This document shows, piece after piece, positions 1-64,000 of a stretch of 64,000 nt of DNA; the first letter of the stretch is position 1, and the number at the start of each line of letters is the position of its first letter. The DNA is from Saccharofermentans sp. (GTDB lineage Bacteria; Bacillota; Clostridia; Saccharofermentanales; Saccharofermentanaceae). A program made the translations under genes and the position numbers. The stretch lies in the NCBI GenBank assembly GCA_016288885.1, contig JAEFAV010000003.1, positions 62,001-126,000 of the forward strand. Reading direction: 5' to 3'. Below the pieces are notes generated by a model. That model saw only the letters and a list, made by a program, of their open reading frames with translations, ran no database searches and was not told where the DNA came from.

Positions 1-129
1 AGATACTGATATTTGTTAAATAAGCTCGTTTGCTGTAGTAGAACCTTGTGCTTATGGCGTATTGCAAAATGAATGCATATGTAATGAATTTGCATTAAAA
101 TTGCATTATGAGAGTAAGGAGGTTGTAAC

Positions 130-423
130 ATGGCAAGTACTATACAAGTTAGAGTTGATGATGATCTGAAGATGAAGTCAGACCTTCTGTTCAAAGAACT
201 TGGAACAGATACGACAACTGCAATAAGAATGTTTTTAACACAGGCGGTTGCTGCCAATGGTTTTCCTTTTGAGATTAAGAAGGTTGTCCGCAATCCGTAT
301 GATTCTTTGTCTGAAGATGAAATGCTGACTATGCTTGAGATAGCAAGAACTCATGCAAATCAGGGAATGGTAAAGGATGCTGACGATGTTGTGGCAGGCT
401 TGAGGTCAAAATATGATCTATAA
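130..423 (+). CDS. RelB/DinJ-family antitoxin (ribbon-helix-helix)
   Basis: 97 aa; MASTIQVRVDDDLKMKSDLLFKELGTDTTTAIRMFLTQAVAANGFPFEI is typical of RelB/DinJ antitoxins; SD aaggagg just upstream. Confidence 0.9.
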   Translation: MASTIQVRVDDDLKMKSDLLFKELGTDTTTAIRMFLTQAVAANGFPFEIKKVVRNPYDSLSEDEMLTMLEIARTHANQGMVKDADDVVAGLRSKYDL

Positions 424-526
424 GGTTGTAGTTTCATCTGATGCGGAACAAGATCTCGACAGATTTCTGGATTATCTTGTTAACGAGAAGAAAAGCAGAC
501 AGGCTGCTATCAGTGTTCTCATCTAA
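413..526 (+). pseudogene. Truncated RelE/ParE-like toxin remnant
   Basis: Overlaps the antitoxin 3' end; reads MIYKVVVSSDAEQDLDRFLDYLVNEKKSRQAAISVLI* (37 aa), matching the N-terminus of RelE/ParE toxins and then stopping. Confidence 0.7.
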
Positions 527-574
527 GATGAATATATACAATGAATGTTTACGATAAAAAAGTATTTTGAAAAT

Positions 575-725
575 ATGAAACATACTGATAAAGGGATCTC
601 ATTAGCTGCAGATGCTGATGCTCCGCGCAAGGTCTAAAAGACGATACCTTCACGGAGCAAACGATAATATCGTCTGATATGACTTTGCGCACGGAAAAAT
701 AAATACATTTTTCGGGAGCAAAGTT
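575..725 (+). promoter_or_regulatory. Structured leader of the MFS gene: possible 20-aa leader ORF (575..637) plus mutually exclusive hairpins
   Basis: GCTCCG(620)..AAGGT/ACCTT..CGGAGC(658); alternative pairs GCGCAAGGTC(625-634)/GACTTTGCGC(681-690) and AGACGATA(639-646)/TATCGTCT(668-675); ORF MKHTDKGISLAADADAPRKV* ends inside the first hairpin. Confidence 0.45.
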
Positions 726-2015
726 ATGAATAAACTATCCACTATAAAAGAGCTTAAAAGCTTTCTGCTTTTATGGTCATCTCAGACTGTATCGGAATTA
801 GGTACAGCCATGACTGATTATGCATTGATAATCTGGGCATACCAGAAGACGGGAATGGCATCGAGCGTTACGCTTTTAACGTTCTGTGCATTCCTTCCTA
901 CGATATTATTCAGATTCATTGCAGGTGCGTATGTTGACCGCAGAAACAAGAAACGCATCATGCTGGCAGCAGATATGATCGCGGCATTGGGATCCCTGCT
1001 GGTCTTAGGCCTTTATTCCGGTGCAGTCCTGGAGATATGGCATCTGTATCTGATCAACATCATCCTGAGTTTTATGAATTCTTTTCAGGAATCCGCATCA
1101 TTTGTAGCCATAAGCCTGATCGTACCGGAAAAACACTATACGCGGATCGGCGGACTTCAGGGAATATCCGGATCGATAGTCTCTATCCTGGCACCGGCGC
1201 TCGGAAGCATCCTGCTCGTAATAGGCGGTCTGGACTTAGTTTTGATATGTGATCTGGTGAGTTTTGGAATCGCGTTTATTGTGCTTATATTTCTGGTTAA
1301 GATTTCTGAGCCGGAACATGATAAAAAGAAGGATGATGAACCGATTATCAAGAGCTGTGCTGACGGTATAAAGTTTCTGTGTGATAACAAGGCAATGCTT
1401 CGGCTGACTCTGTTCATTGCTGTCGTCAATCTGCTTGCAAAGCTCGGAAATGACGGCCTTTTGGCACCATTTATATTAGGGAAGAGTGGTAATGATCAAA
1501 GGATTCTCGGCATGGTCCAGACGGCAACCTCGGTCGGTATTCTTATCGGAAGCATCATGATGACAGTTCTTAAACCGGTAAAGAAAAAATCCCGCCTGAT
1601 ATTTGTCTGCTGCGCTTTCATTTATTTTGCTGAAGTGGTAATGAGTCTGTCGTCTCATCCTGCGGTTTGGAGTATCACCAATCTTGCAGGATATGCCGCA
1701 GCCGTCATAATGGGGGCGAACCAGACAGCGATCCTGCGCGGGAAGGTTCCGATTGAGATGCAGGGAAGGGTGTTCTCGGCACACGATACGATCATGAATT
1801 GCACCAATCCGTTGGGACTTCTGCTGGCAGGCTTTTTGGCCGATTATGTTTTCGAGCCGTTCATGAAAACGAAATCGCCGCTGCAAAGCTTTCTTTCAAG
1901 CTTTTTCGGGGACGGGACAGGTTCCGGAATAGCGGTCATGTTTTTCACCGTCGGAGTGATCGGCATGGTGATCAGCATCACGCGTCTGAGGAAAAGCGTA
2001 TACAGGGATCTATGA
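726..2015 (+). CDS. MFS transporter, Mef-like (macrolide-type) efflux protein
   Basis: 429 aa, 12-TM pattern; LLLWSSQTVSELGTAMTDYALIIWAYQKTG...AGAYVDRRNKKRIMLAADMIAA motif typical of Mef-like MFS pumps. Confidence 0.85.
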   Translation: MNKLSTIKELKSFLLLWSSQTVSELGTAMTDYALIIWAYQKTGMASSVTLLTFCAFLPTILFRFIAGAYVDRRNKKRIMLAADMIAALGSLLVLGLYSGAVLEIWHLYLINIILSFMNSFQESASFVAISLIVPEKHYTRIGGLQGISGSIVSILAPALGSILLVIGGLDLVLICDLVSFGIAFIVLIFLVKISEPEHDKKKDDEPIIKSCADGIKFLCDNKAMLRLTLFIAVVNLLAKLGNDGLLAPFILGKSGNDQRILGMVQTATSVGILIGSIMMTVLKPVKKKSRLIFVCCAFIYFAEVVMSLSSHPAVWSITNLAGYAAAVIMGANQTAILRGKVPIEMQGRVFSAHDTIMNCTNPLGLLLAGFLADYVFEPFMKTKSPLQSFLSSFFGDGTGSGIAVMFFTVGVIGMVISITRLRKSVYRDL

Positions 2016-2108
2016 ATTTGCACAGCATATGAATAGCTTCCTCCTTGTCATTGCGTTACCTCCGCCTTGTGATATTATCTTTTATTATTTGAGAAAAGAT
2101 ATGTTTTC

Positions 2109-3842
2109 ATGCATCTGACGCACACCGAAAAAGATACTTTTTGTAATAGAAAATACAGATCCATGCTGATCACGGGTACATTCACTATGGCAGTGAATTA
2201 TCTGATGCAGTTATGTGACAGCATAATTGCCGGACTGGTTATCAGCCCTAATGCTGTTGCTGCGATCAACCTCATTACTCCGCTTACCGGAATGGTTTTA
2301 TTTTTGGCGGGCTGTATCACGGAAGGACTTGCAACCCTTTATTCACGGGCTGTCGGTGCGGCAGACAAAAAGCGTGCAGATGAGTTATACAGTTTGGGAA
2401 TGATAGCGACTGTTTTTCTAGTAGTCGTTATCCCCGAAACTCTTAATCTGATCAGGGAACCGTATTTTGCTGCAAGCGGTATGTCAGGAGCGATCCTTGA
2501 CAGCGCGGGTGAATATTACAGGCTCCTTCCGGTCTGTTCGATATTTATTATTCTCTGCAATTATCTGGAAGCCATGGTATTTGCTGACGGAGATGAACAA
2601 TTGCAGACGATATGCTATGTTGTCCAGATCGGAGGGAATATCGGTCTTTCGATATTATTCGCGCTTCGCATTGGAATCTTCGGGATCATGGTCGGAACGG
2701 TGATAGGTTATGCACTTTCGATCGTTGTTCTCCTCACTCATTTCGTTAAGAAATCGAATACACTGCATTTTGTGCCGCATTTTTCCTGGAAGGATCTTGG
2801 GATCTGTTTCCGTTACAGTGTTGTGGATGTAATTACGTATCCTCTGTGGGGACTTGTCAATTTTATTCTGATCAGTTTTATCAGCAGGAATTATGATGAG
2901 AAGTATCTTATTGTTCTAGCGGTGGCTATCTCCCTGATCAATTTCTCGGTCGTTTATGACGGGATCGGAATGGCATTGCAGCCTCTGATATCAGTTTATT
3001 TCGGAGAGAAAAACCACTTCCTGATACGACGCCTGATGAAGAGTGCAGAGAAGACTGCGATTATTGAAGGAATAATTTCAACGGTTCTTATCTTTTTCGC
3101 TGCACCTCTTTTTGCACGGTTGTTCGGAGTGGAAGATGAATCTCTGATGGTGCCTGCAGTTGCAGCAATCCGTATCATCTGCCTGACGTTAACATCAATG
3201 GCTCTGTTTACTTTGATGACTTCTTATTATCTTTATACCGACCGCGTCGGGTTTTCGATCATGACGGTATGTATAACAGACGGTCCCATGTATACTGTGT
3301 TCCCAATATTATTCGCACTGCTTTTCGGAGTAAACGGATTATGGATAGGATTTGCTGTTGCACCTGTTGTGGGATTGGTCTTATCTATGATCATTTTCAG
3401 ATGCCGAAAAGGGAAAGACCGGTTCCCGTTGTATCTTGACTGGATGGACAGCCGTATAATCGTCTTTGATTCAGTTCTGGAAAAAGAGAAATTGCCGGAG
3501 ATTTCTCAAGAGATCCAAAATGATCTTTCTGAACAGGGCTATGATAAAAAAACAGCGATGAAAGCAGCATTGTTTACTGAAGAGATAGGCACAACACTGC
3601 TTGAACAAAACGGAGATAACAAAGTCTGGGTCGAGTATTCACTTCTGTATGATAAGGACAGGGTAAGCCTCATAATCCGCGATTCGGGTAAGATATTTGA
3701 TGTCACTGATCCTGATCTTCAGATAAAAGGACTCAGCAGTTTCGTTATCACCGGTCTTTTAAATGTTCAAAAAGAAAAAGATTACATACCGACGACCGGA
3801 TATAACCGGAATATAATTCGTTTCAATAAAACAAATCAATAA
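2109..3842 (+). CDS. MATE-family efflux transporter with C-terminal GHKL/HATPase-like domain
   Basis: N-terminal ~440 aa MATE; C-terminal ~120 aa with KAALFTEEIGTTLLEQN..., LLYDKDRVSLIIRDSGKIFD, resembling anti-sigma-type HATPase. Confidence 0.8.
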   Translation: MHLTHTEKDTFCNRKYRSMLITGTFTMAVNYLMQLCDSIIAGLVISPNAVAAINLITPLTGMVLFLAGCITEGLATLYSRAVGAADKKRADELYSLGMIATVFLVVVIPETLNLIREPYFAASGMSGAILDSAGEYYRLLPVCSIFIILCNYLEAMVFADGDEQLQTICYVVQIGGNIGLSILFALRIGIFGIMVGTVIGYALSIVVLLTHFVKKSNTLHFVPHFSWKDLGICFRYSVVDVITYPLWGLVNFILISFISRNYDEKYLIVLAVAISLINFSVVYDGIGMALQPLISVYFGEKNHFLIRRLMKSAEKTAIIEGIISTVLIFFAAPLFARLFGVEDESLMVPAVAAIRIICLTLTSMALFTLMTSYYLYTDRVGFSIMTVCITDGPMYTVFPILFALLFGVNGLWIGFAVAPVVGLVLSMIIFRCRKGKDRFPLYLDWMDSRIIVFDSVLEKEKLPEISQEIQNDLSEQGYDKKTAMKAALFTEEIGTTLLEQNGDNKVWVEYSLLYDKDRVSLIIRDSGKIFDVTDPDLQIKGLSSFVITGLLNVQKEKDYIPTTGYNRNIIRFNKTNQ

Positions 3843-3944
3843 CTATCTTTTTGGTGGTTCGCCACAAAGTCTAACCCGAGCCTAATACCCGCAAACGTGC
3901 TATAATATTACCGTTGAACAGCGGTGATAATAATCCTGTTTCCG

Positions 3945-3965
3945 GATATTTCTGACAGAAATATC
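3945..3965. promoter_or_regulatory. 21-nt palindrome in the 5' leader of the downstream small ORF
   Basis: GATATTTCTG-A-CAGAAATATC, perfect arms; about 40 nt after a TATAAT at 3901-3906. Confidence 0.5.
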
Positions 3966-3990
3966 TGAATCCCGCAAAGGAGTAAAGCCT

Positions 3991-4419
3991 ATGATTAAGG
4001 ATGATAAAGAACAACAGGTAGATCAGTTATTAAGAGGCATTTACAGAATGTGTGTCAACAGGGACGACTGCTCGGGTTGCCCTTTCTATATTACCAAGTG
4101 CATGTTTGAAGAACCAAAGCCCAAGACATGGTTTGATGAGGAGACCATCGAGATCCAGGCTGTTTCTGAAATAGAAGAACCGGAGATCAGGGAAACAGCT
4201 GAAATTTCCGAACTGCCAGTCGAGACAGCAGAAACTTCCAAACAGCAAAATGATAATGACAGCAGTGACGGCACATGGCTGATGAGCACTACAATGGGCG
4301 GTGTGTTTACGAAATACGTATTTATCTGCTCTAAATGCGGATACAGAAAGGAATCCGTTTTTTCCATGCCGCCGATGTCTTACTGTCCTGAATGCGAGAA
4401 GAGAAAAGCCGCTCTCTAA
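3991..4419 (+). CDS. Small Cys-rich / zinc-ribbon hypothetical protein
   Basis: 142 aa with CvnrddCsgCpfyitkC and CSKCGYRKESVFSMPPMSYCPEC motifs; SD aaggag. Confidence 0.7.
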   Translation: MIKDDKEQQVDQLLRGIYRMCVNRDDCSGCPFYITKCMFEEPKPKTWFDEETIEIQAVSEIEEPEIRETAEISELPVETAETSKQQNDNDSSDGTWLMSTTMGGVFTKYVFICSKCGYRKESVFSMPPMSYCPECEKRKAAL

Positions 4420-4457
4420 TAAGCGGTTTTTTGAGAAAAATCGATTAGAAAAGATCA

Positions 4458-4479
4458 GGGCTGTCCTTGGGGACAGCCC
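4458..4479. terminator. Bidirectional terminator-like hairpin between convergent genes
   Basis: GGGCTGTCC-ttgg-GGACAGCCC followed by attttat. Confidence 0.75.
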
Positions 4480-4493
4480 ATTTTATTGCTTTA

Positions 4494-5762
4494 TTAGAAT
4501 GGTCTCATTTCTCTGCCGGGACCACCGGTTCCTCCGCCGGGGCCTCCTGCAAACTGATTGCTGACGGTGTTAGTCTGGCTTCCGTTTACTATAAGTGTTC
4601 CGCCGCTGTATTCACATGTTCCGTCATAGTCGAAAGGTGACTGGCCTGTTACGTCGATCATTCCTCCGGTAATTATCAGGTTGCCGTTGGAGTCGATTCC
4701 GTCAGTGTCTCCCTGACCCATCACTATTGTGATCTCGCCGCCGTTTATCTCGACCGTAGGTGTGTAGGAATCTGATTTGTGTGCTGCATTTATTCCGTCA
4801 TCGGATGCGGAGATGTTTATCGTTCCTCCGTTTATCGTGATATAGGTTCCTTCGATTCCTTCACCTGCATTGATCGTTATGTTGCCATCATCTATCGTTA
4901 CAAGGCTTGTTCCATGGATGCCGTCATCTTCTGCATTTATATTCAGTATACCGCCCTGGATAACGATGTAACCTGAAGTATCATCGTCGTCGTTTTCGGC
5001 ATGAAGTCCGTCATTGCATCCGGTAATGGTGATATCTCCGTCTGTGATGGCTATGGAATCATTTGCTTCGATGGCGTTCTTTGCGCAATCGATCTGATAT
5101 GTTCCGCCTGTTATGACAAGATCATCTTTACAGACTATTCCGTTGGCTGCAGGGGAGTCTATAGTAAGGTTTCCTTCTCCGTTAAAGGTAATGTCATCCT
5201 TGCTGAATATGACTCCGTCTATATTGTCATCGTTTTGGGATGTGAATGTCCCGCCGTTTGAAAAAGTATTTGTGCTGCCTTCTGCCAAGGTTACGAAAAC
5301 CTTGTCTGCGCTGACCACATAGATAGCTGCCGAATCTGAACTTGTGATGCTACAGCCGTTAAGGATCAGCCGGATCTTATCCTCTTTACCGGCATCGATT
5401 ACGATCTGACCATCTGTAAGTGTTCCTGAAACGATATATGTTCCTTCTGAACTGATAGTGATGATGCTGTCCTTTACCGATACCGAAGATGAACTGCAGG
5501 CTGCAGTGTTGTTCTGGAGTTCGATCTTGATCGTATCCTCTTCAGCATATGTGGGATCTAAGTCTCTGTCGGATACCAGATCCGAAGCATCAACTGTTGT
5601 TTCCCCCGTGCTGACTATGCTTTCTGTGCTTGCGGTGCTGTTAGTTGCGTTTTTTGAAGTTCCGTCAGATTTAACGACTGCCGAACACGCGATCAGTGAT
5701 CCTGAAAGAGACAGTATTGCAATAAGAGAAATTAGCTCTTTGTTGTATTTGAATTTCTTCAT
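4494..5762 (-). CDS. Carbohydrate-binding domain-containing lipoprotein (Cthe_2159-like beta-helix)
   Basis: Lipobox LSGSLIACSA; repetitive GGxIxIxxxxDGIxG beta-helix repeats; Gly-rich C-terminus; start set at MKKFKYNKE with SD AAGGAGG. Confidence 0.75.
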   Translation of the reverse strand: MKKFKYNKELISLIAILSLSGSLIACSAVVKSDGTSKNATNSTASTESIVSTGETTVDASDLVSDRDLDPTYAEEDTIKIELQNNTAACSSSSVSVKDSIITISSEGTYIVSGTLTDGQIVIDAGKEDKIRLILNGCSITSSDSAAIYVVSADKVFVTLAEGSTNTFSNGGTFTSQNDDNIDGVIFSKDDITFNGEGNLTIDSPAANGIVCKDDLVITGGTYQIDCAKNAIEANDSIAITDGDITITGCNDGLHAENDDDDTSGYIVIQGGILNINAEDDGIHGTSLVTIDDGNITINAGEGIEGTYITINGGTINISASDDGINAAHKSDSYTPTVEINGGEITIVMGQGDTDGIDSNGNLIITGGMIDVTGQSPFDYDGTCEYSGGTLIVNGSQTNTVSNQFAGGPGGGTGGPGREMRPF

Positions 5763-5775
5763 TTTCTTATCCTCC

Positions 5776-6468
5776 TTATAATTCTGCGGAATTCGACACA
5801 TCTCGGATAGACATGGATACTTCAAGATTTCCGTTGCGCTCTCTTATCTTGTCTATGAATTCCTTTTCGCTGGCATCTTTTTTGAGCGTTACATCGTACT
5901 TGAGTTTAAAAAGACTGCCCATATTTGAAGTCTTAACTGATATGAGATCTGCTTTTGATGTATATGTGTTAAGAACTTCGTCGAACACTCCGTCATAATC
6001 GAGGTTCTCCGGAATGGTTATTCTCAATGTCTTTTCTTTTATGCCTGTTTTATCACCAAATCCTGCTGCAGTGTAGATCATGAGTGCCGCGCACATTACG
6101 AGTGTAAAAAGGACTGCATATCCGATGTAGCCCATACCTGTTATAAGACCTATGCCCATTGCCAGGAATATCGCTGCAATCTCTCTGGCTGACCCTTGCG
6201 CTGAACGGAATCTTACCAGTGAGAAAGCGCCTGCTACGGCAACTCCGGCTCCCACATTACCGTTTACCAGCATTATGACTACTGTTACCAGGGCGGGCAG
6301 GATTGCCAGTGTCAGCATAAAGCTTTTGGTGGATGTACTCTTGAATCTGTAGGAAAGGGCGGTGACCAGTCCCAGGATCAAGGCTGCTGCAATGCATATG
6401 ATAAAGTTTTGTACGGATATTGTTGTTGCAGCTGTATCAAATAAACCGCCGAATAATTCGTTAAGCAT
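5776..6468 (-). CDS. DUF4956 membrane protein
   Basis: AGAFSLVRFRSAQGSAREIAAIFLAMGIGLITGMGYIGYA is the DUF4956 signature. Confidence 0.8.
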   Translation of the reverse strand: MLNELFGGLFDTAATTISVQNFIICIAAALILGLVTALSYRFKSTSTKSFMLTLAILPALVTVVIMLVNGNVGAGVAVAGAFSLVRFRSAQGSAREIAAIFLAMGIGLITGMGYIGYAVLFTLVMCAALMIYTAAGFGDKTGIKEKTLRITIPENLDYDGVFDEVLNTYTSKADLISVKTSNMGSLFKLKYDVTLKKDASEKEFIDKIRERNGNLEVSMSIRDVSNSAEL

Positions 6469-6540
6469 GTCAAAATCCTCCTTTGTATGAGTTCATGTTA
6501 CATAGGGAACTTTAAACAAACTTAAAACTTGTAAAGCTGA

Positions 6541-8430
6541 TCAATCGATATTTGTCTGAATTTTAATTGCGTCCGTTTTGAAACCGTTTTTCAGCATATC
6601 AACGATAAGAGCCCAGCGTGCGACCTGCACAGGATCTTCCTTCGGATAGAAGAAATGAAGCTTTCCTTCGTGATATAACTCGAATCTTTTTCCGCAGGCA
6701 AATGCCAAGGGACGGAGTTCTTCGACCGGTATGGAGAATTCTTCAGAATCAGATCTGAATCTGAATCCGTTCTTATCAAGAGTACATTCTCCGTTGCCGG
6801 TTTTTGACATAATTCCGTTTTCATTGAATATTCTGGTCCTGACTTTGGCATTAAGACAGAGGGAATCAAGCTCTTTTTCTTCAAGTTTGCGGATGGCTTC
6901 ATAGTATCCGGGTATGGAGCCAATGTTGTCAGTGAAATGATATTTATTATCTAAAGTATGGACTGCACCGCATGATAGGCACTTTAATTCGTTTCCTCTG
7001 CCTACAGTCTTATAGAGCTCCCCGCAGTCTGCACAGCGGTAGAGGATCCTCTCCAGGCCCTTTGCTTTGCCTCTCTGACGGTATGTAACATTGTTACAAA
7101 GCGAAACGTCATTATAGAGAGTCTCTTTGATGACACTGTCGAGTTCCTCATCTGTCATGGAGGCGATCTCCTTGCGCTTGATCACGCTGTCCACCGTTAC
7201 TTTAACATCAGATGAATATGCTCTCCTGCGCCACATCGGATGAGCATAGTAACTTCCGGTGATCCTGACCAGTACCAGATCGACATCGAGCTTTTTGCAG
7301 TAAGCTCCGATATTTTCATATATGGGATTAGTACGCCCGTCCGGAGAAGTCCGTTCTTCGGGAAACATAACCACAGGGAAGCCCATCTTAACTATGCGCT
7401 CTATTTTTGCATCGGCTTCCGGATCATCGGATAACAGTTTCTTTGGTATGAAGCCGCAGTGTTTCTGAAATATCCGGAAAATCGGATCGATGCTGTGGAT
7501 CTTGCTGAATATATAAGCCGGGCTCTTCAGATTCGACAGGTAATACAGATAGAAGTAATCGATCCTGCTCTCATGATTGGCAAGTATCAGATAAGGAACA
7601 TCAGCCGTAATGATCAGATCATCTCCGACAAGAGGCCTTTTCTTACCGAACTGGAGGAGCTTTGCGACCATGAAGAATATGTCGAAGAAAAGAGAATCCG
7701 GTGTCTTATCAGTGCCTTTCAGGACGAATTTATGCATGAACCAGTAGATCAGCGCGAAAAGCATTACTGACAGGGCAATTACTATGAGGACCAGAAGCCA
7801 GAGAGGGATACTGTTAGTGAAGAACAGCTTTCCGGCCTGACCTATGAGCACAGAAACAACGACAGAAGGAATGGCGCTGGTGGAGACAGTGAGCATGTAT
7901 TTTCCGTATGAGATCTTTGTGCTGGCACCGTAATAGCAGATCGCACCGAACGGAATGAACGGCATGAAGAAAAGAAGATAGAGGAGGATCACGATGTTGC
8001 GGTCCTTGGCATTTGAAGCGATCTTGTCGATCATGCCGCGGTTCTTTTCATAGGTAGTGCTGTTGAATTTGAATACCCGGACCAAGAGGAATATAACCGT
8101 GGCGCCAAGGCAGATGCCGATATCGCACAAAGGGAGCGAAATGTATATCGGATAGCTCAGACCGCTTGCGATCTGTATAAACTCTGCGGATACAAAGATG
8201 ATGATCATCTGAAGCGCTTCGATCAGGATGACGCTGATGCCGCCCACGAAGCCTTTGCTCTTCAGGAGCGCAGCTGCTCCGTCAAGGTCATTATCAAGCT
8301 GCAACCGGAACAGGGGGAGCATAACGTCCTTGAGGAAGAAAGCGAAAAGACCGATGATGATCGCAAGTATGATAATGATGGTGATTGTCTCACCATTTAT
8401 CGCTTTTCTCTTTTTTGGCATGTCATCCAT
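6541..8430 (-). CDS. Fusion protein: VTT/TVP38-like membrane domain + PlsC-type acyltransferase + zinc ribbon
   Basis: N-terminal multi-TM VTT region; NHESRIDYFY (NHx4D) and FPEERTS acyltransferase motifs; CADCGELYKTVGRGNELKCLSCGAVH. Confidence 0.75.
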   Translation of the reverse strand: MDDMPKKRKAINGETITIIIILAIIIGLFAFFLKDVMLPLFRLQLDNDLDGAAALLKSKGFVGGISVILIEALQMIIIFVSAEFIQIASGLSYPIYISLPLCDIGICLGATVIFLLVRVFKFNSTTYEKNRGMIDKIASNAKDRNIVILLYLLFFMPFIPFGAICYYGASTKISYGKYMLTVSTSAIPSVVVSVLIGQAGKLFFTNSIPLWLLVLIVIALSVMLFALIYWFMHKFVLKGTDKTPDSLFFDIFFMVAKLLQFGKKRPLVGDDLIITADVPYLILANHESRIDYFYLYYLSNLKSPAYIFSKIHSIDPIFRIFQKHCGFIPKKLLSDDPEADAKIERIVKMGFPVVMFPEERTSPDGRTNPIYENIGAYCKKLDVDLVLVRITGSYYAHPMWRRRAYSSDVKVTVDSVIKRKEIASMTDEELDSVIKETLYNDVSLCNNVTYRQRGKAKGLERILYRCADCGELYKTVGRGNELKCLSCGAVHTLDNKYHFTDNIGSIPGYYEAIRKLEEKELDSLCLNAKVRTRIFNENGIMSKTGNGECTLDKNGFRFRSDSEEFSIPVEELRPLAFACGKRFELYHEGKLHFFYPKEDPVQVARWALIVDMLKNGFKTDAIKIQTNID

Positions 8431-8586
8431 TAAATGCTTCCTGCTTGACTTTTACAAATGCTGACCCGAACTAATAAAATTGCACGTGCAAATTTACCTG
8501 AATACTAATAATAGCATATTATTTTAACAACAATCAGGTATTATAAAAGGTGTTAATGAATTATGGAAGGGCTTAAATGGGGATAA

Positions 8587-9009
8587 ATGATCAGATTTAC
8601 GGATTACATTACATCAGAAGAATACATGGAATTGAGACGCCGGGTCGGCTGGTGTGAATTCCCGCTCGAAGAAGCTCAGGCTGGCATTGATAATTCTTAT
8701 ATGATCAAATGCGCCAGAGATGAAGAGAAGGCAATAGGCGTAGTGAGACTTCTCTGGGATGGCGGTTATATCGCATTCTTATCTGACGTCATAGTCGATC
8801 CTGATTATCAGGGACAGGGGATCGGAAAGAAGCTTGTCGAGAGCGTGATCCAAAGAGTAAAGGCTGACATGAAGCCCGGATATAAAGTAAAGATGTGCCT
8901 TATGGCAGCTAAAGGAAAAGAACCTTTTTATGAAAAGTTCGGCTTTAGTGAACGTCCTAATGAGAATCTCGGTGCCGGAATGGACCAGTGGTTCTTATTG
9001 GAGAACTGA
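8587..9009 (+). CDS. GNAT family N-acetyltransferase
   Basis: LSDVIVDPDYQGQGIGKKLVE motif A; EPFYEKFGF. Confidence 0.85.
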   Translation: MIRFTDYITSEEYMELRRRVGWCEFPLEEAQAGIDNSYMIKCARDEEKAIGVVRLLWDGGYIAFLSDVIVDPDYQGQGIGKKLVESVIQRVKADMKPGYKVKMCLMAAKGKEPFYEKFGFSERPNENLGAGMDQWFLLEN

Positions 9010-9031
9010 AAGATATGGCGGGATACGATAT

Positions 9032-10171
9032 ATGATCAACTGCAAGCCTGATTACGACAATTGCCTGGTAAATCTGAGCAATTCGATACTTAAGCATTTC
9101 GGAGCCCCAACAAGCGCTCCGACTCTTAAGATGGCTGACAGGATTCTCGAAGAGGAACATAAGAATGTTGTCCTGCTCCTCATGGATGCCATGGGAATTT
9201 CCATTCTGGAAAAGCACCTTGAGCCTGATGGGTTCCTGCGCTCACATCTGGCGGGAAATTACAGCTCTGTTTTCCCTCCTACGACGGTTGCCGCGACGAC
9301 ATCCGTACTGTCAGGTCTTTATCCGAACGAACACGGCTGGCTCGGATGGGATATGTATTATCCGGATCTTGGTAAGAATGTCACGGTATTTATGAATACC
9401 GATCAGCTGGAAGAAACCGAGGACAGTACTCCGGAGAATCCTAAGTTAAAGGAACTTAAGCCTGCGGCAGATTTCAATGCAGCTTTCAGATACTGTCCGT
9501 ATAAGAACATTATCCAGAGGATAAATGAGGCAGGCGGAAAAGCATATGCTTCGATGCCGTATCTTGAGCCGTTTCCTAAGGATCTGGATGCTATCTTAGA
9601 CCGCATTAATGAGCTCTGCAGAACGCCTGAGAAGAAGTTTATCTATGCATACTGGAATGAACCGGACAGTACTATGCACCAGTTCGGACCTGACAGTAAT
9701 GAAGCTCATGAACTCATGCTCTCACTTGAGAAGAGACTTGAAGAGTTTGCCTCCGGGCTTTCAGATACACTGCTTCTCATCACGGCTGATCATAGCCAGG
9801 TCTGGAGCAGGAATCATTGTCTGATGGATCATCCTGAGATATTGAAGTGTCTTGTACGCCTGCCATCCATCGAACCCCGCGCACTGAACTTATTCGTGAA
9901 GGAAGAATACCTGGAAGAGTTCCCGAAGATTTTTAAAAAGACATTCAAAGATAAGTTTTTGCTCCTTACAAAAGAAGAGATCATTGAGCAGGAGCTTTTC
10001 GGAATCGGAAAAGAACACAAAATATTCCGTGATTCGCTCGGTGATTATATTGCCATAGCGGTCTCTGATGAATCTATCTTTATCACACACAAAGAAGCAG
10101 AAATGATGCCCGGCGGCCATGCCGGCCTTACAAAAGAAGAAATGGAAATACCGCTGATAGCAGTTTTCTAA
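9032..10171 (+). CDS. Alkaline phosphatase superfamily / nucleotide pyrophosphatase-like phosphodiesterase
   Basis: VVLLLMDAMGISIL, SVFPPTTVAATTSVLSGLYPNEHGW, LLITADHSQV, PGGHAGLTKEEMEIPLI; start reassigned to MINCKPDYDN. Confidence 0.85.
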   Translation: MINCKPDYDNCLVNLSNSILKHFGAPTSAPTLKMADRILEEEHKNVVLLLMDAMGISILEKHLEPDGFLRSHLAGNYSSVFPPTTVAATTSVLSGLYPNEHGWLGWDMYYPDLGKNVTVFMNTDQLEETEDSTPENPKLKELKPAADFNAAFRYCPYKNIIQRINEAGGKAYASMPYLEPFPKDLDAILDRINELCRTPEKKFIYAYWNEPDSTMHQFGPDSNEAHELMLSLEKRLEEFASGLSDTLLLITADHSQVWSRNHCLMDHPEILKCLVRLPSIEPRALNLFVKEEYLEEFPKIFKKTFKDKFLLLTKEEIIEQELFGIGKEHKIFRDSLGDYIAIAVSDESIFITHKEAEMMPGGHAGLTKEEMEIPLIAVF

Positions 10172-10216
10172 GTGCTGTTACTGATCAACCGAAAATAAAT
10201 GTGAAAGAAGCAAAAT

Positions 10217-10732
10217 ATGATCATTGAGACTGAAAGACTTTTCCTGCGCGAAATGACAATGGACGACTATGATTCTCTTTATGCCGTTCTGGCAGACCGG
10301 GAGATCATGCAGCACTATCCCTATACTTTTGATGAAGAAAGAGTCAGGGCGTGGATCGAGCGTAACATGAACCGTTATAAGGAAAACGGTTTCGGATTAT
10401 GGGCTGTATGCCTGAAGGAAACGGGCGAGATGATCGGTGACTGCGGTCTTACATTACAGTGTATAGAAGGAGAGATGCTGCCTGAGATCGGTTACCACAT
10501 CCGCAGGGACTGCCAGCATAAAGGTTATGCAAAAGAAGCTGCCGGAGCAGTAAGGGACTGGGCATTTAAGAACACGGATTATCCGGCGTTGTATTCATAC
10601 TGCAAATATACGAATGAAGCATCATTCAAAACGGCAGAATCCATTGGCATGCATTTCGAGAAAGAATATCCTGACGAGGCAAATGAGATCACGCATGTAT
10701 CTGTAATCTACAGGGAAGGGTATAGCCTATGA
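10217..10732 (+). CDS. GNAT family N-acetyltransferase (RimJ/RimL-like)
   Basis: IETERLFLREMTMDDYDSLYAVLAD...GYHIRRDCQHKGYAKEA. Confidence 0.9.
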   Translation: MIIETERLFLREMTMDDYDSLYAVLADREIMQHYPYTFDEERVRAWIERNMNRYKENGFGLWAVCLKETGEMIGDCGLTLQCIEGEMLPEIGYHIRRDCQHKGYAKEAAGAVRDWAFKNTDYPALYSYCKYTNEASFKTAESIGMHFEKEYPDEANEITHVSVIYREGYSL

Positions 10733-11463
10733 TAGAAGCCAGATCTCTGACAATGATATATGGAAACGGCAACAAGGCAACCGATGACATATCTTTTACC
10801 ATCAAAGCCGGTGAGATCGTAGGCTTTGCGGGACCGAACGGAGCAGGTAAGACCACCGTCATCAAGATGCTTACGGGTATCTTAAAGCCGACGTCGGGAA
10901 CCGCTGTAATAAACGGGTTTGACATCAATAAGGATCCGATCAAGGCCAAGATGTCTTTTGCATACATAGCTGATAATCCTGATATCCTGATACAGCTTAC
11001 CGGTCTTGAATATCTGAATTTCATTGCCGACATGTATGAAGTTCCTGAAGATACCAGAAAATCAAAGATCGGTTCCCTTTCTGAAAGATTCGGAATGACT
11101 GATGTACTGAATACCCAAATGCGTGAATACTCACACGGAATGAGACAGAAGCTCATGGTGATCTCTGCACTTATTCATGATCCGCCGGCATGGATATTGG
11201 ATGAACCGATGACCGGTCTCGACCCTTCTGCGGCATTTGAATTAAAGCAGATGATGAGAGAACATGCCAAGGCCGGAAATGCCGTTCTGTTCTCAACTCA
11301 TGTTCTGGAAGTTGCGGAACAGTTATGCGACAGGATCCTGATAATCAATAAAGGAAAGATTATACGCGAAGGCACTCTGGATTATTTAAAACTCGATAAT
11401 CCGGGCATGACCTTGGAAGAGGTATTCGTTAAGCTGACGGGCAGGCCGGAGACCGGATCATGA
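10729..11463 (+). CDS. ABC transporter ATP-binding protein
   Basis: Walker A GPNGAGKTT; YSHGMRQKL; Walker B WILDEPMTGLDP. Confidence 0.95.
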   Translation: MIEARSLTMIYGNGNKATDDISFTIKAGEIVGFAGPNGAGKTTVIKMLTGILKPTSGTAVINGFDINKDPIKAKMSFAYIADNPDILIQLTGLEYLNFIADMYEVPEDTRKSKIGSLSERFGMTDVLNTQMREYSHGMRQKLMVISALIHDPPAWILDEPMTGLDPSAAFELKQMMREHAKAGNAVLFSTHVLEVAEQLCDRILIINKGKIIREGTLDYLKLDNPGMTLEEVFVKLTGRPETGS

Positions 11464-13130
11464 ACAAGACTTGGGGCTTATATAAAGCTTTTAGTTCGAA
11501 TCTTGAGATGCCCAAACCGAATGGAGAGAATAAGCAGAAGATCTATAACCGGTTTGGTCTCATAGCTTTCATCGGGATAATGGTTCCGGTGACTGTCTTA
11601 GTCGGTTACATAACATATGTCATTACTAACCTTTTGTATGTGTTTGACGGAAATTCATTCGGGCTTTTGTCAGAACTCGACCTGATTTCGGCTTTTGCGA
11701 TGATATTCGGAATGCCTTTGATGTTCAGCGTCCTGTTCTTCTCATCGGACCTTCAGTTCCTGACTGCTTTGCCCGTATCATCCACGTCGCTCTATGCCGC
11801 AAGATTCTGGCACACCTTCAAAGCCGAGAACGTCATGACATCCAATGTGTTATTTGCGATCTATATCGGGTATTTCATCGCTGTCGCGAAGAATACAAGC
11901 ATTGCAAATGCACTTAATCCGGTAGCTCTGCTGGCTTCCATAACGGGATTTTTCGGTTCGCTCCTTGTGCCTCTTATATATTGTTCGATATTGGCTTTAT
12001 TGCTGATGCTCGTCTTAAGACGGTTCAACCGGACTGACATCATCTATCATTCGTCCCTGATACTTTTTGCGGCTTTTACCCTGATGTTCCTCCTGTCTTT
12101 CAGAAGCTACGGCGGGATTAGCATGTCGAATTTTCTTGATTCGCTTGTCTTAAGCAATAACTCTTTCGTATTGATATGCAATGTCTTATTCCCGACAAAC
12201 TATCTGACGACTCTGTCTATAAGAAACCATTCTTTTATTCCACTCATCGGATCAGTGGCCTTAATTGCCGCCCTTTATCTGCTCTCTGTCCTGATCGCTC
12301 ATCTGACATACCGTAAAGGATTGTTTGCGGCTTTTGCGGTCAACAATAAAAGATCTTCTGCAAGATCATCTTCAGCGTATGGAAGACGTAAAGTCTTTAC
12401 TTCACTTGTGATAAAAGAGATCAAGGTCCTCTTAAGAACGATGACATACCGCATGAACTGCATCTATGCGAATTTTCTGTGGCCTGTTGCGGCAGTTATT
12501 TTCATCATCGAAGCTCCGAGGATAGAAATGTTCAAGATGTTTTCAGATAACATTCGGGCGGGAGATCCTTTAAGTCATATCATTTTGTTTTCTGTATTAA
12601 TCGCGGCATCTTTCATCGCTTCCGGTCTGAATTCCATAGCGTCCACTTCTTTTACCCGGGAGGGCATCCACATTGACATGCTAAAGTATCTTCCGGCAGA
12701 TCTCGGCGTGCAGATCAAGGCGAAAGTGTTCACGGCAATTATCATTACTTTTATACCTGAAGTTATTGCTATTGTTCTGGTAACCGTTTATTTGGGAGTG
12801 ATCGTTCTGCTTCCGCTTTACGTTCTTATATCTTTTTCGTGCATCCTTATTGCGACGATCGTAGGCACGGTAATGGATTCGATATCTCCTTACACTGTAT
12901 GGTCTGATGAGTTAAGTGCTCTGCGCGGAAATCTGAACTGTTTCTTTAACCTTGCGGCTGAGATGGTTGCCGCACTTCTTATCGGCGGGATCTCTTACGG
13001 CCTTTATATGCTGTCAGGAAGCTCTGTAATTACCGTATCGGCGGTTTCCGTGCTCCTGATCATTTCAGCGGCGGCCTGTGTCATTATTGCAATGCCTTAT
13101 GCAAAGAAAAATATCGAATCGCTTAAGTGA
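11460..13130 (+). CDS. ABC transporter permease (ABC-2-like exporter)
   Basis: 556 aa multi-TM; overlaps the ATPase stop by 4 nt. Confidence 0.8.
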   Translation: MNKTWGLYKAFSSNLEMPKPNGENKQKIYNRFGLIAFIGIMVPVTVLVGYITYVITNLLYVFDGNSFGLLSELDLISAFAMIFGMPLMFSVLFFSSDLQFLTALPVSSTSLYAARFWHTFKAENVMTSNVLFAIYIGYFIAVAKNTSIANALNPVALLASITGFFGSLLVPLIYCSILALLLMLVLRRFNRTDIIYHSSLILFAAFTLMFLLSFRSYGGISMSNFLDSLVLSNNSFVLICNVLFPTNYLTTLSIRNHSFIPLIGSVALIAALYLLSVLIAHLTYRKGLFAAFAVNNKRSSARSSSAYGRRKVFTSLVIKEIKVLLRTMTYRMNCIYANFLWPVAAVIFIIEAPRIEMFKMFSDNIRAGDPLSHIILFSVLIAASFIASGLNSIASTSFTREGIHIDMLKYLPADLGVQIKAKVFTAIIITFIPEVIAIVLVTVYLGVIVLLPLYVLISFSCILIATIVGTVMDSISPYTVWSDELSALRGNLNCFFNLAAEMVAALLIGGISYGLYMLSGSSVITVSAVSVLLIISAAACVIIAMPYAKKNIESLK

Positions 13131-13226
13131 CCGTTCGGAGTTAAAGCTCATTATCTTATGTGTTAGAATATTAAAGATTATTTGAGAAATGGCGCTTTGT
13201 TATAGCTGTTTAAGAAAGGATTACTC

Positions 13227-15251
13227 ATGGCTTATACTGCTTTTGCTAAGATGAGGAAAAAGAACTTCGAAGACTACGGTGTGGACATAGGTCCTATGGA
13301 ACCGAAATTATTCAAGTCAAAAAATAAGAACAGTTTAAAAAGCGCAGCGCTCCGCTTCATTCATAACAGCTGTGAAGGTCTGAAGTTTGATCCTGTAAAG
13401 GAAGCCAAAGAAGAGCGTGATCACGGGTATATCGGCACGAGCCTTAAGCCTAACCAGATCCCATACAACATGCAGATGGATGTTAACAGGCTGTGCCTTG
13501 AAAAATGCCTCGGGGACTTTATCGATTCCGGTTCTGCCGAGGATGCATATCTTGTTTATTACTGCTACCTGGAGATATTCTTCGGTCATTACGGCAAGTC
13601 GAAGAAGATGATCGAGCTGCTCTCGGAATATGAATCAAACGGCAGTTCGCTACTTATGAAGCACAGGGACCATTACTCGCATTCGGTCTATGTTTTCGCT
13701 TTGGGACTTGCCGTGTATGAGACAAACGAGTATTACAGGGCATCTTTCAGAAAGTACTATGAGGGCAGGGATGGAAAGGAATATTCTTCTTCAGAACTGG
13801 CCAATATCTTTCTTGAGTATTGGGGAATGACTTCGCTCTTCCACGACATAGGTTATCCCTTCGAGATCCCTTTCGAGCAGGTAATGTCATATTTTGAGGT
13901 CAATAAGCAGGAGCGCGGCAGGAACACTCCTTATATCGCATATTATGCAATGGATACTCTGACAGGCCTCAAAAAGGCTGAGACAAAGCATTTTAAGGAT
14001 CTGTATAACAAGGAATTCCATTCCGTCAACGAGCTTCTTGCTCATGATATTTATGACAAACTGGGTGCCTCGTACGGCTTCACCGAGAAGTACATCTGCA
14101 AAGTGATCGAATCCAAGCCTCTGAATCCTGACAAATACGGTTACTTCATGGACCATGCCGTGTTCAGTGCCATAAGGCTATATGGGGAGCTCATAAGTTC
14201 TCTCGGCGTGAAAAAGATAACTAAGATGCATGTGGATGCGCTGACGGCAATAATCCTTCATAACAGCATGTATAAGTTTAAGATCGCTTTCTACAAAGAT
14301 CCGGTTAAGAAAAAGGAACCGCTTAATGTGGATCTTCATCCTCTTGCTTATCTTCTGATGCTCTGTGACGAGCTCCAGTGCTGGGACAGGACTGCATACG
14401 GCCGTAATTCAAGAACAGAACTTCATCCTATGAATGTTGACTTCGATTTCTCGGATAATTCCATCTCGGCAGTTTACTATTACGATGAGGCTGAGAAGGA
14501 TAAAATCGACAATTTTGAAGAAAAGTATAAAGCGTGGGAACAGTCGGGAGAAAAAGGAAAAGCACCGAGACTTAAAGCGTACAGCGACATGGCAGAGAAA
14601 GAGCAGCGTTTTACCGCTGATATCGAGCACATCATAAACACTGATATCATTCCTCTATCCGTAAGACCGAGCATGAGACCCGTGGACAGAAAGAGCAAGC
14701 AGATATTCCTTTCGAACAGTAATTTCATGCATTTATATGACTTTGCGGTAGCCCTTCACGGACGCTATAAAGAATCTGATATCTCTGTTACGGTACTCGA
14801 GGAACAGTTTGAAGAGCTCTCGCTCGAATACCAGTTATCCACGATCAACCGCGCGAAAAACTTCAGCCGATATCTTGATGCCATTCACTGCTTCTATACG
14901 GACAGACCTGTTGATTATGAAATGGTCGAGGGTTTCACAAAAAAACAGGCAGCTGTAATAGCTCCGTTAGAGCATGAGAGATGGGTGCGCGAACACATGG
15001 CCATGGGATGGACAAAGGGAACCCTCTATGAAGATCTTAACATGCCTGATAAAAAGCGCGATTTGAGGGAACAGATGCGGTGTCACAAACTTGCGATGGA
15101 AGGCAAGGTGACAAGTCAGGATATCTATGAACACTATCTCAGTCTTAGCGTGGAAGATCAGGACAAGGACTGGAAACCGTTTAATACAATGTTAAGACTC
15201 CTGAAGAAATTCGACGGATTGCGTATATACATTTATAAGTTCAACAGTTGA
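13227..15251 (+). CDS. HD-domain phosphohydrolase-like protein with C-terminal RyR-like domain
   Basis: HRDHYSHSVYVF...LFHDIGYPFEIP...AIILHNSM...LMLCDELQCWDR (HD-family metal motifs); C-terminus LEHERWVREHMAMGWTKGT...SVEDQDKDWKPFNTMLRLLKKFDGLRIY (RyR-like). Confidence 0.75.
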   Translation: MAYTAFAKMRKKNFEDYGVDIGPMEPKLFKSKNKNSLKSAALRFIHNSCEGLKFDPVKEAKEERDHGYIGTSLKPNQIPYNMQMDVNRLCLEKCLGDFIDSGSAEDAYLVYYCYLEIFFGHYGKSKKMIELLSEYESNGSSLLMKHRDHYSHSVYVFALGLAVYETNEYYRASFRKYYEGRDGKEYSSSELANIFLEYWGMTSLFHDIGYPFEIPFEQVMSYFEVNKQERGRNTPYIAYYAMDTLTGLKKAETKHFKDLYNKEFHSVNELLAHDIYDKLGASYGFTEKYICKVIESKPLNPDKYGYFMDHAVFSAIRLYGELISSLGVKKITKMHVDALTAIILHNSMYKFKIAFYKDPVKKKEPLNVDLHPLAYLLMLCDELQCWDRTAYGRNSRTELHPMNVDFDFSDNSISAVYYYDEAEKDKIDNFEEKYKAWEQSGEKGKAPRLKAYSDMAEKEQRFTADIEHIINTDIIPLSVRPSMRPVDRKSKQIFLSNSNFMHLYDFAVALHGRYKESDISVTVLEEQFEELSLEYQLSTINRAKNFSRYLDAIHCFYTDRPVDYEMVEGFTKKQAAVIAPLEHERWVREHMAMGWTKGTLYEDLNMPDKKRDLREQMRCHKLAMEGKVTSQDIYEHYLSLSVEDQDKDWKPFNTMLRLLKKFDGLRIYIYKFNS

Positions 15252-15278
15252 TCCATCTGCGATCAGGAGGGCTGTCAT

Positions 15279-17567
15279 ATGGGCTTGAAATTGCAGTATC
15301 TGACCAGAAGTAAAGCTGACCTGAAAAATCTTCAAAAGGTATTTATTTGTGCAGTCGGCAAAGATCTTGACAAGTATTTTGAGACCATAACGGATGACCT
15401 GTTTAAGGCTCAGTCAAATATATCGGTATGGTATCCGGTAAAAGACGAGGAAACGCCTGATAACGAAGAAGCATACCGTTTCCTTCTGGCTGATATGAAC
15501 CTTTTCGTTATACCGGTTACGGAGGCTTTCCTTAATGAGGAATCCAGAGCCAGATCCATGGAAATGCCATTTGCTCAGGGACACGGAATACCGGTCCTTC
15601 CGATCTTGTTCGAGCGTGTTCCTAAATCCAGATTCAGCGAAGTCTGCGGCAAGCTTCACGTGCTTGATAAGAATGATCCCGATCCGACTGCTCTGCCGTA
15701 TGAGGATAAGCTGAAGATGTTCCTGGATACGGTTCTGCTTAAGGACGAGATGATAGAAAAGATCCGTCAGGCATTTGCCGCGTATATCTTCTTAAGTTAC
15801 CGTAAAAAAGATCGTAAATATGCCCAGGAGGTAATGCGTCTCATCCATAAGAGTCCTTTCGCAAGAGATATAGCGATCTGGTACGACGAATACCTTACTC
15901 CTGGTGAGGATTTTAACGAATCGATCCGTCATGCATTTGAGAAGTCTGATCTTTTTGCATTGGTGGTTACGCCCAATCTTCTCGAGCAAGCCAATTATGT
16001 AATGAGAGTTGAATATCCGATGGCAAACGAGACCGGCAAAAAGATCCTTCCGATCATGTCTGTCGAGACAGACGGAGATGAACTGAAACGTTGTTATCCC
16101 GGTATCCCTGAAGCATTATCTTCTGACGAAAAGAATTTGGATTACATTGATCAGCTTATCCGCGAATCGCTTACCATTCATCAGGATGATTCACCTGAGC
16201 ATAAGTACATCATGGGGCTGGCATATCTTTCGGGAATCGATGTGGAAACTGATCATGAGAGAGCATTAAGCCTTATTACTGATGCTGCTGAGTCTGATCT
16301 CGATGAAGCAATGCTCAAACTTGTGTCAATGTATGAGAACGGTCAGGGTGTGAAAAGAAGCTACTACTATGGTGCAGTGTGGCATAAAAAGTATGTAGAA
16401 CTTTTGGAAAAACGTCTTGCTGATGGTGATGGAGATAATGATTCAAGAGCTGAACTTATAAAAGAGATAAATAAGGATATCCTTAAGTGGCATAATATTT
16501 ATAACAATGCTAAAGCATGGTATATGTGCCTTAAGGTTCAAAGACTAAAGATCGATAAACCAACGGTTTCAGAAAATCTGGCTTTGCTTGAGAATAAAAT
16601 TCTCTCATCACAAATCTGTATGGATAATAAAAATGAATCTTCAAACTATATTATCGAACCTTTCACGAGATCTGCAGAAAAATGTATAGATTCGATATGT
16701 AATGAGATGAATAAAAATGGTGAAGAGAATAATGCTTGTGAGTTCAGACTGTTTTATTCAGTTCAGATCGAGCTTCTTCGGGCACAATATAAAAGATTTA
16801 AACATGAGTGGTCTGAGGCAATAAAGCAATATAAAGATATTGTTTTTCGTTTGGAAGAATGTCTTTTGACCGGAGATAAGATCTTTGTAAAAAAATCCAA
16901 ATATAGTCTTGTGATCTGTTACGGGGAACTCGCGGATTGTATTTACCATCAGAACGGCGATTCGTGTGTGAACAGTGATGAGGTCAGGGAATTCGCCAAG
17001 AAAGCCATTGATCTGGCAGAAGAATATGAGGAGGAAGGAATATCATTTACCGAGAAGGAGACAATGATTCCGAAATTCATTCTCATCCACGGTATGATCG
17101 AGGAAGGTGAGCTTGATGAAGCCTCGAAAATGCTCAGTGGTTTTATCTCTTTATGTGAGAAACGTAAGGAAGATGAAGAGTCTGTTGATTCATTGCAGCT
17201 GTTAACACAGGCACATAACTTATACTCAAATATAGAAAACATAAAGGGCAATCTCTCCGAAGAAGCAAAACATCTTAAGGCTGAGGTCGATCTTCTCAGT
17301 AAATTGTCAACGATTATCGGAAATCATAATGTCTGTTCAAGAATGATAGAAGATTATAAACGTCTGATTGACATTGCTCTGGAACTGCGCGGCGACCATA
17401 AGGAATACCTGAAATGTCTATACAGGTTAGGCATCTGGCACTATCGTAACGATAAGGAATACTTTAATTCGCTTGCTGCTATTGCCCGCAGGTGTAATGA
17501 TCCTGATATGTTTCAGACCATAACAAAGCAGCTGATCGAGATCAGTAAGAACAATAATCCTGCTTAA
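15279..17567 (+). CDS. Tandem TIR-like domain protein with SEL1/TPR repeats
   Basis: TIR-like 1: KVFICAVGKDLDKY...NLFVIPVTEAFL...MEMPFAQ; TIR 2: AYIFLSYRKKDRKYA...IWYDEYLTPGEDFNESIRHAFEKSDLFALVVTPNLL...RVEYPMA; then SEL1-type YIMGLAYLSGIDVETDHERAL and helical repeats; 27-nt gap after the HD gene with SD aggagg. Confidence 0.8.
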   Translation: MGLKLQYLTRSKADLKNLQKVFICAVGKDLDKYFETITDDLFKAQSNISVWYPVKDEETPDNEEAYRFLLADMNLFVIPVTEAFLNEESRARSMEMPFAQGHGIPVLPILFERVPKSRFSEVCGKLHVLDKNDPDPTALPYEDKLKMFLDTVLLKDEMIEKIRQAFAAYIFLSYRKKDRKYAQEVMRLIHKSPFARDIAIWYDEYLTPGEDFNESIRHAFEKSDLFALVVTPNLLEQANYVMRVEYPMANETGKKILPIMSVETDGDELKRCYPGIPEALSSDEKNLDYIDQLIRESLTIHQDDSPEHKYIMGLAYLSGIDVETDHERALSLITDAAESDLDEAMLKLVSMYENGQGVKRSYYYGAVWHKKYVELLEKRLADGDGDNDSRAELIKEINKDILKWHNIYNNAKAWYMCLKVQRLKIDKPTVSENLALLENKILSSQICMDNKNESSNYIIEPFTRSAEKCIDSICNEMNKNGEENNACEFRLFYSVQIELLRAQYKRFKHEWSEAIKQYKDIVFRLEECLLTGDKIFVKKSKYSLVICYGELADCIYHQNGDSCVNSDEVREFAKKAIDLAEEYEEEGISFTEKETMIPKFILIHGMIEEGELDEASKMLSGFISLCEKRKEDEESVDSLQLLTQAHNLYSNIENIKGNLSEEAKHLKAEVDLLSKLSTIIGNHNVCSRMIEDYKRLIDIALELRGDHKEYLKCLYRLGIWHYRNDKEYFNSLAAIARRCNDPDMFQTITKQLIEISKNNNPA

Positions 17568-17586
17568 GCTTTTTCGAACCGGTAAA

Positions 17587-17620
17587 AAAGGCTGCCTCAA
17601 ATATATCTGAGACAGCCTTT
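17587..17620. terminator. Terminator after the HD-TIR operon
   Basis: AAAGGCTGcCTCA-aatatatc-TGAGaCAGCCTTT. Confidence 0.8.
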
Positions 17621-17659
17621 CGTTTAGTTTAGAAGCTTATTATAGTTGCATATTGTTTT

Positions 17660-19249
17660 TTATTTGTCTGCGCCGAGTTCTACAAGGAGATCGCAGAAAT
17701 CCTGTCTGTACTTGTTGTTGCCGGCACCTGATTTTGCGAGCTGGTAAGCTGAATCAAGAGTAGCCTTTCCTTTGAATTCGCTGTTCCTGATTACCATTGA
17801 TGCTTCGATGATGCCGCAGATGAAATTATAATCCTGACGGTTGCTGACACCCTTATCAACGAGAGGATACTCGATCAACGAACTCTTGTCGGAAGTGGGA
17901 GCCTTATATCTTACGGATACAGTGCAAAGCTCGCCTGAACCTGCCTCGTCAGAAAGAGATGCTTCCTGATACTTAAGACCATCGTCATTTGAACCGGAAC
18001 CTGCGAGAATGAGCTCGTAGCAAACCGTTACCTGTGCTCCTGCACCGATCTCACCGCCGTCCTTTGTATCGTCGTTAAAATCACGTGCTGACATCTGTCT
18101 GTTCTCGTAGCCGATCTGTCTGTAGGATTCAACCTCTGCAGGATTGAATTCGACCTGGAACTTAACGTCTTTTGCTACAGTAACAGTTGTCTGCTTCATC
18201 TTCTCGCAAAGGACTCTCTCAGCCTCTTCAATAGAATCGATATAGAAGTAGTTGCCGTTTCCTGCATCTGCAATGGATTCCATGTTGGCATCACTGTAGT
18301 TGCCTGAACCGAAGCCTAATACTGTAAGGAATACGCCGGATTCTTTCTTCTCTTTAATGAGGTCTACAAGACCGCTCTGGCTTGTGATGCCGAGATTCAT
18401 ATCGCCGTCAGAAGCGATGATGACACGGTTGTTGCCGTTCTTGATGAAATTCTTCTTAGCGCACTCATATGCTGCAGTGATTCCGCCGGAACCGTTCGTT
18501 CCGCCGCTTGCGGAGATCTTGTCGAGAGTTCTGCTGATCTCGTTATAATCATTGGAACCTACCAGAAGAGTATCGGAGCTTCCGGAATAAGTAACGATGG
18601 ATACTCTGTCATTAGCACCGAGTGTTCCTGCCAGGAGCTTGAAGCTTTCTTTGGCAAGATCGAGCTTGTCCGGGCTGGACATTGATCCCGAAGAATCGAT
18701 AAGGAATACGAAATTGTTTCCCTCATTGGGAACGTTGATCTCGCTGTTAGCCTGCATAGTCATTACAAGAAGCTTGCTGTCCTTGTTCCACGGGCAGTCG
18801 CCGACTGAATACTGAACGCTGAATACGTCATCAGCGTCATCAACTGTGTAATCAAAGTAATTGATGATCTCTTCTGTTCTGATTGCCGATGCTACGTTAT
18901 TGAGATCCCAGCCCCCTCTGATCATTCTTCTGAGATTACAATAAGAACCTGTATCAACATCAGCTGCAAATGTCGAAAGCGGATTTTGCAGTACGTCTAT
19001 AAATCCGTTTTCCTTGATCGTGTTGTATTCTTCCGTGTTGAAATCTTCTTCATAGTCATAGTAACCCAGACCATCTTCTGCTTCATAACATGCAGCGTCA
19101 TAATATGCTTGTGTTTCCGCTGCAGCGGAAACACTGTAATTTCTCTGATCATGTGCTGCTGTTGTTGATGCAGGCGACGATGCTGAACATGATGTTGCAG
19201 TTACAAGCAATGTTCCTGCCATTAATGTTGCCAGTACCTTTTTGTTCAT
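17660..19249 (-). CDS. VWA-domain lipoprotein (YfbK-like, N-terminal VWF and DUF3520-like region)
   Basis: NPLSTFAADVDTGSYCNLRRMIRGG; FLIDSSGSMSSPDKLDLAK; lipobox; start set at MNKKVLATL. Confidence 0.85.
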   Translation of the reverse strand: MNKKVLATLMAGTLLVTATSCSASSPASTTAAHDQRNYSVSAAAETQAYYDAACYEAEDGLGYYDYEEDFNTEEYNTIKENGFIDVLQNPLSTFAADVDTGSYCNLRRMIRGGWDLNNVASAIRTEEIINYFDYTVDDADDVFSVQYSVGDCPWNKDSKLLVMTMQANSEINVPNEGNNFVFLIDSSGSMSSPDKLDLAKESFKLLAGTLGANDRVSIVTYSGSSDTLLVGSNDYNEISRTLDKISASGGTNGSGGITAAYECAKKNFIKNGNNRVIIASDGDMNLGITSQSGLVDLIKEKKESGVFLTVLGFGSGNYSDANMESIADAGNGNYFYIDSIEEAERVLCEKMKQTTVTVAKDVKFQVEFNPAEVESYRQIGYENRQMSARDFNDDTKDGGEIGAGAQVTVCYELILAGSGSNDDGLKYQEASLSDEAGSGELCTVSVRYKAPTSDKSSLIEYPLVDKGVSNRQDYNFICGIIEASMVIRNSEFKGKATLDSAYQLAKSGAGNNKYRQDFCDLLVELGADK

Positions 19250-19426
19250 ATATAACACCTCCTTATACAACGCTTATAGGCTTAGAACTGCTTTTTCAAG
19301 CGTTGTTACCATAAATACAGATGCCGGTGAGAAAATGTTGCAGTATTTTTGAAAATATTTTTTCCTTGATTTGAACAAAGCCGAGTGTTAGCATTGTCGG
19401 GATTAAGTGATTCAAGGAAACGGATA

Positions 19427-20194
19427 ATGAGTTATTTGTATGAGACACATCTCCACACCTGTGAGGCCAGCAGATGCGGCAGGGTCCACGGTGAAGATTA
19501 CATCCCTTATCTGATGGATAAGGGCTATAGCGGAATGATCGTTACGGAACATTTTTTTAACGGCAATTCATGCGTGCCGGAGGATCTGCCCTGGAAAGAG
19601 AGAATTGATATCTATGCTTCCGGTTATGACAGAGCTCTGGAAGCTGCCCGTGGCAAGGACTTTAACGTTATGTTCGGCGTGGAGTTCAATTTCCAGAAAG
19701 ACGAATATCTTCTCTACGGGATAGATAAAGAGTGGCTTATCAATAACGAATGCATAATGGAGATGACTAGGCATGAACTTCTTAAAGCGGTTCACGAAGC
19801 CGGCGGCATCATGATCCAGGCTCATCCTTTCAGAGAAAGAGATTATCTGTCAGATATAAAGCTTGCTCCTACCGCTTGTGACGGTATTGAAGTTTATAAT
19901 GCTGCAAACATGCCGAACATGAATGCATTGGGCTATGAATACTGTGTTAAGCTCGGCCTTCCCATGACAGCCGGATCGGATATTCATTACTTCCACAATG
20001 AAGCAATGGGCGGAATGCTTTTCGAGAACAGGATCGGTTCGGTTCAGGATTATGCGGAAGCTGTCATGAAGCGTTCAGGCATTCCGGTATCCTTAAGTCC
20101 CGACGGTACGATCACACCTGTTTCGCAAATGACAGAACAGACTGTGTCAACAGCTCTGCCGACACTTCCGGTTCTTTATCCTGAAGGAAAGTAA
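19427..20194 (+). CDS. PHP-domain metal-dependent phosphoesterase
   Basis: YETHLHTCEASRCG, MIVTEHF, IMIQAHPFRERD, TAGSDIHYF. Confidence 0.85.
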   Translation: MSYLYETHLHTCEASRCGRVHGEDYIPYLMDKGYSGMIVTEHFFNGNSCVPEDLPWKERIDIYASGYDRALEAARGKDFNVMFGVEFNFQKDEYLLYGIDKEWLINNECIMEMTRHELLKAVHEAGGIMIQAHPFRERDYLSDIKLAPTACDGIEVYNAANMPNMNALGYEYCVKLGLPMTAGSDIHYFHNEAMGGMLFENRIGSVQDYAEAVMKRSGIPVSLSPDGTITPVSQMTEQTVSTALPTLPVLYPEGK

Positions 20195-20302
20195 TTACTG
20201 GATATATTTCGCTTGTATCCACGGAGAAAATGTTCTGTTTTGACTTTTCAAGGAAAGCTTGGGAATGTAATGGAAAATCATATTAGTCTGTGAATCAGGA
20301 TA

Positions 20303-20579
20303 TACCCACCAAAATGCATTTTTGCTTGTTTTAGTGGGTGTGTTTTTGAGGTTAAGGGACGTGGTTACCCACTAAACTCGGTTTTTTGGGGGTTCTAGTG
20401 GGTAGTCCGGATAGCGAAAACTAAAATTCCTGATAGCGGATACCCACTAACTTTGGAAACTTTGCACTTTAGTGGGTAAAGCATGCCTTTCGAGAAGAGA
20501 AATATACCCACTAATGACCTGTTTTTGGTGAAGCGGTGGGTAATACCCACGATAATGCGAAATGGCGTTTTAGTCGGCA
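20303..20579. repeat. TACCCACTAAA inverted-repeat array 1 (5 units)
   Basis: Units at 20303-20340, 20366-20404, 20441-20478, 20505-20542 and 20544-20579 (last degenerate); each TACCCAC(T/C)AA(A)..loop..TTTAGTGGGTA; lies between convergent genes. Confidence 0.9.
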
Positions 20580-20612
20580 TTTCGATGCAAAAGAACTTTT
20601 CGAGAAGTAGTT

Positions 20613-22193
20613 TTATTTCTCCGGTTTTAAAGTCATGGCGACGGTTGCCGTATCGAGCCATGTATTAAGATTTGCCCGTCTGACATAGAGACTCGTGATT
20701 ATGACGCTGTTGGGGCGGATCTTATCGGTCGGTCCCGGGGCAGGGGCAACGAAAGAACCCACTGCACTGATAACATACGGCACATCGTCCACGGTACCGA
20801 GATATATCATCATGTGTCCTGGGAATGAAATCAGGCTGCCGGGAGCAAGACCTGCGATCTCGGCCAGTTTCTCATCTTCATTCATTTCACTTAAGTCAGC
20901 TTTGTAGATTCCCGTAGAATTGGACTGGCCGACGCGGGGCAGGAGGACGCCGAAGCAGCGGTATATCTCCCTGGTGATGCCTGTACAGTCATTTGCCTGA
21001 AGATCACCGCCCCAGCCGTATCTGTCACCCAGAAGCTTGAAAGCCTGTCTGACGATATTTGCCGGAGTCAGTGGAAGGTATCCGACATGAACGTCATCTG
21101 ATATGGGGATCAGAACATATTCGTCCTCTATGTATCCGTCAGATCCGCGCGTAGGAATCTTGACCACATAATCGCCGTATGTGGTGCGCTGATTGATAAC
21201 ATCGGGTGCTTCGTCAGCGGAGACCAACTCCATCTGAGTGCCCATCGGTAATACGAGGTCGGTGGTAGCAGGGCTGTAAGGATCATTTCCGAGCCTGATC
21301 TCGCGCGCGGTGACAACAAGCCACTGTTCCGGATTCTGTCTCGCCACCCAGTCATCCCTGTTCCTGCAAAGTGCGACGGCATCTTTTCTTACCCATGCGG
21401 CATAACTGTCGAAAACGACATAGAGATATTCGCCGTCAACGCTCTCATGGAGTACTACACATGGCATGTAAGGCATGCATTCTGAATAAAGAATGTAATC
21501 ATAATATTGATCATCCGGTCCGTCGAAAACACGGTCCTCGGTAGGGAACATTCTGAGGGTCATTCTTTTTACAGTATACGCATACTGAACAGTGATCTCG
21601 TCTTCTACTGCATCGATGTTCGAAAGGTCTATCAGGTTCCGCCAGTATAGGTAGTCGGTGCGTGAGCCGTCAAGATAGTAGCGGGGAGGATAGTCGGGGA
21701 TCGAATTGGCGCAGTCATTGAGGAATGTCCTTAAGATATCGCCGTCCAACTTATCTCCGAATTCGTCAAGATGGGGATAGACAGTCTCGCCGTCACGTGC
21801 TTTGATAATGCCCCTGTTCTCGAGATTAAATGCCTTTATCTCTTCCGGTTTCATGAGGATTATGTTGTCATTATCGCCGATCCAGTAATCCGCATTCATC
21901 ATCTCGGCACTGACGCCGTCAACGGTTCTGACATATGCAGTATCAATTTCCGAAGAATCGGATGCGGTCTCAAAAGTGTTTTCCATATTTTCAGTTCCGG
22001 TCGTTTCCATGGTGGTTTCTGTTGTAGTTTCGATGGTTGTTTCAGTGGCGGTTTCCGATGTTTCAGCTGCAGGGATCGTCGGAAGGCTGGTCTCCGCATT
22101 TGCGTCGGTGAATTGGCTGCAAGAACATAAAAGCGCAGTTGCCGTTGATAAAGCTAAAACAGCGGAAATGGTTTTGTGTTTTCTATATTTCAT
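20613..22193 (-). CDS. SH3-like + NlpC/P60 endopeptidase lipoprotein
   Basis: GDRYGWGGDLQANDCTGITREIYRCFGVLLPR...GSLISFPGHMMIYLG; lipobox LLCSCSQ. Confidence 0.85.
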   Translation of the reverse strand: MKYRKHKTISAVLALSTATALLCSCSQFTDANAETSLPTIPAAETSETATETTIETTTETTMETTGTENMENTFETASDSSEIDTAYVRTVDGVSAEMMNADYWIGDNDNIILMKPEEIKAFNLENRGIIKARDGETVYPHLDEFGDKLDGDILRTFLNDCANSIPDYPPRYYLDGSRTDYLYWRNLIDLSNIDAVEDEITVQYAYTVKRMTLRMFPTEDRVFDGPDDQYYDYILYSECMPYMPCVVLHESVDGEYLYVVFDSYAAWVRKDAVALCRNRDDWVARQNPEQWLVVTAREIRLGNDPYSPATTDLVLPMGTQMELVSADEAPDVINQRTTYGDYVVKIPTRGSDGYIEDEYVLIPISDDVHVGYLPLTPANIVRQAFKLLGDRYGWGGDLQANDCTGITREIYRCFGVLLPRVGQSNSTGIYKADLSEMNEDEKLAEIAGLAPGSLISFPGHMMIYLGTVDDVPYVISAVGSFVAPAPGPTDKIRPNSVIITSLYVRRANLNTWLDTATVAMTLKPEK

Positions 22194-22308
22194 TTTCTGC
22201 TCCTGAAAATGGCATTATTCTCTTTCCAATTATAGCCCATTATCGGCTAATACTTTCATTCAATGGTACAATATCGGTTAAGAATATAAGCTAATAAGGG
22301 GAAAACTT

Positions 22309-23292
22309 ATGATCCGATTTATTGAAGATCCTGCAGAGCGTCAGAAGATCTCGCGTGAGATCCTGGAGGCTCTGACAGACTGGTTTGAAGTGGAAGAGAG
22401 CAGGGAACAGTACATAAGTGAGTCCGCAGGCCAGCCTTTCTGGGCTGCTTTCGAAAATGATACACCCGCAGGATTTCTTTGTCTTAAGGAAACCGGCAAA
22501 GAGACTGTCGAACTGGCCGTGATGGGAGTACGTAAGGAATACCACAGAAACGGTATAGGAAGACAGCTTTTCGAGGCTGCAAGACATTTTGCGGTAAATG
22601 AAGGCTATTCATTCATGCAGGTCAAGACTGTCCGTTCCGGAGTGTATGCAGACTACGACATTACTAATGAATTCTACAAGAGCTTGGGATTTAAAGAACT
22701 TGAGGTTATCGAAGCGGTATGGGGCGAGGACAATCCCTGCCAGATCTATGTAATGGATCTGAAGAGCGTGCTCGATATTATTTCGAAAAGACACAGCTAC
22801 CGCGGCAGGTTCTTCGAAGAACCGGTGCCGAGAAAGGATCTTGAGACTATCGCTCTTGCCGGGATCGATGCTCCTTCCGGATGCAATAAACAGACCACAG
22901 AGCTTGTGATCATTGATGATCCTGATGTTCTTAACAATGTTAAATCACTCATTGATCCGCCTGTAGCGCAGACCGCTCCGGCAATGATCGTCGTTCTTGC
23001 CAAAAGGATAAACGCATACCGCGACAAGTGCTTTGCCACGCAGGATTATTCTGCCGCCATCGAGAACATGCTTCTTGCAGCAGTCAGTCTCGGTTACCAG
23101 AGCTGCTGGTATGAAGGTCACATTACGGATGATGACCGTATCTGCGATAAGATCGCCGCTGTCCTTGGCGTGCCTGAAGGTTATGATGTCGTATGCATCC
23201 TGCCAATAGGCAGAGCATTGGATGAGATCAAAGCACCTGCGAAAAAGCCCTTTGAAGAAAGGGTAAGCTTCAATCACTTTGGGGACAAATGA
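22309..23292 (+). CDS. GNAT acetyltransferase-nitroreductase fusion
   Basis: N-terminal VRKEYHRNGIGRQLFEAA (GNAT); C-terminal ISKRHSYRGRFFEEPVPRKDLETI...GIDAPSGCNKQ...ENMLLAAVSLGYQSCW (nitroreductase). Confidence 0.85.
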   Translation: MIRFIEDPAERQKISREILEALTDWFEVEESREQYISESAGQPFWAAFENDTPAGFLCLKETGKETVELAVMGVRKEYHRNGIGRQLFEAARHFAVNEGYSFMQVKTVRSGVYADYDITNEFYKSLGFKELEVIEAVWGEDNPCQIYVMDLKSVLDIISKRHSYRGRFFEEPVPRKDLETIALAGIDAPSGCNKQTTELVIIDDPDVLNNVKSLIDPPVAQTAPAMIVVLAKRINAYRDKCFATQDYSAAIENMLLAAVSLGYQSCWYEGHITDDDRICDKIAAVLGVPEGYDVVCILPIGRALDEIKAPAKKPFEERVSFNHFGDK

Positions 23293-23304
23293 TATAATCC
23301 GGCT

Positions 23305-23736
23305 ATGGAAATATTAAGAGCGGAAGAAGAATGGCAGAGAGCCGGCGCATACTCTGTGCGCATACAGGGAATGAACCGCCAGCATCACATATCTCTCAGA
23401 GATGAATTCGATGAGTACGATCGCGACGGGACAAAATACATCGTCCTTCTGGATGACGGATATCCTGTCGCGACTTGCCGTTTTCATGAAGACGGAGAAG
23501 ACGCAGTTACTCTCGGCAGGGTCGTCGTCCTTCCTGAGTTCAGAGGACAGAAACTAGGGTCTCTGGTCGTTGCTGAAGCCGAGAAATGGATAAAGGAACT
23601 GGGCTATAAAGAGATAAAGATCGACAGCAGGGTAGAAGCGATCAGATTCTATGAGAAACTCGGATATCTGCATGTGGATGACAGCGTTATCCGGAGCGGC
23701 ACTTTTGATTGCGTGAAAATGAATAAGATATTGTAA
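23305..23736 (+). CDS. GNAT family N-acetyltransferase
   Basis: LGRVVVLPEFRGQKLGSLVVAEAEKW...AIRFYEKLGY. Confidence 0.85.
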   Translation: MEILRAEEEWQRAGAYSVRIQGMNRQHHISLRDEFDEYDRDGTKYIVLLDDGYPVATCRFHEDGEDAVTLGRVVVLPEFRGQKLGSLVVAEAEKWIKELGYKEIKIDSRVEAIRFYEKLGYLHVDDSVIRSGTFDCVKMNKIL

Positions 23737-23746
23737 CGGTAAAACG

Positions 23747-24427
23747 ATGTATAAGATCTATATTGTTGAAGACGATAAAGGAATTGCCGAAGGTATGGCC
23801 GGGTGTCTTTCCGCATGGGAGATGGAGGTCCGCATTGTTTCTGATTTCAGGAATGTATTAGGCGAGATAAACGAATATGAACCGCATCTGATAATCATGG
23901 ACATCACTCTTCCTTTCATGGGCGGATATCACTGGTGCCAGGAGATCAGGAAAACAAGCAACGTTCCAATCATTTTCATATCATCCGCTACCGACAACAT
24001 GAACATAGTCATGGCCATGAATATGGGTGCTGACGATTACATCCCGAAGCCTTTTGACCAGAGCGTTCTCATCGCAAAAGTGCAGGCGCTATTAAGAAGG
24101 GCTTATTCCTTTAACCAGGGATCTTTTACCCTGCAGGCAAAAGGCGCAGTCCTGAATACCAATGACAACTCGTTGATTTATAACGGAAATAAGATCGAAC
24201 TTGCGCGCAATGAATATAAGATCCTTCTTACTCTCATGCAGAATAAGAACAAGGTCGTCAGCCGCGAGAGGCTCATGGAAGCCCTATGGGAGACCGACAG
24301 TTTTGTAGATGAGAACACACTGACGGTAAATGTCGGAAGGCTCAGAAAGACGCTGGAAACGGCAGGACTAAAAGATTTCATCAAGACCAGATTCGGCGTC
24401 GGTTACATCCTGGAGGATGAAGAATGA
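23747..24427 (+). CDS. OmpR-family response regulator (BceR-like)
   Basis: KIYIVEDDKGIAEGM...LIIMDITLPFMGGYHWCQEIRKTSNVPIIFISS; C-terminal winged helix. Confidence 0.9.
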   Translation: MYKIYIVEDDKGIAEGMAGCLSAWEMEVRIVSDFRNVLGEINEYEPHLIIMDITLPFMGGYHWCQEIRKTSNVPIIFISSATDNMNIVMAMNMGADDYIPKPFDQSVLIAKVQALLRRAYSFNQGSFTLQAKGAVLNTNDNSLIYNGNKIELARNEYKILLTLMQNKNKVVSRERLMEALWETDSFVDENTLTVNVGRLRKTLETAGLKDFIKTRFGVGYILEDEE

Positions 24428-25392
24428 AGCTCTTCGGAAGTTATCTGAAGTACCGTGCGAAGATCATTATAATCTTCTTCGTCATTGTGGCAGTCTTCGT
24501 GACGACGGATCTTCTTTTCGATATTCCCCGCATAGCGGTTCTGTATCCTCTGATTCTTGCGCTTGCGATAGGTGTGACAGCCTGCGGCATTGATTTTGTA
24601 TTATTTATCAAACGTCACAATAATCTGAAAGATTACCGGGATGAGATTCCAGAACCGAAAAACCTGATCGAGGAAGATTATCAGTTTATTATCAATAAGC
24701 TCAATGAAGAATCCGTACTTAACCAGCAGAAGGCTTCCGGAAATTATAACGCCATGGTCGAGTACTATACCGTGTGGGCTCATCAGATCAAGACTCCCAT
24801 AGCAGCCATGAGATTAAACCTTCAGTCTGAAGATACCGAATCGGCAAGAAAACTGATGGGAGACCTTAACCGCATTGAAGCTTATGTTGAGATGGTACTG
24901 ACTTTCTTAAGGCTTGATTCTAACAGTACGGATTATCTGATAAAAGAATATGACCTTGACGGGATCATCCGTCCCGCAGTCCGAAAGTTTTCGAGAGAAT
25001 TCATCATTAAGAAGCTCAAGCTCCAATATGAACCGGTTGATTATAAGATCATTACCGATTCAAAATGGCTGTCCTTCATTATCGAACAGATCATCTCAAA
25101 CGCAGTTAAATATACTTCCGAAGGGTCAGTGAGCATTTACATGCCCGAGCCCGGCATTCTCTGCATAGAAGATACGGGTATCGGAATAAGCGAAGAGGAC
25201 TTACCGAGAATATTCGAGAACGGTTATACGGGTTTTAACGGCCGTGAGGACAAAAGAGCGAGCGGCATCGGACTTTATCTTTGTAAACGAATTGCCGATA
25301 ACCTTGGCCACAGGCTGTCGGCCGAATCTGTTGTCGGGAAAGGTACAAAGATGATACTTGACCTTAGGGCAAAAAAGCTGGAAGTCGAGTGA
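24424..25392 (+). CDS. Sensor histidine kinase (BceS-like, short two-TM)
   Basis: VWAHQIKTPIAAMRLNLQ H-box; N, G1 and G2 boxes (EDTGIGI, GIGLYLCKRIAD). Confidence 0.9.
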   Translation: MKLFGSYLKYRAKIIIIFFVIVAVFVTTDLLFDIPRIAVLYPLILALAIGVTACGIDFVLFIKRHNNLKDYRDEIPEPKNLIEEDYQFIINKLNEESVLNQQKASGNYNAMVEYYTVWAHQIKTPIAAMRLNLQSEDTESARKLMGDLNRIEAYVEMVLTFLRLDSNSTDYLIKEYDLDGIIRPAVRKFSREFIIKKLKLQYEPVDYKIITDSKWLSFIIEQIISNAVKYTSEGSVSIYMPEPGILCIEDTGIGISEEDLPRIFENGYTGFNGREDKRASGIGLYLCKRIADNLGHRLSAESVVGKGTKMILDLRAKKLEVE

Positions 25393-25532
25393 TTAATTAT
25401 TTTTCGCGATCAGGTAACGATGTATCATATCAAAATGTGACAAACGTGTAAGGAATTGGTAAGCAGATTCAATGGAGCAGACTTTTCATGTTTTCTATAC
25501 TGTGGCTGACTTAAATGAAAGGAAGTGCAGTC

Positions 25533-26297
25533 ATGAGTTTACTTGAAGTAACAGGTGTTCAGAAAATATATAAAGGACGTCGCGGAGGAGCTTCCGTGGA
25601 AGCTCTTAAGAATGTCAATTTCACGGTCGAAAAGGGCGAATACGTAGCGATAATGGGAGAGTCCGGAAGCGGCAAGACAACGCTTCTTAATATCCTCGCG
25701 GCTTTGGATAAAGCGACGGCAGGAACCGTCATCCTTGACGGAATGAATCTTTCAACAATAAAGGATGCGGCAATGGCCAAGTTCCGTCGTGATAACTTAG
25801 GTTATGTGTTCCAGGATTTTAATCTGCTTGATACATTTACGTTAGAAGATAATATCTATCTGCCTCTCGTTCTTGCAGGAAAAAAGCATCAGGAAATGAA
25901 GGAACGTCTTGATAAACTTGCTCCTGCATTGGGGATTACAGATCTTCTTAAGAAATATCCTTATGAGGTATCTGGCGGTCAGAAGCAGAGGGCTGCAGTT
26001 GCAAGGGCTCTTATCACCAACCCGAAGATCGTTCTTGCAGATGAACCTACGGGATCACTTGATTCAAAATCATCAGACGAGCTTCTGGAACTTTTCTCCA
26101 AGGTAAATCAAATGGGGCAGACTGTTCTTATGGTTACTCACTCCACCAAGGCTGCAAGTCATGCATCGCGAGTAATGTTCATCAAGGACGGAATTATCTT
26201 CCATCAGATCTATAAAGGCATTTCAACAGATGCTCAAATGTATCAGAAGATTTCAGACACACTGAACCTTTTGGCTCAGGGAGGTGATCTGAAATGA
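25533..26297 (+). CDS. ABC transporter ATP-binding protein (BceA-like)
   Basis: GESGSGKTTLLNILAALD, VSGGQKQRAAVARAL, LADEPTGSLDSK. Confidence 0.95.
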   Translation: MSLLEVTGVQKIYKGRRGGASVEALKNVNFTVEKGEYVAIMGESGSGKTTLLNILAALDKATAGTVILDGMNLSTIKDAAMAKFRRDNLGYVFQDFNLLDTFTLEDNIYLPLVLAGKKHQEMKERLDKLAPALGITDLLKKYPYEVSGGQKQRAAVARALITNPKIVLADEPTGSLDSKSSDELLELFSKVNQMGQTVLMVTHSTKAASHASRVMFIKDGIIFHQIYKGISTDAQMYQKISDTLNLLAQGGDLK

Positions 26298-28327
26298 AAA
26301 TAGGTTTGTATCCTAAGATTGCAGCCGATGGCATTCGAAAGAACGGCAAGCTTTACGTGCCCTATATTGCGACATGCATTCTTATGATCGCTGTATTCTA
26401 TATCATGCACCTTCTCGGTTATTCCAATATGCTTCAAAACTTTGAAGGGGCAGGAACAGCCAAGGACATACTGCAATTCGGTGCTGCCATAATGGCCATT
26501 TTCGGAACGATTTTCCTGTTCTACACACAGTCGACACTGATCAAGGGAAGAAAGAAGGAGTTTGGTCTTTACAATGTCCTCGGAATGAACAGGGTCAATT
26601 TGGGCAGGATCATTTTCTATGAGACAGCGATAATATGGTTGATTTCCATTGCAGGCGGTCTCCTCGCAGGAATCGGTTTATCCAAACTGGCTGAACTCGG
26701 ATTTACGAAGATGATCAACAGCAGTGTCAGTTATCAGTTCACCATATCAGCAGATTCAGTAATCATGACGATACTTGTTTACAGTATCATTTTCCTGCTG
26801 ATATATTTCAACGCATTCAGACAGATCTGGTTTACCAGGACCATTAATCTTATTCACGCTGACAAAGCCGGCGAAAAACCTCCGAAAGCAAACTGGGTAG
26901 TGGGAATATTAGGGCTCATCATTCTGATTGCAGGCTATGTTCTTGCGATTAAGATCGAGCAGCCTATGTCAGCTCTCATGGTATTTTTTGTCGCTGTCAT
27001 CCTTATCATAATCGGTACATATCTGGTTCTTATAGCAGGGTCGGTAGTGCTTTGCAGACTGCTTCAGAAAAATAAGAATTACTACTACAAAACCACACAT
27101 TTTGTATCTGTATCTTCAATGGCATACAGAATGAAGAGAAACGGTGCAGGTCTTGCATCGATCTGCATTCTTCTTACTATGATCCTTGTTATGATCTCCT
27201 CTACGTCTGCCTTGTATTTCAACCGGGAGGAGACACTCAGAAATCACTATCCTGATCAACTCAATATTATGGTAGCAGGAGACGGGTTTAATGAGAATTA
27301 TGATGAGATAAAGGACAGCATGAAGGCGGATGTCCTTAAGAAATTGGATGAATACGGAGCAACTGCAAGTAATGAGATCGAATTCTCCGATTACGTTATC
27401 GCCGGATTTTTTACAGACGGCAAAGTTGATATAGATATTAATCCGATGGAGCAGATGACTCTCGATTACGATAAGGTTGTACAGGTGTACTTCTTTGATA
27501 TTGATGATTACAACAGGATGTGCGGTACAGAAGAAACGCTTTCAAAAGGCGAAGCTCTGATAGGAGTAGAGGGTAATATCCGTGTCGGTGATGAGTTTAT
27601 GGTTGGAGACGAGAAGTTTACCGTAGCAAAAAGAACTGACGTTATGTCCGGCAACTTGAAGCATTCTGTCGTATCTCTTATTGTATCAACGCTTTTCGTT
27701 GTTGTAGATGATTTGGATGAAGTAGCATCATGCTATAAGGATAAGATAGATCCTACAGGCATACCCATGCTTCAGTGGAGCTGGAATTACATGTTTGATA
27801 CATCTCTTGAAGTTGACGGCCAGATGAAATTAAGTGAAGTCCTTAACGATGAGCTTACAGCCAAAGCAAAGGAAGCAGGTCTCAGAAGAGGCGACTGTGC
27901 AAGCCGTGAATATCAGAGAGATGATTTTGTTAAGACATTCGGAGGGTTGTTCTTCCTCGGAATCTTACTGAGCATCATCTTTATGGTATCCTGCGTGCTC
28001 ATCATCTACTACAAGCAGATCTCTGAAGGCATTGAAGATCAGTCGAGATTCGAGATCATGCAGAAGGTCGGAATGACAAAAGATAACATCAAGAAGAGCA
28101 TCAATTCACAGATGCTGACGGTTTTCCTGATTCCTATCCTGTTTGCCGCTGTACATCTTGCAACTGTTCTGCCGATGATCAATAAGCTTCTTCTGCTGTT
28201 CGGTCACAATAACTTACCGCTTCTTCTGATAAGTGCCGGATTAAGCTTACTGGCGTGCGGAATCTTCTATGCGGTAACCTATAAGCTTACTTCTAACGCG
28301 TACTATAAGATCGTGTCTGCGGTATAA
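26294..28327 (+). CDS. FtsX-like ABC permease (BceB-like)
   Basis: 677 aa; GRKKEFGLYNVLGMNRVNLGRIIFYE; large extracellular domain; 4-nt overlap with the ATPase gene. Confidence 0.9.
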   Translation: MKIGLYPKIAADGIRKNGKLYVPYIATCILMIAVFYIMHLLGYSNMLQNFEGAGTAKDILQFGAAIMAIFGTIFLFYTQSTLIKGRKKEFGLYNVLGMNRVNLGRIIFYETAIIWLISIAGGLLAGIGLSKLAELGFTKMINSSVSYQFTISADSVIMTILVYSIIFLLIYFNAFRQIWFTRTINLIHADKAGEKPPKANWVVGILGLIILIAGYVLAIKIEQPMSALMVFFVAVILIIIGTYLVLIAGSVVLCRLLQKNKNYYYKTTHFVSVSSMAYRMKRNGAGLASICILLTMILVMISSTSALYFNREETLRNHYPDQLNIMVAGDGFNENYDEIKDSMKADVLKKLDEYGATASNEIEFSDYVIAGFFTDGKVDIDINPMEQMTLDYDKVVQVYFFDIDDYNRMCGTEETLSKGEALIGVEGNIRVGDEFMVGDEKFTVAKRTDVMSGNLKHSVVSLIVSTLFVVVDDLDEVASCYKDKIDPTGIPMLQWSWNYMFDTSLEVDGQMKLSEVLNDELTAKAKEAGLRRGDCASREYQRDDFVKTFGGLFFLGILLSIIFMVSCVLIIYYKQISEGIEDQSRFEIMQKVGMTKDNIKKSINSQMLTVFLIPILFAAVHLATVLPMINKLLLLFGHNNLPLLLISAGLSLLACGIFYAVTYKLTSNAYYKIVSAV

Positions 28328-28534
28328 GGATGATGTTCACCGGAAGGACTTACAGGAAGATATATCGTCTGTACGAGCTAGGATAGAAACAATCGGTTTT
28401 TCAAGCATTTTCAGGCACTCTACTGCTGGTTGAGTGCCCGAAAACGCATCTTTGAGTTCTTTCTCAACCATCAGTTTGTAGTAAAATCTAACCGGTTCAC
28501 TTATCGTCTGAGGTGAAAGGAGGATCCCTCAAAA

Positions 28535-29158
28535 ATGGATCAGGAGAAGATCGGAAAGTTCATATCATCATGCAGAAAAGAGACTGGTCTTACCCAGGCG
28601 GCTCTCGCTGAGAAACTAGGTATCACAGACAGGGCAGTCTCAAAGTGGGAGACCGGCAAGAGCCTTCCCGATGCATCGATCATGATCGAGCTATGTAATC
28701 TGCTTGGCATTACGGTAAATGAACTCCTGACCGGGGAACACATCACTATGGACGATTATAAGGATAAGGCAGAGGCAAACCTTCTCGATATGCGTATGAA
28801 GGTCGAACAGAGAGACAGGACATTGCTCTTTACGGAAAAAGTCATGATAGGAGTCATAATTCCCGTGTATACGGCCGTGGTCATTTCGGGCGCTTATATC
28901 TGCAAAAGCGGTAATATCCCTCTCGGAATCTTCCTGATCGCACTTGCATTTACAATGGTAATACCATTTGTCATAATAGGACTTAAGATCGAGCACGAAG
29001 CGGGTTACTATGAATGCCCGAACTGCGGTGAACGCTATCAGCCGACAATGAAAGCTATCATATGGGCTCCTCACATGGGTACTTCAAGAAAGATGACATG
29101 CCCTCATTGCGGACAGAAGGGTTATCATAAGAAAGTAGTTTCCAAGAATAAGGAATAA
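28535..29158 (+). CDS. XRE-family HTH regulator with TM segments and zinc ribbon
   Basis: CRKETGLTQAALAEKLGITDRAVSKWETGKSLPDASIMIELCNLLGITVNELL; CPNCGERYQP...CPHCGQKG. Confidence 0.9.
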   Translation: MDQEKIGKFISSCRKETGLTQAALAEKLGITDRAVSKWETGKSLPDASIMIELCNLLGITVNELLTGEHITMDDYKDKAEANLLDMRMKVEQRDRTLLFTEKVMIGVIIPVYTAVVISGAYICKSGNIPLGIFLIALAFTMVIPFVIIGLKIEHEAGYYECPNCGERYQPTMKAIIWAPHMGTSRKMTCPHCGQKGYHKKVVSKNKE

Positions 29159-29167
29159 GGTGTATTT

Positions 29168-30028
29168 ATGGAAAACATGGAATTTGGGACAGTAAGTACT
29201 TCTTCTATGGTACTCATGCTGTTAACGGCGATTTTAGGAATCGCTCTGCCTCTGATCACAGCGGTCATCTGGTGCAAAAAGAAGCATGAACCCTTTACGA
29301 CAGTCCTGATCGGCGCGGCAACTTTCCTGTTGTTTGCGATCGTTATCGAGAAGCCTCTTCAGGCTCTGGTAATCCAGCTTGACAGCCCCGTCAGCCAATT
29401 TGTAAATGCGAGACCGGTCCTTTGGGCATTCATCGTCGGTCTTTTCCCAGGTGTTTTCGAGGAGACCGGAAGATTCGTAGCGTTCAAGACGCTGCTCCGC
29501 AAGAGAAAGCAGAGAGAAACCGGTCTGTCACACGGAATAGGTCACGGCGGTTTTGAGGCAATGTTTATCCTGGGTATCACATATATCGAGTATTTCGTCT
29601 TCGCTCTTATGCTGAACCAGGGCTCGTTCTTTGAGCTCATGATCGAACCGGTCAAAGATACTCTCACACCGGATGTTGTTAAACAGATAAACGGTATAGT
29701 TGAACAGATCACGACATTCTCAGCAGGCATGCTGGGGTTAGCGCTGGTTGACAGGTTAATTGCTGTTCTCTATCACATCGGAGCGTCGATCCTTGTCTTT
29801 TACGCTTGCAAGGATAAAAAAAAGTGGTGGCTCTATCCGCTCGCTGTCGTCATTCACACCGCTATAGACAGCATGGCAGGATTACAGCTGGCAGGAGTTA
29901 TCAATGTCTCTGACTGGATCTTTGAGATCATTTTCGCAGTTGCAGCGATCGGAACCTTCCTTGGAGCATACATTCTGCTTTACCGCAAAGATAAGCCTAA
30001 GGAGGTTGCTGCCGGAAACGCACAGTAA
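29168..30028 (+). CDS. YhfC-family intramembrane metalloprotease
   Basis: GLFPGVFEETGRFVAFKTLLRKRK, SHGIGHGGFEAMFI. Confidence 0.85.
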   Translation: MENMEFGTVSTSSMVLMLLTAILGIALPLITAVIWCKKKHEPFTTVLIGAATFLLFAIVIEKPLQALVIQLDSPVSQFVNARPVLWAFIVGLFPGVFEETGRFVAFKTLLRKRKQRETGLSHGIGHGGFEAMFILGITYIEYFVFALMLNQGSFFELMIEPVKDTLTPDVVKQINGIVEQITTFSAGMLGLALVDRLIAVLYHIGASILVFYACKDKKKWWLYPLAVVIHTAIDSMAGLQLAGVINVSDWIFEIIFAVAAIGTFLGAYILLYRKDKPKEVAAGNAQ

Positions 30029-30160
30029 TTCATTCCTGATCCGTTCATTGCTATTTTGAGATTAAGCATCCGCTACTATTTGGTATAATATACTAATATC
30101 AAATTACTCAAAGGCAAGACAGGCTGATTTGGGTTCTTGAAGCTGATCGGAGGAATTAAG

Positions 30161-31870
30161 ATGCTGAAGTTTCTTGGTAGAGGGTCTGCTTTTACGGATG
30201 AGCACAACAGTGCTTACTTCGTGGAAAATGATGAGCTTATTCTGATCGATTGTCCGATGAGCGCATTCCAGAGACTGAATGATAAGAATCTGGCTTTATA
30301 TGATCATATTTATGTGCTGGTAACGCATACGCACGGCGATCATGTCGGCGGGATCGGGATGCTGATAGATCTTCTGCAGTTTTCCGTAAATACTCCGATT
30401 ACGGTTGTTGCTCCTTCGAAAGAAGTGGAAGCTGATCTGTTCTATCTTCTCTCCAGGGTTGAGGGCTGTAACAGTACCTGGTTTGAACTGATCTGCGTTG
30501 ATGATCTTGAAAAAGAATGGCTAGTCTGTTCCATACCGACCAGTCATACGGAAGAACTTCAAGGAAAATGCTTCGGTTACTGCCTTAAGGTGGAAGGCAA
30601 TAAGGTTATATATACAGGCGATACCAATACGATCGTGCCTTTCGAGAAATACTTGGAGAGCGGAGCATATCTTTATACCGAGATCTCGGCATATAAGACT
30701 ACAGTCCATCTTTATTGCAGCGATATGGTCCAAAAGATAACGGAATATGTTTCTTCAGGAATACATGTATATCTGATGCATATGGATGATGAGAAACGGA
30801 TAGCTCAGGTAATGAAAGATACCGGTGCAGAGTTTGCACCGATCGACCAGAGCACTTCTACTCTTGAAGACAGCGGCAGAATGCTTAAAGGCATTTTCGA
30901 GATATCCGACAGTCTTTATAAAGATATGTGCATGAACAACAGCAGTGATCACAATCTGTTGTTCTCGTATCTCACTGAACTCGGGAAAACCATAGTAGAT
31001 GCTGACAGGGCAAGTTTCTGGAAATGGGATAAGAGAAAGGGTCAGATATGGACAATGTCTGCTACCGGCGTTGACAGGATAGTCATTCCTGATAATTCCG
31101 GTCTTGTCGGCAAGGCGTTGAGAACAAAGAAACCCGTTATTACAAATGATCCCTATTCAGATCCTGATTTCAATAAAGAGATCGATATCAAGACCGGTTA
31201 CAGGACAAAGTCCGTGCTTGTTCTTCCTGTTGCTGATATTAACGGCAATTTCATAGGAGCACTTCAGCTCATCAATAAGAATGACGGCAGCGGGTTTGAC
31301 GATGAGTCTGATCCGAAGAAACTGTCACTTGCTGCGCTCGTCTGCGGAATTGCCCTGGAATCAGAGACGTTCCTTGAGGAATCTCACCATGACAGGCTCA
31401 CGGGACTTAAGAACAGAATGGGTTTCTATTATGATTTCGGAGGGAAGTTTAAGGATTATCTTATTCCCGGTTCAGGCAAGACGATGTCTTTATTCATCAG
31501 TGACATAGACAAGTTCAAGCGTGTCAATGATACATACGGTCATAATGCGGGAGACGATGTTCTCAGGTTCACGGCAGATCTTCTCGAAGCCTCATGCGGC
31601 GAAAAAGACAGCGTATACAGATGGGGCGGCGAAGAGTTTGTCATGGTTATGCGTGATTCGGATATTGAAGGTGCTGTCAAAAAAGCCGAAGAGATCAGAA
31701 TCAAACTCATGGATTCTGAAATCGAAGCTGACGGAAATACCATCAGATGCACCATGAGCTTCGGATGTAATAGCTTTGATCCGGCAAGAACGATCGAAGA
31801 TAATGTAAGTGCGGCAGACGAGAAACTCTATACTGCGAAAGAGACAGGAAGAAACAAAGTCTGTTGCTGA
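30161..31870 (+). CDS. MBL-fold hydrolase + GAF + GGDEF (diguanylate cyclase) fusion
   Basis: THTHGDHVGGIG; ASFWKWDKRKGQIWTM..GLVGKALRTKKPVITND (GAF); RWGGEEFVMVM (GGDEF variant); start set at MLKFLGRG after aggag. Confidence 0.85.
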   Translation: MLKFLGRGSAFTDEHNSAYFVENDELILIDCPMSAFQRLNDKNLALYDHIYVLVTHTHGDHVGGIGMLIDLLQFSVNTPITVVAPSKEVEADLFYLLSRVEGCNSTWFELICVDDLEKEWLVCSIPTSHTEELQGKCFGYCLKVEGNKVIYTGDTNTIVPFEKYLESGAYLYTEISAYKTTVHLYCSDMVQKITEYVSSGIHVYLMHMDDEKRIAQVMKDTGAEFAPIDQSTSTLEDSGRMLKGIFEISDSLYKDMCMNNSSDHNLLFSYLTELGKTIVDADRASFWKWDKRKGQIWTMSATGVDRIVIPDNSGLVGKALRTKKPVITNDPYSDPDFNKEIDIKTGYRTKSVLVLPVADINGNFIGALQLINKNDGSGFDDESDPKKLSLAALVCGIALESETFLEESHHDRLTGLKNRMGFYYDFGGKFKDYLIPGSGKTMSLFISDIDKFKRVNDTYGHNAGDDVLRFTADLLEASCGEKDSVYRWGGEEFVMVMRDSDIEGAVKKAEEIRIKLMDSEIEADGNTIRCTMSFGCNSFDPARTIEDNVSAADEKLYTAKETGRNKVCC

Positions 31871-31922
31871 AATCATTTGTAAAGGGTTATTTGTTGTTGT
31901 ATCATTTATACATTATGAAAGG

Positions 31923-31950
31923 CCTGTGCTTAAAAACGCAGGTTTTTTCT
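31923..31950 (+). terminator. Rho-independent terminator
   Basis: CCTGTG-cttaaaaa-CGCAGG followed by TTTTTTCTT. Confidence 0.65.
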
Positions 31951-31983
31951 TAAGAATAAGGTGTAGTACTTAAGGAGGTTGAT

Positions 31984-32712
31984 ATGGCATTCTGTAAAAA
32001 ATGTGGCGCTCTTCTGCCGTTTGCTAATGGTGTATGTTCCAAATGCGGAACTCAGGCCCATACAGGTTATCAAGGGAAGAACAAATTGGAATTTTCCAGC
32101 GGTAATTCCGGATTTACCAAATCAGTATTGGTTAATCAGCTGGAATGTTATCTGCAGCTCCTCATCGATAATGAAGAACTTCAGTCGATGATCAAACCGC
32201 AAAGCAATTTCCCCTCAATGCCTACGACTTACAAGAAGAGATCATTTATTAAGTTTTTCTGGCCTTTCCTGGTCGGAGGATTAGTCGGAGGCTATGGTGT
32301 TTATTTTCTTGCAACGTTCATAATCGCCTATAATGCCGCTACCAGCAGCCAGATGTATACGAATTCGCAGGCGGCATCAGCAAGTATGTTGGGTGACACC
32401 TTTGCCGGATTTATCATAGCCTTGATCGTTGCGGCCGTCATTATCTTCTTCGGAGTAAAAGTCTCCAAAAGAAAGCAGGAAGATTTTAACAGGAATGCTG
32501 ATTTAATGAACCAGGAGGCTGAAGCCAGGTACAACGCAGGCATAAATAACCAGAAGATGCTCGACCTTTTTCAGAGCAACCTTAATGAGATGCGCAAGTA
32601 TGAGCCGCTTATTCCTTATGAATACCGCAATCCTTCTCATGTCGGCTCGATAATAGATCTTATCAAAGAAGATAAGGCTCAGACAATTGAAGAAGCAATC
32701 GCAATGCTTTAA
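31984..32712 (+). CDS. Zinc-ribbon membrane protein, hypothetical
   Basis: MAFCKKCGALLPFANGVCSKCGTQ plus two TM segments. Confidence 0.75.
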   Translation: MAFCKKCGALLPFANGVCSKCGTQAHTGYQGKNKLEFSSGNSGFTKSVLVNQLECYLQLLIDNEELQSMIKPQSNFPSMPTTYKKRSFIKFFWPFLVGGLVGGYGVYFLATFIIAYNAATSSQMYTNSQAASASMLGDTFAGFIIALIVAAVIIFFGVKVSKRKQEDFNRNADLMNQEAEARYNAGINNQKMLDLFQSNLNEMRKYEPLIPYEYRNPSHVGSIIDLIKEDKAQTIEEAIAML

Positions 32713-32749
32713 TTAATTTGAAGGGACCTGACCCCATCAAATGGACCTA

Positions 32750-32772
32750 AAGCCCGGATATTTTCCGGGCTT
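32750..32772 (+). terminator. Rho-independent terminator
   Basis: AAGCCCGGA-tatt-TTCCGGGCTT then TTTCTT. Confidence 0.8.
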
Positions 32773-32856
32773 TTCTTATGCATGTACAGCAGGAATGATC
32801 CGTTCCTTTATTTCGAAAAAGATGTACAATCTACCTTTGGTCAGACGAGGTGGAAA

Positions 32857-34005
32857 ATGCAGAAGGTTACAGCTTACATCAGGAATAATGCGATCCTGTT
32901 CATATCAGGGATTCTTGCTGTCATATCCTGTTTTATCGTAAAACCCGATATGGAGTATTCCGGATATATTAATTTCAGGGTTCTCGCGCTGCTTTTCTGT
33001 CTGATGCTGATAGTAGCAGCCATGTCGCGTATCGGAACATTTAAGCTCTTGACGAATGTGCTCCTTTCCAGGGTAAAGACTTACAGGGGAATCAGTCTTC
33101 TTATGTCGCTTATGGCATTTTTTATGAGCATGTTCCTTACAAATGACGTCTCGCTCGTAACCCTTGTTCCTTTTGCCATAATGGTGCTCGAACCCTTTGG
33201 TGATAACAGAAAGCTAATGTTCACGCTTATTATCATGACTGTTGCGGCAAACCTCGGCAGCATGCTGACACCTATCGGTAATCCCCAGAATCTTTATCTT
33301 TATGAGCATTACAAGATCAGCCTTGGAGATTTCTTTCTCCTTATGCTTCCGTATTCTCTTTTCTCTTTGTTATTGGTTGTCGTAATGACCTTTATCCTGG
33401 TAAGCGGAAAAGAGAAGCTTAAAGATAATGACAGATTTGTGATCCAAAAACTCCCCATAGTAAAACTTGTTGTTTATATACTGCTCTTCCTGCTGAACAT
33501 CATGACCGTAATTGGTATCCTTGATTACCTGATCTCTTTGGTCATAACGATCGTCGTGATGGCGGTCATGGATTTCAAAGCCTATCTGAAAGTGGATTAT
33601 AACCTTCTTGCAACGTTTATATTTTTCTTCATTCTGATAGGTAATATCGGACGTATCGATACTATAACAGGCGCTTTGTCGGGACTGGTATCAAGCTGGC
33701 CTGTACCGGCTGCGATCTTATCTTCACAGATCATAAGCAACGTCCCTGCCGCCATGCTGCTGTCAGCGTTTACCGATAACGGCAAGGCTCTTGTCATCGG
33801 CACGAATCTTGGAGGACTCGGTACGATCATAGCAAGCATGGCAAGTCTCATCACATACAGATTTCATGCTTCTTTCGCAAAGGAACAGAAAGCCGGGACA
33901 GAGAAAAAGCAGGGGAGTTATCTTTTAAGTTTCACAGTCATTAATGTCATCATGCTTGTAATTCTTTTCGGTTTGTATATGCTTATTAATTGGTTCGCCG
34001 GGTAA
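32857..34005 (+). CDS. SLC13/ArsB/NhaD-type anion permease
   Basis: LTNDVSLVTLVPFAIMVLE, ANLGSMLTPIGNPQNLYLY, ISNVPAAMLLS, GTNLGGLGTIIASMASLI; start set at MQKVTAYI with SD gaggtgg. Confidence 0.85.
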   Translation: MQKVTAYIRNNAILFISGILAVISCFIVKPDMEYSGYINFRVLALLFCLMLIVAAMSRIGTFKLLTNVLLSRVKTYRGISLLMSLMAFFMSMFLTNDVSLVTLVPFAIMVLEPFGDNRKLMFTLIIMTVAANLGSMLTPIGNPQNLYLYEHYKISLGDFFLLMLPYSLFSLLLVVVMTFILVSGKEKLKDNDRFVIQKLPIVKLVVYILLFLLNIMTVIGILDYLISLVITIVVMAVMDFKAYLKVDYNLLATFIFFFILIGNIGRIDTITGALSGLVSSWPVPAAILSSQIISNVPAAMLLSAFTDNGKALVIGTNLGGLGTIIASMASLITYRFHASFAKEQKAGTEKKQGSYLLSFTVINVIMLVILFGLYMLINWFAG

Positions 34006-34073
34006 TGCAACATTTGATTCCGGCTGACTGTATTCATGGCATAAAACCAATCAAGATATACGGAGAATTAATT

Positions 34074-34805
34074 ATGAAGAGATTAACAACAAAGCTTTTT
34101 ACACTCGGGCTTACTGCAGTGATCCTTACATGTGGTCTTACAGCCTGCAAGATAAACAACTCCGTTAACATAAATGCTGACGTTAAAGTAAACGGAGAAG
34201 AAGTATTCAGCACTAAGATCAGCACAGACTCCTGGGAGATCCCGCAGATCAATAAAGTGACTGTGGATCAGAAAAAGTATTTCGAAGAAGCAGTCGGTAA
34301 ACTTGACGGGTATTTTTATGAGTCCGTCGCTCTGCTCGGAACACAGATCGTATCTGGCACAAATTACTGCTTCCTCTGCACTCCGACAATTACCGCAAAT
34401 AACGCGATGGGATCTATGGTCCTTACATATGTCTATGTTGATCTTCAGGGAGATGCAACCTATCTGAAGGATGACAGGTTAGTTCTTCCAGGCACAGAGG
34501 CTGCAAGCGATGACGGTACCCCGATGGTTGGCGGATGGAGCTACGCGGAATCTGCAGCAATTACTGATGACGTTAAGAACATGGTATATAAAGCTGCTGA
34601 AGCAAAGGGCGGAGATCTATACGAACCTATCGCATATGTCGGTTCCCAGATCGTTTCCGGCACAAATCATGCGATCCTTTGCAAGACGATGCCTTCCGCT
34701 TCCGGCAAGGACACTAAATCTTCACTGGTGCTCGTTTATGTCTATGAAGATCTTCAGGGCAACTGCGAGATCACTAGTGCTGAGGATGTTAAGCTGGAGA
34801 TCTGA
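34074..34805 (+). CDS. Hypothetical lipoprotein with internal duplication
   Basis: Lipobox LTCGLTACK; repeat pair YESVALLGTQIVSGTNYCFLCT...YVYVDLQGD and YEPIAYVGSQIVSGTNHAILCK...YVYEDLQGN. Confidence 0.75.
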   Translation: MKRLTTKLFTLGLTAVILTCGLTACKINNSVNINADVKVNGEEVFSTKISTDSWEIPQINKVTVDQKKYFEEAVGKLDGYFYESVALLGTQIVSGTNYCFLCTPTITANNAMGSMVLTYVYVDLQGDATYLKDDRLVLPGTEAASDDGTPMVGGWSYAESAAITDDVKNMVYKAAEAKGGDLYEPIAYVGSQIVSGTNHAILCKTMPSASGKDTKSSLVLVYVYEDLQGNCEITSAEDVKLEI

Positions 34806-34827
34806 TTATTATTTTCGAAAAATGAAA

Positions 34828-34863
34828 TACCGATTAATTTTTCAAATCCCGAAATAATCGGTA
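34828..34863. terminator. Terminator-like hairpin immediately before repeat array 2
   Basis: TACCGATTA...TAATCGGTA perfect 9-bp arms. Confidence 0.5.
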
Positions 34864-35123
34864 AGCATACTAAATGCAGAAATTAGGGCTTTAGTGGGTA
34901 TGAAGTGCTTTCAATTTTGATTATTTTTCTGGAAGTTACCCACTAAAATATTATATTTGTATTTTAATGGGTAGTAATTGCCTTCCCGTAGTCCATTACG
35001 CCCATTCAAATACCCACTAAAACCGCGAAAACGCTCTTTAAGTGGGTAAATACTACTCTTCAGAATCCAAATATCTGCAAAAGAATACCCACCAAAACAA
35101 TCAATTCTGCATTTTGGTGGGTA
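34864..35123. repeat. TACCCACTAAA inverted-repeat array 2 (4 units)
   Basis: Units 34864-34900 (left arm degenerate), 34937-34973, 35011-35048 and 35086-35123; lies between convergent genes. Confidence 0.9.
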
Positions 35124-35155
35124 TGTTTAGTTTTCGGTGTAAAAGAAGAACCGGC

Positions 35156-35830
35156 TTATTCAGCTATATACTCGCTGTAAGCCTTCTTTATGATGTCCCA
35201 GTCAAGGTCGAATCTTGACATATGCTTAGCGAATGCTGCTTCGACTGCATCCTTGTCATGAGCGGCGATGGCATCAGCTATTGCTTTATGATCGGATACG
35301 AGCTTAACATCCTTGATCGTCTTGAGGGACAAGGATCTTACTCTGTCGAAATGAAGGCTCATGAGACCTACCATATAGAAGCACTGCATCTTGTTGCAGG
35401 CAACATATATCATCTTGTGGAATTCATTATCATAATCCAAAAATTTAGGCGGATCATTCTCGATATAGAACTGCTGAAGCTTGATGTTTGCATAGAGATT
35501 CTGAATGTCCTGCTCGGTGGCAACGTCACAGGCTTCCTTGAGAAGCGCGCCTTCGACTGCGATACGGAGGAACCTGGATTCCTTAATAAGCTCGTAATCG
35601 ATGAGGGAAACGCTGCAGCCCTTTTGGGGAAGGATGTTTACGATCTTGGATTTGGATAATTCAAGGAATGCTTCGTGTACGGGGGTTCTTGAGATGCCAA
35701 GCTGTGTGGCGATCTCCTGTTCTCCGATAAGACTTCCCGGTTTGATTTCCATGTTGATGATGTTGTCTTTTACGATACGAAAAGCATACTCGCGGTTAGG
35801 TTCGAATGTGTTTTTGGGCGTGATGATCAT
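35156..35830 (-). CDS. GntR-family (FadR-type) transcriptional regulator, likely hexuronate-responsive
   Basis: PGSLIGEQEIATQLGISRTPVHEAFLELSKSKIVNILPQKGCSVS; FCD-like C-terminus; adjacent to uxuB/uxuA. Confidence 0.85.
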   Translation of the reverse strand: MIITPKNTFEPNREYAFRIVKDNIINMEIKPGSLIGEQEIATQLGISRTPVHEAFLELSKSKIVNILPQKGCSVSLIDYELIKESRFLRIAVEGALLKEACDVATEQDIQNLYANIKLQQFYIENDPPKFLDYDNEFHKMIYVACNKMQCFYMVGLMSLHFDRVRSLSLKTIKDVKLVSDHKAIADAIAAHDKDAVEAAFAKHMSRFDLDWDIIKKAYSEYIAE

Positions 35831-35906
35831 TATGGAAATCCCCTTTAATTAACGAAGTCTATAAAAAAGCTAACATAAAAAATAATTTATGTCCACTTCT
35901 TACATA

Positions 35907-37529
35907 CTAATTAGCAACAGCGTTGTGCAGTGTTTTTCTGACGGCTCCGTTCTCCTTGATAAGATCATCCAGATAACTCTCGATCACGGGTGTAAGGCCC
36001 GTTCTGTTAATGTCGATCCCGAATACGGTCTCATTGGAAAGTATCTTGGAAAGTTTTCCGCAGACGCTTCCGTTCATGCGGTAACTGATGCCGGCAGCTT
36101 TAAGCTCGTTCTGGAAGAAACCTGCCATCGGGTCAGGACTTATCTCAAAAGCAATTCCGTTATCGTCAAACGCAAGAAGGTATCTGAGCCATCCTGCGAT
36201 AACGAGAGGGATAAGTTTCAGTCCGGATAGTTCTTCAGGTTTTTCCGTCAGATAGGAATTCAAAGTGATTCCGAATCTGATCGGGAGTTTCTGGCTGGTA
36301 TCGGTCGCGATCCTTTGAGGTGTGTCGGGGAGGAAAGGATTAGGGAATCTTTCTTCGAGGACTTCCTTAAGGAAATTTTCGGGATTAAGTATTTTCGGAT
36401 CGCATACGACAGGGAGACATTCGTTATAGCCCATCCGTGTGACAAGAGTTCTTAAGTCATCGTCTTGCATCTCATCTGAGATCTTTGTAAACCCGAGAAG
36501 ACATCCGAATATTGCAAGTGAGGTGTGAAGTGGATTAAGGCATGCCGTGACCTTCATTCTCTCTGCTTTGTCTACAGTATCTCTGTCGGTGATGATAACA
36601 CCGCCCTTTTCGAGGGCAGGTCTTCCGTTGGGAAATAGATCTTCGATGACAAGGTATTCGGGAACTTCTGCATTTACGAAAGGTGCTGCAAAGACACCGG
36701 TCGTTGTTTTTACGCTCCTGAGATTCTCGATGCCGAGACCGGTAAGTTTATTCAGGATCTCGTCTGAAGGTCTGGGTGTGATCTTGTCGATCATGCTCCA
36801 GGGGTACGCTATTCGGGATGGATCATTTGCATAATCGCGGAAAGAATCATCAACATAACCCTTACCGGTCCAGGCATCTATTATCTCCAAAACTGATGAT
36901 CTGAGTTTGTCTCCGTTATGACTGCAGTTGTCCATACTGACCAGGGCCAAAGGATATTTGCCTGCTTTGTATCTCTCGAAAAGAAGTGCAGCGATAAAGC
37001 CCATGCATGTAAGCGGATGTGAAGGACCGTTTTCCATATCCTTTGCTGCTGCTTCGTAAAGCTTTCCGTCAGCATCTCTTAACGCATATCCCTTTTCCGT
37101 GATCGTAAATGAAATTATCTGAAGGGAAGGATTCCTTGCTATTTCATTCAGTCTTTGGATATTTGCCGGAATGTCGTAGTTTGCTGCGACAGCTTCAGTG
37201 ATGTTTCCGATTATCTCATAACCGGTATTACCGTCAGGTTTAAGATCGCAGATGATCGAAAGATTGTCGAACGGTTTATATACCCTCTCGAAATTCTCGT
37301 AATCCTGTGTCCCGCAGACTATGATGCCTGTGTCAGTTAAGCCCTGGTTAAGAAGTCTTTGGTTTATCCTTGCGATAAATGCCCGGAATATGTTGCCGCC
37401 GCCGACATGAAGCCACACCGGAGCATCAGTCGTTGCTTTGATGCAGGCATCTATATCATATTCAGGCAAAGTAACGTTTATGCTGTTCCAGAATTCGGTG
37501 TTTTTCAGATTCTCTTTAGACAGGTTCAT
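35907..37529 (-). CDS. uxuB: Mannitol dehydrogenase family / fructuronate reductase
   Basis: WLHVGGGNIFRAFIARINQRLLN...MDNCSHNGDKLRSSV...ITPRPSDE; adjacent to uxuA and the GntR gene. Confidence 0.85.
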   Translation of the reverse strand: MNLSKENLKNTEFWNSINVTLPEYDIDACIKATTDAPVWLHVGGGNIFRAFIARINQRLLNQGLTDTGIIVCGTQDYENFERVYKPFDNLSIICDLKPDGNTGYEIIGNITEAVAANYDIPANIQRLNEIARNPSLQIISFTITEKGYALRDADGKLYEAAAKDMENGPSHPLTCMGFIAALLFERYKAGKYPLALVSMDNCSHNGDKLRSSVLEIIDAWTGKGYVDDSFRDYANDPSRIAYPWSMIDKITPRPSDEILNKLTGLGIENLRSVKTTTGVFAAPFVNAEVPEYLVIEDLFPNGRPALEKGGVIITDRDTVDKAERMKVTACLNPLHTSLAIFGCLLGFTKISDEMQDDDLRTLVTRMGYNECLPVVCDPKILNPENFLKEVLEERFPNPFLPDTPQRIATDTSQKLPIRFGITLNSYLTEKPEELSGLKLIPLVIAGWLRYLLAFDDNGIAFEISPDPMAGFFQNELKAAGISYRMNGSVCGKLSKILSNETVFGIDINRTGLTPVIESYLDDLIKENGAVRKTLHNAVAN

Positions 37530-37561
37530 AATAATTTCCTTTCTAAGTCCTCTTTTCTAAC

Positions 37562-37603
37562 AAAACCGATAACCTTATAAATCGTTATAAGATTATCGGT
37601 TTT
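37562..37603. terminator. Long intergenic hairpin between uxuA and uxuB
   Basis: AAAACCGATAAccTTATAAatcgTTATAAgaTTATCGGTTTT, near-perfect 19-bp dyad. Confidence 0.6.
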
Positions 37604-37643
37604 GCCGGCGGGGAGGAGTAGTTGCCTTATGAAAACAAATAAG

Positions 37644-38720
37644 TTAACAAAGTTTAGTAACGGCTTCCCATAAACCATTTATATATGTTGCTCCCAAAGC
37701 GCGGTCATAGAGACCATACCCGGGTCTTCCTACTTCATCCCATATCATGCGGCCGTGGTCAGGTCGGATGTAACCGTCAAATCCGTTCTCATAAAGTGCT
37801 TTTACGATGGCAAGCATATCAAGGTCACCGCAGGATGACAGATGTGCAGATTCGTGGAAATCATTTTCAGTATCGTGCTTGACGTTCCTTAAGTGAACGA
37901 AATGAACTTTGCCCATTGAAGTGAAAGTCTTAGCAATATCCGGAACGTCATTATGTATTCCTGCTCCGAGGCTTCCCGTGCAAAGCGTAAGACCGTTTCT
38001 CTTAGAAGTGTTGAGATTCAGATATGTATTAATGGATTCTTTGCTGTTTACGACCTTCGGCAGGTTGAACAGGGGCATCGGAGGATCGTCCGGATGTACT
38101 GCGAAATTGATGTTGCATTCTTCTGCCACCGGTATAACCGCATCGAGGAAATACTTGATGTTCTTAAAGTAGTCTTCAGATGACATATTCTGATAGAACT
38201 TGATGTCCTCGGCCATCTGCGCGAACCTCTCGGGTTCCCAGCCGGGAAGGCTGAAATTATGTGATCCGTCGATCATAGAAGAAGTGATCTTCTCAAGGGT
38301 AAGATTCATTGCTACGCTGTGACTGTATGCCATGGCGTTGCTTCCGTCGGGAAGTTCCTTGGCAAGATTGCTTCTGTACCAGTCCATGACTGGCATGAAG
38401 TTATAGCAGATGCACTTAACGCCGGCTTTGGAAAGATTTCTCATCGATTCTATGTAGTTATCAATGAGCATATCTCTTGAAGGGAGGCCCTTCTTTATGT
38501 CTTCATGAATATTTAGGCTTTCGATGACTTCCATCTCAAGACCGTATGAATTGATCTCATCTTTTACAAGATTGATCTCATCCATAGTCCAGACATCACC
38601 AACAGGGATCCTGGTAAGATGCGTGGCTACGCCGCTGACTCCCGGAATCTGTCTTATCTGCTTAAGGGTTACGCTGTCATCACCGTAAGGAAACCACCGT
38701 AAAACCAATTTCATGCACAA
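37644..38720 (-). CDS. uxuA: Mannonate dehydratase
   Basis: LRWFPYGDDSVTLKQIRQIPGVSGVATHL...NFAVHPDDPPMPLFNLPKVV...IRPDHGRMIWDE. Confidence 0.95.
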   Translation of the reverse strand: MCMKLVLRWFPYGDDSVTLKQIRQIPGVSGVATHLTRIPVGDVWTMDEINLVKDEINSYGLEMEVIESLNIHEDIKKGLPSRDMLIDNYIESMRNLSKAGVKCICYNFMPVMDWYRSNLAKELPDGSNAMAYSHSVAMNLTLEKITSSMIDGSHNFSLPGWEPERFAQMAEDIKFYQNMSSEDYFKNIKYFLDAVIPVAEECNINFAVHPDDPPMPLFNLPKVVNSKESINTYLNLNTSKRNGLTLCTGSLGAGIHNDVPDIAKTFTSMGKVHFVHLRNVKHDTENDFHESAHLSSCGDLDMLAIVKALYENGFDGYIRPDHGRMIWDEVGRPGYGLYDRALGATYINGLWEAVTKLC

Positions 38721-38782
38721 TTACCACCGAAAAAAGACTGAAAAGAGAATATCGTGATAATACTCAATTCTCATTATGCCTA

Positions 38783-38794
38783 CTAGCATACTAG
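38783..38794. promoter_or_regulatory. Putative GntR operator at the uxuA promoter
   Basis: CTAGCATACTAG overlapping the -10 of TTGACA-N17-TATGCT (minus strand). Confidence 0.65.
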
Positions 38795-38967
38795 TAAACT
38801 TGTTCTCTGTCAATAGAACATGACATATTGAAATGTTAACTCTTATTAAGGGTCATAACTACCCTTCAAAATATAGCAAAATAGGGGAGGAATATTGAAT
38901 TTGTCATTGTTTTTCCAATGGATTTGAGCACTTATGTTTAGTGGTGCATAAAAACCGGAAAGGATGA

Positions 38968-39339
38968 TCATTCTTCTCCGGAAATAATATTCTCTGTCTG
39001 CTCCGTCTTCCGTGACTTTGGCTTGAACAGTCTGAACAGGAGCGGGATAAATACGATAAAGCCGAGTGACTTTATTACTTCTTCCAAAGAAGCAAAGTAG
39101 AGTGTTCCAATCTCATATGATTCTTCTGTAACTATCGTCATGTTGGTGCATGTCTTCATTAATGAGTAGAAGAGCAGTCCGACGATTATGAGGGCTGTTG
39201 ATATTATTGTCGTCTTTACGGGAATGACTTCATATTTATCCGGATTAAGTTTTTTAGCACTTATGAATATTCCGATGAAGACAAGTGCTGCTGCAACGAT
39301 GCCGGAGAACAGCTGGATGTAGTTAAGATATTCAGTCAT
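38968..39339 (-). CDS. Small three-TM hypothetical membrane protein
   Basis: 123 aa; overlaps the DUF624 gene 3' end. Confidence 0.6.
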   Translation of the reverse strand: MTEYLNYIQLFSGIVAAALVFIGIFISAKKLNPDKYEVIPVKTTIISTALIIVGLLFYSLMKTCTNMTIVTEESYEIGTLYFASLEEVIKSLGFIVFIPLLFRLFKPKSRKTEQTENIISGEE

Positions 39340-40024
39340 AAGCTTCCTCTCCGGTGCTGCTTATATCTGAAAGATCAGATGCTTCGTTTTTTTCTCCGCG
39401 GGATTTTTCGACGCTTACAGCAGCATCAAAAGCCTTTTCGGTTATCATCTGGCAAAGGTATGTTGCGCATGCGGGAATAACCAGTGCAGACGGAGGAAAG
39501 CCTATGCTTATTGCGATCGCAAGGATTACTATAAGCCAAATGAGGATTATCTTCGGGAAGTTTATCATTGAGAGCGTGAAGCTGTTTTTGATCGTTGCCT
39601 TAATGCTGTTATTGAATCTTGCCATCAGGGGATATACGAAAGGCATTGTGAAGATGACCGGAAGCAGGGGAAATAATGATACGATCATGTACCAGTCCGG
39701 GAGTTTTACGTCGCCCCAGCCGAAGAGAGCAAAGTAGATGTTAAATCCGACAACAGCACAATATGCAGAGTAGATGAGATGAATTATTATTCCGTTTTTA
39801 AGATTGTCTTTAAGAGAGTGAATGAAGTCTTTACTTATGTTATCGATTTTCTTATAGTATTTGCGATATACGGTGTAATATAAAGCCGTAACCGAAGCTC
39901 CTATGGTAACTACGGGAAGACAAAATAACAGGAACAGGACAGAGATGATAACAACATCTCCTACTGCTTTAGCAGCTCTGTAGAGCCAGCTGTTTGTAAT
40001 GTGGTCAAAAGATCTCTTTGCCAT
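39332..40024 (-). CDS. YesL-like DUF624 membrane protein
   Basis: YRAAKAVGDVVIISVLFLLFCLPVVTIGASVTALYYTVYRKY. Confidence 0.85.
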   Translation of the reverse strand: MAKRSFDHITNSWLYRAAKAVGDVVIISVLFLLFCLPVVTIGASVTALYYTVYRKYYKKIDNISKDFIHSLKDNLKNGIIIHLIYSAYCAVVGFNIYFALFGWGDVKLPDWYMIVSLFPLLPVIFTMPFVYPLMARFNNSIKATIKNSFTLSMINFPKIILIWLIVILAIAISIGFPPSALVIPACATYLCQMITEKAFDAAVSVEKSRGEKNEASDLSDISSTGEEAYD

Positions 40025-40073
40025 ATTATCTTCCTCGATTGTCAGTATAAGAGTAATGTGGACGACTTGTCAA

Positions 40074-40085
40074 CTAGAATGTTAG
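40074..40085. promoter_or_regulatory. Putative GntR operator in a divergent promoter
   Basis: CTAGAATGTTAG within the 17-nt spacer of plus-strand TTGTCA(40067)-N17-TATGAT(40090) and abutting minus-strand TTGACA-N17-TTATAC. Confidence 0.6.
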
Positions 40086-40127
40086 ACTATATGATTATAT
40101 ACAGACATAAACGTCTCTAAAGGAAGG

Positions 40128-41657
40128 ATGGCTAAGATCATGACTGCTACAAAACTGCTTGGAATATATTCAGACGGAATGGTTCTTCAAAGAAATAAAG
40201 AATTGATAATAGAAGGTTTCGAGAGTTCAAAAAGCGAAGTGGTCATTACACTTGCAGGCAATTCTGTCACGGCTGAAGTTGAGGACGGATCGTTCAAAGC
40301 CGTTTTCCCTCCGATGGATGTGATTTTCGATACCGAGCTTAAAGTCGAAGGCACTGATGTGATCACCATAAAAGACGTATGTATAGGTGACGTTTATATG
40401 CTCGCGGGTCAGTCCAACATGGAGCTTCCCGTCATAAGAACGATCGACCTCAATAAAGAGGAGATAGAGGCCAAGGATTATCCTTATGTAAGACAGTACA
40501 GACTGACCCCTGATCTTGAGATTCCGCTTAAGGGTGAAGAGCCGTTCTGCACGCTTCCGGAGAACAACTGGATCAAAGCATGCGGAACCGGTAAGGATGA
40601 GATCAGCGCCATCGGTTTTTATGCAGCGAAAAGGATCTTCGAAGCGAAGAATGTTCCCGTCGGTCTGATCCTTACAGCCCAGGGCGGTGCCAACATCGAA
40701 TCCTTTATGTGCGAAGAGGATCTTTTCGAGACCGGAACAAAGGATGATGATATCGATCCGTTCAGAGGCAAGGGCGTTCTTAAAGCTTATGTCGATGAAG
40801 GAAATCAGAAGGTCGTTAAGTGGCGCGAAAATACCGTCGACAAAGATTTCTCCATAGAAGAAGCATTGGCAGACGGTGTAAATGTAAAGATGCCGTGCAT
40901 AGTCGGTGATAATCTTTTCGGAAGTGTCTGGTTTGCAAAAGAATTCGATCTGGAGAAGATCCCGGAAGGCACATGTATGCTCAGAATAGGTGATCTGATT
41001 GATGCTGATGTTACATATTTAAACGGTGTTGAAGTCGGCAGAACCGAATACCAGTATCCTCCGCGGAAATATGTCTTCGACAGTTCGCTGCTGAAAACAG
41101 GTAAGAATACGATTTGGATAAGACTGATCATTGAGAATGGTGCAGGAGGTTTTGTTCCCGGACATCCTTACCGTCTTGAAACATCTTCCGGAAACATCGA
41201 TCTTACCGGAGAATGGAAGATGGTTACCGAGAAGATAACCGAGAAGTTCGTTGGAAATAAAATGGCTCAGAACATTCCTTCATCACTATACTATGCAAGC
41301 ATTATCACTCTGAAGAATATTAACATTTCCCAGATATGGTGGTGCCAGGGTGAATCCAACGCGGAATTCCCTGAAGGTTATGATAAGAAGATGATCCTTA
41401 TGTTTAAGAAGATGCGTGAGATCTTCGGAGAAGTTCCGGTGGTAATGGTCAGGATCGCTGATTACATCAATCCGCTCAGAGATACAACTGTACCTGAAGG
41501 ATGGAAGCAGATTCAAAAACTTCAGGATGATGCACCAACCTATATTAGCAACGTAAAAGTCGTAAACAGTCCTTGCCCTGATCCGATATATGAACTTCAC
41601 CCCCAGAACAAGAGCAGTATAGGAGCTGACGTGGCTGAAGCTTCAATGCAGTTTTAA
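40128..41657 (+). CDS. Sialate O-acetylesterase-like carbohydrate esterase
   Basis: SDGMVLQR...VYMLAGQSNMELPV...WWCQGESNAEFPEGY...LHPQNKSSIG (SGNH catalytic blocks). Confidence 0.85.
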   Translation: MAKIMTATKLLGIYSDGMVLQRNKELIIEGFESSKSEVVITLAGNSVTAEVEDGSFKAVFPPMDVIFDTELKVEGTDVITIKDVCIGDVYMLAGQSNMELPVIRTIDLNKEEIEAKDYPYVRQYRLTPDLEIPLKGEEPFCTLPENNWIKACGTGKDEISAIGFYAAKRIFEAKNVPVGLILTAQGGANIESFMCEEDLFETGTKDDDIDPFRGKGVLKAYVDEGNQKVVKWRENTVDKDFSIEEALADGVNVKMPCIVGDNLFGSVWFAKEFDLEKIPEGTCMLRIGDLIDADVTYLNGVEVGRTEYQYPPRKYVFDSSLLKTGKNTIWIRLIIENGAGGFVPGHPYRLETSSGNIDLTGEWKMVTEKITEKFVGNKMAQNIPSSLYYASIITLKNINISQIWWCQGESNAEFPEGYDKKMILMFKKMREIFGEVPVVMVRIADYINPLRDTTVPEGWKQIQKLQDDAPTYISNVKVVNSPCPDPIYELHPQNKSSIGADVAEASMQF

Positions 41658-41754
41658 TATATTCAATAATTTTACTTAATAATTCCCTGCGAATTTCACG
41701 GCATAGCGTGAACTTTGCAGGGATTTTTCATGATTTTCGAAAAAATACACGATG

Positions 41755-41778
41755 TTTTTCACGACACGTCGTGAAAAA
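41755..41778. promoter_or_regulatory. 24-nt near-perfect palindrome (operator or terminator stem)
   Basis: TTTTTCACGAC-AC-GTCGTGAAAAA; related TTTCACGgcatagCGTGAA nearby (about 41690) and a CCGTGAAA half-site downstream. Confidence 0.6.
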
Positions 41779-41835
41779 TGCCGTGAAATCCCAACGATGT
41801 GAAAGTCTTTTATCCGAATCGCACAAATTCGCACG

Positions 41836-41908
41836 CTAGAATGGTAGAAGTCTATTGACATATCACTAACGTGGTGATAATCTCATATCATCGCAACTAA
41901 CATGCAAG
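41836..41908 (+). promoter_or_regulatory. Lpl-type transporter promoter flanked by two putative GntR operators
   Basis: CTAGAATGGTAG (41836-41847); TTGACA(41855)-N17-TAATCT(41878); CTAACATGCAAG (41897-41908, reverse orientation CTTGCATGTTAG); TATCACtaacgtgGTGATA in the spacer. Confidence 0.6.
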
Positions 41909-41970
41909 CATACAAGAACGCTTGATAAGTTAGCATTTTACATCATTAAGGTCTCAAGGGGTTAACCAAG

Positions 41971-42939
41971 ATGGGTAAGAAAGAACAGATTGCACAGGTT
42001 ACCGAGTGGTCTCCCAAGGAAATCTCTGCTCGTGAAAGAATCACAAAAGATGTCAGGGTTAACTGGCAGCTTTATGCTATGTTTTTACTTCCCGTTATCT
42101 ACTACATTATCTTCAGATATATCCCGATGTTTGGTAACATCCTTGCTTTCCGTAAGTACAATCCGGGCGGAAGCATCTTCGGTCAGGGACCTCTGACATT
42201 AAAGTATTTCAAGCAGTTCATAACTGCAAAACCGTTCTGGCAGGCATTCTCGAATACGCTGATCCTTAACGGTCTTTACCTTCTTTTCAGATTTCCGCTC
42301 ACGCTGATCTTTGCCCTGCTTTTAAACGAGATCAAAAATCTTCACTGGAAGAAGTTCGTGCAGACTGTTTCTTATCTTCCACACTTCATATCCATGGTCA
42401 TCGTTTGCGGAATGGTCAAAGAACTTCTCTCGACACACGGTCCGATCAATGACCTTATCTTTAAGTTAGGCGGTGAGAAGATCAGCTTTATTTCGCTTGC
42501 AGAATGGTTCAGAACCATCTTCGTGACATCTGGCATATGGCAGAGCCTGGGCTGGGGCACGATACTTTATCTCGCAGCAATGTCCGGTATTAATCCTTCG
42601 CTTTATGAGGCTGCCACGGTTGACGGAGCTTCGCATTTCCAGCAGGTAATGCACGTTACCATTCCTTGTATTCTTCCTACAATTGCTACACTTCTTATTC
42701 TTGATATCGGCGGACTTGTAGGTTCAGGCGGAGCTTTCGAGAAAGTATATCTGCTCTACAGTCCGATGACTTATGAGACAAGTGATATCGTTTCGACATA
42801 CGTATTCAGAATGGGTGTCGAATCGGGAAGCATTAACTTTGCGACGGCTGTAGGTCTGTTCGAAGGATTGATAAATCTTGTTCTTCTTACATGCGCAAAC
42901 TTTGTATCACGCAAAGTAGCCAAGACGAGTCTGTGGTAA
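41971..42939 (+). CDS. Sugar ABC transporter permease (LplB-like)
   Basis: YLPHFISMVIVCGMVKELL...GINPSLYEAATVDGASHFQQVMHVTIPCILPT (EAA loop). Confidence 0.9.
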   Translation: MGKKEQIAQVTEWSPKEISARERITKDVRVNWQLYAMFLLPVIYYIIFRYIPMFGNILAFRKYNPGGSIFGQGPLTLKYFKQFITAKPFWQAFSNTLILNGLYLLFRFPLTLIFALLLNEIKNLHWKKFVQTVSYLPHFISMVIVCGMVKELLSTHGPINDLIFKLGGEKISFISLAEWFRTIFVTSGIWQSLGWGTILYLAAMSGINPSLYEAATVDGASHFQQVMHVTIPCILPTIATLLILDIGGLVGSGGAFEKVYLLYSPMTYETSDIVSTYVFRMGVESGSINFATAVGLFEGLINLVLLTCANFVSRKVAKTSLW

Positions 42940-42951
42940 GGAGGGATCAGA

Positions 42952-43905
42952 ATGAGTACTATAGATAATTCGACTCCTGAGATCCATATTCATAATCCGA
43001 AGAACCAGATCAAAGAATCCAAGGGATATAGGGTATTCACGGTTTTCAATACCATCATAATGATATTGATCTCATTTGCTACTCTTTATCCTTTCCTCTA
43101 TCTCGTCTCACAGTCTTTCTCTTCGGATCAGGCTATTTTTGCCGGACACACCGGACTTATTCCTGAAGGGTTTAATGTCGATACATATATTTATGTTATT
43201 ACTCGAAATCCGATCGCACCTTTTCCGAAGCTTTTCCCGGATCTTAAGATCCCTGAGTTTATCGTTTACTACATGAACACGGTTTTCTATACGCTGGTAG
43301 GAACGGTATTATCACTTTTCTTCTCATCGATCCTTGCATATCCGCTCTCGAAAACGAATCTCAAGGTTAACAAGTTCCTTTCACCGTTCATCATCTTTAC
43401 GATGTATTTTGGCGGCGGACTTATCGCAAACTACGTTTTGATCTTAAGGCTCGGACTTAAGAATTCGATGTGGGGCTTCATTCTCCCGATGCTCATCAGC
43501 ACATATTACGTAATCCTCATGAGATCATTCTTCATGAGCATTCCGAAAGATCTTGAAGAAGCAGGCGAGATCGACGGCCTTAACAAGTGGGGCGTTTTCT
43601 GGTTTATCGCAAGACCTCTTTCCACACCGATAATTGCAACGATGACATTGTTCTATGCGGTCATGTATTGGAACAACTGGTTCAATGCAAAACTATACCT
43701 GCAGGACAAGGTAAAGTGGCCGGTCGCATATTTTCTCCAGACGATCATAAGAGGTGCAGGTTCGTCTGATCCTGACGCCCAGAATATGACTGCAAACATC
43801 AAATCCTGCGCAATGGTCCTTACGGTCCTTCCGATCATATGCGTATATCCGTTCATCCAAAAATACTACGTGCAGGGCATGATGCTCGGCGGCGTAAAGG
43901 AATGA
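42952..43905 (+). CDS. Sugar ABC transporter permease (LplC/YtcP-like)
   Basis: MSIPKDLEEAGEIDGLNKWGVFWFIARPLSTPIIATMTLFYAVMYWNNWFNA...QKYYVQGMMLGGVKE. Confidence 0.95.
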   Translation: MSTIDNSTPEIHIHNPKNQIKESKGYRVFTVFNTIIMILISFATLYPFLYLVSQSFSSDQAIFAGHTGLIPEGFNVDTYIYVITRNPIAPFPKLFPDLKIPEFIVYYMNTVFYTLVGTVLSLFFSSILAYPLSKTNLKVNKFLSPFIIFTMYFGGGLIANYVLILRLGLKNSMWGFILPMLISTYYVILMRSFFMSIPKDLEEAGEIDGLNKWGVFWFIARPLSTPIIATMTLFYAVMYWNNWFNAKLYLQDKVKWPVAYFLQTIIRGAGSSDPDAQNMTANIKSCAMVLTVLPIICVYPFIQKYYVQGMMLGGVKE

Positions 43906-43970
43906 TCAATTTGTGCTACAGGGGTAACCCACGGCAATAGAAAAATGAAACAAAAAGAAAGGAAACAGTT

Positions 43971-45710
43971 ATGAAGACAACAAAACTTGCAAAAGTAGCA
44001 TCTGTCGGTCTTGCAGTTTCAATGCTTTCCAGTCTAGCTGCTTGTAGTGGCGGCCCCGGCGAGTCTTCCGAGACTACAACGATTCCCAGTCAGATCGAGA
44101 CTACAGCTGAAACCGGTGATGATCTGGGCTACACATACGGATTAGGCCAGACATTCCATGCTGACCAGCCTGTAACCTACACCATGTTCTTCAGTGATGC
44201 ATCATGGTACCCGATGGTAGATACCTGGAAGACGGAGGGCGTTTTCAAGAAGATCGAAGAAATGACCAATGTAACGCTCGACATCAAGTCCTATGACAGC
44301 GGCGACTACATGGATAACATCACGCTCGATATCAATGCAGGTAATGCAGCTTACATCATTCCCAAGATCTATGACGATTCCGCTTTCGTAGACGGCGGTG
44401 CCATCGTTCCCATTTCTGACTATGTTCAGTACATGCCGTACTATACAGAGTTCTACAATACTTATAATCTGTCCGGTGATATCCAGACTATCACAAGAGC
44501 TAACGGTAAATACTATAAGCTTCCCGGTATGAAGGAAGCTAACCTCATCAACTATTCTTTCGTAATCAGAAAGGATATTTGGGATGCAGCAGGTGTTGAC
44601 GTTGTTGCACTTCAGAAGGATTGGACATGGGCTGACTTCCTTGAAGCTTTGAAGAAGGTTAAGGCATACATGGTAGAGCAGGGTATGTGCGAAGAGAGTG
44701 ATTACATCTGGTCTGACCTCTGGTGCGGAAACGAATCAGGACAGGGCAGCGGCGGAAACCTCCTTGGCGTTATTGCTGCAACATATGATTGTAATGCTGG
44801 TTGGAACATGGGCAACGGTATGAGATTCGATCATAGTGCCAACAAGTTCATCTTCTCACCTACAACAGAAAACTATAAGGCATTCTTAAAGACTGCAAAC
44901 AGCTTTATCGAAGCAGGTATCCTCGATCCCGAGACATTCACTCAGGATGATGCTACAGCTACAGCTCAGTACTACAACGGCAAGACAGCTATCATGTCTA
45001 TCAACCAGGGCCAGTGGGCTAACTATGAGCAGAACATGACAGCTCAGCTTGGCGCAGGCAACTTCGAAAACTATGTAATCACGATCCCAATCGGTTCTAC
45101 AAGAAATTCCACAGTATCTCCTGAAAGACTTGAGAACGGCGTAATGATCTCTAAGAAGGCTCTTGATGAACTCGGAGAGGAAGGCTTTATCGAGATGCTC
45201 AGATTCGTTGACTGGCTCTTCTATTCTCACGAGGCATATGACCTTACAAAGTGGGGTGTTGAAGGCGTTCACTACACAGTAGATGCAGACGGCAATAAGA
45301 AGCTTATGGATGGTTTCTGCTGCTCAGGCTTGGGCTATGGTAACGACGAAGCTGAGTCAATGACAGACATCAGACTTAAGTGGGGTTATGCAGGCGGTAA
45401 CTTCTGGTACGGCGGTACAGTTGCAGAGATGTCTGACAACCTTATTCCTCCTGTAGCTGATTATGTTGAAAGAGATTATAACGACAGAGATATACCTCCG
45501 CTCGCTCCCGGTGTTGCTCCTACTGCAGACCAGAACGAAGAGATCAACCTCATCGCTACACCTCTGATCAGTAACGTAAATGCATGGACATTGAAGTTCG
45601 TAACAGGTCAGGAAGATATCGACGCTCAGTGGGATGCATATGTTCAGTCCTGCAATGAGCTCAACGTTCAGGGTCTTGTTGACATCTACGGTGAACTCTA
45701 CAAAGGATGA
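43971..45710 (+). CDS. Extracellular solute-binding lipoprotein (LplA-like)
   Basis: Lipobox LSSLAACSG; 579 aa LplA-type substrate-binding protein next to the permeases. Confidence 0.9.
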   Translation: MKTTKLAKVASVGLAVSMLSSLAACSGGPGESSETTTIPSQIETTAETGDDLGYTYGLGQTFHADQPVTYTMFFSDASWYPMVDTWKTEGVFKKIEEMTNVTLDIKSYDSGDYMDNITLDINAGNAAYIIPKIYDDSAFVDGGAIVPISDYVQYMPYYTEFYNTYNLSGDIQTITRANGKYYKLPGMKEANLINYSFVIRKDIWDAAGVDVVALQKDWTWADFLEALKKVKAYMVEQGMCEESDYIWSDLWCGNESGQGSGGNLLGVIAATYDCNAGWNMGNGMRFDHSANKFIFSPTTENYKAFLKTANSFIEAGILDPETFTQDDATATAQYYNGKTAIMSINQGQWANYEQNMTAQLGAGNFENYVITIPIGSTRNSTVSPERLENGVMISKKALDELGEEGFIEMLRFVDWLFYSHEAYDLTKWGVEGVHYTVDADGNKKLMDGFCCSGLGYGNDEAESMTDIRLKWGYAGGNFWYGGTVAEMSDNLIPPVADYVERDYNDRDIPPLAPGVAPTADQNEEINLIATPLISNVNAWTLKFVTGQEDIDAQWDAYVQSCNELNVQGLVDIYGELYKG

Positions 45711-45747
45711 TAATTGATCCTTAAGCGATCACTTTAAGCAAAATGAG

Positions 45748-45772
45748 AGGGGCTGTCGTAATGACAGCCCCT
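45748..45772. terminator. Terminator-like hairpin between convergent genes
   Basis: AGGGGCTGTC-gtaat-GACAGCCCCTT. Confidence 0.75.
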
Positions 45773-45844
45773 TATTTGTGTTTTCTTATATTTGTTGCGA
45801 CGGACCAAAATGGAATTCTCGCCAGTTTAGTCCGTCAAAAACAG

Positions 45845-47263
45845 TTAATATGAAATGTTGAGGTTAAACATATCCAATGCGTTCTTATAGCATACTTTTT
45901 CGATGATGTCCTTGAGAATCCTTTGATCATAGGGGAACCTTCCGCGTTCTATTTCCGTACCGAGATAATTACAGAAGATCCTTCTGAAATATTCGTGCCT
46001 GGTATAAGACAGGAAGCATCTTGAGTCGGTAAGCATTCCGACAAAGCAGGGAAGAGAACTTTGCGCACAGAGCGATCTGAGCTGGTCTTCCATGCCTGCA
46101 AGATTATCATTGAACCACCAGGCGGCTCCGTGCTGGATCTTTCCGGTTACGCTGCCGTCGTTATAACATCCGCAGAGCGTATCGATGACAGTATTATCGG
46201 TCGGGTTAAGCGAATAGATGATCATTTTTGGAAGAAGACCTTCAGTATTAAGTCTGTCCATGAATCCCGTCAGCGGAGTTACGAAATCGGACTGGCCGGT
46301 GATAGTATCGCACCCGCAGTTGATCCCGGCTTTTTTGAGCATCACACTGTTGACGTTGCGCTTGCATCCGAAGTGAAGCTGCATCGTCCAGCCTCTTCTG
46401 GTATATTCGCGGGCAAAGAAGAGCATAATGTCGCTCTTATAAGCTGTGATCTCTTCATCGGTTAATACTGCATCAGGAGAAGTGATCTTCTTTGCGATAA
46501 CATCATCTGAAGTAACGTTAAGATCCTCACCATACATGATGTACTCCATACCGTGATCAGATATCATGCATCCGTGTGATCCAAAGTGATCGAGCCTTGT
46601 CATGAGAGCTGATTTCAAATCTTCCATGGTGGAGATATTCATACCGGAAACGGATTCCAGTTTCCCGACATAAGAGTTAAAACTATCTTTCTCTATATCA
46701 ACTATATTGTCCGGCCTGAAAGCGGGAAGTACCTTTGATCCGGATCCTGATGACCTGATCTGCTCATGATGGATGAGTGAGTCGCAGGGATCGTCTGTAG
46801 TACATATAAGTTCAACATTTGACATGGACATGATTTTTCTTGCGGACAGTTTTCCCGACTGTAATACCTCAGTGGTCTCATCCCAAATGCGCCCGGCATT
46901 TTGCGTGGTAAGAGGCTCTTGTATGTCGAAATATCTTGCCAGTTCAAGACACGTCCAGTGATAGAGCGGATTACCGAATGCGGATTCTATGGCCTTTGCC
47001 CACATCATGAATTTCTCTTTGTCCGGAGCGTCACCAGTTATGTATTTTTCTTCGATACCGCAGGTCCTCATGAGTCTCCATTTATAGTGGTCGCCTTTGA
47101 GCCACAGTTCTGTGATATTTTTGAAATTGATATCTTCGGCGATCTCTTTTGCATCGATATGACAGTGATAGTCGATTATCGGAAGATCTTTTGCATATTC
47201 GTTATAAAGATTGATTGCGATATCATTATTCAAAAGAAAATTGTCATTGATAAAGCGGTTCAT
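45845..47263 (-). CDS. uxaC: Glucuronate isomerase
   Basis: LPIIDYHCHIDAKEIAEDINFKNITELWLKGDHYKWRLMRTCGIEEKYITG...FVGMLTDSRCFLSYTRHEYFRRI. Confidence 0.95.
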   Translation of the reverse strand: MNRFINDNFLLNNDIAINLYNEYAKDLPIIDYHCHIDAKEIAEDINFKNITELWLKGDHYKWRLMRTCGIEEKYITGDAPDKEKFMMWAKAIESAFGNPLYHWTCLELARYFDIQEPLTTQNAGRIWDETTEVLQSGKLSARKIMSMSNVELICTTDDPCDSLIHHEQIRSSGSGSKVLPAFRPDNIVDIEKDSFNSYVGKLESVSGMNISTMEDLKSALMTRLDHFGSHGCMISDHGMEYIMYGEDLNVTSDDVIAKKITSPDAVLTDEEITAYKSDIMLFFAREYTRRGWTMQLHFGCKRNVNSVMLKKAGINCGCDTITGQSDFVTPLTGFMDRLNTEGLLPKMIIYSLNPTDNTVIDTLCGCYNDGSVTGKIQHGAAWWFNDNLAGMEDQLRSLCAQSSLPCFVGMLTDSRCFLSYTRHEYFRRIFCNYLGTEIERGRFPYDQRILKDIIEKVCYKNALDMFNLNISY

Positions 47264-47332
47264 AGGTCACCTCAATATATTTGATTGACTATAAAATATA
47301 TTATTTTGTCTATAATCGCAAATAAAAACATG

Positions 47333-47344
47333 GTAGAATGTTAG
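47333..47344. promoter_or_regulatory. Putative GntR operator between uxaC and kdgA
   Basis: GTAGAATGTTAG matches CTAG(A/C)AT(G/A)NTAG. Confidence 0.5.
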
Positions 47345-47367
47345 TTAATGATTGAGAGGTATTTAAT

Positions 47368-48003
47368 ATGACTTTTTCAGAGAAGGTTTTCGCGACCGGG
47401 ATAGTGCCTGTCGTTGTTTTAAACAAAGTGGAGGATGCCGTTCCGTTAGCCGGTGCATTGCTCAAGGGCGGGATAGATTTCATGGAGATAACATTCAGGA
47501 CCGAATGCGCTGCAGACTGCATTTCAGTTATCAGCAGGGAAGTTCCTGAAATGACCGTCGGTGCAGGTACGGTGCTTAATGTTGATCAGGCAAAACTTGC
47601 AGTTGAGAATGGTGCCCGGTTCATTGTATCTCCTGGACTGGATGAAGAGACCGTTAAGTGGGCGCTCGAAAATAACATTCCCGTAATCCCCGGCGCAGTC
47701 ACGCCGACAGAGATCATGAAGGCAATAAGTCTGGGACTTAATGTGGTCAAATTCTTTCCCGCAGACGTATACGGAGGTATAAAGGCCATAAAGGCTTTAT
47801 CCGCTCCGTTCGGTCAGATAAAGTTCCTTCCGACAGGTGGTGTATCTGAAGCTAACCTTAAAGAGTTTATCGAAAACAAATCGGTTGCAGCAGTTGGCGG
47901 CAGCTGGGTATGCAAAAAAGAGGATATACTTAATCATGATTGGGATAGGATAACCATGCTTTCGGAAAATGCCGTAAAGATCATTAAGGAGACAAGAAAA
48001 TGA
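47368..48003 (+). CDS. kdgA: 2-keto-3-deoxy-6-phosphogluconate (KDPG) aldolase
   Basis: [36 protein letters not shown]...[12 protein letters not shown]...[17 protein letters not shown]...[10 protein letters not shown]. Confidence 0.95.
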
Positions 48004-49028
48004 GTAAATACCTGACATTCGGTGAGTTAATGTTAAGACTTAAGAGCCCCGGAAGAGAGCGTTTCCTTCAGTCGCCGTCACTTGAGGCTACATTCGGAGG
48101 CGGTGAGGCAAACGTGGCAGTTTCACTTGCCAACTACGGACTGGAAGCGGATTTTTTATCTGTAATACCTACTAACGACATTGGCGATGCTGCTGTCTCC
48201 GAGCTCAGAAGATTTAATGTCGGAACGGAAAAGATCATAAGAACAGAAGGCAGGATGGGAATCTATTATCTCGAGACTGGTGCAAACCAGCGCCCGAGCA
48301 AGGTCATTTACGACAGGGCGTATTCCGCATTTTCGCTTTTCGCGCCCTCCGGTTATGACTGGGAAAAGATATTCAGTGATGTTAAATGGCTTCATATATC
48401 CGGCATTACTCCGGCTATATCTGAAGAGACAAAAGATGCATCTGTTATGGCTGTACAGGAAGCCAAGAAACGCGGCATAAAGGTCTCTCTTGATCTGAAT
48501 TACAGAAAGAATCTTTGGAAATACGGTGTTGATGCCAAGGAAGTAATGAAGGTGCTGACGTCATATGCCGATATTGTCATCGCCAACGAAGAAGACTGCC
48601 AGAAGTCACTGGGACTTAAGTGTGAGAGCAATGTGGAAGGCGGTAAGCTCGATCAGGAAGATTACAGGAGATTAAGTGATTCCTTGCTCGAACAGTATCC
48701 GAACGTCAAAGCAGTCGCTATTACTTTAAGAGAGAGCAAGAGCGCAGACATTAATTTCTGGGCGGCAGCTTTCAATAACCGTTCCGAATTCATAGTCAGC
48801 CGAAAGTATGAGATGTATGACATAGTCGACCGCGTGGGCGGCGGAGACTCTTTTGCCGGCGGCCTTATATACGGTCTCAATCAGTTAGGCAGTGACAGGG
48901 AAGCGCTCGAATTTGCTGTCGCTGCAAGCTGTCTTAAGCATACCATCGACGGAGACTTTAACCGTGTAACGATCGATGAAGTGGAGAAGCTCGCGAAAGG
49001 TGACGGCTCGGGAAGGGTGCAGAGGTAA
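48000..49028 (+). CDS. kdgK: 2-keto-3-deoxygluconate kinase (PfkB family)
   Basis: [42 protein letters not shown]...[17 protein letters not shown]. Confidence 0.9.
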
Positions 49029-49046
49029 GCTTCTGTATTTGTCTTT

Positions 49047-49307
49047 TGCCCACCTGCAGCCTGATTAGCATGTTTTAGTGGGTTTTAGAAAAGGCTATGA
49101 ATCATTTTAAAAGCTCAAACTACCCACTAGAGTCGTAGTTTTACGGTTTTAGTGGGTATCTTTTTGGCAGGATTATTTCTTTTGATTGATAAAACTACCC
49201 ACCGGAATCACCAATAACCATTTTTAGTGGGTATTCTCTCGAAATAACAAGTTCGTTATAGGTATAGATTACCAACTTAATCAATATTTTCGGCATTTTA
49301 GTAGGCT
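49047..49307. repeat. TACCCACTAAA inverted-repeat array 3 (4 units)
   Basis: Units 49047-49084, 49121-49158, 49196-49233 and 49270-49307 (last degenerate); successive starts 74, 75 and 74 bp apart. Confidence 0.9.
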
Positions 49308-49437
49308 TCCACTTAGTCCGGCGTGCCACAAAATTACCCCACATTCAAAAATACTTTGATAATCAAAGCTATTTACAAAGCATAGTCTGAATGCTAATAT
49401 CCGATTATCAAAACTACTTGATATAGGGGGACACGGT

Positions 49438-52400
49438 ATGGATGGTTTTATATTTGCTTTTCTTATTACCTTTATATTTCTGCCTGTAATTTTCTGTGTC
49501 CTGTTTATTGTTTTCCTTACAAAATTCATTAAGTGCAGTAAGAGGATCAAGGAACTTGAAAAAGAGATAAATGATCTCAGATACGGTAACGGGAATCAGG
49601 CGGCTCAGAATGCTAATGCACCTTCTGTGATGCCTCAGCAGAACATTGTTACACAACAGAACGTGATGCCCGGATATGATCAGCAGACTTTTATTCAGTT
49701 GCCGGAGATCCGGCCGCAGGGATATGCTCAGCCTCAGGCACCTTCAGCTCCTGTACAAACATATACACCGCAGACCACACCTGAGCCTCAGATTCAGAAT
49801 ACGATTCCAGATCAGAATCCGACGCCTTCCTGGGCAAAGCCGGCATCCGCAGACGCTTCTGTTCAGATGTACCAGCAGGCACCTGTTGAAGAAAAGAAGA
49901 CTCGCGAAAAGTTTTTCAGCAGCATAAATATTACGTTTGGTATCGGCGTCCTGCTCCTTACGATAGTCGGTGCGACATTCATGACAGGTTCATGGCCGTG
50001 GATGACCGAAGGCGTAAGGGCGATATGCCTTGTAATGATCGTATTTATCGTTTACGGAATGTCATTCTTTGCAGGAAAGATATTAAAGCTCCAACAGACG
50101 GAATTTGCTCTTTACACGCTCGCAAGTCTTTTGGGTCCGATCGTTATAGTCGGAATGGGAACGTTCAATCTCCTGGGATCTGCATTCTCATTTTCAGGCG
50201 GTACCGGATGGCTTGTCGCGACGGTGGCGGCTTTGGTCCTGACCGCGACTTCGGTCGGAGGAAGACTGCTTTTTAAGGAGAAAACTCAGGCAAATATCTA
50301 TCAGGGTACATTCTACATAGCCTTAACCTGGCTCGTGATCTTCCTCTGCGGACAGATCGGACAGGCAGCCGACGGGATTGGTGAATGGGGCATGATCTGT
50401 CTCGGACTTTCTACGCTGGCGCTCGTTTTCAGGATAATAGCCATTACGAAATTACTCGAAGGTGAAGCATTCTTCAGGATCTATTCAGAGATACTTACGT
50501 TTATCCCTGCAGGACTGATATTCTTCTCTTCATTTGCAGCTGACGGAGCGATCTTCGGAGCTGCCATCGTTGAATTTGCTGCGTTTGTACTGTATGCCAA
50601 ATTCTCTAAGGAACGGGCATGGGCCAAATATCTGCTTCCTTTCGTCGGGATGATCATAACGTTTTCGTGGATCGTTTTTGCTGATTCGACTGAAGACACT
50701 GTTTTTATTACATCGATCACAATAGCGATCATCGTGATCCTCTTTGCGGTTCTCAAAGTGCTTAAGCTTTCGACAATACTGTCGGATCTCCTTTTCACGA
50801 TCTCGCTGGGTACGATACCGACATTTATCGCTATCGAAAAAGTTCCGGTAATGGGTGTAGTCTCCTGCTTCCTTGTTGTAATTCTTTTGATATTCCAAAT
50901 GATCATAGAACCTGCTCTTGCCGGAATTGATCTGATTCCGGAAGGAATCTTCAGGAAAGAGGAGCCTTTGTCCTTACAGGTCGGTTTCACTTTGCTGGCA
51001 ACGGCATTTTATTATCTCGGAATCGTAATGCTCTTTTTGACTATCGAAGAGTTCCCTATGCAGGGGCATCTTTACTTTACATTAACGGCATTGATCCCGG
51101 CTGTCGCAGCTCTTGCTGTCAGGATCTTCCTGAAAGATGATTTGAGAGTAATGCTTTCAGGCATCGTTCTGTCTGCCGCATCAGTTATTGCGGCCTTCAC
51201 ATCTTGCTTTGAATTAGATAATTTTGACAGTGCGCGTTCGGTACTTTACACGCATGTGAATATCTGTTCATGGCTTCTGAGCCTTGCTGTGATGGTACTT
51301 GCAGTATCCTTAATGGTTAAGCCTTTAAAGGAAAAGAAAGTGGGCGCAGACGTTATGTTCTGGGCATCCGTATGTCATAATGCTCTTGCGATAGGTGTCT
51401 TTATGACTATTGCCTACTATGATGAAATCGTTACTGTAGCAGACGATAACAGTCCGCATAGTATGATTCTCGCTTATAAGATCGCGGCTTTGGTTTTCCT
51501 GGGACTTAACATGGCGGCGGCCGGGGCAGCACATTTACTGAAGATAAAGGGAAAAGATTTTATTTCCCGCTATGCTGCCGGCATGAAATATTTCTTCGTC
51601 GGGTTTGCCATATTCTGGTTCGCATATGCCGGAACCCTTTTCGACGTCGCTTGGCAGATGCTCATTATCGCTGTGATCTTTGCCATTCTGCTAACTCTGT
51701 TTGATGCTGAGTTCTTTGCGATCTTACCTGTGCTTGTATCAGAATTCTCTATTGTTTACGAATTCAGAATGCTCGATAATGCCGATCTGTGTAACGTTCT
51801 ATGCATCGTAGGCGCGCTTGTTATCGCAGGCCTCGGAAGACTGTTCTTCAGGAAAAAAGTATTCTCATCGAAAGCGGCAGACTATCTGTCCCTTACGTCA
51901 TGCCTGTTACTGTTTGGCCTTAATGGCGCGGACTATGTTGCCATGATGGTATTCCTTACATTGGCACTTCTGGTAATGAATCTTGCCGGAAGGGTCAGAA
52001 TACCGGTAAGGGTCATCGTCAGTGTTTTTGCTTCCCTTGTATGTTTCGCTGTAGTAGCCCAGCCGTTTTTCAGCTATCCGGACGTGATCGGTCTTGAGAT
52101 CAATATCATCCTCATGCTGGGAACGCTGTTCCTGATATGCAGAGTGATCAAGCCGGCACCATACAGCACGATGAAGTATTTCTGGTTTACCGGGGTTGCT
52201 TTAAGCCTCATAGCAGAAGGCGTTTCTGCCGCAATGACCAGTGAAGTGCTTGATCTTATCATCGTCGGAACGGCTTCATTCGGAATATTCATTTATGCCT
52301 TTATCAGACGTAACCGCCTTTGGTTCATTCTCGGTATTGTCTCGATGATATCCGTGGCAGTTTACCTCTCATTGGCATTCTGGTCTTCGCTTGTCTGGCT

Positions 52401-52518
52401 GATTTATCTGTTTGTTGCCGGCTCGATACTCGTTGTCATGGCTTCCGTCAACGAGTGGGGAAAGCGTCACAACAAAGACGGGAAAAAGAAAAGATTCTTT
52501 GAAGAATGGACCTGGTGA
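49438..52518 (+). CDS. Large polytopic membrane protein (SCO7613-C-terminal/DUF2157-like), hypothetical
   Basis: 1026 aa: N-terminal TM + coiled coil + P/Q-rich linker + many predicted TM helices. Confidence 0.7.
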   Translation: MDGFIFAFLITFIFLPVIFCVLFIVFLTKFIKCSKRIKELEKEINDLRYGNGNQAAQNANAPSVMPQQNIVTQQNVMPGYDQQTFIQLPEIRPQGYAQPQAPSAPVQTYTPQTTPEPQIQNTIPDQNPTPSWAKPASADASVQMYQQAPVEEKKTREKFFSSINITFGIGVLLLTIVGATFMTGSWPWMTEGVRAICLVMIVFIVYGMSFFAGKILKLQQTEFALYTLASLLGPIVIVGMGTFNLLGSAFSFSGGTGWLVATVAALVLTATSVGGRLLFKEKTQANIYQGTFYIALTWLVIFLCGQIGQAADGIGEWGMICLGLSTLALVFRIIAITKLLEGEAFFRIYSEILTFIPAGLIFFSSFAADGAIFGAAIVEFAAFVLYAKFSKERAWAKYLLPFVGMIITFSWIVFADSTEDTVFITSITIAIIVILFAVLKVLKLSTILSDLLFTISLGTIPTFIAIEKVPVMGVVSCFLVVILLIFQMIIEPALAGIDLIPEGIFRKEEPLSLQVGFTLLATAFYYLGIVMLFLTIEEFPMQGHLYFTLTALIPAVAALAVRIFLKDDLRVMLSGIVLSAASVIAAFTSCFELDNFDSARSVLYTHVNICSWLLSLAVMVLAVSLMVKPLKEKKVGADVMFWASVCHNALAIGVFMTIAYYDEIVTVADDNSPHSMILAYKIAALVFLGLNMAAAGAAHLLKIKGKDFISRYAAGMKYFFVGFAIFWFAYAGTLFDVAWQMLIIAVIFAILLTLFDAEFFAILPVLVSEFSIVYEFRMLDNADLCNVLCIVGALVIAGLGRLFFRKKVFSSKAADYLSLTSCLLLFGLNGADYVAMMVFLTLALLVMNLAGRVRIPVRVIVSVFASLVCFAVVAQPFFSYPDVIGLEINIILMLGTLFLICRVIKPAPYSTMKYFWFTGVALSLIAEGVSAAMTSEVLDLIIVGTASFGIFIYAFIRRNRLWFILGIVSMISVAVYLSLAFWSSLVWLIYLFVAGSILVVMASVNEWGKRHNKDGKKKRFFEEWTW

Positions 52519-52599
52519 TCCCTTTTTGACATAGAATTTTAATTTACATCTGCTTTTTGCCTTGCTAAAATATATGTCCTGGGGAAAAAGCGAGGTTGA

Positions 52600-53787
52600 A
52601 TGTTTTTTAAGAGCATAAGGAACTATGCAGTTAAGGCGATAGCGATGTTATGTGCGACCGTGATCAGCACGGGTCTTATAAGTTCGTATGTTCAGCCTGA
52701 AGAAGTATCTGCCGATGAAGGCATGTATGACTGCCTCTATGATCTCTTTAAAGACAGAAGCGGTGACCCCGACAACTTCATGTCACAGGAAGAATTAGTC
52801 CAAAAAGTTCTTGAAAACTGCGACAGGCTCAAATGGATAGACTATTCATACGGAGCACAGGAGAGCTATCTTGGATGTGACGGATTTGTCAGCCTGGTGT
52901 TCCGCCTTACGTTCGATACAGTTCATGATTTTGACCGAGACTTGGACAAATATTGGTGTTCATATGATTACCATGAAGAGCATATCGTTGCAGCAAGTCA
53001 TGTCGACAAGTACGAGATATTCAGACCCGGCGGAACTACGGTAACATGGCTATACCACAATTACGTTGATGAGCTGGTTGATGCACTTGATCACAGGGAA
53101 AATGTCGAGGGCATGGATAATGAAGACTGGATCGAATATCTTACTGCCATAGGCGCCCAACCCGGAGACATCCTATTCTGGGATGATGATAATAATGATA
53201 AGTATTGGAGCCATATCGGAATCTATTCAGGAATAGAAGACGGTATTGCCAGAATGTGGCATGCTTCTTCCATCAAAGGTCTGGTTATCAACCAGTGTCT
53301 GGAAGACATCACGATCGATACCCGTTATCTGGATTATGTAGCCGTGCTTCCGCTGACGGATCTTCCTGCAAAAGCAGGTCTTTGTGTTGATTCTGAAAGC
53401 AGTGACAAAGATTTCTCGTACTCATTTTATAACGATCCGGAGTGTGAGAACTGCATTGGCAGGATCAGCAGCAGCTGTGTTTTATCCGAACAGTCTTTCC
53501 TGGATGATTTTCCGGTATATCCCAACAATGACGAGAGTGCATATGAGAATAAACTGTTTTTCACAAGGGATATGTCTCCCTATAGTATTGATGGAGGAGA
53601 TAATGCATTAGCCGATCAGGAAGTCTATCAGCTGATAATAAGGATAGAACCTGAAGACGGGACCCGTGGAGTGCTTAAGTATGCTGTTTACGGCGTGGAT
53701 GATATCCGGTATTACGGAGGGGGCGAGATAACGGATTATGATTACTTTACGGGAGGACAGGTCATTCCCGTAATGGATTTCAGATAG
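52600..53787 (+). CDS. Secreted NlpC/P60-like peptidase
   Basis: GAQESYLGCDGFVSLVFRLTF ... GAQPGDILFWDDDNNDKYWSHIGIYSG; signal peptide-like N-terminus. Confidence 0.75.
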   Translation: MFFKSIRNYAVKAIAMLCATVISTGLISSYVQPEEVSADEGMYDCLYDLFKDRSGDPDNFMSQEELVQKVLENCDRLKWIDYSYGAQESYLGCDGFVSLVFRLTFDTVHDFDRDLDKYWCSYDYHEEHIVAASHVDKYEIFRPGGTTVTWLYHNYVDELVDALDHRENVEGMDNEDWIEYLTAIGAQPGDILFWDDDNNDKYWSHIGIYSGIEDGIARMWHASSIKGLVINQCLEDITIDTRYLDYVAVLPLTDLPAKAGLCVDSESSDKDFSYSFYNDPECENCIGRISSSCVLSEQSFLDDFPVYPNNDESAYENKLFFTRDMSPYSIDGGDNALADQEVYQLIIRIEPEDGTRGVLKYAVYGVDDIRYYGGGEITDYDYFTGGQVIPVMDFR

Positions 53788-53810
53788 AATTGTCTTTTAT
53801 TTTGGTGAGG

Positions 53811-53836
53811 GCGGGGTAGTTTACCCCGCTTTTTTT
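53811..53836 (+). terminator. Rho-independent terminator
   Basis: GCGGGGTA-gtt-TACCCCGC then TTTTTTT. Confidence 0.85.
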
Positions 53837-53943
53837 ATCATAAATTTGTAATTTTGTAGAAAACGCTTTTTATAATATAATAGGCTGAGTTTAGCTGAAT
53901 ATATAGTCGGCTTCTGTCGGCAGCCGTACGGAAGGAGTACTTT

Positions 53944-56517
53944 ATGGATTTTCTCGCAAAGACCACCGATGCGATTACTGATTTGGAAATCAGACACTCT
54001 AATACTGTAAGAGAGCTTGCAAGTGAGTGTATGGTTTTGCTCGAGAATGACGGCACTCTGCCTCTTAAAAATCCCGGAAGAATCGCTCTGTACGGCAATG
54101 GTGCAAGACATACTGTAAAAGGCGGCGGCGGTTCCGGCGAAGTTAATACCAGAAACAATATCAATATCTGTGACGGCCTTGAAGATGCCGGTTTCGAGAT
54201 CGCTTCAAAAGGCTGGCTGGACAGGTATGATGAGATTTATGATTCAAGTCTTAAGTCCTATATGGATAAGGTTGAGAGCATTGCGAAGGAACGCGGTGTT
54301 CCTGCAACCAGCGTATATTTTGAGATGGCATTTGAAACTCCCAAGATGCCTTTGATCACTGAAGAGGATTTTTCGGAAGTCAGATGTGATACGGCGATCT
54401 TTGTCATCTCCCGTGATTCCACAGAAGGCAGGGACAGGACTCCTACCAAAGGCGACTATTATCTTACTGACGAAGAGAATGCCAATCTTGATTTCTTAGC
54501 TTATCATTTTGATAAGACTATCGTCCTGCTTAATGTCGGCGGCGTTATAGACATGTCCCAGCTTAAGCACCGCCGCGGTATCAGCTCGATACTGCTTGTC
54601 GGACAGGTCGGTAACCTTACGGGTTATATCGTTGCTGATTGTATTACGGGCAAGACCAATCCTTCCGGTAAGCTCGTTGACACCTGGGCAAGATCATATG
54701 AGGATTATCCTTGTGCCAATGAATTCTCAAGCCTTGACGGTAATACCGATGATGAGTTCTACAGAGAGGGAATCTATGTAGGATACAGATATTTTGATTC
54801 GTTCGGCATTTTGCCTTTATATCCCTTCGGTTATGGCAAATCATATACTACGTTCTCCCACGAAGTTCTGAGCATTACCCAGGAGGGTACGGAGATCAAA
54901 GTCTGGGTCAAAGTTACGAATACCGGAACCGAATATGCGGGAAAGCAGGTCATACAGGTTTATTTTTCCGCACCTGAAGGCAGTATCGACAGACCGTATC
55001 AGGAACTTGCCGGATATGCCAAGACAGATCTTATCTATCCCGGTGAGAGCATGAATCTTGAGGTGTCTTTCCCGATAGAGAATTTCTGCTGTTACGATGA
55101 TGAATATCCTGCCAAGGTAATCCCTGAAGGTGATTACATTATCAGGGTCGGCACCAGTTCACGCGAAACAAAGATCGAAGCTATACTGAGAGTTCCCGAG
55201 ACTGTCGTAAAAGAGAAATTTGACAGGTTGCTTGAAGATGACGCAAGGTATCTTTTCGAGGATATGAAGAATCCGGGAACGGGTAAAGAGGCACACAGGG
55301 CAGTCGAGGAAGCCCAGCTTGCAAATTGTGACAGAAGATATTCTCTTGATCTTTCACGTGTCAGACGAAGCATTATCAGATACAGAGGCGTAAGCGAGAC
55401 ACATCTTGATGAAAGACCGAATGAGAGACTTACTTTAGGTTCCGTAATCGGACGCAATGCCGGCGTTGCTGAATTTGTAGCTCAGTTCTCTTTGGAAGAG
55501 CTTTCTGAACTTATAGTCGGAAACTACATCAAGGATGGCTTTGAAGACATCGTATTCTCATCCGCCATGCATGTTCCGGGAGCTGCTGCTGAGACCACCT
55601 CACTCTTTGAGACAAAGAGAAGGCTTCCGCCGCTCGTCATGGCTGACGGCCCTGCAGGTTTAAGACTCCAGCCGCATTTCAAGGCAACAAAGAATGGCGA
55701 TCTTTTAAGAGGCGGAGAGACGTTCGGCCTTATCAAGAATCCTTTCCCGGAAGATACTCCTGCCGATGCGATCGATTACTATCAGTACTGCACGATGATA
55801 CCGGTTGCTACAGCGCTTGCCTCAAGCTGGAATCTTGATCTCATAGAACAGCTCGGCCGTTTGGTTGGCGAAGAGATGGAAGAATTCGGAGTACACCTTT
55901 GGCTTGCTCCGGGAATGAATATCCACAGAAATCCTTTGTGCGGAAGAAATTTCGAGTATTATTCGGAAGATCCGCTTGTAACCGGACTTTGTGCCGCTGC
56001 TGATACTAAGGGCGTGCAGTCTGTTGACGGCAAGGGCGTTACCATCAAGCATTTTGCTTGTAACAACCAGGAAGATAACAGAATGTTCAGTAATTCTCAT
56101 GTCTCGGTAAAAGCTTTGCGCGAGATTTATCTGAGAGGATTTGAAATAGCAGTCAAGCTTGCCCAGCCGTTCTGCGTAATGGCTTCATATAACCTTCTTA
56201 ACGGCATGCATACGGCAAACAATTACGAGCTGCTTCAAAATGTGCTCAGAGACGAATGGGATTACGAGGGTGCCGTCATGACAGACTGGTTCTCTTCATT
56301 TGAAGATGTCGAGTTCCTCGGATATGACGAGAAGAATCTTAAGTATCCGCCCGCATTCTCCAGATTGTGCGTATATGCCGGATGCGATATGCAGATGCCG
56401 GGATGCGCCAAAAATGCAAAAGATATCGTTACTGCAGTCAATACCGGAAGACTTCCATTAAGTGACGTTCAGAATGCCGCCATGAATGTTGTGCGTCTTG
56501 CGATCAAATGCCTGTAA
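53944..56517 (+). CDS. GH3 beta-glucosidase with permuted domain order
   Basis: C-terminal-type domain first (GRIALYGNGARHTVKGGGGSGEVN), then FnIII-like (YAGKQVIQVYFSAP), then catalytic barrel (LWLAPGMNIHRNPLCGRNFEYYSEDPLVTG...GAVMTDWFSS). Confidence 0.9.
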   Translation: MDFLAKTTDAITDLEIRHSNTVRELASECMVLLENDGTLPLKNPGRIALYGNGARHTVKGGGGSGEVNTRNNINICDGLEDAGFEIASKGWLDRYDEIYDSSLKSYMDKVESIAKERGVPATSVYFEMAFETPKMPLITEEDFSEVRCDTAIFVISRDSTEGRDRTPTKGDYYLTDEENANLDFLAYHFDKTIVLLNVGGVIDMSQLKHRRGISSILLVGQVGNLTGYIVADCITGKTNPSGKLVDTWARSYEDYPCANEFSSLDGNTDDEFYREGIYVGYRYFDSFGILPLYPFGYGKSYTTFSHEVLSITQEGTEIKVWVKVTNTGTEYAGKQVIQVYFSAPEGSIDRPYQELAGYAKTDLIYPGESMNLEVSFPIENFCCYDDEYPAKVIPEGDYIIRVGTSSRETKIEAILRVPETVVKEKFDRLLEDDARYLFEDMKNPGTGKEAHRAVEEAQLANCDRRYSLDLSRVRRSIIRYRGVSETHLDERPNERLTLGSVIGRNAGVAEFVAQFSLEELSELIVGNYIKDGFEDIVFSSAMHVPGAAAETTSLFETKRRLPPLVMADGPAGLRLQPHFKATKNGDLLRGGETFGLIKNPFPEDTPADAIDYYQYCTMIPVATALASSWNLDLIEQLGRLVGEEMEEFGVHLWLAPGMNIHRNPLCGRNFEYYSEDPLVTGLCAAADTKGVQSVDGKGVTIKHFACNNQEDNRMFSNSHVSVKALREIYLRGFEIAVKLAQPFCVMASYNLLNGMHTANNYELLQNVLRDEWDYEGAVMTDWFSSFEDVEFLGYDEKNLKYPPAFSRLCVYAGCDMQMPGCAKNAKDIVTAVNTGRLPLSDVQNAAMNVVRLAIKCL

Positions 56518-56529
56518 AACAGGAGATAG

Positions 56530-57906
56530 ATGAACGAAGTATTTGATTCGGAACATATAAACGTAGAGTACAGGAAGGACGATAATATCGTCCTTGTTGT
56601 ATTGAAGGGCAAAGTCATCAGAGATGACTTCAGGACTCCGATGATGCATGCGGCCGATATGGTCCTGAGACATTCTTGCAGGATCATGAGTGTTGATTTC
56701 AGAGCTGATCCCGTACTGAATGAGAATGACATCATCTGGAGTAAGAAAGTGCTTCTTTCCAATCTCAAAAAGAATGGCCTTGAGACTTTGATACTTATTG
56801 ACAGCAGTGGTCTGGAGATCGCCGGGAAGTGTGCTGATTTCTGTGAAGACAGATTTAAGACAATAGTATGCAAGAGTTATGAGGAAGGACTAAAGGCCGC
56901 TAATGCCGGATCATCATCAGATCCTGCCGCTGAACCTGGAGACAATGCCGGAAATGATGAGTTCGCTTCAATGACGCGTGAAGAGGCTCTGGAATACATG
57001 GGCCTTAAACCTGATGCCGACATAAAAGAGATAGATGACCGTTTCTGGCAGATGTCCAAGCATTACAGAGGCAAGGATGATCCGGAATCCGTTAAGAAGG
57101 AAGATGAGATATCCGCAATCTATGACATAGCTTCAGGAAGACGCGACAGAAGAAGGCAGGAACAGATCATGCATGATTCTGAACCGATGTACTTCGGAAG
57201 ATATAAGAGTGACTGGAAGAATATCATCCACTATAACTGGAAGAATGTCCTCCTTGGCATAGTCGTTGCTGTTTCTGCGATCCTTGTTATCGTGGGAGTG
57301 CTTACCAATACTAGAAGCGGTTGTTCGATTATTGTTTTCGGACACATGTATCTTGATGACACTTATATGCGTGAGGCGCTGGTAGCAAATAATATCAAAA
57401 GACCTTATATCGGAGTGGCTGATATCGTCGTTCCCAATGATCAGAACATTCCGATGCAGGAATACGGCAACGAGACGTTTAACGCGCTGTTTTACACTAA
57501 TCCGGATGTAATGATATCCGACAAGGAGTCTTACGGTTATTATTTCTCGACTTTCAAGGATTTAGGACCGCTTTATGACAGGATCATGGAAGGCTTGACA
57601 GAAGAAGCTAAAGCCGGTGTCGTTCCGGTCTACATGACGGAGCAGGAGGCTGTGGAATACACAAACCGGCTTTATATGGAAAATGGCATAGGAGATGAAG
57701 AGATAGAGGATCCCTCTGCATTTTCCGATGTGCCTGTTCTGATAGGAATAGAGATCACGGATCCCGAGATAGCAACGAAGCTTGGCGTGGAAGCAAAGTG
57801 GAAGTCCAGAACGACTACTCTTGTTTTCGGACAATGCATGAACAGTACGAATGATGATCAGACGGTACTGGTAATTACGACTATCATCAATGCGGCATTT
57901 GCTTAA
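56530..57906 (+). CDS. Hypothetical protein: STAS-like N-terminus, J-domain-like segment, TM, extracytoplasmic domain
   Basis: 458 aa; EALEYMGLKPDADIKEIDDRFWQMSKHYR resembles a degenerate J-domain helix; one TM (VLLGIVVAVSAILVIVGVL). Confidence 0.5.
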   Translation: MNEVFDSEHINVEYRKDDNIVLVVLKGKVIRDDFRTPMMHAADMVLRHSCRIMSVDFRADPVLNENDIIWSKKVLLSNLKKNGLETLILIDSSGLEIAGKCADFCEDRFKTIVCKSYEEGLKAANAGSSSDPAAEPGDNAGNDEFASMTREEALEYMGLKPDADIKEIDDRFWQMSKHYRGKDDPESVKKEDEISAIYDIASGRRDRRRQEQIMHDSEPMYFGRYKSDWKNIIHYNWKNVLLGIVVAVSAILVIVGVLTNTRSGCSIIVFGHMYLDDTYMREALVANNIKRPYIGVADIVVPNDQNIPMQEYGNETFNALFYTNPDVMISDKESYGYYFSTFKDLGPLYDRIMEGLTEEAKAGVVPVYMTEQEAVEYTNRLYMENGIGDEEIEDPSAFSDVPVLIGIEITDPEIATKLGVEAKWKSRTTTLVFGQCMNSTNDDQTVLVITTIINAAFA

Positions 57907-58649
57907 TTGCCGCTCATTCCGGTCGCATCGAAAAGCAGTCTTAATTCGTCATCAGTAAGCGGTCTGAATCTGCCGCATGAATCAAGTTCCCGGCTTACTT
58001 TTACACCGGCCAGTTCTATTCTCCTGAGTGCTGCTACTTCCTTGTTGAAGTGTGCAAAAATTCTTCTGACTTCATGTGTCTTTCCCTCATGAAGAGTAAG
58101 GAGAGCCCTGCTTAATCCATCATCGGACGGATCTGTCATTTCCAATGCTGCCGGAGCTATCTGTTCGCTATAGCCTTTGTCACGGATGGTGAATCCGGAA
58201 ACTATGGTATTTATCTCATTTTCCGTCCAATCCTGTCCCGAAAATGTCGCCAGATAAGTTTTTGGGACTTCGTATCTCGGAGACTGAAGGCGGTGTGATA
58301 ATTCTCCGTCGTTGGTGATCAGGAGAAGACCTGAGGTGTGATAATCGAGTCTTCCGACGGGAGAGAGTTTTTTTGATTTCAGTTCTGAAGGTATGTAGTC
58401 TGCCACACAGGGTAAACGTTTATCTTCCATAGCCGTGAGAACTCCGTCAGGTTTATCAAGAAGATAGTAGAGATGTGTCTTGCAGTTTATCTCATGTCCG
58501 TCGATGAGTATGGAATCATCCTCAGTTACATGAAAGGCAGCATCGGTTATGACGGTCCCGTTAACGGTGACTCCGCCGTGATTTATCTTATCTCTGACCC
58601 GGGATCTGGTGCCTAAGCCGCTGTTTGCGAGTAATCTGTCAAGTCTCAT
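57903..58649 (-). CDS. RsuA-family pseudouridine synthase
   Basis: MRLDRLLANSGLGTRSRVRDKINHGGVTVNG (S4); VGRLDYHTSGLLLITNDG; EGKTHEVRRIFAHF. Confidence 0.95.
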   Translation of the reverse strand: MRLDRLLANSGLGTRSRVRDKINHGGVTVNGTVITDAAFHVTEDDSILIDGHEINCKTHLYYLLDKPDGVLTAMEDKRLPCVADYIPSELKSKKLSPVGRLDYHTSGLLLITNDGELSHRLQSPRYEVPKTYLATFSGQDWTENEINTIVSGFTIRDKGYSEQIAPAALEMTDPSDDGLSRALLTLHEGKTHEVRRIFAHFNKEVAALRRIELAGVKVSRELDSCGRFRPLTDDELRLLFDATGMSGN

Positions 58650-58702
58650 GGGTTTATTATACTCTTAATGTATAATTGAATAGAATTAAAGAGAGGTAAC
58701 CG

Positions 58703-59041
58703 ATGGAAATAATCAACATCGAACAGGGACATCCTACCGTACAGCAGGCTATGACCAAGCTCCAGAACGGAATATACAGGGCAAGGGCAACGGGTAAGCC
58801 CCTTGCCAAGATCATCCACGGTTACGGTTCATCAGGCACGGGCGGAGCGATCAAACAGGCCATAAGCTTAGAGCTCCGCAAATACATCTCCCGCGGCATG
58901 ATAAAGACATACTGCCCCGGAGAAGATTTCGGACCGTTTTCTTCTGCGGGACGTGAAATAAGCGCAAAGCATCCTGAAGCATCCAGGGACAGGGACTGGG
59001 GCTTGCAGAATGACGGTATTACCATAGTAATGTTCAAATGA
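58703..59041 (+). CDS. Smr (MutS2 C-terminal)-like domain protein
   Basis: AKIIHGYGSSGTGGAIKQAISLELRKY. Confidence 0.75.
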   Translation: MEIINIEQGHPTVQQAMTKLQNGIYRARATGKPLAKIIHGYGSSGTGGAIKQAISLELRKYISRGMIKTYCPGEDFGPFSSAGREISAKHPEASRDRDWGLQNDGITIVMFK

Positions 59042-59049
59042 GGGATCAT

Positions 59050-59649
59050 ATGGCAGACGATTTTGAGAACAAATGGGAGGCATTTGAAGCCAGATGCAAA
59101 GGATGCAGGAACTGCGGTCTTCGCGATGGGGCTGCAAATGTTGTTATCTACAGGGGAAGCAGAAAGGCTCCGCTCATGATAATCGGCGAGGCCCCGGGCG
59201 AGAATGAGGATATCCAGGGTCTGCCGTTTGTAGGGAGATCCGGCCAGCTCCTGCAAAACCTTCTTGGAAGCTATGGCTTTACGAATAATGATTATCACAT
59301 ATGCAACATAGCTAAATGCAGACCACCTCAGAACAGAAGGCCTACCCCCGAAGAGATCCATGCCTGCAAGCCTTTGCTCGCTGAGCAATTCATGCTTGTA
59401 AGGCCTAAAGTAATACTGCTCTGCGGTTCGACCGCTTATGAAGGTTTCTTCGGAACCAAGCCTGTTATGCATGATGTAAGAGGCCGTTTTATAGAAAAGA
59501 ACGGATATTTCATAATGACTACGTATCATCCTGCATATGCGCTGAGAAATCCCGCGAACAAAATGCCTATCTATGAGGACATGGGTAAAGTACGTCAGAA
59601 GTTGACGGAGCTGGGAGCAATGCCTCCGCTCGGTTCCGTAAAAGATTAA
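59050..59649 (+). CDS. Uracil-DNA glycosylase (type 4/5 Fe-S family)
   Basis: CKGCRNCGLRDGAANVV...LMIIGEAPGENEDIQGLPFVGRSGQLL...YICNIAKCRPPQNRRPTPEE. Confidence 0.95.
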   Translation: MADDFENKWEAFEARCKGCRNCGLRDGAANVVIYRGSRKAPLMIIGEAPGENEDIQGLPFVGRSGQLLQNLLGSYGFTNNDYHICNIAKCRPPQNRRPTPEEIHACKPLLAEQFMLVRPKVILLCGSTAYEGFFGTKPVMHDVRGRFIEKNGYFIMTTYHPAYALRNPANKMPIYEDMGKVRQKLTELGAMPPLGSVKD

Positions 59650-59708
59650 ATATCTAATATTGATTTTCGGAATATGCTTTGCTATAATTCGTGAGTTATA
59701 AAATGCAT

Positions 59709-59782
59709 TGCCGAATTGTGTAACGGTAGCACACCGGTCTCTGACACCGTTTGTCAAGGTTCGAATCCTTGTTCGGCAGCCA
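59709..59782 (+). tRNA. tRNA-Gln (anticodon CTG)
   Basis: TGCCGAA...CTCTGAC anticodon loop...AGGTTCGAATCCT...TTCGGCA-GCCA (CCA encoded). Confidence 0.9.
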
Positions 59783-59788
59783 ATATTC

Positions 59789-59823
59789 CCGTAGGTTTCC
59801 AATTGGAAATCTACGGTTTTTTT
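59789..59823 (+). terminator. Rho-independent terminator after tRNA
   Basis: CCGTAGgTTTCC-aatt-GGAAAtCTACGG then TTTTTTTT. Confidence 0.85.
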
Positions 59824-59879
59824 TCTTAGGATTATCTGATATATGTTATACTTTTTATGGATTAAGGGAGGAATAGCAT

Positions 59880-61175
59880 GTGTTTTACAATAAGGATAAT
59901 CCTCAGTGGAAGTTTAACGAAGAGCAGTATCTCAGTCAGGAAGAGTATTACAGGTTTGTCGATGAATATGATGAACTCTGCAGGAGCATGTTATCGGCAG
60001 ATATACGCGACTGGAATAATAAGCTATACGGCATAAAGGAGACCGGTACCCCCGAAGAACAGGAACGAAAGAAAAAGCAGGGTCTTATTTATGCCGGTAT
60101 CGCGATGATCGTTTTCGCGTCTCTTGTTGTTTCATTGATATTTAAACAGATCCTGATATTTGGTTTTATCGCATGTGCGGTCTTCCTGTACGTAGGAATC
60201 TCAATGATCGTTACGGGCAGTGGCGAGGCATTGGAATCTACCAGCAAAGCCATTATGAACAGGATAATCGGAGCCTGCATGTCGCTGGCTTCCGTCTCGA
60301 TCGCGCTTGTGCTCCTTTTCAGGTCACATTTTGAAGGTGCCGAATTATTTCTGCTGATCTTCGTCATTGTATTCGGATTGGCAGGTCTGGCCCTGGTCGT
60401 GATCACGATCATGAAGACTCTTTCGGACAAATATATCTATACCGAGGAAATCAATGCGACCTGTGCCGGATACGTACGATATGTTAACAGAGAGGAAGGC
60501 TCGAATAACAGAAGATTCACGTTTATCAACACATCCCCGTTATTCAGTTATTCATACGGCGGAGTACAGTATGAAGCCGTCTGGGATGAATTCGTATCCA
60601 AAAAGGATTCGGATATTGCTTTGGGTCAGACGGTGCCGATCCATGTCGATCCGAGACATCCGGAAAACATTGCCTCGCCAATAATGAAGCATCCGGGCGT
60701 AATAGTTTTTAAGATCTTTATGGGAGCTGCCTGCATTGCAGTGGCAGTCGGATTGGGATTATATCTTATGAGCGGTTCTGCAAAAACCATGACCGTGGAG
60801 ACTGAATGGAATCCTGTCATCGATAAGATAAACGGTGATGAGGAAAGCAAGCTCATTCAGGTAACGGATAATGATATTGAATCGTTGTATGTGGAAAAAC
60901 TGAACATTACTTCCGAATGGTATTATGAGATCGGCGTTGTTGCCACTAAAGAAGTTACCGCTGACGGAGAGGTAATCTCTTTTACGGATGAAGCATTCAA
61001 TAAGGTGATCTACGCTGATTTTAAGGCTCCTGAACCGGGAACAAAGCTGCTTTTATACTATACGGTCGAAGAAGAACGGCTTGAATATGGCAAAGGATAC
61101 AAGCACTCCTTTGCTTCCGGTGATCCGGACAGATTTGAATATGTCGGAACGCATGGCGCTTATATTAATAAATGA
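59880..61175 (+). CDS. Membrane protein with DUF3592-like domain
   Basis: TM segments plus FSYSYGGVQYEAVWDEF..LGQTVPIHVDPRHPENI. Confidence 0.6.
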   Translation: MFYNKDNPQWKFNEEQYLSQEEYYRFVDEYDELCRSMLSADIRDWNNKLYGIKETGTPEEQERKKKQGLIYAGIAMIVFASLVVSLIFKQILIFGFIACAVFLYVGISMIVTGSGEALESTSKAIMNRIIGACMSLASVSIALVLLFRSHFEGAELFLLIFVIVFGLAGLALVVITIMKTLSDKYIYTEEINATCAGYVRYVNREEGSNNRRFTFINTSPLFSYSYGGVQYEAVWDEFVSKKDSDIALGQTVPIHVDPRHPENIASPIMKHPGVIVFKIFMGAACIAVAVGLGLYLMSGSAKTMTVETEWNPVIDKINGDEESKLIQVTDNDIESLYVEKLNITSEWYYEIGVVATKEVTADGEVISFTDEAFNKVIYADFKAPEPGTKLLLYYTVEEERLEYGKGYKHSFASGDPDRFEYVGTHGAYINK

Positions 61176-61269
61176 TAATAACAAACACTAATATAATTTG
61201 ATATTATTTGCCAATCCGTGATGTTATAATCGCTTTGTTATGAAGACAATCCATTTCGGAGGCAATGTT

Positions 61270-63519
61270 ATGAAGAAGAAAATCATTAGTGTGGTTTTGA
61301 CCGTCGCTATGCTGGCAGGCATGGCATCATGCACTAAGACGGAACCTGTGGAGTCAGAGACTTCCGGGACTGAGACTTCTGTTGAAGAAACGACTGAACC
61401 GACTGAAGATGAGCATCCGCTCATGGGATTCAACATGATCGAAAACGGTGATTTTGCCAATAAGGACCACGGCTGGTTTACCTATTTTGAAGGCGGTGAC
61501 GGTCTGCTTGGGGTTAATGCTGACGGACAGCTTCAGTTTGACTGTACGATGGTCGGCATTAAAATGCACTCGTGCCAGATATATTATGACGGATTCGAGT
61601 TAAATCAGAATTGCCAGTATGAGATCCAGTTTGACTGCAGCTCTTCCGTAGAACGTGATCTTGCCTGCAGGATCCAGATCAACGGAAGTGATTATCACGA
61701 ATACATGGAAGAAATAATCCATGCAACTCCCGAAATGCAGCATTTTGATATTGTATTCACTATGGAGGAAGCGAGCGATCCGGCGCCCCGTCTTTGTTTT
61801 AATATGGGTAAATTTGAGACTAATGATAAGTTTAAAGAGCATACGATCTGTTTTGATAATTTTGATTTTCAGTGCATTGATGATTCCGGTTATGTGGAAG
61901 GAGCAGGTATCGGAGGTGCCATAAGCAAGGAGATCAACATTAACCAGATCGGTTATCTTCCTAATGCTTACAAGGTCGCAGTTTTAAACGGTGATGCTAT
62001 TGCGTCAACCGCATCCGTTGTGGATGTTGCAACCGGAAACAGTGTTTATGAAGGCGCTGTCGATCCTTCTGCTTTTAATGCTTCAACGGGTAGGGATGAA
62101 GCAAGATTTGACTTCTCCGGCGTTACGGCACCCGGTACATACAAGGTCGTTTCCGGTGAATTTGAGTCATTTGAATTCAAGATCGCCGATAAAGTGTACG
62201 ATGAGGCATTTAAGTCAACTCTTCGCATGTTCTATATGCAGAGATGCGGTGTGGAACTTGATGAAGCGCTTGCAGGAACGCATGCCCACCCAGAGTGCCA
62301 TACAGGCGAGGCTCAGATCTACGGTACAGATGAGATGATCGATGTGTCAGGCGGATGGCATGATGCAGGTGACTACGGAAGATATGTTGTTTCCGGTACG
62401 AAAGCTGCTGCTGACCTAATGCTCGCATACAGCCTCTTTCCTTCGGCATTTGACGATGATCTTAATATCCCCGAGTCAGGCAACGGTATTCCGGATATCC
62501 TGGACGAGGTTAAGTTCGAACTTGACTGGCTTTTCAAGATGCAGGCTTCTGACGGTGGCGTTTACCATAAGGTCACATGCGAGAATTTCCCTACCTTTGT
62601 TATGCCTGAAAAAGAGACAGAACAGCTTATAGTTACTCCTGTATCCACAACGGCTACAGGCGACTTCGCAGCAGTTATGGCCATGGCATCATATGTTTAT
62701 GCCGACATCGATCCGGAATATGCAGCGAAATGTCTTGACGCTGCTGTGCTCGCAGCTGAATATCTGGAAGCAAACCCGAATATCGAAGGTGTGAAGAATC
62801 CTGACGGAATCGTTACGGGAGAATATTCGGATACAAATGATGTCGATGAGAGACTTTGGGCTTACGCAGAGCTCTTCAAGGTAACAGGCGATTCAAAGTA
62901 TGACGAAGCTTTCTGTGATCTTGCCGGCAGCGGTATCCCCTGCGCAGGCGATTTCGGCTGGCAGGGAGTTGGAGCATATTCAGGATATGCATATTTATCA
63001 GCTTCCAAAGCTAAGGGCAAGTTCTATGATGTGGTTCTTTCAAGTTTCATGAGCGGTGTTTCAGACATTGAAGCTGCTGCAGCTTCAGATGCATACCATT
63101 CATCTCTTACTTCTTATCCTTGGGGAAGCAACATGACTATTGCCAACAATGCCATGTATGTTCTGCTTTACGATTCCATTAAGAAGAGCAACGAAGGCGA
63201 TGACGTCGCAAGATCACAGCTTGATTATCTGCTCGGTACAAACGGAACAAGTTATTGTTTCCTGTCAGGATTCGGAACACAGTCTCCAAAGTCACCTCAC
63301 CACAGACCTTCTGAAGCAACCGGCACAGCCGTTCCCGGAATGCTCGCAGGCGGTCCTAATGAGAACCTTGAAGATCCGTTTGCATCCAATGTCCTTGCAG
63401 GAACTGCTCCTGCGCTTTGCTATGCCGACAGTGATCAGGCATATTCCTTAAATGAGGTTGCCATTTACTGGAACTCTCCTTTGGTATTCCTGTTTGCTTA
63501 TGTTGTAAGCAACGGATAA
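61270..63519 (+). CDS. GH9 endoglucanase lipoprotein with N-terminal CBM4/9-like and CelD N-terminal Ig-like domains
   Basis: LAGMASCTK lipobox; DVSGGWHDAGDYGRYVVSGTKAAADLMLAY; HHRPSEATG; start set at MKKKIISVV. Confidence 0.9.
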   Translation: MKKKIISVVLTVAMLAGMASCTKTEPVESETSGTETSVEETTEPTEDEHPLMGFNMIENGDFANKDHGWFTYFEGGDGLLGVNADGQLQFDCTMVGIKMHSCQIYYDGFELNQNCQYEIQFDCSSSVERDLACRIQINGSDYHEYMEEIIHATPEMQHFDIVFTMEEASDPAPRLCFNMGKFETNDKFKEHTICFDNFDFQCIDDSGYVEGAGIGGAISKEININQIGYLPNAYKVAVLNGDAIASTASVVDVATGNSVYEGAVDPSAFNASTGRDEARFDFSGVTAPGTYKVVSGEFESFEFKIADKVYDEAFKSTLRMFYMQRCGVELDEALAGTHAHPECHTGEAQIYGTDEMIDVSGGWHDAGDYGRYVVSGTKAAADLMLAYSLFPSAFDDDLNIPESGNGIPDILDEVKFELDWLFKMQASDGGVYHKVTCENFPTFVMPEKETEQLIVTPVSTTATGDFAAVMAMASYVYADIDPEYAAKCLDAAVLAAEYLEANPNIEGVKNPDGIVTGEYSDTNDVDERLWAYAELFKVTGDSKYDEAFCDLAGSGIPCAGDFGWQGVGAYSGYAYLSASKAKGKFYDVVLSSFMSGVSDIEAAAASDAYHSSLTSYPWGSNMTIANNAMYVLLYDSIKKSNEGDDVARSQLDYLLGTNGTSYCFLSGFGTQSPKSPHHRPSEATGTAVPGMLAGGPNENLEDPFASNVLAGTAPALCYADSDQAYSLNEVAIYWNSPLVFLFAYVVSNG

Positions 63520-63532
63520 AGGATATGGATTT

Positions 63533-64000
63533 ATGGACGCATCTTATTACGATCTGATCTATAAAAGAAAATCTTTTCACAGATACGGCGAGCCTGACGG
63601 TAAAAAGATAAGTCAGGAGGAACTCGATGAGATCTTTGAGATGTGGTATAAGTTCACGCCTCTTTTCGAAGGAATCAAGACGAAGATAAAGATAGTGCCG
63701 GGAAAACAGACGAGCTGTGACAGGGGTGAAGAATACTGCATCCTTATATACAGCGAGAAGAAGCCCGGTTATCTTCAGAATATCGGGTATATCGGGGAAC
63801 AGCTCGACCTTTATCTTACCGGAAAAGGCATTGGTCCTCTCTGGTTTGGTGTCGGAAGGACAAAAGAACGCAGGTATGAAGGTCTTGAATACGTCATCAT
63901 GATGGCTATCAGGAAGATAGATGATGATTCCAAATTCCGTACTCCGGGTGATCTGTCCTCATTTGTCAGGGTACCCGTAGAGGAAATCTGGGAAGGTCCT
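63533..64000 (+). CDS. Nitroreductase family protein (partial, runs off window)
   Basis: MDASYYDLIYKRKSFHRYGEPDGKKISQEELDEI...open to the window end. Confidence 0.75.
   Translation, partial: MDASYYDLIYKRKSFHRYGEPDGKKISQEELDEIFEMWYKFTPLFEGIKTKIKIVPGKQTSCDRGEEYCILIYSEKKPGYLQNIGYIGEQLDLYLTGKGIGPLWFGVGRTKERRYEGLEYVIMMAIRKIDDDSKFRTPGDLSSFVRVPVEEIWEGP

Follow-up and report, generated by a model that had tools for sequence, protein, structure and literature searches.

The array of inverted repeats that we call array 1 is one case of a family-wide system of intergenic dyad arrays, in which the helical phase of the units and their count of four are conserved and the arm sequence is free to differ. 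We propose, with a probability of about 0.5, that the units bind dimers of a sequence-specific protein and that four such dimers make up one phased, BIME-like complex at gene ends. RAYT transposases and RNA hairpins are the usual explanations for intergenic palindromes in bacteria, and the tests described here contradict both accounts.

Arrays in the window

The window is the whole 64-kb stretch of DNA that was analyzed. The preliminary description of array 1 had given five units of 36–39 nt between convergent genes, unit starts 63, 75, 64, and 39 bp apart, an abutting junction GTGGGTA-A-TACCCAC, and two further arrays, and the coordinates agree in all these respects (Table 1). A better reading of array 1 is that units 1–4 (63-75-64) form a set of four, against which one further unit of mixed type abuts; cassettes of different type abut in the same way at L028, L031, and L032. 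The extra TACCGAT-type dyad of array 2 was not caught by the motif of the preliminary description; a similar dyad adjoins the array of L049. Half-site matches in the window number 25 against 12.2 expected, and none of 100 shuffles reached 25, so the arrays are not due to chance. An unbiased dyad-array scan found three arrays in the window, whereas Markov-shuffled sequence totaling 764 kb gave only two clusters.

Table 1. Units of the three arrays in the window and the genes that flank array 1 (positions in the window).
Feature	Position	Strand	Remarks
Array 1 upstream neighbor	19385–20194	+	Weak PHP-domain match; context only
Array 1, unit 1	20303–20340	.	38 bp
Array 1, unit 2	20366–20404	.	39 bp; step 63
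Array 1, unit 3	20441–20478	.	38 bp; step 75
Array 1, unit 4	20505–20542	.	38 bp; step 64; fourth of the set of four
Array 1, abutting fifth unit	20544–20579	.	36 bp; left arm TACCCAC, right arm GTCGGCA (TACCGAC type)
Array 1 downstream convergent neighbor	20613–22193	-	SH3_6 + NlpC/P60; context only
Array 2, whole	34828–35123	.	
Array 2, extra dyad	34828–34863	.	Another arm type (TACCGAT-type; TACCGATTAA...)
Array 2, unit 1	34864–34900	.	Left arm degenerate
Array 2, unit 2	34937–34973	.	
Array 2, unit 3	35011–35048	.	
Array 2, unit 4	35086–35123	.	
Array 3, whole	49047–49307	.	
Array 3, unit 1	49047–49084	.	
Array 3, unit 2	49121–49158	.	
Array 3, unit 3	49196–49233	.	
Array 3, unit 4	49270–49307	.	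Arms degenerate

Sets of four in the same genome and in relatives

The preliminary description had suggested a scan of the whole genome and relatives, and further copies are present in both. The genome of the window, from a rumen-type bacterium, is a 3.0-Mb draft in 56 contigs with 5.8% contamination, in which genes were called from open reading frames alone. Half-sites, exact or with one mismatch, cluster at ~14 further places in it, and some of these clusters have the arm TACCGAC in place of TACCCAC. An 11-mer search of this genome was noisy (40/43 versus 32/27 for the reversed control), and array counts were therefore taken from paired arms, for which there were 17 matches and none in the reversed control. 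Relatives were sampled as stretches of genome. The TACCNACTAA motif occurs in 18 of the 117 family genomes, in four of five genera, and a class-wide sample of 394 genomes gave no match outside the genus of the window. Matches in a scan of 85,488 species came mostly from rumen-type Ruminococcaceae/Clostridia MAGs and from the isolate YAD3003. Relatives also combine this geometry with different arms (~20 types examined), the unit ends being TACC..GGTA, TATC..GATA, TTGA..TCAA, and others. Dyads TACCCACAGA..TCTGTGGGTA and ACATCCACTTT..AAGTGGATGT with 74-bp steps are seen in a Bacillota MAG (L041, 4091–4603), so the system may extend beyond the family.

The set of four is the dominant form. Among 30 TACC-type arrays of several genomes, 21 have four units, five have three, two have five, and two have two. 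A second type, with GTATCGAAAA arms, is represented in the relative G005 by 52 exact units; 10 of the 15 arrays examined have four units and four have five, and steps of 53-51-53 recur almost unchanged. Cassettes with different arms abut with a gap of ~2 bp: four TACCCAC units are joined to four TACCTAC units (L028/L055), to four TACCGAC units (L031), or to TACCGTCCCA units (L032/L057). We count the dominance of sets of four and the recurring 53-51-53 spacing in favor of dimer sites.

Several smaller observations concern single units and neighboring elements. At L088 (4135–4357, G068), three near-identical 74-bp tandem units lie beside older, diverged ones, directly showing that whole units are duplicated as arrays grow. 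A single GTATCGAAAA dyad is conserved, with the same 37-mer, between two species (L191 7289, G005:C2:328288; L192 7119, G020:C8:23118) upstream of a gene for a 105-aa membrane protein. It is near a promoter-like TATAAT in G005 and is the sole such unit in G020. When it was considered as the operator of a cognate gene, its neighbors proved to be the membrane protein and a methyltransferase-like gene. Three copies of TATGAAATGACCT are present in the genome of the window, each at or near a contig end (L046 6250–6275, L047 5374–5395, and G000:C19:107–119), and two of the copies are within or beside TACCGAC units, which suggests a repeated insertion element sitting in arrays. In the same genome, a palindrome like CATACCCCCACGGGGTATG adjoins TACCGAC-type units (L042 ~5860, L047 ~5310, and L054 ~5910). 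On C44, TACCCACTAGA matches occur in isolation and do not form arrays. One of them, unrelated to arrays, is at L050 (G000:C44), where two near-identical genes for short hydrophobic peptides (~6230 and ~13206) lie ~7 kb apart; the peptide gene is on the minus strand, reads about MNDYEILIVVLTIIAIVVTLIIEYIKK, and has a terminator-like hairpin, and the arrangement looks like a type I toxin–antitoxin pair.

Helical phasing of the steps

The spacing was examined in ~1.3 Mb of the genus with a scan in which arm and step were left unfixed (8-base arms, at most one mismatch, step 45–125). Steps fell at 50–54 (34 cases), 61–67 (20), and 72–76 bp (35), with double steps at 101–106 (11) and few between. 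The first three classes correspond to 5, 6, and 7 helical turns between unit starts, which supports the phasing suggested for array 1. The same scan of 764 kb of shuffled sequence gave the two clusters already mentioned. Two outgroups at the order level (G037 and G040) together with the family member G125 gave one cluster in total, and class-level outgroups (209 kb) gave three AT-rich chance clusters with steps of 70, 108, and 117. In another genus of the family (g20, 112 kb), three likely arrays have steps of 62 or 52/62. When ~20 arm types were measured singly, with the register set by eye for some and not all types evolutionarily independent, units were mostly 34–39 bp, most had a central A/T tract, and steps were 51–53, 63–65, or 73–75. 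A pooled circular statistic has a broad optimum at ~11 bp, and the phasing therefore rests on the three separate step clusters. These clusters are common to genomes and arm types, and together with the ~20 arm types on one scaffold they speak for dimer sites.

Arms and loops

Arms are as alike between unlinked arrays (identity 0.835) as within arrays (0.845), as the preliminary description had noticed for the window. Loop identity is 0.386 within and 0.323 between unlinked arrays, 0.334 being expected from column composition, and that of the 26-bp spacers is 0.310 and 0.286. Since arms are alike and loops and spacers are near chance between unlinked arrays, the arms are conserved in trans. The loops had been described as random. 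Their identity is near chance, but their composition is not random: over 98 units, A/T content is 82–95% at positions 8–11, 91–98% at 18–21, and 81–96% at 28–31, with G/C-richer gaps. The center of the unit, on the dyad, is AAAA or TTTT with about equal frequency. Such a strand-symmetric A/T pattern with a 10-bp period would be expected of a double helix that is bent or bound on one face. The conservation of arms against near-chance loops and spacers and the A/T maxima on the dyad are both counted for dimer sites.

The preliminary description had offered a paired protein site or a stem-loop. Selection on a paired site is borne out, but the stem-loop is not. In 36 units of the same genome, 85.9% of arm cells are paired versus 86.3% after shuffling, and no covariation or compensatory change rises above the shuffled level. 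Summed over positions, left and right arms deviate together 13 times versus 13.6 expected under independence. In one orthologous unit (L059 versus L026), both sides changed together, which counts against dimer sites. Equal arm conservation within and between arrays, near-chance loops, and the lack of covariation, which is also counted for dimer sites, indicate that the arms act like half-sites read in double-stranded DNA rather than like a stem under selection to pair.

It is accordingly improbable that the arrays are transcribed as tandem stem-loops in 3′ untranslated RNA for termination, 3′-end protection, or protein binding, and we regard this alternative as weak. The inverted arms are able to pair, the arrays are at gene 3′ ends, mostly no terminator is found between gene and array, and one relative (G024) has a conventional terminator at the locus orthologous to array 2. 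On the other hand, deviations that break pairing are common in the arms, there is no obvious reason in RNA for helical-turn spacing or for a strand-symmetric A/T tract, and the stems have neither the short loop of an intrinsic terminator nor, in general, its T-run. Of 78 gene ends with an array, 17 already have a terminator before it, a share similar to that at other gene ends (43 of 255); arrays are thus not a general substitute for terminators, nor do they always lie beyond them. Assignment to an RNA stem-loop family was rejected on the shuffled-level compensatory changes and on Rfam, in which no array in the window is matched and one tRNA alone reaches the gathering score.

Functionless tandem duplication, in which hairpin-templated repair (quasipalindrome correction) would keep the arms similar, is very improbable and already disfavored. 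It would agree with the young arrays that are plain tandem repeats and with the one paired change at L059. It leaves unexplained the same arms in unlinked arrays with randomized loops, the modal count of four, the quantized steps across arm types, and the independent variation of the arms.

Genomic setting and turnover

Of 42 arrays, 18 are in convergent, 20 in co-directional, and four in divergent gaps. Convergent gaps are enriched (18/42 versus 55/385 in the background; OR 4.5, p = 3e-5), which we count for dimer sites, and divergent gaps tend to be avoided. Turnover at orthologous loci is evident. The array is absent in a relative in three comparisons (L035 versus L113, L113 versus L143, and L114 versus L164), and different arm types occupy the same locus in three others (L058 versus L088, with flanks ~94% identical; L057 versus L068; L052/L033 versus L089). 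Arrays are stable between closely related genomes (L055 versus L174), and an orthologous array is conserved in G028 and G100 despite flanks that are merely 84–89% identical, a further point for dimer sites. At L113 (7546–7960, G005), composite nested palindromes of the AAGTCGGGC and AATACGGC types with steps of 63–64 bp are more complex than simple dyads and are missing at the same locus in G007 and G100.

Gain, loss, and swap of arrays fit selfish DNA as well and are counted against dimer sites. The main rival, and a serious one, is that the four-dyad set is a selfish, non-autonomous mobile cassette whose arms are sites for a trans-acting recombinase or transposase; each arm type would follow its own enzyme, and the 3′-intergenic bias would reflect survival in harmless places. 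We hold this to be a distinct but minority possibility. In G005, one four-unit type is dispersed in ~18 copies whose loops are homologous but diverged and whose flanks are unrelated; relatives have empty sites; arm types are swapped at one locus between G028 and G068; one unit is common to unlinked arrays; and some young arrays are tandem amplifications. Against this, old copies with randomized loops retain intact arms, which indicates selection in place and not decay. No target-site duplication is seen by eye, no enzyme was found flanked by arrays, RAYT is absent, and selfishness alone does not explain the central A/T tract in the loops. An autonomous element flanked by arrays was considered at L200 and rejected, since only ordinary genes are present there. 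Selfish mobility and dimer binding could both hold, because copies of one four-unit cassette are dispersed in G005.

Search for a partner protein

The RAYT-like transposase proposed in the preliminary description as a partner is absent: PF01797 had no match in six array-rich genomes (G000, G005, G008, G068, G100, and G063), and controls were positive. HU/IHF genes number one to four, with no paralogue expansion to match the arm types in number, and neither their counts nor those of tyrosine-recombinase genes follow array richness. No obvious expanded family of DNA-binding genes was seen in the sampled stretches. No cognate protein was found among the genes surveyed, which counts against dimer sites, as do the many arm types in one genome (G005), which would need many specificities. 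No phage or plasmid homologue of array 1 was found, and no paper describing the arrays was found in the open-access literature searched.

Proposed mechanism

Here, we propose a mechanism based on the geometry and the location of the arrays. In each 34–39 bp unit, a sequence-specific DNA-binding protein would bind the double helix as a homodimer, with the two ~10-bp arms as half-sites. The A/T tract on the dyad may be a bend point or present a narrow minor groove. The units, usually four and 5, 6, or 7 turns apart, would place four dimers on one face of the DNA, and these would form one complex at the 3′ gene boundary, chiefly between convergent genes. Going by location only, the most likely role is architectural or insulating, affecting topology or blocking read-through as BIMEs do. 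The specificity for the arms probably drifts and splits between lineages, so that relatives and different arrays would have different arms on the same scaffold. Constant geometry combined with a site sequence that differs among species and among arrays points to an undescribed protein–DNA structure.

A broader version, in which one dimeric protein class radiated into many specificities across the family, each marking its own four-dyad gene-boundary arrays, is rather unlikely on present evidence; with a strict scaffold and free arm sequence, it would be a multi-specificity boundary system unlike described bacterial repeats. The arrays predict phased dimers on one face of the DNA. If true, this would give a new model for DNA organization between convergent genes in bacteria and for genome-wide replacement of DNA-binding specificity.

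Comparison with known systems

The preliminary description recognized no published repeat, and this stands in view of Rfam, the literature, and the features compared here. Bacterial interspersed mosaic elements (BIMEs) have among their features the binding of DNA gyrase, IHF, or Pol I. The arrays share with BIME/REP elements the intergenic location 3′ of genes in convergent or unidirectional gaps, array formation, species-specific types, and regularly spaced, alternating inverted motifs. They differ in lacking a covarying stem and in their sets of four, 5/6/7-turn steps, and central A/T tract. MITEs and BOX elements resemble the arrays in being short, dispersed, and non-coding and in combining internal repeats with inverted ends. 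The arrays differ in that their ends are the internal arms and no parental element was identified; empty sites are present in relatives, with no clear target-site duplication visible by eye. Centromere and iteron arrays (parS, plasmid iterons) are likewise phased and repeated protein sites, putative ones in the present case, whereas our arrays occur by the dozen per genome at gene ends with many specificities. CRISPR arrays resemble them in a regular ~64/74-bp period and a palindromic-ended repeat of 36–38 nt. Membership was rejected, since CRISPR has near-identical repeats and variable spacers, whereas the interior of the "repeat" here varies at near-chance identity; units are usually four, loci are many, and two arm types can abut.

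REP elements, or repetitive extragenic palindromes, carry at one foot a GTAG or CGTC tag (PMC3733652). Neither tag nor a Y1/RAYT gene accompanies the arrays, judging from unit ends and from the array-rich genomes, and REP/REPIN membership was rejected on these two features. REPINs, which are REP doublets mobilized by RAYTs, have conserved inverted ends with a variable interior, several types per genome, and dispersed copies (PMC3116915), all of which the arrays share; the arrays have four dyads in place of one doublet, with steps quantized in helical turns. The missing RAYT and tag lower the claim of membership and leave a BIME-like mode of working untouched.
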